DNA of 64,000 nt from Dioscorea cayenensis subsp. rotundata. Taxonomy: Eukaryota > Streptophyta > Magnoliopsida > Dioscoreales > Dioscoreaceae. Every line of letters starts with the position of its first letter. The stretch's first letter is position 1. The stretch is taken from contig NC_052479.1 of assembly GCF_009730915.1 (NCBI RefSeq), forward strand, positions 2,914,001 to 2,978,000. The letters run 5' to 3'. Position numbers and translations under genes: made by a program. This document shows positions 1-64,000 of this stretch, piece after piece. Under the pieces are notes generated by a model. The model saw only the letters and a program-made list of their open reading frames with translations. It made no database searches and was not told where the DNA came from.

Positions 1-1000
1 AAATTTTAGTAATTAAAAAAAAAAAAGTTGAAATTGATCCTGAGACATAGCAAATATATTATAATATATATACACATATATTTTTTAAAAATACAAACTT
101 GAGATGCATTATTTATTAGCTGAATTTTTGAAAATCTTATATATTTATTATAGATAATAACAAAAATTTAAATTATACTCTATGTGTTTTTAATGTGTAT
201 TCAAAATTTTGTTATATTAATACATTAGTCTTCATTTAAAATAATTATTTTGTTGTATAATTATTTTTTTATTTTTTATTTTTTTATGTTTTGCTTTTAG
301 GCTTCATCACCCTTACATCGAGTCCTAGTTCTGTCACTGTCTGTCAGACCCAAATGAAGACAGACAGAGGACTCTTGGTCAACACCATTACCCATGTGCA
401 AGATACTGGCTCCATACTGAAAAGTAGCAAATAAAATTACAACATAATTTTTTTTAAATAGAACGAGTGTAATGGTAGCCATTAGAGGAATTGGATCCTG
501 TAACTAAACGGATAGGCTCCATTCGAATAGCCTCCACACTGCAAGTCCTCCCACTATCAGGTTTACAGCAACGTCTCCTCCGCAACTCAGCTCTATACAC
601 TTGGTCATTCATCAGCTTCCTTTTTTTTAAACTCTGTCCTGAAGGTTTGGTAAAGTCTTTAGCATTCTTACCATTAAGAAAAGTATTAATCAATGATTCT
701 AACCAGTTAATAGCCCTCTCAATCTTTTCGAATCACTCCTCAAACTAGTCTAACTGATCCTGCCTTCCCCTTGCCATCAAGAGTGTACCTTCTTGTCCTG
801 TAGTGGTTTGCCTAGTGACCAAATATATACGACAAATTAAATAAAAATACAATAATTGTTGGAGAAGCTAAGTTTATAAAAACATAAAAATGAGGAGAAG
901 ATACTTCCATTCCTAATTGTTCAAGTAACTGCTGTTTAGTTTCATTCATTACAGAGGAGCTGTTTCTCTCATTATAAGCACGTGAGGAGCACACGATTTT
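1..1000. other. AT-rich sequence, no gene recognised
   Basis: Poly-A/T runs and short AT repeats fill the first 300 bases. Between about 480 and 740 there is a more balanced segment, open on both strands for about 80 codons (454-693 minus, 491-748 plus). I recognise no family in either reading, and neither has a convincing start context or flanking splice site, so I do not call a gene. Confidence 0.5.
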
Positions 1001-1400
1001 ACAACTTATGCCAGCTCAGCCTTTGGTTAAGTCTAATGCCAAATTCTATGTTGCCAACTCAGCAAATCAGTTATAACTGATTTGCTGAGTCAGCTAATTA
1101 GTTACAACCGTTTTCTTATAGCCTTGTTCTACTGTTTGAGCATATATATATATATATATATATAAGGCTCATCTTCTCTGTAAAATTTCAGATCAATGAA
1201 ATCAATCCTTTTCCTCTAAATTATGCTCTTCTTCTTCGATTCTTGATTGCTGATCAAATCTTTGGAGTGTTTTTGTACTTTCATTGAAGCATGATTATGG
1301 CAAGGTTGGGAGTTTTGATCCTCAGTTGCAGCAGAGTTTGAGCTGGATTGCAGTGCTGTGTTTTTCCTCAAATCCATGAAGTTTTTCAACAATAATTGAA
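1000..1400 (+). repeat. LTR-like fragment, possibly a solo LTR
   Basis: A palindrome (1057-1090) is followed by a (TA)n tract acting as a TATA-like region (1141-1164). Next comes 'ataaggctcatcttctctg' and the stretch 'cagatcaatgaaatcaatcc' (about 1190-1208), a composition I associate with the R-U5 part of plant copia LTRs. No primer-binding site complementary to initiator tRNA-Met follows, and I could not fix TG...CA ends with a target duplication. The call rests on resemblance only. Confidence 0.35.
1057..1090. repeat. 34-bp perfect palindrome
   Basis: Two 17-base arms (ACTCAGCAAATCAGTTA and its reverse complement) meet with no spacer. The next base pair outward does not match, so the palindrome is exactly 34 bp. 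It lies in the putative LTR upstream part, ahead of the TA-rich TATA-like tract. Confidence 0.9.
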
Positions 1401-2800
1401 ATAATATAACTAATAAAATAAAAATACCATATAAATACTATATGTAAAAAATTAATATGCAGACCATTTGACACAATTATATATGTATTAAAAATTATTG
1501 TTAGCTATTCGTAAATAAGTACCATTGCTATAAATAATACCTTAAAAAAACATTTAATAAGAAACAAAATATCAGCTGGACATTCTCTAAAAATTAAAAA
1601 AAAAATTAAAATATATATTCAATCCCAACTCTAACTATATTATGAAAAAGGTTCTTTTTAAAATCGAAACATGATTTCAAGATTCTGATCACCCTAACTA
1701 TCAAATATGAGTGAAAAAAAAAATTAGATGTTAATAAAAAAAAAAAATTTAAAGGCCAAAGTTGAAACTTGCTTTTCTTTCCTATACTCTCCTGGACCCT
1801 GGTGAATGCAAACCTGAGTTATGACTTGGAGACGGATGAAAAAAGTTGGAGACGGATGAGAAGGACGAATATGACCTGCTCCACCAGCCCGTTCTTATAG
1901 AAAAAACTCAGTAAACTCCTTTGGTTCTCGCTACGTAGATGTCTGCAAGGGGAGCTTAACTTTTCACCATTTTGGAAAACTTCTTCTGTAAGTCAAAAAA
2001 TTTAACTTCGAAAAAATGCCTCGAGTTTCTCGATTCGAAAAGCTAGAGGATTAAAAACTATCCGGGAATCCTGACAGTCAGATAATTCGGTCAATCTGGA
2101 TTTAGTATGAGTGATATTTCTGCAGCTATTACTGAAAGATAGTTTAATTTCATAATATCAAGTCCAAATTTACATTTACACACTTAGTTTATTTTTTAAT
2201 ATTATTGAAGTTTTTTGAAACTTTCAATTTTGGATATTCTTTCATTTTTATTTTTAAATTATTATTTTGGGTTAAAGTTTTCTCCACAAATGTAGTTTTG
2301 GAATTATATTATTTGACAATAAATTTATGTGGATAGATTATTATCAGACATATATATGGTTTTTAAAATAACTTTTGTTTAAAACCAATAAGATATTTTG
2401 GTAATTTCACAGTGCTTTTGAAATTATTACATGCACAAATTACAATATACCAGTATTTCTTTTGAAATTGTTTGTTTTCCCCAAAACCTTTGATTTCGGT
2501 TGGTTTTTTTTCCAAGCTATACATGTAGATAATGGTTTAATTGGTTAGGATAATTTGTGCAAGTTTTAACCTACACCGTTGCAAGAAGGTCAATGGTTTT
2601 ACTCAATGTTTGTGTGGTATATAATCAGATGAATCTTTTAACAGTTTTAAAATTGATTTCATCCATGGATACAATTATTATTGAAGGTTTTTTAAAGATG
2701 TTTTGACTACTAAACACACACACTAGTGGTAAGCTTTTTTGTGGTTTTAAAATTAACTACAATAGTTTTATGATTATGTGTTGGTGTTGATAGGTTTACA
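1401..2800. other. No gene recognised
   Basis: AT-rich. A less AT-rich patch at about 1780-2110 contains a short direct repeat, 'ttggagacggatga', twice near 1827 and 1845. No open frame of useful length crosses it. Possible remains of an exon or a transposon; not assignable. Confidence 0.4.
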
Positions 2801-2821
2801 GCTTGGCAAATAAATTCAAGA

Positions 2822-3168
2822 GTGAAAGCATCACTTTCAATGGAAGGATTAGCGAAGGATCGACTAGAACATTTTGATGAGCAATTGGAACGGTTTAAAG
2901 GTGTCGTTAGCCGATTAGAATATGTGATGAATGTATTTTTGGATGGGATAAAAAGAAACAACTGTAACAATTGTATTTGTGCAAACCAAAACATTCATGA
3001 AGTGGTGGATTCAAGATCGTCAGGACCATCAACACTACTAGAGGTTCGAATATCTGGACAAATGCCAAAAAAAAAAAAAGGAAGACGATGAGAGCTAAAG
3101 TATGGAGGGCTGAGATGCATAAACGATTTTACCGCAAATCTTATTTTGGATTTAGGAAGTATTTTCTT
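2822..3168 (+). pseudogene. Unidentified coding fragment with poly-A frameshift
   Basis: An open frame begins with MKASLSMEGLAKDRLEHFDE and runs to about residue 85, where it enters a lysine run (MPKKKK) encoded by 13 consecutive A and then stops. In another frame, directly after the A run, the reading KRKTMRAKVWRAEMHKRFY continues to a stop near 3168. The basic, NLS-like run and charged helical sequence on both sides suggest one protein broken by slippage in the A tract. The reading is open upstream into 'tgatag', which could be an acceptor. I do not recognise the family. The adjacent Helitron remnant makes a captured or element-encoded fragment plausible. Confidence 0.3.
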
Positions 3169-3239
3169 TAGTTGTTATTATGCAAAAATGTGTGAGAAAC
3201 GGTTTTTGTATTATATAATCTAAAATATAGAAGTTAAAT

Positions 3240-3395
3240 ATTATGTAATTTTATTTAAACAGTTAACTACAAATTGTTAACTGTGGAATATATGTAATTT
3301 TATTTAAACAGTTAACTACAAATATTATGTAATTTTATTTAAACAGTTAACTACAAATATTATGGAATATAACAGTCAACTACAAATTGTTGAAA
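3240..3395. repeat. Short tandem repeat, about 3 copies
   Basis: The unit, about 40-45 bases, contains 'ttatgtaattttatttaaac' followed by 'agttaactacaaat'. It recurs three times with small changes, followed by a decayed fourth copy ('aacagtcaactacaaattg'). Confidence 0.7.
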
Positions 3396-3854
3396 GAGGT
3401 GACCTCCTCTTAGCAAAGTATTATCATTAACATTTCTTTGTTGAATTAGGTAAGGATAATATTCTCTCATGGTCAAATATTTTCTTGATAATTTATTTCG
3501 TATTGGAGACTCTTCATAAAGTATGTTTAGATGAAAACAATCTTCACCATATGGGAAAAGCAACGGATATTGAAGTGGCATAAATAAAGGGTGCAAATCA
3601 CGGATCCTTTTCATACCTTCTTCTTGATGCTCTATTATAATATCTCTGCCATGATCACTAATTCCAATATCACAAACAATTAGAGCAGCAATTTCATGAC
3701 TTGTTGGTGCAGAATAATTGTGCTCTTTAGGATTTCGATTTGCAAGCAATTTTATTTTTATTGGTAATTCTTTACATTGTTTTTGCATCTCTCTTGCAGT
3801 GCAAAAAATTTGGACAATTTTATTATGCTGATCTAACATGTTTTTAATCCACAT
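3360..3854 (-). pseudogene. Helitron helicase-like domain remnant
   Basis: A 164-residue open frame matches the Helitron helicase-like N-terminal domain (Rep-associated region) of plant Helitron RepHel proteins. Recognisable segments are AREMQKQ near residue 21, SHEIAALIV near 52, MPLQYPLLFPYGEDCFH (about 92-108), LTMREYYPYLIQQR (about 126-139) and LLRGGHLFQQFVVDCYI at the end, all in family order. A full RepHel protein is well over 1,000 residues, so this is a fragment; the Rep HUH motif and the SF1 helicase motifs are not seen. The minus strand above 3860 to about 4600 looks like decayed upstream parts of the same protein, with many stops. No CTRR end or terminal hairpin was found, so element limits are unknown. 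Confidence 0.8.
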
Positions 3855-3859
3855 ACAAT

Positions 3860-5780
3860 GTCACTATCGACTCCTTCAATCTCATTATTGCTTTGGAAGC
3901 ATGATGTTCAATAATTTAATTCAACATCGGATTCAATCATATAAACCTGTGAAAATTTAGGCATTTGATTGTCCATTGGAAGTAAAGATCCCATTGTATG
4001 ATAATTTTATCCTGAAAGCTTGAATTCATAAGGCCCCGTATGATTAATGCTACTATCAACTATGGCACCCAATGAAGTAAATTGGAAAATTGAATTGTAT
4101 ATCCAAATTCGTTCTTTAAATTGTGAACATCTTGATCAACAATGGCCATCAAATAACTCTCTTAAAAAGGATGGCATAGGTTTATTAGGTGAGAGATGAA
4201 TAAGCCCTTATTTGCAACACATATTAAATCTAGGAATAGAAATCGATTTAGAAATGTCAATTGATTCATCATACCACATAAATATGCTACAAAAAGAGCA
4301 TTTAAATTCCGGGCTACCAAAATATGAAGTTTGAAAGCATGCTCCTGTCAGAAACATGTAAATTATAAAAAATCAAGCATATTTTAGATGAGAATAATAT
4401 TTTAAATAGTTATGAGAAGCCTTACTTTTATGTTGATTGTTTGTAACTGCGACCCATTCATTTAGGTGCCATTGATTGGAAGGAAAACTCATATTAGAAT
4501 TGTGTGGATCATTATGAGTAACATTCCTTATTATCTCAAATCCTGAATGTCCAAAGACGTAATAAAGTGGGCTTCTTGACTTGATGGGACTTAGTCATTG
4601 TAAAGTGTGATAAAAGGATCCTTCATAATAAAATTAGAATAACAAAATTACCAACATAAAATGAAAACAGATAATAAAATTATAATTTGAATCTAACTAT
4701 GCAAACAAAATTAAAAATTAATATAGCAAAGAGGAAATAATTTTATATAAATTTAAAAAACATGGATCATGAATCAAAATAATATAATCACATATGATTA
4801 ACAAATTAAAAATACACAAATGTATTCCAACAAAGTCACGCAAATACCATCAATAAAACAATATAATATAAGTTAGAAACACACATAGACACATGGGGTA
4901 TGAATAGAGTAAAACTATGATTTTATTATTGTGGAATTTTTTTAAAAAAATTCACACAAATCACAAAAAAATAGAATACAATACAACATCATTTGTTCAA
5001 ATTATGTAAATAGTGTAATAAAAAAAATACCATGTAAAATAATATATTTTTGGTATATGTATTTTATAATTGTCAATTTAGGGGGAAAATATGTAATTTA
5101 GTATTTTTTTTATTATTTTCAAATATTTGTGTATTATATATTTTGATCATTTGTTCTAATTATGCACAAAGTATAATAAAATACATTACAATATAATACA
5201 ACATAAAATAATATTTTTTTGTATATGGATTGTATAATTGATAATTTTTTTAAAAATATTACCCAATTTAATTTTTTTTATTTTTTAAAATCTATTCAAT
5301 TATTTGTGTGCATTTGCAATTAACATTAACAATTCATATTAGTAAGTAATTCTTAAAAAAACACACACACACAATCTAATAGTTTAGCATTTAAAAAGAA
5401 TATATTGAATAATTGATATATTTGAAATCAATGCATAGTAGGTGAATATATAAAAAAAAAATAGGCAAATAATGATAATTATTAAAATTGTCACATACCA
5501 ATTTATGATGGATCGAAAGTTTAATATAAAGAATTTGAGAACCTGCAAAATTCAGAAATTATATAGAACGGCTTAATCTTTATTTGTATACATAACAATT
5601 ATTATTTTAAAATATTATATATATAATATATGTATATATATATATATATTATAAAAGGGCTCTAAAAGTTGATTAAATAGATAAAGAAAAAGAGTGTACA
5701 ACTGCGAAAAAATACAAATAGAAAAGAGAAAGAGAAAGATAACATAAAGATTTAAAAAAAAAAGTCATTATCGGTAATAG
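3860..5780. other. Decayed Helitron-side sequence, then AT-rich DNA
   Basis: Up to about 4620 there may be degraded minus-strand Helitron coding sequence, with no frame longer than about 60 codons. From 4700 to 5780 the DNA is almost pure A/T with several (TA)n and poly-A tracts. No gene is visible. Confidence 0.45.
4986..5250. repeat. Imperfect tandem duplication, about 160-bp period
   Basis: A unit starting 'catcatttgttcaaattatg' near 4987 recurs as 'gatcatttgttctaattatg' near 5145. Both copies go on through a run containing 'ataaaataatat' to 'tgtat-ataattg-caattt'. The copies are clearly related but diverged by substitutions and small indels. Confidence 0.6.
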
Positions 5781-5798
5781 TCTCTATAAATCAATGAG

Positions 5799-6874
5799 TA
5801 TGGGTGTATTTGAGTTGAGCCGTTCGTGAACAGCTCAGTGTTCGGCTTGATAAGGGCTCATTTGTGTTCAGCTAATATTGTAAACGAACCAAGCTTGAAC
5901 ATCATTTTCAAACTCGATTAATAAACAAGCCAAGCTTGAGCAGCTGAAAGCTGGGCTTGTTTTGGCTAGCGAACACAGTTCACAAACACAGTTCGCAACA
6001 AACTCGTTTATAAGCTTGGTTGTGAGCTCGTATATATATATATATATATATATAAGTATATTAAGGTGTATATGTGACTATGTCATTATCAATTTGAGTC
6101 ACATATAGGGCTCTAAACAACTATTTGAAGGCTCAGCTTGTGAAAAGCTCGGATCAGCTAGTTCATTAAGTTAAATGAGCTCGTAAGATAAACGAGCCAA
6201 GCTTGAACACCACCAAGCTCGGCTTATCAAATCTTGTGAACAACTAGTTTATTGTATAATTAAAAACTCATTTATAGTATCATTTACAATTTTATTTGTA
6301 ACAATCATTAATATAATCATTTATAATGTCATGAACAAGCTTATTTACCAGATCGTTAATAATATTACAAAAAAAAAATATTTATAGATAGTTACATCAC
6401 AATGCTTATTTTGTTATTATTGTAATAATTTGTTAACTTATTTAATGAAGATTTTAACAAGCTTGAACTCAAACCTAAAAAATTCCACAAACAAGCTTAA
6501 ATTATTTTTTTACTAAAATGATACTCAAACTCAAATCGAGTTAAGCCACACTTGATAATGATTCATTAAATAAGCTTTAAATGATACTATACTAAATCAA
6601 AAAAATAGAAAATTAAAAAAAAAAAACGAAGCCTTAATCAAGCTAACGAGCCAAGTCTAAGTTTCGAATTTTCTTAACAAGTTGAGCTCCAACATGAAGC
6701 TCGAAATAAGCTCGATTAGAGCTCGAGCTCGGTTAAAATAGTAATGAGTCAAGCTTGAACATGAAAAATGAAGCTCGAAGAAAGCTCGGCTTGAGCTCGA
6801 GCTCGATTAAATAGTAACGAGCCAAGCTTAAACAAGGCAAAGCTTAGCTCAGCTCAGCTCGTTTATAGCCCTAC
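5799..6874. mobile_element. hAT-like non-autonomous element, AGCTCG-rich ends
   Basis: The left end reads TATGGGTGTATTTGAGTTGAGC. The right end, reverse-complemented, reads TAGGGCTATAAACGAGCTGAGC. The flanks share CAATGAG (5792-5798 and 6875-6881), consistent with an 8-bp hAT target duplication in which one base has changed. The outer parts are packed with GAGCTCG/CGAGCTC-like motifs that can pair with each other; the centre is AT-rich. No transposase frame is present. A second terminal-like sequence near 6105 ('atagggctctaaacaac') may mark a nested copy. Confidence 0.6.
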
Positions 6875-6889
6875 CAATGAGCAAGGTTA

Positions 6890-7735
6890 ATGCCACGGAA
6901 GAACAAAGATAGATCATGGTGTTTAGTACCTTGGTGAACTAAAGCATCAGCCACTCAATTCTAGTCTCTCTGAATGAATTGTACTCAAGGAAAGTAGTTA
7001 TTTGATCAGCCTGATTGTATCCATCATTACCAAGTGGTTTCATCACAGACATGATTTATAACCTGTATAGCATCAGCACAATCTAAAAACAAAAATGTAA
7101 GATTATGTTATGTTAATCAAATTGGCCCAATGGAGTCCAAGCAAAAGAGCTTAAGTCTCAGCTTTCAGAATGGATGATGCCTTGATTCCAGAGTAACCTG
7201 CCAACATAAGAGTTTTAGCATTGGTGATAATAATGAACCCAGCACCACCTACATCAGAACCAAGAATTGACCAGAAATTTGCCAATGTGGAAGGTAGAGG
7301 CAGAGTGACATTCATCAACTTGTGCAAGGATCTTGAAATACTACCAAAAATAGGTTGAACCCCTGAGAACACCAAGGTACATTTAGATTTTCATATATGC
7401 CAAAACGGCAACCGTAATAATAGAAGCCATCCTCTTCTTAGAGTCAAAGTGGTGGAAGGTCAACCAACAAGGCTCAAAGAAGCCTTCATCAATATGAATT
7501 GTGGAGCAAGTCAATGATAAACTCAAATGGTGCCAAACCCAATTAGTTTTTAAGCACTCTAGAAACAAATGAGGAATTGTCTTTGGGTGCTGACCACAAA
7601 AGCACAACAGGAGGTAGACCCATTTTAAGGATATACAAAAATTCAGTAGTAGACATCCTATCATGAAAAACTTAGCTTGAGGAGGGATTGGGAGCTTCCA
7701 AAGGTTGGTCTACCCAATCAGTGACATCATCTGAA
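6890..7735 (-). pseudogene. LINE (non-LTR retrotransposon) 3' remnant: zf-RVT and RNase H
   Basis: Two open frames in different phases lie in order on the minus strand. The first (7383-7664) contains CFCGQHPKTIPHLFLECL and then NWVWHHL, the pattern of the reverse-transcriptase zinc-binding region found C-terminal to plant L1 reverse transcriptase. The second (7151-7375) contains SDVGGAGFIIITNAKTLMLAGY and ends SSILKAET, matching the plant RNase H-like (RVT_3) segment in which an early acidic residue, a GGAGFI-type strand and the ...AE helix are conserved. A stop and a frame change separate them. Later RNase H sequence continues with stops to about 6900. The reverse transcriptase itself is missing. 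It ends about 0.5 kb upstream of FHIT. Confidence 0.75.
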
Positions 7736-8086
7736 TGATAGTGCATAGAAAAAGAATAGACAGAGGTACACAAGGAGGCTCTTTGTATTTCTTCAATGAT
7801 AATTGTTAACAATACACAAATATAAAATTCAAAAAAAAAAATAATTTTGATTTATTTAAGTAATTTATTATTTTGTGATTAATATCTATGCCAGTTTCTT
7901 TGTTTAATAAATCATTTTATAATAATTCAATTGGTAATTTTAGAAAAAACAAAAAACAAAATTGCATCTCCACCATTGGTTTGATATCAACACGGATCTC
8001 GAGGTATATTAGCTTAAAATTCTCCGCGGAGCAGCATAAGGCACCTCGTCCTCTCTTCGTCAACGAAGTGATCGAGCTCCTCTCGA

Positions 8087-8218
8087 ATGCTAAGCTTTGC
8101 TCGCTCGCTACTCCTCCTTCAGCTGCCCAACAACTCAGCGCTCGTTGCGCTCGCGCTTGATCGGCGCTTCCGGTGCGCGCGTAGCTTCTTGCACCGTCCC
8201 TTGTGCGCCAGAGCGGAG
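8087..8218 (+). other. Possible N-terminal transit-peptide extension of FHIT
   Basis: The frame is open upstream of the FHIT start to an ATG at 8087. The 44 extra residues begin MLSFARSLLLLQLPNNSALV, contain several arginines and only one glutamate and one aspartate, both in the second half. Such composition fits a mitochondrial or plastid presequence. It could equally be GC-rich 5' UTR that happens to be open. Confidence 0.35.
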
Positions 8219-11200
8219 ATGGAGCCGGAGCCGGAGACGTATAAGTTTGGGCCGTACAAGATCAGCGGCAGCGAGGTCTTCTTCCGCACCGAGCTTTCCT
8301 TTGCCTTTGTCAACCTCCGCCCTGTCGTTCCTGGTAAAATCTCGCTTAGAAAAGAAAGAATCATGCTTTTTTTAAAAAAAAATTGTGCTTGATTGGTGGA
8401 TGCATTTTCTTGGGTTTGTTCTTCTAGTTATTGAAAAATCTTTGATTTAATTTCAGAATTATGAAAATTTTTGTTGTTGATTGTGCCATATTTGAATTTT
8501 TTTGGGGCAATTGAGAACCTGAAGCGAAAGAAAAGAGAATATTGTTTTAAAAGTTAGGTTATTTGGCATTGCTTGAATCTGTTAACAATGAAATGGAGCA
8601 TGAAAAAATTTGATTTTTGTTGAAATTGTTGAGTATATGGTAAAAGTGTGTGAATTGGCAGAGTGGTTAGTGTAAATCGTTGGGCATTTGAACAAAAAAA
8701 CAAAAAACCCCAAATTTGGTTACGTAGGGTAAACGGTTTTGTTTTTTGCTTCCTTACTATTTTTTCCAATTTTTAAATCTTTGATTTATGAGTTTTGTTA
8801 CTTTTCTTTTGTACAAGTGTAAAATTTAGATTTTGTATTCAATTCGGAAAGTTTTGTTGTATCTGATATTTTCTCATACCATTGTCAAAGTCATTTCTAG
8901 TTGATTATCCTTTGTATCTTTTTACATATTTCATTTTCCTCATATTTGGATATTAAATTATGAATTCATGTTTAGGTAAGTGTCATTTCTATGTCAAGGA
9001 AGAAATTTACTTCAGATTGATGCATTGAACATTGATTCTCTTGAAAATCATAGGATAACCATTCCAGATTTACGCATTATTGTTCTGAAAGTTTTGTTAA
9101 ATTTAAAATTTTAATGTCCTTTTTTTTCTCTGCTTTCCCTTTAGTACGTCCATTCTAATTATGTTCTTGAACGTTGCAGGTCATATCCTTTTGTGTGGAC
9201 GAACATATTCATCGTCTTATGATCAAATTATATGATGAGAAATATGATATCTGCTTCAGTTGTGCATGTGTACCTATGTTTAGTAACCAGAACATCAGTT
9301 TGGTGGGATCTTTTTTTAATTACAGGAGCTTGATTATTAAATCCTCAAATACATTAAATTTTATGACTACGTGAAAAGTGATGGTAGCATGCATCTATTT
9401 TGGGAGAAAACTGACAAACTCATAGGAGGATGGATCTCATATCTTCACATATCTGCCAACAGAGCGCTTGTCTTGTATGTTTTGAATGATCATATGTACC
9501 AAATAGTCTATTTGGAGATGTGTTGGTAAGGTAGCATGCCTCCTAAATAGCTTTATCAGAATCTCATTCCTGTCAGTATGTGCTGTTGTGCTTGTAATGC
9601 AATTTCATTGAATTATTGAAGACCTTAACATTATGCACATGTGCTTGTGTGTCCAAGGCGTGAAGTGAAGCGCTTTGTGGATCTTACCGCTGACGAGACT
9701 ATTGACTTATGGCTTACTGCAAAGAAAATTGGTGACCAGCTGGAGAGCTATCACAGGGCATCCTCACTGACATTTACTATCCAGGTAAACTATATAGGAT
9801 TTGATTGCTCTGACATCTAGTTTCATTGGATTAGTGTCTATAATCTTCATATTCTTCTTCTTGTTGATACATGCATTATTATTGTGTAGCTTGTTTTTAA
9901 GTCAAATTACTATATAATCCATTATTTGTTATCCCTATCACATCTTCTTCTTCTTCTTCTTTTTTAATATCAATATGGATAGACCAACCTAATTAAATAT
10001 AAACCACACAAAAGTAGCTAATATTTACAAGTCGTTGTTGATATTTGATAACCAATGGAGAAACATGAACAGCATGTAAACTCTTTGGAGGCCTTTGTTT
10101 TGGTTTCCATAAGTGGTCTTTGAATTAGGAATTCTCATTTCTATTCTCTTATTTTGCTGATTTGACTTAGGCCACCCAAAAAAAAAAAAAGGGTTGACAC
10201 CTCACTTTATGGTTTATGGTGGGCCAGACCCAAACAATTATTCATATGGGCCTTGTCCCGCTGACTCCCTCTTTCAGGCCTACCACAGGTGTAAGCTAAA
10301 GCCAAATTGATTTGTGTTTGGGATGGAGTGAGGTCCTTTTTGATCATATACCTTACGTAACTATTGAACCAATATATGGTTTATTTGATCCATTTCATGC
10401 CAAACATCATGAATAAAGAAATTTATTTGAAATTCATCAAAATTAATCCAATACCCCACTTTGGTGGTTGCCACCTGACAATAGTAAATTGTCACGCCAT
10501 TACTTTTTGATTTTCTTTCCATTTCCAATACCCAAACACATCGTTTGTGTCCATTCAACTCCTACTGCTTGGTTATAAAATAAATAATAAATAAACTTCT
10601 GATTTTAGTGTGTCAATCTCAAATCGCCAAGGTTTAATATGATTGAAACTCTAGGGTTCAGGGAACTGTAGTACAAAGCATATCAAATTATCCTAGATGA
10701 AGGAATCATTCGTTATTTAGGTGTAATCTTGTAATGCTTAAAATATCTGGATTGCTAATTTTATTGTCAACATGCAACTATCTTGTGAACTACTATTAGT
10801 TTATGCTTTCATTCAATTTTTCAATGAACTTCTCGAATAAAACCAATTGTTTTTCATCCAAGTTACGTCTTACAATGAAATATGGACTTTCATGATATGA
10901 ATTCATAAATGGAACAGCTAAGCGGTGGCATATGATCCCAATTCTTAGCCGACCTTGTTTTGGTCTTCTCTATAAATTCTTAGGTGAAAGAGACCCTTGG
11001 TAGTGCCGTCCTGGTCTCAGAAATAAGGAATAAACAACATATAATGCTCTATTTATTGCTGGATCATCTCTGTCATTTTAGCACATTTTGCTACATTGTA
11101 TTGGTGCAAATTTCTCAAACCATTACAGGACAAAGGTTTCTAAACTGGCAACCTATCACATCCTATTGTTAGAATCTGATTCTGTGACATCATGGCTAGT

Positions 11201-12086
11201 TGCTTTAGTAAATTGGGCAATGTTTTTAGTGCTTTGTGAAACTTTCACCAATTTCCTATAGAAATTGTACATAGGCATTTGTTACTTTTACATTGCCTTT
11301 CGGTAATAGGCCTTGTAAGCATGCTAGGCAAATCGAGTGCTTTGAGTATACATTTGCAAATCTTGTTTTTCTTTTCCTTAAAAAAATAATATACAAAGAC
11401 TTCCAAACACACTTGCAATAAAGTTGGTGGATGTTTTTTTGACTTTGCTAATGTTTTCCACCACTAGAATTTGATTGATAAAAAGCTTATACAGTTTAAC
11501 TGTAATGTTTGTTTTTCTTTTGTCCATATTCTTAATTATTTCACCGATGGGTATCTTTCAGATGCTAAATATTTGTGATTGTTATAGGTTCTGTCATTTA
11601 GTGTATTAAACCGGTATATTTCTATTATATATTAAAAAAAAATCTTGTTTTGAGGGAATAAAGTTGCATGCTAAGTTATCTTCACCATCCCACAATTTGA
11701 AAACTTCGGCTAGTGGAGCATAAGTGCCTCGGATTATGTTGGATATTTTTCTTGTTTTAACTCTTTTTCTTTGGCATCTCAGGATGGACCCCAAGCAGGC
11801 CAGACAGTTCCACATGTGCATATTCATATTCTTCCAAGGAAAACTGGCGACTTTGAGAATAATGATGAAATTTATGATGCTGTGAGTGCATGCAATTTGT
11901 CAACCATTCCTGTTTGTTCATTTGGTCAGTTTGTTCTGATTCCTTGACCTTTGACTGGCCCATTAACAGATTGACAAAGAGGAGAAGGAGCTAAAGAAAA
12001 AGCTTGACCTCGATGAGGAGCGGAAAGACAGAACTGCCGATGAAATGGCCCGTGAGGCTGATAACTATCGAGTCCTCTTCTCGTAA
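8219..12086 (+). CDS. FHIT: FHIT-type bis(5'-adenosyl)-triphosphatase (HIT family)
   Basis: The enzyme hydrolyses diadenosine triphosphate to AMP and ADP and may act on related adenylates. Exons: 8219-8333, 9180-9182, 9639-9784, 11783-11881 and 11970-12086, giving 159 residues, usual for the family. The protein opens [15 protein letters not shown], then [15 protein letters not shown] (about 31-45), LTADET (about 54-59), [17 protein letters not shown] (82-98) and the catalytic histidine triad HVHIH (99-103; H101 is the expected nucleophile). The C-terminus is a charged helix ending YRVLFS. Intron 1 and the last two introns are GT-AG. The second intron (9183-9638) is AT-AC with U12-type signals, and the exon before it is only 3 nt (see findings). 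An in-frame ATG at 8087 would add 44 basic, Ser/Leu-rich residues resembling an organelle transit peptide; I chose 8219 because homology begins there. Family identity is near certain; the microexon is inferred. Confidence 0.93.
9183..9638 (+). other. U12-type AT-AC intron of FHIT
   Basis: The intron starts ATATCCTTTT, the minor-spliceosome 5' splice-site consensus. It ends with ACCTTAAC (9622-9629), matching the U12 branch site, about 10 bases before the terminal AC (9637-9638). Joining across it splits a histidine codon as C|AT and restores the conserved GHVLVCP. No AG lies where a U2-type acceptor would be needed for that frame. Confidence 0.88.
9785..11782 (+). other. Large third intron of FHIT (about 2 kb)
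   Basis: A GT-AG intron with an AT-rich interior. The segment at about 10,080-10,570 is less AT-rich and may be an old transposon insertion ('ggaggcctttgttttggttt'), but I could not find matching ends. No nested gene is recognised. Confidence 0.6.
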
Positions 12087-12289
12087 AATTTAAATTGAAC
12101 AGATCAAGCCTCATTCTTGGATAGATTCACTGTCCTTCATCAATTGACATGGTGTATCACTTATTAACTTGTTATGATCCTCTGTTTCGAGACATAATTT
12201 GTATCAAACTTCCAGTGAATGCTTGAATTTATTTGGTTCATGTAACTTTTACTGATGTGTTTCATCTCTCAATAACAAGTAGCATTTCT

Positions 12290-12460
12290 GAATAGATATT
12301 GAGATGTTTGTGTTGCCCACAAACAGAGCAGTGATATATCTTGAAAATTATCTTTGTTATTGTCCGAATAGATCTTGAGATGTTTGTGTTGAAATTATAG
12401 CACAGGATATTGCCCACAGAGTAGTGATATATTTACAAAACTATCTTTGTTATTGGCTCA
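12290..12460. repeat. Imperfect tandem duplication in the FHIT 3' flank
   Basis: Two related units of about 75-95 bases. Each starts with 'aatagat-ttgagatgtttg', contains 'gagtagtgatatat' or 'gagcagtgatatat', and ends with 'ctatctttgttattg' or 'ttatctttgttattg'. It fills the 413-bp gap between the convergent FHIT and LOR stop codons and probably lies in one or both 3' UTRs. Confidence 0.75.
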
Positions 12461-12499
12461 GTTAAATATACATTCAATGTTGATGGAAACATCAACAGA

Positions 12500-13253
12500 T
12501 CAATGGACTGCATTGCTAGAACACAAAATGGGACTGAATGGTTTTTGACAAATCCTGTCCAAGACAACCATGAAAGCCATGATCAGCTCACAATCTGCTC
12601 CTTGCTCGACTGTCAGACTAAAAACATCGTCACTCAGGATCGTTGAGCTGTTTGCCTTCTTCCGTGATATCTTCGCCAGCACCTCGCCGGAGCTTCCCCG
12701 AATCTTGCAGTTTCTTCTCCAGAAACAGCCCTCTATGCGATAATCTGGCTTCGGCGAAAGATGTCCCCCTGAACTCACCATAAACACATCTGTTTCGTCG
12801 CTGCTCTGAAGCACTGATCTCTTCCTCATTGAGAAAACATGCCTTTTTGATCCTGCTCTCAATCCTTCTTTTTCTTCTTTGAATCCATTCCACTGATCAT
12901 GCATGCTGAATATCTGCAACAAATCAAACACTCAATGCTGAGTTGCAAATAATTAACGTCAATCTTGTTCATATTCTCTATTCTTTAGTAATCATTACCT
13001 GTGGTCGGAGAGCGAAAAGGACGGCACCAGCACCGTCCATGAGCACGAGTTCACCGGCGAGACGTTTGTGTCTTCTCGAGTAGTTATCTACTCTGAAAGC
13101 TAGTCCTCCATTGCTATCATACACTGAGAAACCATCTGTGCCTTGAAATGCCATGCTCGACTTCTTCCACACTGTCCATGAGCTTACGCGGTGGCTTCGC
13201 ACCACTGGCTTTTCGTCGTCTATTCTGTTCTCCGCTGGATAAATTCTACCCAT
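12500..13253 (-). CDS. LURP-one-related (LOR/Tubby C-like) protein
   Basis: Two exons, 12999-13253 and 12500-12913, joined by a GT-AG intron, encode 222 residues, the usual size of plant LURP-one-related proteins. Family features visible are YPAENRIDDEKPVV near the N-terminus, SSWTVWKKSSMAFQGTDGFS (about 24-43), VYDSNGGLAFRVDNY, ELVLMDGAGAVLFALRPQ at the exon junction, and the later strands DYRIEGCF and FSLTVEQGADCELIMAFMVVLDRICQ. The fold is a beta-barrel with a central helix related to Tubby and scramblases. LURP1 itself acts in basal defence in Arabidopsis; most paralogues have no assigned function, so I give no symbol. A TATA box (TTATAAAT, minus strand) lies at 13341-13350. The gene is convergent with FHIT. 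Confidence 0.92.
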
Positions 13254-13340
13254 TCTTTAGAGAAACAATAGAAAAAAGAAACCAGATTGAAAGAGAGGCC
13301 TTTGAGGTGATGGAGAAGACAAGGAAAGGAAGAGGTTGAT

Positions 13341-13350
13341 ATTTATAAGT
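13341..13350 (-). promoter_or_regulatory. TATA box of the LOR gene
   Basis: The minus strand reads ACTTATAAAT about 90 bases upstream of the ATG at 13253. That places transcription start roughly 55-60 bases before the start codon, normal for plant promoters. Confidence 0.6.
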
Positions 13351-13359
13351 ACTTACGTC

Positions 13360-15785
13360 TTGGAATATATTCATGAAGCATTATTAATATTATATTTGTT
13401 TTATTAAGGGTTATAAGCATGGCTTTGTGAATGGGAGTTACGTAAGACTAGTTGCTTTATGATGTGCCATTGTCTCTTAATCTCTTCAATCAAAGATTCT
13501 TCTTCTTGTGTTTCTATCTGGCCGAAAGGGTATAAAACCATGCTCTTTGGTTGCTGCTTTTATTATTATATTTTTTTTTTTATATTAACATAATTATAAT
13601 AACATGCATGTCTTTGTTTCTTTCTTCCTTTCTATTTTTACTTATTGCATTTTGGAGAAGAACAAATATGAGAAAATAAAGTGAGACCTAAGTACAAGAA
13701 AACCATTAGAAGTGGTGGTTTGTTTTTTGGGTCAACTTACTCATTCTCTATCTTGTGCATGAGTTTTGCTTTCCACGTAGAGCACACGTTCAAGCTAGTC
13801 ATCAAGGTTAAATATGGATATAAAATTTCAATGAATGTTTTCCTCAGTAGGAAAACTAGTAAAGGTTTCATTTTTAACAAGTAATTAATCTTTTTCTTGT
13901 AAAAATTGTTTGCTTAATACAATGGAATATTGTATAATTAATTACATGCATGAATGTATACATGTATATACAAAGAAGCTAAAGAAGGGCTTGTTTGTAG
14001 GATGTACAAGAAAGTGCATGATGGTTGTGCCATGCTTGGTGGGTTTTGATGATGGGTATTGGGTAGTGATGAGTGCATAAGCACAAGTTGCTATATAGTT
14101 GTTTGGACTTTGGAGCCTTAGAAACATTATTTCATATATTTATATATATCTTTATATATGAAACCAATACTTTAGCATAAAGTGCTCCTTCAAGGGTGTA
14201 TATGTGAACAAAATTTTGTTGTTGATATTTGCATATATACACCTATCAGCATGACAATATACGCAAATGATTATATATTATATAGGGGTATGCATGTCAT
14301 TATCTGATTATATATGGATGCATAAAAAATATATATATATATAAAAATTGCATATAATATATATATACACACAGACACCGTAAGGAACAAATTTACTTAT
14401 ATAACCTTAATTATAGTGGGATTAGAATGAGAAAGTGGAGATAAAACCAGTAATTAATGCTGATGTTTGGGTGAAACTAGAGCTAGTGGGTTGGTCAATC
14501 AGCTCAATTATCCACATTTTGGGTCTAAATTTATCAAATAATATTTATTTTGTTAGAGTAAAAAAGAAATATTTATGATCAAGAGTGGCATCTACACAAA
14601 CCTTTCTTAAATAATTAATTAGAGATCACTTTAATGGAAGTCATGCCACTTGACTTAAATTAAACTTCATATTGGTTTGATTAGGATTGCTAATGATAAT
14701 TCAATAAGGTTTTGGAGGAATTTTCTTAATTCCTTCCTTTTTTTATGGGGCATTAGATAATGGAGCTCCAATTAATTAGTTAGTGTTAAACAAGTCAGAT
14801 TAACTTTCTTAATGAAGGATTAGAGTGGAGAATTAATGTTTTTATTGTGGAAATCTAGCTAGGTTTTACACATTCCTTGACTTTAATAAGACCTAAATGG
14901 ATATATATTGATTATAAATAGAATGATGTTTAATTGTGCTTACTTATAATTATATAATTTATTATATGTTAAGTTTGAAAATGACCATGCATGAAATCAT
15001 CTTTGCACAAAGTGTTAAGTGTGATGTTAAGTTAAAAATTAAAGCAATTCCACAAAGGATAAGGATGAGAAAATTCTAAGTTAACTAGTCCTGTAACTAG
15101 TGTTCCTTCATTACATGTGGTTCTACAAAACCAATCATTCCTGGCCCATGGTTTAAGACTAAGATTAAATCTATAGGCAAAGCTCATTTTAGTGGTGGTA
15201 TATTAGTTTGTTCTTATCCCTTATCATATAGTGCTAGTTAAGCTTTTCATTTGACTAATATTTTATTGTTTTCAAGTAATATATATTGTATATGTTTGAA
15301 TTTATATATTAACCAATAAATGAACTAACTAGCACTAGGCCAAACATGTGAGCATTTGGAAGCACTTATGTCATGTTCTACAATGAAGTGTGATCAAGAA
15401 TTAAAGCATGCACTATACCATCATGTTACCACTTTTGTCTTGCATCCTAACTTAATATATGTAATTAATTTGATTAAGTTTTTAGTTTAGCTTTTTCTAA
15501 AAAAAAATTATAGAAACATATCAAATGACAGAAGATTAGGTGAATGCTTGGTATTAATCTATGTTTGTTGAGATGACAGAGTTCAAGCAAACCTTTTTTT
15601 CTTTTATTGATAATCAATACATTCATCATTATCTCATGCATACGCAACTTTTTTTTTTCTACACGTGGCCCCATTAGGGATTGTCAAGGGACAAATAAGT
15701 ACTATTGTGCACCAGTAACAGTGGTTTAAATAACGACCACTTAGAAATTTATTAATCAGGTCAAATGTCATATAAGGCGATGAAA
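13360..15785. other. Intergenic, no gene recognised
   Basis: AT-rich with several (TA)n tracts near 14,320-14,370. The open frames here (for example 13681-13884 plus, 13942-14127 minus) show no family resemblance, no start context and no partner exons. I found no known microRNA sequence by eye. Confidence 0.5.
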
Positions 15786-15793
15786 GTCCTGTT

Positions 15794-16178
15794 TAGGGGT
15801 GTAAATGAGCCAAACTACTAGTGAGCTACTCGAGATCGGCTTGGTCAATGCTCGAATTTGATTCAATTTTTCACGAGTCGAGGCGAGCTCGAGCTGCTCG
15901 TTTATGTTGACGAGCCGAGCTCGAGCCCAAAAATACTCAGTTTGTGAGGCTCGCGAGCCTAAACGAGCTTTTATATATAAAATATTAAATTATTTATATA
16001 TAAATTACAAAATTACATAATTATATAAACTATATAAAATTACAAAAATACTTATGTATACAAGCTAATCGAGCTTAAACGAGCCGAGCTCGAGCTATTT
16101 GAGCTTTTCAGCGAACTGAGCTCGAGCCGAGCTCGAGCATGGTGATACTCAGCTCCGCTCGGCTCGTTTACATCCCTA
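15794..16178. mobile_element. hAT-type MITE, 385 bp, with 8-bp target duplication
   Basis: Terminal inverted repeats are TAGGGGTGTAAATGAGCC at the left and, reverse-complemented, TAGGGATGTAAACGAGCC at the right. Flanking copies of GTCCTGTT (15786-15793 and 16179-16186) are identical, the 8-bp duplication expected of hAT insertion. Subterminal DNA is dense in CGAGCTCGAGC-type motifs; the centre is AT-rich and non-coding. Confidence 0.9.
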
Positions 16179-16189
16179 GTCCTGTTATG

Positions 16190-18480
16190 CGCATGCCTAA
16201 AAGATTTTTAAGACAAAATCGAATTAATAAATTCTCTCTCCTATGTAACAATGGAAGGAAGAGATACAACACCTTTCACAGGGGACTCATCAAATCCATT
16301 TGAAACAGTATAGTAAGTAATATCTACATCCAAGAATAATTTATAAACAAATTTGTTACAATACCCTGTATAGGATTTTGACCCTGCATTTTTACCCCTA
16401 CTGCAAAGTGATTACTATTGGGTTAACTAGTGATTGTCATATACACAATTGTGATTAACCCATTTTGAAATTGCATCTATCTGGTCATTTTACATGCGCA
16501 ACCCAAGATGATAATGATAGCGCCATATTATTAACTAGAAATATCTTGTCAAAAATGGAATTAAAATTGCTTAAATATTTTTGTTAGGGGAAAAACTACA
16601 TAAATATAAGATATGAAATAATCAAGATCTTCTTTACCGAAAGATGGATAATTTGTTTTTGTAAATCATGAAAGACAAACTCTAAATTACTAAATTACAT
16701 TATTGATTTCCTCATTCAATTAATTAGCTTAATTGCGAGCTATTAAATGTTGTATAACTATAAAAACGTATTTAAAAAATTAATTAATTAATATAAGATA
16801 TAAAGGCACAAAGTTCTTCCTATCAAAATTTAAACAATAAGCGCTTACTTACAAAGAGGTTGTTAAAAGAATGAATAGGTACAATGTATGATATGCTATT
16901 TATATATGGTGGCTTAACAATCTCATAAAAATTTAACATGTGAGGCATGCTAATATGCCAAGACAATAATAGTGAACAATTGATAAAAATTACTATACAG
17001 TATTTCTACAATACTAGATATATAGAACTGCAATATAGGATTTCAACCTAGAGCCACTCATCCACAAGCCATATGTGTGACTTCCTATTGGACCATCCAA
17101 TGCTTGTCAAAATCCTTTATTTTAGACTCAATAAAATAGAAAGAAAAGTCCATATTGAATTTGTGATGATCACTAAGGGAGTGTGACATGTAAGCCAAGG
17201 CTGACGTGCATATTATTATGAAAAATGGTTGGAAGATGTGATGGCTCCATATCACCATCCATTCATTCATAAAGCAATTTCTAGTGAATTTGTCCACTTA
17301 TTTCTTAGATTTTGATATTTAAGCTAAGGATTCTGGTCATGCTTAGGGATTAATTAAGTTAATTACTTTAATAAGTCCACTAATTAGTTGGTGCCAAATC
17401 AATTTAAAATTTACAAGTTGCCACTTTGAAATTGACAACCAAATATCAAGAATAGAAGTGATCAATAAGAAAATGATCATGTTTTCAGAATTTTTTTTCT
17501 TGCAAATTATATAAAATGTTTGTAACTATTTTTTTGGATACATTTTTTTTTATCAACAATAATAAATGATTACTCATTGAAGTTTTAGGGACAAAAAGAA
17601 TACTTAAACAGTCAAACAATGTAACATAATTAGAATGTAATCCTAGTGTTGGAGATGATTAATTAGTGTTAATTATATGCATATATAACTTTTTATTAAT
17701 TGGAATGTATTAAAATAAAAGATATGCTAAACTGTTTAATTAGTTAAACCATGCATTAGATTGACTATATATATAGCATTTTTATGTGTGAGGTTAATCA
17801 TAATGTCTAAAGTAAATTCTGATTTAATCCATGAACTGAAGCTTCCAAAACACAAAATACATGTCCTTTTGAATTATTTCCACTTTCATTCCTCTTGATT
17901 TTTTTGACAATTGTTTTTTCTAAAGTACCAAAATTGAAATGAATATATAGATAATGAAATAAGATAGTACTAAACCTGCTCTCATGCATGTGATTTCAGT
18001 ACACTTTCATAAAATTTTAAATTCAACACAGCTTTACACAATAAGATATTTATAGAGATAATTAACTAATTAGTTTTGCAAATCTTTGTATAAACCAACT
18101 CATCTCACACCCACTTGGTTATATATATAATCACACCCACATGCAAATGACACTATAAATAAATAAATTAACATATATATATATATATATAAATATGTAT
18201 GTATGTATGTATGTATGTATGTTTGTTTGATGCCACTTTGTGATTGCTCACTTCCTCTAATTAAACTATATTTACTCAACTGTCTTCACTACATGCCACA
18301 GTAACAATATGACTCATTTTTAATTTATCAACCTTATTTTGAGTATCAATTGAAAGAAGTATACACACTGTAATGCTCATGCAGGACTGAAGTATATATA
18401 GCATGATCCTCTCTATCACTCAATGACAGGTTGAACATATATATATATATATATATATATAGCTGAGTTTATGAACAGTT
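16190..18480. other. Intergenic, no gene recognised
   Basis: AT-rich. It contains a (TATG)n microsatellite at about 18,193-18,222 and a (TA)n tract at about 18,439-18,462. The minus-strand frames at 17,085-17,297 and 17,807-17,989 have no recognisable homology. Confidence 0.5.
18193..18230. repeat. (TATG)n microsatellite
   Basis: About seven tetranucleotide units followed by two TTTG-type variants; it directly follows an (AT)n run. Confidence 0.9.
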
Positions 18481-18500
18481 ATCATGACAATTGATGAAGT

Positions 18501-18920
18501 TTAGACACAGGAGGTGCAGTTGCAAGTCTTAGGAACAAAGGCACACACACCATAAGGTTTATCAGGGAGGTTGCAGTCAATGCCGAAACAGCAAGACATC
18601 GAAGAACAGCTCGTCGGGTCACCGGCCGAACAACATCGACATTCAAGACATTGCTGAAATGGCTCAAGAATCCTCCTATTGTTGCTTGTGTTCAGTTCAT
18701 CAGCTCCATATAGTTTGTATTCAATCAACCCAACAGGATGGTACTTGTTTGCATAAGTCCCTGCATATGCATGAACAAGACATATATGAACTATATATAT
18801 ATATATATATATAAAAAAGTTTGATGATAGATATATATATATATATATAGATTAATTACCTTGGAGGAAGGAAGAGAGGAAGAAGGAAAGAGTGAGGAGA
18901 TGAATGATAAGGGTGGACAT
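18501..18920 (-). CDS. Small secreted 12-cysteine protein (DUF7866-like)
   Basis: Two exons, 18860-18920 and 18501-18760, joined by a GT-AG intron, give 106 residues. Residues 1 to about 24 form a signal peptide (MSTLIIHLLTLSFFLSSFLQ plus GTYA). The mature part has VGLIEYKLYGADELNTSNNR, then a cysteine-rich C-terminus: CLECRCC, a single C, CC, and single cysteines ending CNCTSCV. That is 12 cysteines, enough for six disulphides. The pattern 'EPF-Q-CLECRCC...SCC....CNLP-KP-GVCAF-P-TCNC-SC' is one I know from uncharacterised plant secreted proteins (DUF7866-type); no function is established. It is not an EPF/EPFL peptide, whose cysteine spacing differs. Exon 1 encodes almost exactly the hydrophobic signal. 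Confidence 0.85.
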
Positions 18921-18929
18921 GGCTTGAAG

Positions 18930-19840
18930 AGAGAAAGAAAGATAGAGGTGAATGATGAAATAAGGATAAGTGATGATAAACATGCACTAGTTGCATGGTA
19001 GGACCATGCGGTCCATGCCAACATATCTTAGCAAGAAACACATTAATTATTTGTGGGCAGTGTTCATCTGATTTTGCTTCAAGAACTAGCTTTCCTTTCT
19101 TGTTTTTTGTTTGCATGTATGTCTATGATTTGTTTGTATTTATGGTGTCATATAAAAATCAATGGAGAGAGGGATGGAAATTTTAATGGGAGTTGTTATC
19201 AGGACTCAGGAGGGGCTGTAAAGTTTGGTTGCATGCTTTTGACTAGTAATATTTGAGAGGAAGTTTCTAGATTTTCCATGTTAAGTGGGAGGTGGGTTGG
19301 TGGGAGTGGTGTCGTGTCATCTTATCTTGTGGTTTCTTTTTTGGTGAGTGGTCTTTTAATTTCAACAATGTTGTACATAAGAGTATCATTACATGCATTA
19401 TAATTTATAATAAATTTAAAATAATTAAAACTTTAAAATTATTTTACATGTTGACATGTCTTGCTTGCAATTTATGTTATTTCTAGAGTTTGCTAATTGG
19501 GCATTGAATATCATCTGTTGTAACATATAGGCTTCTTTATATTTATTAATAACATAAAACATGAAATTTATAAAAAAAAAAAAAATTCATAGAGATACCA
19601 CCTAGAGATATGGGGACAACAATATGTATGGCCTATGTGAAGGGATCCACTAATGCAAGCACAAGTGAAGGGTTTGAATTGCTAGATACATCACTTCTAG
19701 ATCATGGCCTAGTCATGCACATCGATGACCACCACTGATGGCTTGCTAGATGGAGAGATGGCAGAGGATATAGCGGTAGTAACGAAGCAGGAAATCTACA
19801 ATCCTTCTCAGAATCAGGGATTCATCAATTGTTCCTTCTC
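18930..19840. other. Intergenic, promoter side of the cysteine-rich gene
   Basis: The first 300 bases upstream of the secreted-protein gene show no clear TATA box at a normal distance. Short open frames (18,995-19,256 plus, 19,292-19,486 plus) are unrecognised. At 19,600-19,830 the DNA is more balanced but has stops in all frames. Confidence 0.4.
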
Positions 19841-20238
19841 GAGGTAGGAATGGACCCGTGGGGGCTAACCTATCCCCATTTCATGACATACGGTTAGGGT
19901 AGAAAAAGCATTTACATATTATGGGTCAAACTATACATAATTACAAGTATTTTGTCCTAATATAGATTCAAAATTCTAGTTTTTGATTTATGTTGATAAA
20001 TATTTGATGGAGTATTTTTTGGTAAGTTTCAATATATGACTGTTTGTGTTTAATTTTATAAATACTATTTTATAGGTATATTGTCTAATATATTCATCTT
20101 AATGTTAAATAATTTAAAGAAGAAAAACTAAATTTATGAGTGTATTACTATGCACGACGGTGGGGACGGGGATTTCTTCGAGAATGGGGATGGGGATCGG
20201 AGATTATTCTTAGCGGGAGGGGGCCTTTTTGCCATTAA

Positions 20239-21469
20239 AGGTGTGTTTGGATGACATCAATGATTACCCTTGGTATGGTATTCATTGATTACACATTCCT
20301 TCCACATTGTTTGGATGTTCTTTTGTGCATGTAATCATTGAAGGCTAGGGGTATTCATTACCTTCCCCAAAGGCATAAGTCATTCCCCATATTGGGGGGA
20401 ATACCCATTAATGAGATTAAAAATTACATTTTTGCCCATTTCAAAATAAAATATTATTTGTATATCCCAACTTAAAACCTAACCATCTTTAATTAACTTA
20501 AATAATTAACTCAATAAACTTAATTAATTCAGTTAATAAAATAATTGATTAACTTAATTAAAAAATAATAAATTTTGTTAACTTCATTAATTAATTAATT
20601 AACTTAATTAATTCAATTAATAAAACAATTGATTAACTTAATTATTTAAATAACCAATTAAGTTAATTAACTTAATGAATAAAATAATTGATTAACTTAA
20701 TTAATAAAATTAATTAATTAAGTTAATCAATTCAGTTAATAAAATAATTTATTAACTTAATTAATAAAATAATTAATTGTATTAACTTAATTAACTTAAT
20801 TAATTCAGTTAATAAAATAATTGATTAACTTAATTAATAAAATAATTAATTAACATAATTAATAAAATAATTAATTAACATAATTAATTAAGTTAAAAAA
20901 TAATTAATTAACTTAATTTAACATAATTAATTATGTTAATAAAATAATTAATTGTATTAATTTAATTAACTTAATTAATACAGTTAATAAAATAATTGAT
21001 TAACTTAATTAATAAAATCATTAATTAACATAATTAATTAAGTTAAAAATAATTAATTAACTTAATTAATTAATTAATAAAATTAATTAAGTTAATAAAA
21101 TAATTAATTGTCTTAAATAAATAAATAAATAACCTAATTAATTAAGTTAATAAAATAATTAATTTATCTTAAATAAATAATTAATTATCTTAAATAAATA
21201 ATTAATTAATCAATTAACCTAATTAATTAAGTTAATAATTTCTAATTGTCATTAAACATATATATATAATTGTTTTTCTAGGAAGGGTTTAAAGGTAATT
21301 GTCTCATATATCATTTACTTACTTTTTAGTTTTTACATTCCCAATGCATAACCCTCTCTAACCAAACACAGTTTTCATTCATATCCCCTCCCCATTACCC
21401 TCATTCATATTCCTCTCTTCATTACCCCCATTCCTATCTCTATTCATATTCCGTCATCCAAACGCACCC
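20239..21469. mobile_element. Harbinger-like MITE with TAA target duplication
   Basis: The left end is AGGTGTGTTTGGATGAC and the right end, reverse-complemented, is GGGTGCGTTTGGATGAC (15 of 17 matching). Both sides are flanked by TAA (20236-20238 and 21470-21472), the 3-bp duplication typical of PIF/Harbinger insertions. The ends share sub-terminal sequence on opposite strands (cattcat/attcctat-type). The inside is non-coding and dominated by the TTAATTAA array. Confidence 0.7.
20470..21240. repeat. TTAATTAA-type AT minisatellite
   Basis: About 770 bases built almost entirely of TTAATTAACTTAATTAA, AATAAAATAATTAATTAA and AGTTAATAAAATAATTGATT modules in changing order. G and C are nearly absent. 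Units are short palindromes, so the stretch can form many alternative hairpins on either strand. Confidence 0.85.
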
Positions 21470-22249
21470 TAAGGGTGGTAGTGGGGCCAGAAATCCCCCA
21501 TCCCAGCAGGGACCCCACTCGATGGGGATGGGGAATCTCCGATTTTTTCCCGTGGGGGTGGGGGGGATCAACTTGTCCTCATTTCCTTAAATGGGATGAG
21601 GACAGGTAGTGCTCTCCCCACCCCGAGGGGATTCCCATCCCTAGTTAATTTATTTTAATTAATTATATTTTTATCATTATAATTCTCACAACACCAATAT
21701 TTTAGTGATCTTTACCATATTTTCATCTAATTTGTGCACCTTGTGTTTGTTAATTTTGTAATAAGGCTGACATTTCAGTGATTTGTTATTAATTTTCATT
21801 GTTTGATTGTTGAAATTGCAAGATACAAAAGCATATTGATTTTGTGTGTAGCCTTTCTCATTGGGATTCAAAGTCTTGAGTGGTTTTATTGAGCTCTCTA
21901 TGTATTAGATTATATAGTTGTACTTGTATAGGTATTATATTTATAGTTTGCTCTATATTGATAAATATTTTGAGAAATTTTTTTTTTTTTTTGCTAGTGT
22001 TTTATATGTTCTTTTGTGGAGCTTTTATATTGAATGATTTTATGTTTTGGATAAGTATATTGGTATTAAATAATTACAAATGAAATAAAATTCATATGTG
22101 TATTAGCATGGGGATCCCCATGGGGAAGGTTTCCCATGGGGACGGGGGTGGGGATTCAAGGACTAAGATTCCCCATCCTGGTCCTTGGCGGGGGCTAGGA
22201 CAAGAAGACTGCTCCCCATTTCTGTACCGCCCGGTTACAACTTCTATTT

Positions 22250-23170
22250 ACCACCTTCAGAGGAGGAGATACTTAAAAAGCAAAAATGAAATTTAACATA
22301 CAAATTAATTTTTTAAAAATTAAATTACTAGGTACTTAATGGGGAATTGATTTTTTTTGAAAGTCTTGTTCATGTTTTAAATGCTTAATATGGGTGGAAT
22401 ATTTTGAATATTTTAAACTAACGTTGCATAAGTATAAGGTCTAACAAATTTTACCCAATCAAACCCTCGAAATTATCTACTTATGTTTATTGTATATTAG
22501 TCTTATTGATATGGTAATATTTGCGGCACGTTTGAATTTATTTTTTTAAAAAAATATATATTGAAGATATCTTAGTCTTTTAAGAGTTAAAAATAAACCA
22601 ACATGTAAACACTATAAAGAATATATCAAAACTCACTTTAAGTAAAGCCCACAACTTAATACTTATCAAGGTACAAAACTCTTTTTACCAAAGCTACAAA
22701 AAGTATGCAATGGAGTCCAAAGTGCTAATTAATTCTTCAAATTAAACTTTATCAAAATAATAGAGTTGGTGGAGATGACCAGGCTTGAGAAAAGAAAAAA
22801 TTTAAAAATAAATGAGGATTAATTATGTTTAGTAAGGATAATAATGTGATTTTATCAAAGTTAACCTACTTAAAATAATTTAGCTCAAATGCTTTTTTTA
22901 TTTTAAATTAATTTGTTTCAAAAAGAATAATGGGCTAAGAGAAAAGAAAAAAAAAAGTTTTTTTTAGTGTTTTTGCAGAGGGAAAAAAGAATCTAAATAG
23001 TGTTTGAAAATGATTTTGAGAGTAAATTACCTTCAAGTCCCTGAAATTTTCTTTAATGCAAAATAGCCTTTGGAATTTTATTTTTCTTTCTTTTGTTTTT
23101 ATTTTATTTTTTTATTGGCTTTTTGACATTCTCCATGCCACTTTTGAGCTGCAAATTCTTTTCAAACTAG
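22250..23170. other. Intergenic, no gene recognised
   Basis: AT-rich sequence with scattered short frames and no motif of note. The plus frame at 23,056-23,256 is hydrophobic by composition only. Confidence 0.5.
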
Positions 23171-23189
23171 AACAAATACCTTCACCTCA

Positions 23190-23575
23190 TCTTATTTCTT
23201 ATGCTTTCCTTAATCCTCCGTCAATGTGCATTTTGACAACTTGCTTGTTTTCCTAGAGAATATGATATGTTTGATTTATATCTTATGCTCTCCTTAATTC
23301 TCCGTTAATATGCATGTCCTAGCGAATATGATATGTTTGATTTATATCTTATGCTCTCCGTTAATATGCATGTCGACAACTGGCTTGTTTTCCTAGCCAA
23401 CATGATATGTTTGATTTATATTTTATGCTTTCCTTAATTCTCCATCAATATGCATGTCGACAACTGGCTTGTTTTCCTAGCCAACATGATATGTTTGATT
23501 TACATCTAATGCATGTCGGCAACTGGCTTGTTTTTCTAACCAACATGATATGTTTGATTTACATCTAACTAAAAA
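23190..23575. repeat. Minisatellite of about 84-bp units with deletions
   Basis: Four to five units share 'cttatgctctccttaattct', 'ccgttaatatgcatgtcgac', 'aactggcttgttttcctagc' and 'caacatgatatgtttgattt'. Some units lack an internal piece (for example one near 23,290-23,347 lacks the 'gacaactggcttgttttc' part). The array lies about 0.5 kb beyond the 3' end of the PBL8-like gene. Confidence 0.85.
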
Positions 23576-24103
23576 TTCTCCAAAGACTTTTGTGAGAAGT
23601 TTGAAACATGCCAATGAATGCACCTGTATCTATGAATCTATTTCTGTTTGAAGCCTCATTCTTTGACTTGATTGCAATGCTCTGATGTGCAGCTACTTTT
23701 CATCAAACAATTCAATTGATCATAATTCTTTGTTTCTACTGCATAATTCCTTCCTTCTGTATTTTTTTTTTTCTCATAAACTTGATACTGCTGAATCCAA
23801 AGATTCCAAACCCATTAAGACATTGCATAAGCTGAAATAAACTCTACTTGACATTCACTTCCAAATGTTTTTTAAACAAGGCAAACAAAGTGTCATTTCA
23901 TTGCTAGAATCAAACCCTGCTTGTGCAGCATTAGAGGTTCCCATGTTAACACTCATGGTTAGAACCGCGACATTTACATTCAGCATTCTCACTGCGAAAC
24001 AAAGCAAAACTCCAAAGACACAAACATTAATAATTTACATTGGTAGAACAAGAACCGAAACCGAAACGGAATCTACTTCAGCATCAGATCGATATCACTT
24101 ATC

Positions 24104-27100
24104 TCATCTTACACGGCAGGCGGTAATCGGACTTGGGGTGCATTTAGGACTGGGACTTGATCTGCAGCTTGCATTGTTGGCTGGGAACCTCCGGTGAAGT
24201 CGGTAGTCAGGAAGGCCTTCAAGCATTGGGACGCGAGCAGAGCCCTCGCTTGCATTGCTTCCTTGTAAGGGTTCAAGGGTCTCGACGACATCACTCATGA
24301 GTGGCCTCGCCTTTGGGTTCTGGCTTAGACAGTAGTATGCTAAACTACAGGCTTTCTGTGCAGCTCGCACGGAGTACTGGTCCTCCAGCCTGGGGTCTAT
24401 TATTTGTAGCATTTTCCTCTTGTCATTGAGCTTTGGACGAGCCCAATCAACCAAACTCTGCTCCTTGCTCGGTCGTGTCTTGTCCACAGACTTTCGGCCT
24501 GTTAAGAGCTCGAGAAGGACAACACCGAAGCTGTATACATCACTCCTGGCAGTCAAGTGACCTGTTCGCACATTGCACCCGTAAACAATAACTTGTATCG
24601 ACTATAAACAAATTTCATATGATTTGAGTATAAACATGTTGAATGTGCATCTAGTCAGTGCCTTATAACAACACAGGAATTTGTATCATAGATAAAAACA
24701 TTGGATAGACTAAAATTTTGTAACTCAGTAAATCGAAATTAATATGGATATAGTCCATCAAGTTATAAGATGATACCAGTCATCACATATTCAGGAGCAG
24801 CATAACCATAGGTTCCCATCACCCTTGTCGATACATGAGACTCATCTCCTTGTGGACCAGCTTTGGCGAGTCCAAAGTCGGAAAGTTTAGCAGTATAATC
24901 CTGCGAGAACATGGAAAAATAACAGGAAGTCAGAAGCTTTTGTCATCCAGTGTGTTTTCAGGTTGAGAAACTATGACAAGTGATCAGAAAAATGAATAAC
25001 AAACTTCAACACTACTTAACAGAGTCCAACAAGATATTTGAGGTCTTAAAATCTCGGTAGATAACAGGCCTTTCAGCATTGTGAAGGAAAGCAAGCCCTT
25101 TGGCAGCCCCAAGCGCAATCATCATTCTTGTTGCCCATGACAGTGGAGCCGCGGTCTCTGAATTCCTCAAACAGAGTTAATCAGGTCAGATGAAAATGTA
25201 TCACAAAAATCATCTACAAAGAGGTTAATATGATTGATCTGAGGTGTCCTTTCTGAAAAAAATATATAAAGCTAATGGTCAACTCCAATCTACACCAAAA
25301 GCTGGAGAAAAAAATGTATGATCAAGAATATAACATCTTAAGATACAGAATTCACATTATTTACTTGATTAATACTCAAAAAGTCCAGATCATTTGAAAC
25401 CTAGAATTTGACTCTAAATTACTCCTTTCGATTAAGTTGACCTAGTTGTGCATTTTAACAGAGATATTCATAGTAAATATAAATATTTGTGAATAAGAGA
25501 TATTAATCTGATTATATATTTGCCTATCTCATCCAAAACAAGAAGTTTAATGATCGGAACCTTCTTAATGCAAGTTTAGAACAATTGTAAACTATCAAAA
25601 ATGAATAACACAATCATGACTAGAAAAGAGAAACAGTTCTGGAACTGTAAACTGGAGAGCAAAATAAGTTCCTTTAAGGAATAGTATGTAGTTGTCAACA
25701 CATAAAAAAGATGAAGATTTCCACAAAAGTACCTTTTATAGCTATCTTGCTAAAATGGATGAAATAAAGTTCACAGTCCACCTCACACAAAGCTGTAAAT
25801 TTTTTTTCTTTTCATAATTTCACAAATAAATAAATATTGTATCGGACTCATGTAACTTATTGTGGAACATAAGCATACAAGTTCTATGTCAAAGGCGAGC
25901 AGTAAATGAAAGATCATTTTGCTGAAAAAAAGGAAAGAGAGAGGTAGCTTTACACACTTCGGAATAAATGGTTCTCAAGACTACCCCGGAACATGAACTC
26001 ATAAACAAGCAGCCTGTGATCATCTTCGCAGCAATATCCAATCAGCTTCACCAGATTAGGATGTCTCAGTTGTCCTAGAAAATTAACCTCAGTCTGAAGA
26101 GAGAAAAAAAGGATTACACAGGGGACTAGAAAACAAGATGTACATAAAGATTAGCAGATTAATTTGGGATCATAAGTGAAGAGTTTGACGACAACTTCCT
26201 AAACTTCACGAAATTCTGGCTTCGGCTAACAGTTCTGAAAATAAATAATATTCCAATGTATATGTTTCATAATAATTATTTCACTTTGCACCCTTTTCAA
26301 TGACCTCAAGCAGTTTGCAGACAATAAGGAAATATAACCTGTCAAGGAATTGGTAAATATTTTGAGCAGGGGAACAAAGACCAAGTATGTCGAATGACAC
26401 ACACCCATGTCATCCCTTATGAACTACAACATGGATGCTATACCTCAACACCAAATAATTCAGGCTTGATAAGAAGAGAAAGGCATTTTATACTTTCTAG
26501 TCACTGAAATCTTGTAGCAACCTCTGACCAATTACTAAAGCCTAGGATAATTTAAAGGGAAGCTCACCACGGCAATATGATGTCAGCTGAGGATCATGAC
26601 TCTAGGAAAGAAGAAACCATCAAACAAGCAAACATGATAAAAAGGCCAATAGATAAGCATCATAAGCCTGAGAATACATTGGAAGAGTGAAAAATATACT
26701 TACAAGCCACTCTCTATGTCCCTGAAGCCCATCCTTGTTCAAGACTTTGACAGCAACTGGAAGAGATTTCAGTCCAACCCTCACATTCTCATCAATGTAA
26801 CCTTTGTACACAGTCCCAAATCCACCTTCACCAAGAACATAATCTGAACGGAAGCTCTTTGTGATTGTCTCAAGTTCAAACAATGTGAAAGCAATGACAT
26901 TGGTGTATATCGATATGTTCCTTGAATCCTCAAAAACTCGAGGAGTTGATGGTTCACTTAGGTCTGAAAATGATCGATTGTGCTTCTTGTCTGATTGGGT
27001 GCTCTTAGAAGGCAGCTGAAACATGTGCAGCTGCTGAACTGCAGCACAAGCATTTCACAAGAACATTATTCATCTTCTTACCAAATCAGAGAATATTTTC

Positions 27101-27777
27101 CGTATAATGAAAGCAAGGTGTTATGCAAGTTAAGCATATCGAGATCAAAATCACAGCTTGAAAGTTACTGAGAGATTTAAAATGGCAGAAACAAACAGCA
27201 TGGTGATTAGTTTTACTCTTAGAGACAAACTCTTGAGTTAAACATCAGGTCCATCTCTAAAACCAGATCTGCATGAAAAGGAACACATTTTCCTAAGAAA
27301 ATGGGTGGTCCTCATCACACACTAAGACAAATATCTGACAAGGTTATTTCTTTGATCCACAACCAGAACAATAAGAACACAAAAAGGACCACAAAGAAAG
27401 AGAAGTCCAAATTGACTTGGAGAGCTAATCCAAGCCCACTTTTCCCTTTCCATTTGAACCCCAAACAAACCATCCAAAATCATGTTAAAAAAAAAAAAGA
27501 AACGAAGAAGAACAAACAAAGCATCTTTCAACAACCAAAAAAAGAAAAAAAAAAATCACAACAAAAAATAAAAAATAAAAAATAAATGCAACTCTGCAAG
27601 GCCGATCACCCCCAAAATCCAATCTTTATAGCAACCCACATTCCAAAAACTCTTTTTGAACACAGAAACCAAACAAATCCATTAAGAAAATGCAAAAAGA
27701 GAAAGAGAACGAAATACAGTACCTTGGGCATGAGCAGCAGCGACGGCAGACTCGTCTCTGGTTCCACAGTTGCCCAT
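24104..27777 (-). CDS. PBL8: PBL8-like receptor-like cytoplasmic kinase (RLCK-VII)
   Basis: Exons in transcript order: 27723-27777, 26704-27038, 25958-26093, 25021-25157, 24777-24900 and 24104-24561. All five introns are GT-AG and frames close to 414 residues, close to the roughly 410 of Arabidopsis PBL8. The start MGNCGT is an N-myristoylation site with a palmitoylatable Cys4, so the kinase should sit on the inner plasma membrane. Kinase motifs: glycine loop GEGGFG (88-93), lysine in AVK (116), catalytic YRDFKTSN (209-216, RD type), DFG (229-231), activation segment [14 protein letters not shown] (245-258). The stretches [14 protein letters not shown] and [18 protein letters not shown] exon 3 match the RLCK-VII group closely. 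Such kinases relay signals from immune and developmental receptors; the specific receptor here is unknown. A (GA)n leader lies upstream. All key catalytic residues are present. Confidence 0.93.
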
Positions 27778-28031
27778 CTTGCTCACCCTCACTCATTATT
27801 CGCAACAAAACAACTCAAATAATATCCCCAAAAGCCCAGATGAAAGCAATGAAGATGAAGTAGAAGAAGAAAGATGGAAAAGCAAAGCAGCCTCGGATTT
27901 GGAGCTCAAAAGAGGAACATTTAGAGGTGCATTGGCATGCAAGGCTTTGTCCCCCTTTTGCTCAGAACCACCACCACTCCAAAGAGATTCCCCCTGCCCA
28001 CCCTTTAATCAGGAGAAGAAGAAGAAGAAGA

Positions 28032-28034
<3 letters not shown>

Positions 28035-28069
<35 letters not shown>
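28035..28069. repeat. (TC)n microsatellite in the PBL8 leader or promoter
   Basis: About 17 dinucleotide units, (GA)n on the gene's sense strand, about 260 bases before the ATG and next to a (GAA)n run at 28,014-28,034. Confidence 0.95.
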
Positions 28070-28072
<3 letters not shown>

Positions 28073-28149
28073 TCAAAGAGAGAAGGAAAGACATGAGAGG
28101 AGTGTGAGGATGAGTAAAAGGTGAGAGCTTTGGAATTGGGAGGAATCAT

Positions 28150-31100
28150 GTGAGTGCATTTACATAAACACCCTTGTATACTTAAAAATAAATAAATAAA
28201 TAATAATTATGACAAGAATAATAGTTATTTATTATTTTTATTTATTATTAGTATCCACAATTTCTCTCCTCTTTTTTCTCTCTCTCATTTATCCATTGAG
28301 AAGGAATAAGTTGGAAAAGTAATGGCTTTTTTTTTTATGAACCTTCATTATGGTCCATTTGAATGGAGATTTTTCTTCATGGAAGCATTTATTTTATTAA
28401 AAAAAATTTGTGGGGCTCTTTGAGAAGGTGTTTGGTGGGAAGTTATTCCACTGGCTTATTTTGAAAATATTTTAATTATTTGGATAAATGTATTTAATAA
28501 ATTTTTATTAGCATCCATGGTTTATTGTAATGGTTTTTTTTTATAAATATTAATTAAGACCCATTATTTTATAAAAAAAAAATTGGACCAATTCTTGGAG
28601 GTGTTAGTTTGGAAGTTATCCAAGAAACAAAAGATTTAATTATTGAAATAAATGTACTTTAATAATTATTAGAAAAATAAATATTAGCACTATCATTAAT
28701 TAAAAATAAATTTAAAAATATTAAATACTTATTTATAATTAATATTATTAAATCAAAAGAAGGACAATTCTCAAAATAGAAAAAAATTACTTCTCTTTTA
28801 CCGACACTTGCTTTGTCCAATAATAAAGGCACTTGGCAATGCATGCTCAAGCACAAGTTCAAAACTTTGCCCCCATTCTTAATAGTATTTATGTACTATT
28901 CCCTGAGCCCATATACTGATTATAATATATTCAAATGGGTTCTGATGGGTCCCCTATAGGAAGAGTAATATCTTTCATCTTCAAAGTTACATAGTAGAAA
29001 AAATTTATTATCTCAATATAGTTTCTGAAAATCTTCTAGAGGTATACATGATGGATTTTCATTGCCCTATGTGGCATCTGATCGAATTAACAAATCTCTA
29101 TAATGTACATAAAGCACTGTAACTAGTGCACCTCTTTACACGCTTGTCTTTTGATAACTCTTAAATTGGGGGGTGCTTGTCGACTGCCATATATAAAATT
29201 AAAAACCAAAACCTTCAACTTATATCCAAATAACTGAAATAAGGAATTACATAACATAAAAAATAACAAAAAATCTTTTAGTTTGGAACATTGTAATTTC
29301 ATAAAATTTTGAAATTTTATTTTAAGAAAAAAAAAGGAAGAATTTGGTGAACACAAGAGAATGATCATGGTCGGATGGGATCAGTCCAATGATGATCACA
29401 CGGGTGGGATAACGGGGAACAAACGGACCCGACAAGGACCGTTATCTTTTCCATCTCCACCGTTTTCTTTACCGTTTAGATCACGGCCTTGTCTTTTGAG
29501 GGTATAAATGTAAATTCAGTTTGTTTGTTTAGTAACAAACGTTTTGAGATTTTCGTGCACGAAGTGGTTGTCCCAATTCGGATCGGTAGGGCTACGAGAT
29601 CCGATATCTTCGGGTCGGATCCGCACGTACCACTGATTGTAATTACCAGAATACCCTTGGTTTTTTTGTACCTGAGTGTTACCGTTATTTTAACCAAGGT
29701 GAAAAAGTTCATTGTTGGTCCCTACACTGTCTGTTTCGGACTTTTACAAAAAAAAAAAAAAATATTATCAACTTTAATTTATAAATTGAACATAACATCA
29801 AAATGGAATGAATATATACATATATATATATATATATATATTCACTTTTGTCAGCGGTATCATAAGCTCATAGTTTATTCGTATCAAGTCTCATACAAGC
29901 GAGGGATGATGGGTCAAATCCCACCGCAAAATGAAAGCACGTGGAATATTTGAAAAACTAGTGCATGTTCTTGACATATAACTTATCCATATTTATTAAT
30001 ATATAGAGCAATACGTTCTTTGTGAACATTAACAGAGTATTGTTCTTTGCGAACATTCGCAGAGCATCTCATATAAAATTAAAAGTAAGAGAGAGAAAAT
30101 AAAAGACAAAGATAAAGACAAGGACAAGGGTGAAGAGAGAGGGCACCCAACAATAGTAAAGAATAGTGGTTAAGAGTTATTCTGGCTAAAAAATGGGTGA
30201 ATTAGTTGGTTAAAAAAAAATCGGAGGGAATGTGAAAATTAGGTTGAACTATCGTGATTGAAGGGTCACTGTTGATATGACGATCGTACAGTTGTGATGC
30301 GAGAACTGTGCATTCAATTTTTGCACTGATCATTACTCGCAACACTATTTATTGTTCATAAAACTATTGGTAGGATTGTTGATGGATGTTATTCACTTTA
30401 CTGTTCACATTGCAACTATTGGATTCAAAATCTAATGACTGATATATTAAGGTCTATATCTTTCTGTCTATACATTTCAACTAAACTAAAAATCATAGTA
30501 ACCAAATTTGAAGTTAGTTGAGTTAGAAGTGAGGTTTTATTCACTTTAATCCTTCCAAAAATATGTATTTGTGTTGGTCTCCGAGATACTAGATAAGTCG
30601 CTAGTTTTTATCTTGTTAAATTAATGTGTTAATTAATATGTGTGACATTTACAAACTTATATTAGCCAAAGGAAATAAAATGCACAAACATGTTTTATTT
30701 AATTATCATGATTAGCATGTTTTTCTTAAAGGGCCAAAACGAACTTTAATTAAAAAAAAATAAAAATAAAAACCTTTTTTGAAGATTAGGTGGGGGTATA
30801 AATGTAAAAACATATTTAGAAAATTTATATTAAATAAATATCAATTTATTTGAAGATTGGATGGGGATTACGTGGATGGATTTGAGTGGACATCGATGCG
30901 CACGCGTGGTAAGCAGCGCCGCACGTGGGTTTCAGACACGAGATAAAAGAGATTGCTTTTTTTTTCAATTTTGACCTTCACTTTCTCCAAATCCGAGATT
31001 GATATAATTTTTTTTAATAATAATTAAAAACATTTTAATAAAGTTGTAAAAAGATCCCTTTTTTTTACACTATGGAAATATTCCGGACTGAAAAAAGTGT

Positions 31101-32140
31101 TTCAATAATAATTAAAAATATATTATGTTATCCACTTTGCATCCACTATCTTATCAAATTAAAAAGAAAAAAAAAGTGTTTGAATATAAAGTTTCAGTTT
31201 CGGTTATGTTCCATCTAAATTTAAAATTAAAACTTAAAACGGTTAAAAGCCGTTTGGATTTTTTTTAATATTTAAAAGTTAATAAATTATTTATTAAGAA
31301 CTTTTGGCACATTGATAAAGTGCATTTTAGTTTAAATATTATTAGTCAAATTGTTTTTATTAGATTGATGAAAATGTTTTTTTTTTCCGTAATACAAACA
31401 TGTTGCATGGTTCTTTTCATATTGATAATAATATCAATTTAAAACCCTTCATAAGATAATAATAAGATAAAAGTAGCTGGAGGTCTCTTTAACTCTTTTA
31501 ATTCCTTAATATGTCTTTCAAACTTATAAATCTCCAAAACATATATGATGTTTAAAATATTTATTTTTAAATTTAAATTAAATTAAATTTATAAAATTGT
31601 TTTTAAATAACTTTTTTGTCTACGAGTTTGCACTCATGCCAAGCTCTAGGAGGGTGAGTTTGCCTTCTCCACACTTATGTCAAGTTTAATTACTTTCTAG
31701 GCCATTTGAAATATTTTTCAATATCTTATTAAAATATTGAAAGTACATAACTGAAAATACAAATAAAAAAAATAAGAAGGATTATATGATAAAAAGTGGC
31801 AAAGTTTTCCTTAAAGTTTTACTTAAAGTTTTATTTACATAAAGATAAATATAAAGTTGGTGAGGAAGCCTAGGTAGTTGGAGGAACATGGTAGGATGAA
31901 AAATTAAAAATATGAGGATTTGGTTGAATAAGTAAAAGTACAAAGTGATAACAAATATTAAAATATAACATGGAAGTTATATTTTAACAGCATGACAACA
32001 TGAGCATGTGATAGAGGTTTGCTTTCATTGCATGCATATAAAGTAGTGTCACACTATGACACTGCACCTTTCTTGTCCTGGTTTTTTCTTCATAAAAAGT
32101 TATTGTCTTCATATAAAAGGATAAATAAAAAGTTATCGAA
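28150..32140. other. Intergenic, no gene recognised
   Basis: AT-rich apart from a GC-richer island at about 29,370-29,720, where the plus frame 29,489-29,953 is open over a minus frame; neither resembles a known protein. A 28-bp unit with 'gttctttgtgaacatt' is tandemly duplicated at 30,006-30,062. Near 30,880-30,945 there is another balanced patch with a G-box core (GCACGTGG). Remaining sequence is poly-A/T-rich with no supported feature. Confidence 0.45.
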
Positions 32141-32145
32141 AAATT

Positions 32146-32480
32146 AGGTGGTAAATCACTCAAATTTTATCAAATATCATTTTTTATCAATGAATTTTAA
32201 TTTGATTCAAAATGTTCACTAAATTTACTAATATTTTAGTAGCAAGTAAGCCAATGGATTATAATCTTAATTCATTTGCTAACGTGGAGACCAAGAAAAG
32301 CCTAATCAGAGCACCGTTAAAAATAATCTATGGCTTCCATGTCAGCTAATAAAGATGATAATCCATTAGGTGATCTTCCACTGAAATTATTAGTAACTTT
32401 AGTAAGCATTTTGACACAAATCAAAATTCAGTAATCAAAATGATATTTAACTAAAGTTCAGTGATTACACAAAAAAACTA
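32146..32480. repeat. Long inverted repeat, MULE-like MITE candidate
   Basis: The left arm (about 32,150-32,270) contains 'aaatcactcaaattttatc', 'tatcattttttatcaatgaa', 'caaaatgttcactaaattta' and 'ccaatggattataatc'. The right arm (about 32,354-32,470) carries the same blocks in reverse complement and reverse order ('gatgataatccattagg' through 'gttcagtgattacac'). Arms are about 115-120 bp at perhaps 75-80 % identity, with a spacer of about 80 bp. Long arms fit Mutator-like MITEs; I could not confirm a 9-bp target duplication. Confidence 0.6.
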
Positions 32481-32524
32481 ACCCACTATATTCTATATTA
32501 AAACTATGTAGCTTAATTATGTAT

Positions 32525-34501
32525 TGATGGTTCCGGTGGGTGATGTGATGGGCTAAGTCACTCAAAAACTCAAACTCACTCAAGGAATAAACATACACAC
32601 ACAATCAAAAAAAGAAAAAAGAGACAAGCAAATTGGTAACCCAGTTCGGCACAACCTTGCCTACATCTAGGGGGTCAGGCCAGGAGAAACAATCTACTAA
32701 AAGAGGTTTAAGAACAAAGAGTATAACACTCTTTCACTCTCTCAACACAAAGAATATCCTCTCTAGATTGCCCGATGGCCACACACTCAACTCTCACCGA
32801 AGAGTCTCTCACTTGTTGGCTCATCCTAACTTGAACACCTTCCAAAGTTAGATGTTGCAACACCCAATTGCAACATGTCCCACCTTACTGAACATGACTG
32901 AGTTCTAGTTAGATGCACCCGAATATGTGACCTTCAACCTTCCTGGTTCCTTCAGTCCACCTCATAGCAGTTGACTCGACCCGAGCTCTTCCTGCCTACA
33001 GTTGCTTCCTTCCTCTCATCACTTAAGTAGGTCTCTCTCTTCCGAGGGACGTGCCACCAAGGCACACGCAACTATCTCACCAAAGATGGTCACCGAAGAT
33101 CTCCCGATCTTTTTTCCAAACTTGACCCAAGTTTGGTCTTCCCAAATGATCTTTATTTGACTCATAGAAATATCGTTACAAAACTTGATCCAAGTTTAAC
33201 CTTCAATATCTTCAAGCGTGATCTTCAATCATCCATGCTTGGATCTTCAAATCTCTAATCATATCTCATGTAATCTTCAATCTATCTCAACATATGATTA
33301 GACTCCTTGAATAGCTCCGTCCATAATTAGCTCTTGGATTTTCCTTCAAATTGTTGTTGCTAAATATGGTTTTGATAATCTCATTGGCTTGTTCTTGCCT
33401 AACTTAGTTTATGTCTTCAAATAGCTTCACACCAAACTTGGATCCATGAAATCTTCAAGATCTTTAATTCTTGCCAATGATAGAATATTCCACTCCCTCT
33501 TTAAAATAGATTTTTTTTTAAAAAAAGAGCTCTATTAAAGATATGATTTATCATCCCGGATCTTACCAAGGATAAATAAACATACTTTAAATAAAACTTG
33601 CCTTTCATTGAAGAGATCCTTAAGACTTGATGCACTTTCCAAAAATAGTTTATTATCACATGACTCCATTGAGAGGAATATTTTCTAAACATAATTTTCA
33701 TCTTGATCCTCTTACCCTTGTATCTTCACATGTCATGACTCATGACCAAGGTTTTCAGACCCGGAGAAGGGTAGGGGTCAGGGGTCGAGGGGTTCAACCG
33801 GGTTGAACCGGGGTCAATAATTTTTATTAAAAATAATATAATTTTTAGTTATATATAATTAAAAAAATTAAATATTGAAGAATAAAAAATAAAATAAAAT
33901 AAAAACATGATTTTTAAAAATTTAAGCGAGTATTTTATATAAATAAATATTGAAGTACACCACATTAAAAATGTAAAATACACCCAATAACATAAGAATA
34001 AACTAATATAAATTAATTGAGAAGCATAAAAATATTCACAAGGAAATACACAACTAAAAAATTCATAAAAAAATTAAAATAAAAATATTCCCTTGGTCTC
34101 TCCCTTCTTTAGTTTTATAATTTTACATTATAACCCCCAAATTTAATATATTATAAAAATAAAATAAGAATTAAAAAAAAAAAATTGGTGCAAACCCGGG
34201 TTGATGACCCATCCGGGTCACCGGGTCGATCGCCCGGGTTGCCGGTTCAACCCCGGTTTTATCAAAATCCGGTTTTATATATTGAACCGGACCGATTTTA
34301 AGGCCGGGTCCGGGTCAACCCGATCCGACCGCCCGGTCCAGTCCGGGTTTGAAAACACTGCTCATGACATCATCATTTTGCGCACATCATCATCATAGTC
34401 ATTACTTTCTTTGCTGAGTCTTCAATGCCACGTCACCTTCCTATTATCATGTCATTACTCGACTTGTCATATAATGTCAATCCATGTCATCGGACTTAAC
34501 A
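32525..34501. mobile_element. Solo-LTR-like element A, carrying a hAT MITE inside
   Basis: The ends are TGATGGTTCCGG... and ...CGGACTTAACA, TG...CA as in LTRs. Flanks TGTAT (left) and TATAT (right) match at 4 of 5 bases. The body contains 'aattggtaacccagttcggc' and a following 'cctacatctagggggtcagg' module, also present in element B at 49.7-50.8 kb, and a long tract of 'caaacttg...tcttcaat'-type repeats. Removing the MITE at 33,747-34,360 with one duplication leaves about 1,355 bp. No primer-binding site, polypurine tract or coding region flanks it, hence a solo LTR is likely. Confidence 0.65.
33747..34360. mobile_element. hAT-type MITE, 614 bp, with perfect 8-bp duplication
   Basis: Ends are CAAGGTTTTCAGACCCGG at the left and, reverse-complemented, CAGTGTTTTCAAACCCGG at the right. 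Both flanks are CTCATGAC (33739-33746 and 34361-34368). Subterminal DNA is rich in CCGGGTT/AACCCGG; the middle is AT-rich and non-coding. The element sits inside solo-LTR-like element A. A second copy is at 49,560-51,318. Confidence 0.92.
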
Positions 34502-34509
34502 TATATATA

Positions 34510-35306
34510 TATATATCCTATATGCATGTAAAAATCTTAATTTTTTTATATAAAAAATTGAATTTTATTGGAACAGAGTCTCTATGTAATTTCAGGGGTT
34601 TGTGGGGTATACATTTAAAAATTAAATTTTATTTTATTTTTTGACGAAATATCAACATACCACTTGAGAGACGCTCACAGACGTAGAGTTTTTATCTCAA
34701 CACACTTGTGTTCTCACCCTATTTGAGTGGTAAGAACATAAACACTTTACACAAAGGTCTTCTACCAATAGATCAAAATATGTTTGGTAAATTTTATTTT
34801 CTATCATAGATATTTTTATACTAAAAAAATAGAGGATTTAAGAATTGGAAATAATTGTCAAATGTTTAATATACCACAAAACAAAACAGAGCCAAAAAGA
34901 CATGAAATAAAAGATTTATGTAGACTATTGAAGTAATTTTCTCTTAAAAATAATATAATTGCAAAAATATATAGGGTATTTATAGGGTTTTCTTAATTAA
35001 GGAACAATGCCAAGTGGATCTTGAATGAATGGACAATAATGATGGAAGAAGGCATGGTAGGTTCACCAAATATCCAGACCAAGAAACCTGCCGGTCTGGT
35101 ATGATTTTGACAAGAAAAATTCTGTGTTTTAAAGGCATTAAATATATATATATATATATATGAAAAATATAGAAGTAGATATATATAATAATTTCGTTCA
35201 TTAAATTCTCCATCTTATTTTCTTTTATTATTTTTCTCCTTCCTTTTATTTTTATAGAAAGTGTTCTTCTTAAATTTTGTTTCCATGTACTTTAAAAAAG
35301 TTATTT

Positions 35307-35345
<39 letters not shown>

Positions 35346-37600
35346 GTTTGAGGGAAAGTTTTGTTAAACATTTGTTTATTATTAAAAAGAAAAAATGATA
35401 AATTGTATAAAAGCATTGTTTATTTTATTGTATTTATTTATTATTATTTTGAACATAAATAGTGATAAGAGTTTGTAGCTTCAAATGAGAAAATCATTTT
35501 ATTTTATTTTTGTTAAGAAAAAGTTGAGTTGCAATGCATCACTATATTCAAACTAGGGATTCTTTTGTCATACTTTTGAGAAACTTTTCCGTGAATCCCT
35601 TTTGAATTTTGAGGTCTTTGTTTCTTAAAAAGGGTCAAATAGTGTCTATTCAAATCAGTCTTTCTCTGTTTCACTTGGAGAAAGTTTTAGAAAATATATT
35701 TTGAAGTTTTAAGATTAAAGATTAAAACATAATAACACTTTTGACTTATTAAGTGCTAATGAAATGTAGCTTATTGGCACCAATATTTTTTACGTAAAGT
35801 ATTTATTTTGAGAAGGATCTCAAATCAAAATTTAAAATCTATATAAGATTAAGAGCACAAATGTGCGAAAATATTAACTTCACGACTTTGCATGTTTCCG
35901 ACTTCTCTTAATCGGTGAATGTTACACTTATTATCTATTTGTACAAAAAAATAAAAATATTATATATATGGGACCGGTTCTCTACCTATGTTGGTAGATA
36001 ATCAAATCTACTAACATTGGGTCATCACCGTTCATTTGACATTAGACGACTGTATTCATTAGATAAACATTGAAATTTAAGTGCAAATGTGATCAATAAT
36101 ATTTTTTAGAAACTACATTTTTTTATAAATAGTAAAAAATGTGATAAATAGTACTATAGTGGGATAAATTTGAAATCATTGGATTCTTGATCAGCACAAT
36201 ACTAAAAAAATTAATTTAATAATTTAATAATTTTATATTAAAAAAATGTGATTTAATAAAATTATATGAAAAATAACTGACCACCTTTAACCAAAGGCCT
36301 ATTAGCATCAAGTCTTTTTTTTACATGGGAGGATTAGATATCAAACCTAAAATCTACATATATTGAAAGTACAAATACTTGTTGAATTTACTCAGTGTTT
36401 GTATATATTTTCAACTTCCCTTAAATAGAAGGCATTTGTGACCTATTTGTCAAGGAATAAGATAAAAAATAAAAAATAAAAAATATATTATTAGAGTATA
36501 TTGACACTGAAAGGAGATTATTTATATTTACATCATTTCACATTCACACCATCAGGACCGAAAAGAAGGTATCCTTAAAAAGGTTTTTCTATGTCTATAT
36601 CCATGATTTTTTTTTTTTAATTTTATAAACAAATCCCTATTTTTTATTAATTGTATATAACTCCATAAAATTTTTATTAACATGTAAATGTAACATGTAA
36701 AATATCCAAATTACTTTTATATCAAAATTAAGATTAAAAGAGGCTTTCCTCCACATAGATGGAGATAAACTAAGAAAACCATTAAAAAAATAATAATAAA
36801 TAAATAAATTAAAGAGCTTCTTAGGGCTTCAATTAATAGAGAAAGAAATCAATTTTGCAACAATAAAGATATAATAAGGGGAAGAAAGAAAAAACTAAAC
36901 CATTAGCAAAACAATGTTAATTTTTGAAATCAGAAAAGCATTTTACAAGTTATTTAACAGTAATAATATTAAAAATATTAAAAATAATCCTGGCTTCCAG
37001 AACAAAATTAAGTAAATAAATAATTGTGAAACCAACAACCAGTCCACTTAAAAATATGTGAATATCACACATTGCCAATAAAAACAGGACAATATTCACA
37101 AGAACTAAGCTTCATATCATACACCAACAATTCACAAGATTTACCAGAAAACAAAAACAACCAAAGTTAAAAAAAAAAAAACTTAGCAAAGCACATGGTA
37201 ATGAAAGATGTATGATTCATTGCCCCCATGTTTGTCAAACACTTCAAAGCCAAAAATCATGCACACCTAATTGAGGAAAAGAATTTGACATGGCAAAAAT
37301 TTCTGGAAGAAGCTAACAAGTACAAACTGGACATCAATAGATCTCAATATAGATCATACAATCAGGAAAAGGAAATAAAACAAAAATAACTCAATATGGT
37401 AACTCCATGGCCATGCCATCAACCAAGACAGCTAAATTACCTGAATTCTTCATACTATCTAGCCTGTAACAATCTGAGAAAACTCGTTGTTAATGGACGC
37501 AAAACTCCACACCATGAAGTCACAAAAGTTTTGGAGGAAACCTCATCTCCTGTGAGACTGGAGAATTTGCAACACAATGGAGAGAAGAATTTTTCATGAA
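34510..37600. other. Intergenic, no gene recognised
   Basis: AT-rich. A (TAA)n microsatellite lies at about 35,309-35,344. A patch at about 35,970-36,080 ('gggaccggttctctaccta' onward) has the feel of a dispersed repeat, but I see no ends. The short plus frame at 37,396-37,599 runs antisense to the PECT1 3' region and is not coding. Confidence 0.5.
35309..35344. repeat. (TAA)n microsatellite
   Basis: About twelve trinucleotide units without interruption. Confidence 0.9.
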
Positions 37601-37609
37601 CTGAAATGG

Positions 37610-43916
<6,307 letters not shown>

Positions 43917-43989
43917 GGCTTTCTTGGTAGAGAGAGATCGGATCTAGGTTTTCCCGTTCGCCAGAGCTCCCGCCATTGATGCAAGCTTC

Positions 43990-43990
43990 G

Positions 43991-44018
<28 letters not shown>
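43990..44018. repeat. (TC)n microsatellite in the PECT1 5' leader
   Basis: About 14 dinucleotide units, (GA)n on the gene's sense strand, about 75 bases upstream of the start codon. Confidence 0.95.
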
Positions 44019-44021
<3 letters not shown>

Positions 44022-44049
44022 GTCCTATTTGGTTGGGAGGAGGTGGCCG

Positions 44050-45220
44050 AAAGAGGAAATATATAGTTTGAGTTAGAATGCGATGTATACTAATTTCTAT
44101 GCGACTGTATCATTGATCGTAAGATTGCTTTGAGATTAGTGCAGATTGGAAAATGACCAGATCGCGAGACAAGATGTGTGGGTGTTTGTCAGGGATTTTT
44201 TGTTGTGGACTGTGATGAGATCATGACCGTGTGATCTGTTCGAAATGTGAAGCGGTTGTGATTTTGAGTGTTTGATTTTGCTTTCTTGTTTTTTTTGTTT
44301 TCCTCGTTTTTTGCTTTGACCCCCTTATAATATTTTGTAATCATTTTTTTTTTAATTATTATTTCTGATGGTTTCGTCAAACTTCTAGATTTTGTAAATT
44401 TTTCAACTTCACCTCTCAATTTATATGATAAAATATATTTTTTTAATAAATATAAATAAATCACACCTAAATATGTATAGACATAAATCACTTTACATAA
44501 ACTGAGATTTAAACCAATAAAAAATCAGGTATTAATAGATTAAGAGATTGTTGACTAAAATGAATATTTATAATTTTGTATTATATAAAAAAGCTATATT
44601 TATATAAATAATAAGCTTTATAATCATATTTAAACCCTCATACATTAACTTAATTCATTTTTCTTTTACTAATAATCAGAATAACTAAACTTTTGGTTAC
44701 CAACGCATATACGGATATACCCAATTGTCTTTGTCATTTGGAAAAAAAATTCCAAGAATGTAGAGGTATCAGAGAAATTACAAAGTCAGGAGGGTCATGT
44801 GTAAAATTACACAAACATGCAGGTGTATGAATGCAAAAAATGAAGAAAGTGAAAAAAACTCAAAACAGATTTATAGCAAAGGTCATGTTCATGGGGCCTG
44901 CATGTCTAACAACTATTCAAAACAGAACATTCATTCAAAAGACATGAGAAAACATGTCATACTTCCACAGCTGCCAAACAATCTGATTTGATGAATTATT
45001 TATTCAATAAAATGCATGAAATTTTTTAATTTTCATAGAACATTGTTTTCATTCCATTAAGAAAATTCTATTCATATATATATATATATATATAATCTCT
45101 CTCTTTGTTCTATATACAATACATTGCTATTCTGAGTTCTAAATCATGAGTTTGCTAATGCTAATATATCAATCAGTAGCTATAGACAAGCGACGGAATG
45201 AAAAGGCGAACATTCGGTAA
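44050..45220. other. Intergenic between PECT1 and VPS32
   Basis: Presumed PECT1 promoter in the first few hundred bases, without an obvious TATA box. AT-rich after that, with a (TA)n tract at about 45,076-45,093. No further gene is seen. Confidence 0.5.
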
Positions 45221-45227
45221 TTCATAT

Positions 45228-47821
45228 CTAAAGAGCCATTTCTGGTTGAAGGTCAGCTAGATTGTCGGCATTGTTAACAGGTTTCGGTGTCTCTTTTTTC
45301 GGTAAATTTGTAGTTGTTATCGACGGAGGTTGAGTGGTGACTGTAGAATTTTGCTCAAGAATTTGTTCTTCTAATTCAGCTTCTTCGAGTTCTTCAAGTT
45401 CAGCCTCGAGTTCGTCCTGTTTGGAAAAAAATAATTCAGTAAAAAGTTGACAAGAATTTTAGGAGTGAAGGATTGAGATAGAAGACTGTGAATCAAACCT
45501 CATCGAAGTCATCTGTAACACCGATGGAAGTCGCGAGAGCATCTTGCAGTTGTTTCATGTTTTCTGATTGTTCACTTGCTTCTTCGATCGTCTTGCTAAC
45601 ATCATCGGCATTCCTGCATTGTTATATTCAAAAATATCGGTTTGATTAATTATAAAAGTACAAAATTTGATGGCATTGATGCGGAGCATTGGAAAGGTTG
45701 AAACTCTGAATAGTTTAATATTTGGTACAAAAACTATGCTTGCAATGAAGTCGAACATTTTTATTTGTCAGTTAAATTTAAATTAAGAAAACTAGAACTT
45801 ATCGATTGAAGCTTACAATGACTGTTGAATGGATTTAACAGCATTGGAACCTTTTCTCAATGCATCAATAGTTTCTGTAGTTGCTGTCGCACCGTGAAGT
45901 GTTAGCATCTGCAACAAATGTGCATCTTTAAAGATAAAATTATCGACCACGAATAGCTTTTTGACTTGGAAAAGTTCTGAGTTTACCTGATCATGAACTC
46001 GCAATTGTAAATTTGCAATCCGCTCAATTTCCGCCTCATATAATTTCTTTTTCTTTAAGCACTGAATTGCAGCTGGATGAACAGAAAATAAATTGCAGAG
46101 AAATACATAAAACAAATCAAATCCTGACATTTTATTGATGTCTTCTTCATGTATATGCATTACGTTGACCATATTTAACAAAAAGCAGGACAAGCACTAA
46201 ACACTTTCGGCATACCGTTTTTGTTTTTCTGACTTGTGTAATTCTTTGCTTTTTGAATTTCATTAGAAATCTTTTTTTGCAGAAGCTGCTCTTTCTTCTC
46301 CAAAGTTTCAAGTGTCTAAAACCATAAAAGAACGATAAGAATTTCGAAAAGAACAGAAAGATTATCGATTCCTTTTTCTGCAATTACCCTTGTTAAATAT
46401 ATCACACCCAGTTGTTTAAGGCTGATAACCTTTCAATTCTCAAAATTCACGACGACAAATTGGTGCAAAATATTCCTATGCAGAACATTGATTTGTTCAA
46501 CTGTGGGAAAAAATCGATTATGAAAATGATGAGCTAACTCAAGTTACTGATTTCTTGCATTCTATTATGAAAGGGAGACACTTACAAATGCCAATTCTTA
46601 ACAATCACATGGTATACTATATACTACTTTCGGTCTACATCCAACGTAAATTAGATCAGGAACTATGGGATAAACGTTCATTTGAAATTCTTTAACCAAA
46701 AAACTCAGAGAGCATCCTCACTACTTTTATAGACTATGCAAGAAAGCATAAATTTGAAGAAAAAAATCATTCGTTTTATCTCAAAATTGTGTCAGCAATG
46801 ATCGGTAATCAGCACAATAGAACATTGAGCAATCTAAAGACAAAGAGAGCCACTGATAAATAGCGATTTTTTTTAGTCACATACTATGACACTTGTTTGA
46901 CAACTCAATTCATTTGGAATATCTTGTACCAAATAACTGAAATAACATGCTCACAACTTAATTTATATTAAGCAAAAATATATGCAAAATAAAAACTAGA
47001 ACAAACAGATGATTGGAATCACTAATGAATACCGATTCTTAATAATCATATACTACACAACTCTTGGTCAAGATTATAACTTAGATGAGGAACTATCTAA
47101 TGACAATTGTTTGGAATATATTTCACTAAAGAACTCAAATGACATCTTCGCTTTTAATTTAGATTAAGCAATATGAACATCAAGCCAAGTAAACCAAACA
47201 TTTGGTACTTGATAACACAGAACAAAAGAAGACACATAAATCATATGTTATTGTTTCTTGCTTATATTCCTTATATCTAATAAACCAAATCTTGTACAAC
47301 AACATATATAAAAAGAAAGAAAGAAATGAGATTAAAAAAGAATAAGAAAATGGAATGAAAAGAAGAGGAAAGTTGAGGAACTATATATTTCAGGGAGTAC
47401 CACATCTAAAAGAACATAAATTTCAAAATTTCAGCTTCCAAGGGGCATAACAATAAGGAAATTAACTGCAATCAAAGGAAAGAAGGAAAGAAAGAAAGAA
47501 ATGAAACATAAATAATACAAACTAAGGAGAAGAGGAAAGTTGAGGAACTTTATATACTCATGTTGGATAAGAACATATAAGGACATAGATTCATCAAGCA
47601 AAAAAAATTAAAAAAAAAATCTAGTTCTCTTCAAAATTTCAGCTTTAAACAAACCAAATAAAGAACAGAGACAAAACAAAAACAAAGAAAACAAATGAAG
47701 AAAAGAAAAAGAAAGAAGAGAATTATCTTTTTCATACCTCCTGAAGTTTGTCCGAAGAGGAGATAGCCTTGGCAGAGGAGGTTGTCTTCTTCTTAGACAT
47801 AGAGAAAACCTTTTTCAACAT
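45228..47821 (-). CDS. VPS32: ESCRT-III subunit SNF7/VPS32 (CHMP4-type)
   Basis: SNF7 proteins polymerise on endosomal membranes to drive inward budding of vesicles. Exons: 47738-47821, 46216-46315, 45987-46072, 45817-45908, 45499-45613 and 45228-45416; GT-AG introns, 221 residues, the usual length. Visible family segments: TLETLEKKEQLLQKK (29-43), KNKNAAIQCLKKKKLYEAEI (58-77), LRVHDQMLTLHGATATTETI (85-104), EEASEQSENMKQLQDALA (131-148), DDFDEDELEAELEELEEAEL (155-174) and a C-terminal DLQPEMAL, the last matching the conserved SNF7 tail that contacts partners. Helices alpha-1 and alpha-2 are basic and the C-terminal half acidic, as expected. The first 23 residues (MLKKVFSMSKKKTTSSAKAI onward) differ from the MFSRLFGKPK-type start of common plant paralogues. 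A very long first intron (about 1.4 kb) separates the N-terminal exon. Likely a divergent but intact paralogue. Confidence 0.93.
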
Positions 47822-47849
47822 CTTTCCTTCTTGTGATTAAGCTGAAGAT

Positions 47850-49550
47850 GAAGATGGAGATGAAGATGAAGAAGTTGGTCCAAGAAAAGCCATAAGACTT
47901 GAAAGAAAAACACAAAAGTGGAACTTTCCAACGTGGAAAGTAGAAGACAAAGGAAGATGAGCTATTGTTCAACAATTGACACGTACCATGTAGTCATAAT
48001 ATATATATATATAGTATTAAAATTTTATTTTATATGATGATTAGTAGTTGAGCTTATGAAACACCTCTAACTAATCTTGGGAATTTGGATGGAGTGGTTG
48101 AAATTGATTCTAGTCCTATCTTGTTATATTTTTGTATCCTTAGTGGTTGTCCTTATGAAATATTGCTAACTAATCTTTGGTATTTGGATGGAGTAGTTGA
48201 AATTGATTCTAGTTCTATCTTGTCATATGTTTCTATCTTTGTGCTGGAGTGAAGACTAGCAGTTCAATGCTTTATGTCATCCTTTTTAAGTTTTTTATTT
48301 TATTTATTAAAATTATCTCTGTCTATTGTTTTTTTTTTTAATTACACTTACTGTTTGTTTATATTAAATATATGGAGTTTTTAAAAGTAATTGTAATTTT
48401 ACAATTATATATATATAATAAGTATTAAAATTTGTGTTAAAAAAAAATGATAGTTATGTACCTAAAAGCTCATGTATATATCTTCATTAATATTATGTTC
48501 ATTTTTATGGAAAAACAATACCACCCACTCTATGTTAGAATTCGTACGTCCAAAAATAGTGAGTGATTGGGCTAGACTTATATGAAATGGGTTTAATATA
48601 ATAGGCAATAGAAATATTTAAAAATATATAAATACAAGGGAGAGAAAAAAGAAAAAGAAAAAGAAAAATCATCCATAAAATCAATTTAAGCAATTATCTT
48701 GAAATTAAATATTAATAAACAATCATGGGTTCTTTATTCTCTTATAAAATGTATTTAGAGCTTCAAAGATGTTTTGAGTTTGGTTATGTATTCAAGACTT
48801 TGTTGGTGTTGTTACAACTCTTTTTGTTAATTTAAGTTTTCCACATAAATCTTGTTGTAAATAACTTTAGCAAGTGAATTTCATAAATATAATTATTTTG
48901 ATTCCTATCTACACAAATGTAATCATCGGATTTGTCCTAAATATTAAATTTTCCTCCAAACATTTCAATCAGGGGTATATGCCATAAATAATTACTCAGG
49001 TAACATATTTTCAATAACTAGATTTACTTTATAAATGGTTAAATCTTGAAATGTAAAAATAATTCAAGTAAAGCATAAATAAAAATAATAAATTAAAGAA
49101 ATATAAAAAGTGTATAAATATCTTTTTAACCGTTATTTTGGTTATATTAAAGAACAATCTTTTTTTGTTATTATTTTAATTTTCTTCCATAAAGATAATT
49201 TATATTAAATGGAAAAATAAAAAAAAATCAATAAATTTACTTATATTATTTTTATGACATATTCTACAATTTACTCACAATCCAAAAATAATCTAAATTT
49301 CTCAACATTTCTCCCAAGTTCCACATGGCCCCAAAACCAAAACCGGCCCAATGATGAGAGGTCCAACCCAAACACATCAACGGGCCCAAAATATATTTGC
49401 CCAAGTGATTTAAATTTAAAAGTAATTTTTTACAAAAACAAAGACTTGATAATGGATAAACAAAGACCTGTAGGTTATATGATCAATTTTTTTAGAATTA
49501 TCGGAATAATTACTTCTAAAAACATTGATTATATAAATTTGAAATTAATG
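47850..49550. other. Intergenic, with an imperfect tandem duplication
   Basis: Promoter side of VPS32 to about 48,000. At 48,041-48,240 a unit of about 98 bases is duplicated ('ctaactaatcttgggaattt' then 'ctaactaatctttggtattt', each followed by 'ggatggagt-gttgaaattga'). Beyond that, AT-rich DNA and the plus frame at 49,254-49,610, which enters the MITE and has no homology I recognise. Confidence 0.5.
48041..48240. repeat. Tandem duplication of a 98-bp unit
   Basis: Two adjacent copies differ by scattered substitutions; both contain 'gttgaaattgattctagt' and 'ctatcttgt-atat'. Confidence 0.8.
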
Positions 49551-49559
49551 TACAATCAC

Positions 49560-51318
49560 CAAGGTTTTCAACCCGGACAAAAAATCAACCTGGAAAAGGT
49601 TAGGGGATAAGGGTCAGGGGTCAAGGGGTTCAACCGGGTTGAATCGGGTTAACCGGGGTCAATAATTTTTATTAAAAATAATATAAATTTTACTTATATA
49701 TTGTTAGTTCCACCGGTGTGGTTTGTGGGTTTTGAAAACACTTAAGCACTTATAGATCTCATACACAAACCATCAAAGAAAGATCACACAAACAAAAAAA
49801 GAATGAGACACATAAGATTGGTAACCCAGTTCGGCGTCCACTCACCTACGTCTGGGGGGCCAAGCCCGGAGATAAACAATCCACTAAAACAAGTAAAAAT
49901 AGATGAATACAAACACTTGTCACTCACTCTCTCAATAAAGATCACTACCCTCTCTAAATTGTCTTGTGCACCCACACTCTCTAGCTTTGATCCCACACTC
50001 AATCTCAGAGCAAGGTAGTTTATATAGACGCCTTAACATCCCAAATATAGCACATATCTCTTTTGGAATCTCCGCGGCTACTAATTTAAAAAACCTTCCG
50101 AAATTAGATGTTGCAACTGTTGTTGTAACATAAGTTGCAACATGGCCCTGAGTTCTGGTTACGTTACGGACGACCTCAAGACCCATCAACCTCCCGGTCA
50201 TGTTTAGTCCGAGTCGATACAGCCAAATCTCCCGATCCCGACAGCCGGCAACTAGCCTACCTCCTCAATTCCTCATCACACAGTCCCCTCGCAAGAGGCA
50301 CACGTCCTTGTGCGTTTTAATGAAACTTGCCAAACTTAGTCTTCAATCTTCCAAGTTTGGCCTTCAAAGATTCACCAAACTTGATCTTCAATTCACCCAA
50401 GTTTCGTTCTCAAATCTTCCCAATAATAGATCTTCAATCAATCAATTCAATCATCAAGGATTCTTAAAATCATATCTCCTTCATTCATACCATGAATAGA
50501 TATTTCTTTAAATAAGCTCCACCATATTTAGTCTTAAATCATATCTCTCTAAGTATGGTCTTGATATAATCTTCTCTTCATGTTGAATAAGTTACCAAGA
50601 ATAATACCACCAAGATCTTCAAGATATTTGGCCCCATGTTGTAGACTTACTAAAAATAGCTTCACCATATTTAAGATGATTTGCCTTGCACCCCAAGTCT
50701 TTTTGTCATGTCACCATACTCTCCATGTCATCAATTATGCCTTGTCACTATAGTTGCCATGTTATCTGCCTTGGTGTCAAATAATGCCAATAATTAATGC
50801 GGTTGCACTAACATATATAATTAAAAAATCAAATATTGAAGAATAATAAATAAAAAAAATAAAAACATGACTTTTCAAATTTTAAGCAAGTATTTTACAT
50901 AAATAAATATTAAAGTACACCATATTAAAAATGTGAAATACACCAAATAATATAAAAATAAACTAGTGCAAAATTAATTGAAAAACATAAAAAGATTTAA
51001 CGAGGAAATAAACAACTAATAAATGCATAAAAAAGAAATATAAAAATATTCCCTTGGTCTCTCCCTTTCTTATTTTACAATTTTACATTATAACCGCCAA
51101 ACATTAGTATATTATAAAATATAATAAAATTTAAAAAAAAATTAGGTGCAAGCCTGAGTTGATGACCAGGCCGGGTCACCGGTCTGATCAGCCGGGTTGC
51201 CGGTTCAATCCTAGTTTTATTAAAATCTGGTTTTATATATTGGACAGAACCGGTTTTAAAGCAGGGTCTGGGTCAACCCGGTCCGACAGGCCAGTCCGGT
51301 CCGAGTTTGAAAACCTTG
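49560..51318. mobile_element. hAT-type MITE, second copy, split by a solo LTR
   Basis: Ends CAAGGTTTTCAACCCGG and, reverse-complemented, CAAGGTTTTCAAACTCGG match the copy at 33,747. Flanks ACAATCAC (49552-49559) and ATAATCAC (51319-51326) agree at 7 of 8 bases. After removing the insertion at 49,702-50,813 and one duplicated TATAT, about 640 bp remain and read through collinearly with the first copy ('...acttatata-taattaaaaaatcaaat...'). Confidence 0.88.
49702..50813. mobile_element. Solo-LTR-like element B inside the hAT MITE
   Basis: The ends are TGTTAGTTCCACCGG... and ...GGTTGCACTAACA, an inverted TGTTAGT/ACTAACA pair. Both sides carry TATAT (49697-49701 and 50814-50818), the 5-bp duplication of retroelement integration. 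It shares with element A the 'attggtaacccagttcggc' and 'cctacgtctggggggccaa' modules and the repeated 'caaacttgatcttcaat'-type tract. No coding region is present. Confidence 0.82.
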
Positions 51319-51509
51319 ATAATCACTAAAAAGAAATATCATTACCCTACAATTTTTTCGACTTACCACCACTTCCTCATAGTCAAGAACCTAAATTTAA
51401 CTGTCATCATTGCTACTTATATTCTCTTTACTATCGAAATGTTCGGGACTTTGTTAAGGGTTTACCTTTACAAATGAATATTACCTTGTTCTTAAGAAAA
51501 GAAACCGTA

Positions 51510-51521
51510 GCTCTGATACCA
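51510..51521 (-). other. tRNA-Met primer-binding-like site, copy 1
   Basis: TGGTATCAGAGC on the minus strand inside a duplicated block of about 190 bases (51,462-51,650, partner 52,732-52,918). No LTR end adjoins it, as expected of a pararetrovirus intergenic region. Confidence 0.7.
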
Positions 51522-52803
51522 CTTAGATCTAAGGATGCCTTTCAACTTACTTTGAACTCTTCATAGTTGATGAATGGTCTAGAGAACAAAGTGAGGTAAA
51601 GATTATGGTCGAAAGCTTATAGCGAGAGATGTATGCAAGATCTATTATATTTGAATTTATACTACTAAATATTTTTTAATGGTTTTAATTGTATTTAAAT
51701 TAATTCTGGATTTATTGTGTTTATTAGGTCCATCTTATTCTTAAAGTTCTTCTATCATTATTCTTTTATTTTTATAATCCAGCACCCTTACACTAGTACT
51801 GCCATCAATATTTTCATAAAATTATGAATTACTTGATCTTTTTGTGCTTATCGTTTCTATGGGTTTTACGTTCCATTCACTTTCTTCTAATACTTCTGAA
51901 GAATAATATTTCATTCTATTCTTTATAATGCTTAATTTTCTAAGAAAGGTTTACCTTTTTTTGTGTCAAGATATATTTCATATATTTTAGTATTTAATTC
52001 AAATATTTCAAATAAATTAAATATTACTTGATTAAATATTACTCGAGTAAATACTAATACTACTTGATTAAATACTTCTTTGATTACTTTGTTTACTTTA
52101 ATCATAAGTAGTAAATATTTTTACAGTTGTAAATAAAATTTTGATACTTAATATTAAATACTAGTTTGGCTAAATACTACTTTGCATAAATTAAACTTTA
52201 AATACTACTTTTGCTAAATACTACTTTGCTGAAATAAAATTTATATACTACTTGCACTGAAATAAAATTTCAACAAGTAAACGTAAGAAAGAATTCTTAT
52301 GTTCAAACAATATCCATAACATGTAACATAACAAAAGATTTAACTTAACTAATAATTTTAATTGATCCATGCTTATTGAAAGTATTTTAGTTCTTAATTA
52401 AGTTTCACTTATCTTGATATAAAAACAGTCCAATCCGTCTTAGAGACTAAGAATCATGAATATCCTTAATATGTGAGAGAAAATCCCTCTAACTTTCAGA
52501 GTTAAGACTTACCTCCACACTCTTGTCCCCTAAACAGATCCATGTGGCCTCTTGTGGGTACTTTTGGTGCTCTCCGGTTCATCTTACCTTTTTATATCAG
52601 TCAGATCAACTCTTTTCCATATTAAAGATCATTTCTAGTTTTAGTTTTTTAGATTTTTTTTTTCTTTTATTTTTTAATAGAGTTTATGCATCAATAAAAA
52701 GTCATATAACCAAGTTAACACTTGTTGTCTATATGTTGGGGACCCTATTAAGGATTTACACCTGCATATGAATATTACCTTGTTATTGAAAAAAAAAATC
52801 GCA

Positions 52804-52815
52804 GCTCTGATACCA
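52804..52815 (-). other. tRNA-Met primer-binding-like site, copy 2
   Basis: Same 12 bases on the minus strand, about 190 bases downstream (in minus-strand sense) of the TATA box at 53,001-53,010. Confidence 0.7.
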
Positions 52816-52945
52816 CCTGGATCTAGGGATGCCTTTCAACTTAATTTGAACTCTCCAGAGTTGATGAAGGGTCAAGAAAACAAAGTGAAGTAAAGGTTAG
52901 GGTATGAAGCTTTACGAGAAAAGGGGATTTATTTATTGATCACAC

Positions 52946-53150
52946 GGGTTGGTCATCTAATTGGTATCCCAAATTGGATTTCTATACAAATACCAAAGAG
53001 CCTTATATAGCCTCCAAGAGACTCAAAAGCATTTACAAAACCATGTGCTAAAACCACTCAAGCCCAAAGTTATATAGCAGAGTTATGACAAGACACTTAC
53101 TTGTGGAGTACAAAGATTCTCCACTAACTATTTTACCGCTACAGCTATAT
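52946..53150 (-). repeat. Promoter-like direct repeat, copy B
   Basis: About 205 bases, partner at 56,622-56,826. Shared blocks are 'gggttggtcatc', 'aattggtatccca', 'cttatatag' (TATA on the minus strand at 53,001-53,010), 'ccaagagactcaaa' and 'cttgtggagtacaaagattc'. The similarity is roughly 85-90 % by eye. Confidence 0.8.
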
Positions 53151-53260
53151 CCAACTTTCAAAGTTGATATATTATCTATAAATTCTTTGAAGTCTTTAAT
53201 CATTGTTTCTAATTCAATAGGATTCTCTTTATTTGTTTTTCTACTTCTTTTGCTAGGCAT
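53048..53260 (-). pseudogene. Viral-like open frame fragment
   Basis: A 70-codon frame starting MPSKRSRKTNKENPIELET with a charged N-terminus; its 3' part runs into the promoter-like repeat. The minus strand just upstream (about 53,460-53,540) encodes a Cys/His cluster, CDKCYIFHITRHRATCKKC, with stops between. Function unknown. Confidence 0.35.
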
Positions 53261-53699
53261 TATCTTCTTCTTCTTGTATTATTATGTTTTTCCCTTTTTC
53301 TTTTAAGTCTTTTATATTTTTTAACTCTTTTTGTAGCTTACTAATTTCTTCTTCTAAAGTTTTTATTTTTTTTAATAATTGTTTCTATTATTTTCATATC
53401 TTTATTTGTTGTATTATTGGATTTTTCTATTTTTTTATTTAAAATTAAAATTATAAACTTCTAAGACACATTTTCGGCATAAAAATAATTCACATTTTTT
53501 ACAAGTTGCTCTATGTCTTGTTATATGAAATATGTAACATTTATCACATTTTGATTTAAATTTTATTTTATATGGTTCAAATTCATGTATACATTTTTCA
53601 AAATCTTCTACTTAATTATATTGTTCAAATAAATATTTTGGATTTATAAATAGATTATATGTTCGCTTAGTCATTTTTATTGTTTTAGTTATGTTATAT

Positions 53700-54470
53700 C
53701 ATGAAAATGTATTAAGTCTTCAGAGAAAAGGTGTGGTTATTCATTTCCATCAAATATACTACACACATCACTATCATTTTCACTATCATTACTGTCAATA
53801 CTTACTATATCTATTTCATCATGGATTTCTAGATTTTGAAATATGTTTAATCTTTCATTTTTAACTATTGGATTTTCACATTCTTTAGTATAATGTCCTT
53901 TTATACCACAAAAATAACATTTACATTCTCCTAGTGGTTTATGTGTTTTAAATTTTTTAACATGATTTGATTTGGGTCTTCCTTTTTTAGAATATTGGCT
54001 TCTTTTAAGTCATTTATGTGTTTTCCATTCTTTATTAAGTGCTAGTACATAAATTTTACTACAATAACTATAATTTGAAATTTGTCTATTTACTTCAACT
54101 TCTAAACATTTATCTTTTAAATAATTAAATGTGAACATTATTACTAGCCCTATTCTAGTTAAATTTTCATGTTCTCTGTCTATCTAATGTTTTAGAATGA
54201 TATCTCCAAAAGGTTTAGGGAGTTTATTAAACCATCTTTTAAATTAATTAATTATTTGTAAATGCTCTTCCACTTTTAGCTATTAGGGTGATATATGCTT
54301 AGCTAAATTGTACTATTTCACAAAAATTATTTATCTGAAGTCTTTCTAAATCTCTAGCAGTCTTATCTTGTAATAATGCATCTCCTCTGGGTAGATTTAT
54401 TCCTAATATGATTTGTCTAATCTGTTATGTTACATTATGATGATTATCTGTCATTTCTACCATGCATTGA
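53700..54470 (-). pseudogene. Capsid-like remnant with CCHC zinc knuckle (downstream half)
   Basis: The zinc knuckle CYFCGIKGHYTKEC (C-x2-C-x4-H-x4-C) follows a basic stretch, and further upstream on the minus strand QIRQIILGINLPRGDALL and TARDLERL resemble the conserved badnavirus capsid helices. Several stop codons lie between. An acidic, serine-rich tail follows the knuckle. Confidence 0.65.
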
Positions 54471-54484
54471 TATTCTTCTGCTTA

Positions 54485-55395
54485 AGGAATCTCCAACGCA
54501 CCATTTAATTTGGCGCAGAGATGCTCCAACTGGACGCAATTCTCTGCGCCAAATCAAATTTCTGCTACAGTGGCGCGCTGGATATTGCGCGATACTGTAG
54601 CAGCGTTAGTTTTGATTTTCTGTTTTTTTAATTCTTTTTTTTCATTTTTTGTTTATTTTTTAAAATTTTAAGTTTTATTTTTTATTTCTGTTTTGCTCAG
54701 TTTTGATTTTCTGTTTTTATTTTTTTTTAATTTTTTTTAATTTTTTAAAAATTTATATTTATAACTTGATATTTTAATTAAATTAATAACTTATAATTTA
54801 AGTTTATATTTTTAATTAATAAGAGAAGTAAGAGAAGTGACGACCCAGTAGTTGAATTGGTACAAGATGAAGATGCTCGATTTGAATAATTTCTTGGTCG
54901 TTACAGGCAAATTAAGGACAAAGACTCTCATATTGCACTTCGCAATGCATTGATTGAACATTTATGGTTGCGCTATGCAAATAACGAAGATAATTAAAAA
55001 CTTATGTGTTACTCTAGTTTCCAATAATGTGTTGTTTTTACCAATGGTGCTTGTTCGTATGTTATATTTTTATTAAGTAATTAATGTAATATTTGTTTTT
55101 GTATTTGCATTTTTTAACCAATTGAATTTTATATTATATTTAATAAATATTTATAATAATTATAAAAATTAAAATCATATTTTAAATAATTCTTTGGTTA
55201 AAAGTGGAAAAGATTTAAAGATGATTAAATTTGTGGATATTATGAATATATAAATTGTGAAATAAAAAAGAATATTCATAGAATATTCTATTTTAGAGTT
55301 AAAAATAGAAATGATGGTTGGAGAAACTTTCACTGTAGAAGATGTGTTTTTGAGTCCTGAAGCGCTAAATATAGAGTTTTGGGTTGGAGATGGCC
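54485..55395. mobile_element. Harbinger-type element inserted in the viral capsid remnant
   Basis: The left end is AGGAATCTCCAACGCACC and the right end, reverse-complemented, is GGCCATCTCCAACCCAAA. Flanks are TTA on both sides (54482-54484 and 55396-55398). Inside is the last part of a Harbinger transposase. Removing the element rejoins minus-strand capsid-like sequence on both sides. The left end has a GGCGC-rich subterminal inverted segment. Confidence 0.75.
54830..54997 (+). pseudogene. Harbinger transposase C-terminal fragment
   Basis: 56 codons ending in a natural TAA, with one internal stop near codon 20. The reading contains FLGRYRQIKDKDSHIALRNA and LIEHLWLRYANN, the conserved tail of plant PIF/Harbinger transposases (RYRQI..K..H..L...LIEHLW). 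The DDE catalytic part is absent, so the element is non-autonomous and derived from a full copy by internal deletion. Confidence 0.7.
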
Positions 55396-55404
55396 TTAGT
55401 TAAT

Positions 55405-55700
55405 TTTTCAACTATTTAATAAATCTCTTGCGGTGGTTCCTAAAAGATTTTCAATAAAATTTGTTACTCCAATTGAGTCTAATGTATGATATATTCTTTT
55501 TAATGCATTTATGGCATATTATTCCCATCTATCTATTAATTCAGACCATTTTTTATTATAAAATGTACTTAAGACTAACATTTTAACTTCATTGATTTGT
55601 TTTGGCATTATTTTATAACCTCTAAGGAATATGGTTTTTCTTTATTTGTTTTGTAATTTTGTTCATAATAATTATTCGAAGTAAAATTGTGTTGGGATGG
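55405..55700 (-). pseudogene. Capsid-like remnant (upstream half)
   Basis: Minus-strand sequence beyond the Harbinger insertion reads through frames containing LSTFYNKKWSE, INALKRIYHTLDSIG and TNFIENLLGTTAREIY, helical segments placed as in caulimovirid capsid proteins ahead of the QIR..ILG block. Stops and frame changes are present. Confidence 0.5.
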
Positions 55701-56207
55701 AAATTGTAAAGGTTGTGTTGTTCTATAGGTTCTTTCAATTGTTGTTGGCGTTACTATTGTTCTAATATTTTAACTTTCTGCTATTTGATTATCTTGATTA
55801 TTATTACTTCCTCTTAATTCTGCATTCATCATTATTATTTCTATATCAATTTCTTCTAATTATATAACCATTTCTTGATATTCTTAATCTTCTACATTAT
55901 TGATTTCTTCCATTATATAAGTTTCTTCTAATATATAAGTTTCTTCTTTTAATTTTGTGGATTACTTTGTTTACTTTAATCATAAGCAATAAATATTTTT
56001 GCAGTTGTAAATAAACTTTTAATACTAAATATTAAATATTACTTTGGTTAATTACTACTTTGCAGAAATTAAACTTTCTCTAAACACATTTCTCGCTATT
56101 GCAAATCCTACAGGAAAGATTTCTTATTTTGGCTAATTGCCTTAGTGATGTTTGGTGGCTGATATTTGTGAAATCAAGTTTTGAAATGGTCAGTACATGG
56201 GGAACAT

Positions 56208-56588
56208 TTATTGATCTACATAGGCCTTCATTACCTTTGTTTCTAGCAAAATTTGACATCTTTGATTATCATCAATAGTAGGGTATGTTCTTTTCCAATC
56301 TGTGGAGATTGCACATGCTCGCCATAGCCTAAGTTGTTTTTTTATATGTCCTGGAACGATCATGTCTTCTAATCTGATAGGAGTTTTTCTTTCATGATCA
56401 AGCTTATGATGGCAAAGAAAAGTTATCTTGATATAATGCCTTGCTTCATCATAATAGCCTTCATCATAACAAGGGGGGATAGAATTTAGTTCTAAATTTA
56501 CATACCCATCCATACCTTGGCTCTGAAAGCAACGAATGAAAAAATTAGAATTATTTCCATAACCAATTGAAGAAGTCAAGCAAATCAT
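56208..56588 (-). pseudogene. Open frame at the start of the viral-like region
   Basis: A 126-codon frame with a plausible coding composition (segments GMDGYVNLELNSIPPCYDEG and DEARHYIKITFLCHHKLDHE) lies between promoter-like copy A and the capsid remnant. A viral movement or intermediate-domain protein would fit the position, but I do not recognise a motif. Its 5' end overlaps an inverted 52-bp homology, so the apparent start is probably created by rearrangement. Confidence 0.35.
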
Positions 56589-56621
56589 ATTAGAAAAAGT
56601 GATGACAACCCAATATCATAA

Positions 56622-56826
56622 GGGTTGGTCATCCAATTGGTATCCCAGGATAGATTTCTATACAAACACCAAGGAGCCTTATATAGATTCCAAGAGACTC
56701 AAAGCCACTTACAAAACCATGGGCTAAAACCACTTAAGCCTAAGGTTTTACAACAGGGCTATGACAAGATACTTACTTGTGGAGTACAAAGATTCTCCAC
56801 TATTTACAGTACTGCTACAATTACAA
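56622..56826 (-). repeat. Promoter-like direct repeat, copy A
   Basis: Partner of 52,946-53,150. The TATA box on the minus strand is at 56,678-56,686. Downstream of it the sequence departs from copy B at once, entering the 126-codon frame. Confidence 0.8.
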
Positions 56827-56989
56827 ACCTATTTTACACATTAAAAAAATGAACTTTGCCTATTTTACTCACTAAAAAATAAACATTCGGCTTTTTTACA
56901 CACTAAAAAAACAAATACTACTTCAATCCACCAAAAGATGAGCAATGTTTAATTCTTTAGACTGATCGAGTGAAAGGGGACTGATCTGA

Positions 56990-57230
56990 GTATTTGCTTG
57001 ACTTCTTCAGTTGGTTCTAGAAATAATTCTAATTTTTCCATTCTTTCCATTCTTTCGTCTATCATTACTTGTTGTTTCATTTCTTTTGCTTCTTTAGTAA
57101 CTTATTGCAGTTGAGCTTGAATCTTCATTGCTTCTTCAGTTATTTGAGCAATTTCTATTTTTAAAGTTTTGATTCTTTTTTCTTATTCAACCATGTAGTC
57201 TAAAGTTTGGAGTTTTAACAAAAATTTGAC
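56990..57230 (-). pseudogene. Coiled-coil coding remnant
   Basis: The minus strand reads helical sequence rich in K, E, Q and M with heptad-like spacing (EIAQITEEAMKIQAQLQ, then after a stop VTKEAKEMKQQVMIDERMER). It may be a viral accessory or virion-associated coiled coil, judged only by composition and location. Confidence 0.35.
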
Positions 57231-57259
57231 TCTGGGTTTTAAAAACAAAAACCACACCA

Positions 57260-57642
57260 AATGTCATACTATTACCAATTACAGACGTCTACGGACGTCC
57301 GTAAAATTCTTTTCCATAGAATTAAATTGTATAGATGTTTATTTTTTGGCCATTGTATTCAAATCCAACGACAACAAATAATTAATACTTTTCAACAATG
57401 CATGCAACAGTACATTTATATAGTACCTGAATAACAGTTTTCTAAACATTATTATGAATAGTAAAATAGTGAGATACATAATATTATAAATAGTTGCAAC
57501 CACTGATCTTGGATGTATGTACATAGTTTTGAGTACCCTTTTTTTTATATTGTTAATATACTCGTTTATATATGTTTCTCTATCGCGACTTTTTTTTTTA
57601 AGTTAATGAATTCCCATATATATATATATAATATTAAATTAT
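57260..57642. other. Short intergenic spacer, nothing recognised
   Basis: AT-rich sequence between the viral-like region and the copia element; no frame of interest. Confidence 0.6.
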
Positions 57643-57647
57643 GATTA

Positions 57648-58139
57648 TGTTAGGAAAATAGTTAGGTAAAATAGAGGATCAGCAGGGAAATCAAGAGAGC
57701 AGTGAGACAATAAAAGCACACAAGATTTACGAGGTTCGGCAATGTGCCTACGTCCTCGGGAGTGGAACAGCCGTAATCCTCTTATTCACTTGTCTCTCCT
57801 CACGGTTGAGACAAAAGACTAGGGTTACAAATATTTATAGGTAAAAACCTAAATTTATCCAAATACAAACCTATTTGGATTCTAACCCTATCTGGATTCT
57901 AAACATATCCATATTTTAAACCTATCCGGATACAAATCCTATCCGGATACAAATTACAAGATTATCAAATCATAATCCTAACAAAAATACAAATTACCCT
58001 TAGTATCCTCACCATGGGCGTTTCCCGCACTCAACCTATCAAACCGATGCTCCCACTATATGACGATGATGTTGTCACGCCCACTCCACTCCGCTCCCAC
58101 ATCCGGTAGTTTACTTGTGTATATGAGCCATACACAACA
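57648..58139 (-). repeat. 3' LTR of the copia element
   Basis: 492 bp, TG...CA. It contains the 'acgaggttcggcaatgtgcc' module and several 'tatccggatacaaat' repeats. Confidence 0.95.
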
Positions 58140-58228
58140 ATCTCCACCTTGGCGAATATACCCCATGAAGATATAAACCAGGGAGCTTCTTATCTTCCAA
58201 ATAGATTGAGTGCCATGTCTCTTTAGCA

Positions 58229-58993
58229 TTAGAGACATTGATCAAGTCCAAGCAATGCTTGAACTTCCCTGTAGTGATTGCCTTGATCTGATTTTGTAAC
58301 TGCAACAACAACTCCACCTATAACTGTATTTCCCATCAACGTGTAGATATTCCTAACACTCCTTTCTCCTTTCATCACTATCAAACCATTCTTACTCACC
58401 ACAATGCAATCCTTTTCGGTTTTATAGCCAAAACCGTTTCTATGCAAAGTACCCAAAGAAATCAGATTCTTCTTTAATTCTGGAACATGTCGAACATCAC
58501 ACAAAGTCCGAACAACACCATTATGCATCCGAATCTTGATCTGCCCTTTTCCAGCAATAGCACAAGCTTTATCATTGCCCATGTAGACAAAACCAAAATC
58601 CCCTGATTTGTATGAATCAAACCAGTCCTTGTTCCATGTCATGTGAAACGAACATCCTGTATCCAAAATCCATGAATCTGAGATTTTACATGATGAAACT
58701 GAAAGCAGATCCCCATCACTACAATTTGAATCACCGCGCTGCATCACATTAGCAAACTGTGATGAATTATTGTTCCTTTCATCAATCTGTTGCTTCTTGT
58801 TTGGACAGTCTTTCCTAATATGCCCCATCTGTTGGCACTTATAACATTGAACAAATCTTCTGACTCTGGAATTCCTTTTGCTGAAATCATCTTTCCCCTG
58901 CCTTCTCCCAGTTTCCTGGTTGCCTTTCACATACAACACTTCCGTTTGAGAACCTTCAGCATTATTTTGCTTCTGCTGATTGTGGGCTAACAA
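58229..58993 (-). pseudogene. copia gag end, zinc knuckle and protease, truncated
   Basis: 254 codons. CYKCQQMGHIRKDC is the CCHC knuckle (about 50-63). WILDTGCSFHMT holds the aspartic protease DTG site (about 108-119), followed by LCDVRHVPELKKNLISLGTL. After IYTLMGNTVIGG the sequence leaves the usual GAG-pre-integrase path. The overlapping minus frame at 58,111-58,317 reads AITTGKFKHCLDLINVS, the usual C-terminus of copia RNase H. One deletion therefore removed integrase, reverse transcriptase and most of RNase H. Confidence 0.88.
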
Positions 58994-59523
58994 CGCGTAG
59001 TGATCTCATCTACTTTGAGCGTATCTTTCCCCCATGTGAGTGTAGTCACTAGATGCTCATATGAAGGCGGTAAAGAGCACAGCAAAATCATAGTTTTGTC
59101 TTCATCTTCAATAACGACCTCAATTCTCTGCAAATCACTGACTGTGTGATTGAAGAAATTGATATGTTGTACCAGATCTGCACCTTCCTGCAACTTCAGG
59201 CCGTACAGTTTCTGCTTCAGATACAACTTATTTGTCAGAGATTTCGGCATATATCGACCCTCCAATTTCTTCCAGACCTCCACCGGAGACGAGAGATCCA
59301 TGACGTGATACATAACATCATCCGCCAAACACAACCGAATAAGTGCCGCCGCTTTTGTTTGTAAATCCAACCAAACTTGGTCTTCTAAACCTTGAGGCTT
59401 TCTCTCTTCTAATGCTTTCAACATCCCTTGCTGCACTAGCAAATCCTTTACCCTCCGCTGCCATAATCCGAAATTCCCAGTTCCATTGAACCTTTCCACA
59501 TCGAATTTTGTAATAGAGTTCAT
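58987..59523 (-). pseudogene. copia gag (UBN2-type) open frame
   Basis: 178 codons starting MNSITKFDVERFNGTGNFGL, with LWQRRVKDLLVQQG, DLSSPVEVWKKLEGRYM and LYGLKLQEGADLVQHINFFN, all standard for plant copia gag. It starts 33 bases after the LTR edge. The frame stops right after LKVDEITT; the expected continuation (LLAHNQQK...) is in the next phase, so a one-base change splits gag from pol near 58,985. Confidence 0.9.
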
Positions 59524-59555
59524 CCTTCTAGCAAAAAACTCGCTCTGATACCACT

Positions 59556-60044
59556 TGTTAGGAAAATAGTTAGGTAAAATAGAGGATCCGCAGGGAAATC
59601 AAGAGAGCAGTGAGACAATAAAAGCACACAAGATTTACGAGGTTCGGCAATGTGCCTACGTCCTCGGGAGTGGAACAGCCGTAATCCTCTTATTCACTTG
59701 TCTCTCCTCACGGTTGAGACAAAAGACTAGGGTTACAAATATTTATAAGTAAAAACCTAAATTTATCCAAATACAAACATATTTGGATCCTAACCCTATC
59801 TAAATTCTAAACATATCCATATTTTAAACCTATCCGGATACAAATCCTATCCGGATACAAATTACAAGATTATCAAATCATAATCCTAACAAAATACAAA
59901 TTACCCTTGTATCCTACCGCGGGGCGTTTCCCCCGCACTCAACCTATCAAACTGATGCTCCCACAATATGACAGATGTTGTCACGCCACTCCACTCCGTT
60001 CCCATATCTGGTAGTTTACTTGTGTATATGAGCCATACACAACA
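59556..60044 (-). repeat. 5' LTR of the copia element
   Basis: 489 bp, same ends and order as the partner. Differences cluster in the last 150 bases on the plus strand, where small indels occur ('cctcaccatgggcg' versus 'cctaccgcggggcg'). Confidence 0.95.
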
Positions 60045-60059
60045 GATTAAACCCACAAG

Positions 60060-60665
60060 TACGGATCATAAAATTTGAGTCATTATTCATTTTATGGTTG
60101 TTAATTTCATGCTGAAGTAGCTGTCATCATTTTAAAGAGATTTACAAATAATTTTTAAATGATGGTATGAAAATTGATGTGGAAAAATATGCCAATAAAC
60201 AGTGGGAGAGATCAAAATACATAATTTCATTAAACTTAAAAATTAAAATGAAGTATATATATATATATATTATACATTGGTTAGGAGGCAGTTAGTTGCA
60301 TGATCTCCTTTATATAACATCAATGATTTATCCATCAATTCATGCACATGTACTTTTAATCTTCTACTTTTTTTTTTCCATTCTTTGACCTCTGCAAGAC
60401 ATGAATCCATATAAAAACAATAAACAAATGCAATATTCAGTACAAAAATTGGTTTGATGCTTTGGGAAATGTTTGATTCTGTCTAGGGATTCAAAGATGT
60501 GAGTTGGAATTGGCCTCCTTGTCTTTGTATTTTCTAAGCATAAGATACCATGTATCTCATTTTCTAACGTTTGCATTAAAGTATTAAACTAATCTACACA
60601 AGGCTCAAGATATTGACAAGAAAAAGATAATTTTTCTATTTTACTTTGTTTTGGTTATTATATGT
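60060..60665. other. Intergenic, nothing recognised
   Basis: AT-rich, with a (TA)n tract at about 60,254-60,270. The minus frame at 60,364-60,576 has no recognisable homology. Confidence 0.5.
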
Positions 60666-60674
60666 ACACACAAT

Positions 60675-62067
60675 TAGACATGGCCACGGTTCAGGAACCG
60701 CCGGTTCCGGTTCAAAGAAACCTTGAACCGGAATCGAACCTCCTAGGCAAGGTTCTTGGCGGTTCGGTTCCGGTTCGGGCGGTTTGGTTCAACGGTTCCG
60801 GTTTGATCGGTTCATACGGTTCGGTTTTTTTAAACTAAATAATTCAATAATTCAAATTAATTAACACAAAAAAATACAAGAATTAATTTAATACTAATAT
60901 AAGATAGTAGGTTAAGTTAGTAGGTATACTGGTATACCCAAAGTTTCAATGTTTTATTTATTTTGTTGTTATTATTTTTTTAATGTTCATGTATGTTATT
61001 TGTTTTTTTCTTTAGGAATTGTTTTTTTATTTTTTTATTTTTTTCCTTTTTTTCTTTTTGATTTCTAGTATACTTATATAAGTTGCATAGTTTACAAATT
61101 GAAAATCTTGGGAGTTTTATCTATATATTGGAATATATATATATATATATATATCTTTAAATGATCAACAAAAATCGAGCAAATTGATATATATACACAT
61201 ATATATTCATGTTTATTTTATTTTATTTATTTATATAATTTTTTTAATGATTCAAATGTTTTTACATGAGAGCATTTTTACTCAAGTATATTTTCATTTA
61301 TATAAAATAAATATAATTTAATATGAACTACGTTAATTTTGTAAGTTTCAAAACGGAAGATATATAAAGTCTAGTCTTTGTTTTTTATATTAAATTATAA
61401 AAATAATATGGAATTCTACTAAAGAATTGAATATTTAAGTACTTCTCGTTAATTAAATTATTTTAATAAATTCATATTTAATTTGTAACTAATAATTTGT
61501 GGCATAATCAATTAATTATAACTTATCCTCTTGCATGAGTAACAAAGTTTCGCATGGCACAGTACATATAAGTTGGACGAATGTCACAAATCAGACTTAA
61601 TCGGCTAATCAAGTATTCAGAATCAGACCTAATCAATAATCAATTTGGTTAATATCTTTAATTAATTATTTAAAATATCTTTAAATATGCAATTACTTAA
61701 TTAATTACTAATTAATGATATTAACAAAATAAAAATCTAATCATAAATGACATTATTTATATAGTATGACATTATTCATATTATATTTATATAATATAAT
61801 ATGAACTTTTGTTTTGAACCTTTGGTTGAACCGTATGTGGAACTGCCGGTTGAACCGCATATGGAACCGTATATGGAACCGCCGATTGGAACCGCCGGTT
61901 GAACCGCCGGTTTCACGGTTTTTAAATTTTGAAACCGGAACCGAACCTTATATGAAGGTTCCGGTTCCGGTTTTAGGACGGTTACGGTTTTTTCGGTTCC
62001 GGTTCCGGTTTTTGGCGGTTCGGTTCCGGTTCGGTTCCACGGTTTCGGTTCAAAATGGCCACGTCTA
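60675..62067. mobile_element. hAT-like non-autonomous element, 1.39 kb
   Basis: Ends TAGACATGGCCACGGTTC and, reverse-complemented, TAGACGTGGCCATTTTGA. Perfect 8-bp duplication CACACAAT (60667-60674 and 62068-62075). Both subterminal regions are dense in CCGGTTCCGGTT/AACCGGAACCGG and GAACCGCCGG motifs, over about 150 bases on the left and about 250 on the right. The central 1 kb is AT-rich and non-coding; the 100-codon frames over the right end only reflect the repeat. Confidence 0.9.
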
Positions 62068-62075
62068 CACACAAT

Positions 62076-64000
62076 TGTTTCCTCTCCCTTTGTCTCCTAT
62101 TTGTTCTCTAATAATTATATATATAATCAATTATTTAAGTTACTAATACTCATTCAAGGGAATAAAATTAAATATTAATAATCATTCAAATTATTATCTA
62201 TAAAGTTGTTTAGCACAAATACTTTAACGTTGATGATTTTTTTACAAAGATAATAAAATTTCATCTAAATTATAAAAATATTGATAAAACATCTCTTCTT
62301 CAAACAATAATTCAAAAATTAAATGTTAAACACAAAAACAAAAGAAAAATTGTATGTTTGTTTATATACCCGTAAAACATGTTTATAAATGTCTATAGGA
62401 ACACATAACTTGAAATTTTTATAAAATACAAGTTTATCTCTATGGTTATATAGTATATATATATATATATGCATGCTTTCAAAATGGATGAATAAAAGTG
62501 AGTGGTGGTAATTAAGGGCAAGTGTTAGTTCAAGTGATTGAGATTTGAATTATTTAAATAAATAATTTTAAGTTTAAATTTAATATTATAGTAATAAAAA
62601 TATATTTTATTTATTGTTGTGTATACTTGGAGTACCAGAGTTTAGGCTTATTTATAAACAAATATGCAATTAAGCTATAAAATATATGATCTAATATCTC
62701 AAAAAACAGATAGAAATTTTTTAAAAATATTATGTCATGTCACAAATTTTTATGTATTAAAAAACTAGTTGGGAAGGTCTATTACTTTATAAATCAAGCT
62801 TGTCTATTCTCACTTGGAGGGTCAATGATTAAAAAAAAAAAATGGTGGTGTTTTAGATTTTCTTTATTTTGTCAATTGAGTTGTTTAAAAGAAATATAGG
62901 AAAACCCAACAATTACTTGGCGGAGTACATAAGAAATCATGGTTTTCAGAGGGGTATAATAACAATTAATGATTATGAACAAAGTTATCAACGTCTTGAT
63001 AATTTTATCAAGATAATTTTATCAAGGAATCACACTGCTAAGTAAAAAAAATAAATATAAAATCAATTGGCACTAGGTCCTTGCGTAAGATATTCGTGAG
63101 AAATAAAAACATATATTTATGAAAAAAATAAATGTCAATGATTTATTAGTCTATTGACATCAAATTTTTTGCGTAAGAACATAAGATGATGTCCTACTGA
63201 GAAGACATATTCAAATCTTAACTTAATTTTACAATCAGAAGTTATAAATACAATATAAAAATAGCTTCATGATTATGCATATCTCTACCATATGATTTGT
63301 TTATATTTAATAAAAAAAAAAAATAGAAGACAAATAAAAATATTTGTAGCTAGTGAGGGACAGGAGTGAGATAAGGGAGCAGGTGGATTAACAGAAGAAG
63401 GCCAAACACAATCCAACATGAAAAGTGATGGAAGAGAAGCTCATCAAAGAAGAATTAATGGAGAAGGTGAAGGTTTGATAACTTTGATCATTGGAGAAGA
63501 GACAAGAAGAAGGCAAGAAATGAAAAGGAAGGTGCATGATGGAGATGAACAAGGAATTAATAGCAATATAAATAGCATGCATTGGGGAGCAGATATAAAG
63601 CAATTCAAAGTTTGGTTTGTGGATAGAGAACCACACATGATGGAACATCTTCATCAACATAAATAATAAATTAAGAGTGAGACAGTTGAAGACATGCCAT
63701 GCAAAGCCATGCAAGTCATGACACTCAACATGTTGGATGTATATATATGTATAGATTATGAGCACATGCCCATCAATGTGCATTTATGCTCGTGGGAAAC
63801 CAATAATGATGATAAATAAAAAAAAATTAAATATGAAGACACAAATATGCATAAAAAAACCCAAAATCAGTAAGAAACCATGTAAAATGTAAATAATGAT
63901 TTTATTCAAAAAAAAATAAATATGAACGAACAAATTTATATAAAAAACTAAAAAAAAAAACCTCAATTAAAAAGAAAAGAAGATGATAGCAAGATATTAA
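62076..64000. other. Intergenic, one unassigned open frame near the end
   Basis: AT-rich to about 63,340. At 63,350-63,720 the DNA is more balanced and the plus strand is open for 82 codons (63,418-63,666; MKSDGREAHQRRINGEGEGL, ending EHLHQHK). Its codon use is ordinary, but I recognise no family and it is not supported by splice signals. A minus frame (63,388-63,783) covers the same bases. Left uncalled. Confidence 0.4.

Follow-up and report, generated by a model that had tools for sequence, protein, structure and literature searches.

How is a conserved Gly-His pair of a histidine triad protein encoded when the exon that supplies it is only three nucleotides long and lies between introns of two different spliceosomal classes? 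This question is raised by the FHIT gene (bis(5'-adenosyl)-triphosphatase), which is located on the + strand of a 64-kb stretch of Dioscorea cayenensis subsp. rotundata DNA that was analyzed as a whole and is referred to here as the window. The features of the gene are as follows.

8087..8333, + strand: FHIT coding exon 1, with its ATG at 8087 and ending ..GTT CCT G, from the spliced model equal to P0001.
8219, + strand: second in-frame ATG of exon 1, reading MEPEPE...
8334..9179, + strand: U2-type intron, GTAAAA...TTGCAG, 846 nt, from the sequence (CCTG/GTAAAA); the exon-1 open reading frames (ORFs) of other plants depart at the same point.
9180..9182, + strand: 3-nt coding exon GTC, which completes Gly (GGT) and starts His (C/AT).
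9183..9638, + strand: U12-type AT-AC intron, ATATCCTTTT...CCTTAACATTATGCAC, 456 nt, matching the consensus ATATCCTT, TCCTTAAC and AC.
9622..9629, + strand: branch-site match ACCTTAAC, 7/8 to TCCTTAAC, with the branch A at 9628, 10 nt from the intron end.
9637-9638, + strand: terminal AC of the AT-AC intron, from the sequence.
9639..9784, + strand: FHIT coding exon 3, starting ATGTGCTTGTGTGTCCA, from the spliced model.
11783..11881, + strand: FHIT coding exon 4, with the HVHIH histidine triad, from the spliced model.
11970..12086, + strand: FHIT coding exon 5, including the stop codon, from the spliced model.

Joining these five exons led to a protein of 203 residues that is letter-for-letter identical to the NCBI FHIT protein of D. 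cayenensis subsp. rotundata (P0001, a record of unstated derivation), and this exact agreement of the GTC-containing model supports the exon. Around the microexon, the window reads ...TTGAACGTTGCAG/GTC/ATATCCTTTT..., and the conserved Gly codon takes its second and third bases from GTC and the conserved His codon its first, the two residues corresponding to Gly34-His35 of the human chain. The residues across the junction, VVPGHVLVCP, are shared without change by the yam model and human FHIT (chain 1fhi; E value of the match, 2e-45), and the whole protein carries the HIT domain (PF01230; 94.6 bits against a cut-off of 21.5). Both PGH and the histidine triad PHVHIH are present in the model, the former requiring GTC. 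A preliminary description of this DNA had proposed that GTC is an exon flanked by a U2-type intron on one side and a U12-type intron on the other, and that it is needed for the conserved Gly-His; the sequence, the motifs, and the model identical to P0001 agree with the first claim, and the shared VVPGHVLVCP of yam and human bears out the second. At the other end of exon 1, positions 8087-8218 encode a 44-residue N-terminal extension (MLSFARSLLLLQLPNN..) ahead of MEPEPE, which by eye resembles a possible organelle presequence.

Published AT-AC minor introns, as given in the available part of the source, start with ATATCCTT, have a branch site TCCTTAAC, and end in AC (PMC2831892). In line with this, the yam intron at 9183-9638 carries ATATCCTT at +1 to +8 (9183-9190; 8/8), a branch site matching at 7/8 positions, whose CCTTAAC precedes the acceptor, and an AC acceptor. 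By these motifs it belongs to the U12-type AT-AC class, and its removal would be expected to require U11, U12, U4atac, and U6atac. We put at roughly 0.9 the probability that the GTC of 9180-9182 forms a real 3-nt coding exon of FHIT that is included constitutively, and this figure covers the exon and not the order of splicing; constitutive inclusion in yam is a prediction from the sequence.

Homologous proteins were examined at the junction. PGH was found in 100 of the 120 listed homologues (the best 120 of 1181 matches). The remainder of these 120 comprised 6 PVH, 4 PAH, and 4 PGN forms, one each of PETH, PGD, PD, and ESH, and 2 proteins without the motif. We read most of these 20 listed non-PGH homologues as annotation errors, since Lithospermum erythrorhizon has both a PGH record (P0010) and a PVH record (P0019); some could be real substitutions or isoforms. 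Several of the forms are the expected output of a program unable to place a 3-nt exon and an AT-AC intron, and PGN would, in our reading, arise by extension of exon 1 with GTA. Within Dioscorea, the FHIT proteins of four species give four different readings of this one junction. The D. alata protein (P0002) reads PAH, as in the VVPAHVLVCP obtained from a join of 8333 to 9636 (GT..TG ends), and could reflect either misannotation or a true substitution. The reading of the D. sansibarensis protein (P0004) is reproduced by a GT-AG join of 8333 to 9666, while that of D. zingiberensis (P0003) is PGHILFWRNIFIIV, as expected, at the level of the protein, from GTC/ATATCCTT running into the AT-AC intron; both look like annotation errors. 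A further set of six listed proteins came from short contigs, the longest contig of each being 924-1001 bases and encoding 150-162 amino acids of FHIT. Because 150-162 residues fit in at most 1001 bases, whereas the gene in the window spans 4 kb, these six contigs are probably assembled spliced RNA. PGHVLVCP is present in all six (P0009, P0058, P0065, P0111, P0114, and P0115), none of which is known to be from yam.

Recurrence of the layout in other plants was assessed from protein readings rather than from plant DNA. Searches with exon-1 peptides returned 90 matches to short exon-1 ORFs, and a deep-lineage query returned 19, 10 of them new, resulting in 100 distinct exon-1 ORFs, 56 from unnamed contigs and 44 from named records (labels typed by hand from the match tables). 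GHIL, the translation of G/GTC/ATATCCTT, was contained in two rows of the deep-lineage query alignment, slightly biasing its matches toward GHIL; the first alignment was without GHIL. Departure from the conserved sequence directly after the same Gly was seen in 52 of the 56 unnamed-contig ORFs. Fifty of the 56 have G followed by a different tail, and 46 of these tails begin as GN, GT, GM, GK, GI, or GG, as can result from translation of CCNG followed by a GT donor. In two others (P0173 and P0212), exon 1 is separated from GHIL by a short intron-like stretch; a count of residues would put the introns in between at 87 and 96 nt, and the residues preceding GHIL (..LA and ..FS) are compatible with an AG acceptor. 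Exon 1 runs straight into GHIL in P0165 and P0207, which may reflect the lack of a U2 intron in those lineages or spliced RNA that still contains the AT-AC intron, and an uninterrupted GHV is read in the last two (P0217 and P0220). The relatives of P0212, and P0212 itself, are conifers at a guess; a short-peptide tree (36 columns, with 21 of 34 inner branches open) separates this group from most flowering plants in the tree.

Among the named models, GHIL follows exon 1 in 27 of 44, representing 26 species, including the fern Adiantum (P0208) and the liverwort Marchantia (P0206). The protein readings of these two are compatible with the presence or the absence of the U2 intron, and for most of the 27 a U2-spliced and a contiguous arrangement give the same protein. 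GHIL is absent from 17 named models, 14 of which depart after G, unlike the other 3 (P0163, P0180, and P0205); one of the 44 is from a shark. Several sets of records share exon 1 and nonetheless differ beyond it, one side departing after G and the other reading GHIL: Trifolium repens P0122 and the unnamed P0146 (36 exon-1 residues shared), P0131 and P0133 from two Erythranthe species (51 residues), Urochloa P0189 and several contigs (31-35 residues; 35 with P0183), and P0215 and P0219, both from Rubroshorea leprosula (26 residues). Because these records share exon 1 yet differ in this way, they point to an intron between G and GHIL in other plants. Random read-through into an intron was considered as a source of GHIL and rejected, as His-Ile-Leu is constant and the residues downstream vary between genera. 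Close relatives share their post-GHIL tails (two Rosa sericea records; Castanea and Quercus), and P0189 ends at GHIL. Judged from these readings, the layout is old, widespread in flowering plants, and older than Dioscorea.

The age of the layout bears on its origin. The preliminary description had explained the layout by a newly gained U2 intron, a scenario that is not supported for Dioscorea, as the exon-1 ORFs of other plants also exit after Gly. The U2 intron predates Dioscorea, since many plants exit after Gly and P0173 and P0212 read an intron-like stretch and then GHIL; shifted to a much older ancestor, the insertion scenario could still be right. We give even odds to an account that assigns the two introns different ages, with either an older U12 intron and a U2 intron inserted 3 nt upstream of it long ago or an older U2 intron and a U12 donor derived from coding sequence. 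The latter route is suggested by C ATA TCC TT, which encodes His-Ile-Leu, near the conserved His-Val-Leu. The Marchantia and Adiantum models, which end in GHIL, indicate that the U12 donor is perhaps as old as land plants, and a short FHIT model of the catshark Scyliorhinus torazame (P0210) departs after VVPG, which hints that animals have an intron in or close to this position. The uninterrupted GHV of P0217 and P0220, however, argues against this account. Tandem duplication of the exon start was also considered as a source of the AT-AC intron: GHILLCGR and GHVLVCPR are alike by eye only, and the idea was rejected because the post-GHIL residues of other plants show no steady likeness, so that the resemblance beyond the donor consensus is attributed to chance.

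In the splicing scheme that we propose, the major spliceosome would remove the upstream intron (8334-9179) and the minor spliceosome would remove the AT-AC intron (9183-9638). With only 3 nt separating the U2 acceptor from the U12 donor, the two introns would most likely be recognized sequentially, through intron definition; at this distance the two machineries probably exclude each other. Plant introns can be recognized across the intron, which allows for a 3-nt exon, as illustrated by the 1-nt exon of APC11 (PMC4674806). If the U2 intron were removed first, the resulting exon 1-GTC intermediate would still contain the AT-AC intron, and the minor spliceosome would then finish the reaction. 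We lean toward this as the usual order, because minor introns are described, in the available part of the source, as less efficiently spliced (PMC2952598) and because gene models that retain the AT-AC intron are common, although such models may merely reflect gene finders that ignore AT-AC introns.

The same exon could also be spliced in the reverse order, a reading that we regard as possible but the less probable of the two. Here the minor spliceosome would remove 9183-9638 first, which would turn ...cag/GTCATGTGC... into an ordinary exon of 149 nt before the U2 intron is removed. The normal size of this 3' exon speaks for it, and recent evidence that both kinds of splicing are fast enough for mostly co-transcriptional intron removal, as reported in the available text of PMC7367187, weakens the case for removal of the U2 intron first. 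The lower efficiency described for U12 introns (PMC2952598, available part) stands against it, as does retention of the AT-AC intron in 27 named gene models, though the latter is maybe a gene-finder effect. Returning to the preferred order, in which the U2 intron goes first, we tentatively suggest that the 3-nt exon might serve as a hand-over point between spliceosomes, where the footprints of the U2 acceptor and the U12 donor overlap and the minor spliceosome can act only once the major one has left, throughout flowering plants and perhaps land plants. If so, FHIT mRNA output would be gated by minor-spliceosome activity.

It is very unlikely that GTC is skipped or optional and of little importance, with exon 1 joined to 9639 by a GT...AC reaction. 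As the preliminary description had stated, leaving GTC out keeps the frame and replaces Gly-His with Asp, the computed join reading VVPDVLVCP. The preserved frame makes such a product conceivable, and one of the 120 listed homologues (of 1181), Protea cynaroides P0117, is annotated as PDVLVCP, the product of this skip. However, a GT-AC pair would mix intron classes and the conserved His would be lost, whereas PGH is kept in 100 of the 120 listed homologues (of 1181) and in all six RNA-like contigs.

Alternative joins between exon 1 and the exon starting at 9639 were enumerated. Among in-frame segments of at most 39 nt that run from AG to GT, GC, or AT in the stretch between exon 1 and 9639, five keep P-G..H..VLVCP, and of these five GTC alone gives an uninterrupted PGHVLVCP, with no extra residues. 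When the ends are confined to 8301-8360 and 9559-9643, a lone GT-AG, GC-AG, or AT-AC intron never gives PGHVLVCP. A wider set of open-frame joins with GT-AC pairs admitted (n = 17) contained the join of 8333 to 9639, reading PDVLVCP, and that of 8333 to 9666, reading PVKRF. The motifs were then compared with chance expectation. By itself, the donor motif is not rare, as ATATCCTTT has 1 match in 64 kb against 2.03 expected, and neither is CCTTAAC 4-18 nt before AC (4 matches in 64 kb; 4.25 expected). In register, the 1305 nt that separate exon 1 from 9639 should contain AG/GNC/ATATCCTT about 5e-5 times (4.5e-5) by chance, and the expectation for CCTTAAC lying, relative to a given AC, at any of the 12 distances that fit is 2.5e-4; neither in-register motif occurred in any of 3000 dinucleotide shuffles. 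Motifs in register are very unlikely at random, which speaks for the microexon. The least probable reading, a single intron at 8336-9637 with unusual ends (AA...CA) and no microexon, with AG/GTC/ATATCCTT present by chance, does yield PGHVLVCP with an mRNA identical to that of the GTC model (join of 8335 to 9638), as PGHVLVCP is also yielded by the non-canonical join of 8334 to 9637 (TA..GC ends), but to our knowledge neither pair of ends matches any spliceosome class, the in-register arrangement has the chance expectation of about 5e-5 given above, and layout-compatible readings recur in other plants.

The GTC exon can be compared with several known systems. In the available text of a 2022 plant microexon survey, a microexon is an internal coding exon of 1-15 nt whose cluster occurs in at least three of its nine land plants, and both discovery and modelling were limited to GT-AG or GC-AG introns (PMC8831610). 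GTC is of this size, being 3 nt long, internal, and in the coding frame, and its downstream intron is AT-AC, outside the flanking-intron rule in that text; the survey, as described there, could not list the GTC exon because AT-AC introns fall outside its rules. Layout-compatible readings, taken from proteins and apart from the nine genomes of the survey (PMC8831610), were found in many plants. The same holds for the plant microexon clusters and their database MEPDB, as far as the available texts describe them (PMC8831610, PMC12409088): GTC shares their size class of 1-15 nt and their internal, coding position, but its AT-AC downstream intron is excluded by their rules. The main texts of the survey and of the 2025 database paper contain none of the terms FHIT, histidine triad, and U12 (PMC8831610, PMC12409088). 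The 1-nt plant microexon of APC11 (and of VPS55) is, like GTC, ultra-short, coding, conserved, and usually unannotated, and that of APC11 is reported as constitutive; unlike GTC, it is not described as adjoining an AT-AC intron in the available parts of these sources (PMC4674806, PMC8831610).

Other likenesses concern the proximity of the two splice sites. In vertebrate exon bridging, as described in the available parts of the sources, U2AF at an upstream major acceptor interacts across one exon with a U11 protein located at the minor donor downstream (PMC8034651, PMC8329584), whereas the GTC exon, at 3 nt, would probably leave no room for such side-by-side binding. Zero-nucleotide recursive splicing at AG/GT, as presented in the available text of PMC13149111, has a near-abutting acceptor and donor as in FHIT, which suggests stepwise removal; in contrast, FHIT keeps 3 nt in the mRNA, its second step would switch spliceosome class, and its introns are short. 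Where a recursive site in that text has nothing between AG and GT and lies in a very long intron, FHIT has AG/GTC/AT and introns of 846 and 456 nt. Nor is the locus a twintron, for which the available part of PMC3564746 gives two intron types at the same gene position, as the introns here are adjacent with an exon between them. No description of the FHIT 3-nt exon was found in the searchable literature, and earlier notice in subscription papers or in supplementary U12 intron lists is possible. A very small natural exon between introns of different classes would allow a direct test of recognition at sites 3 nt apart, and of its order, and microexon surveys limited to GT-AG and GC-AG introns are blind to exons adjoining AT-AC introns.

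Finally, a search for FHIT relatives in viral and prokaryote contigs brought up no plant DNA and a single bacterial locus (L001), at 28% identity. Scanning the window for tRNA genes and Rfam families gave no match. Elsewhere in the window, three regions on the - strand were noted. An ORF at 3360-3854 encodes 164 amino acids with no Pfam match and by eye only resembles an N-terminal piece of a Helitron helicase, and the ORF at 24104-24571 matches the C-terminal portion of a protein kinase domain. Pieces of a Copia-type retrotransposon, with matches to Retrotran_gag_2, zf-CCHC, and Pol_BBD, are located at 58229-59523.
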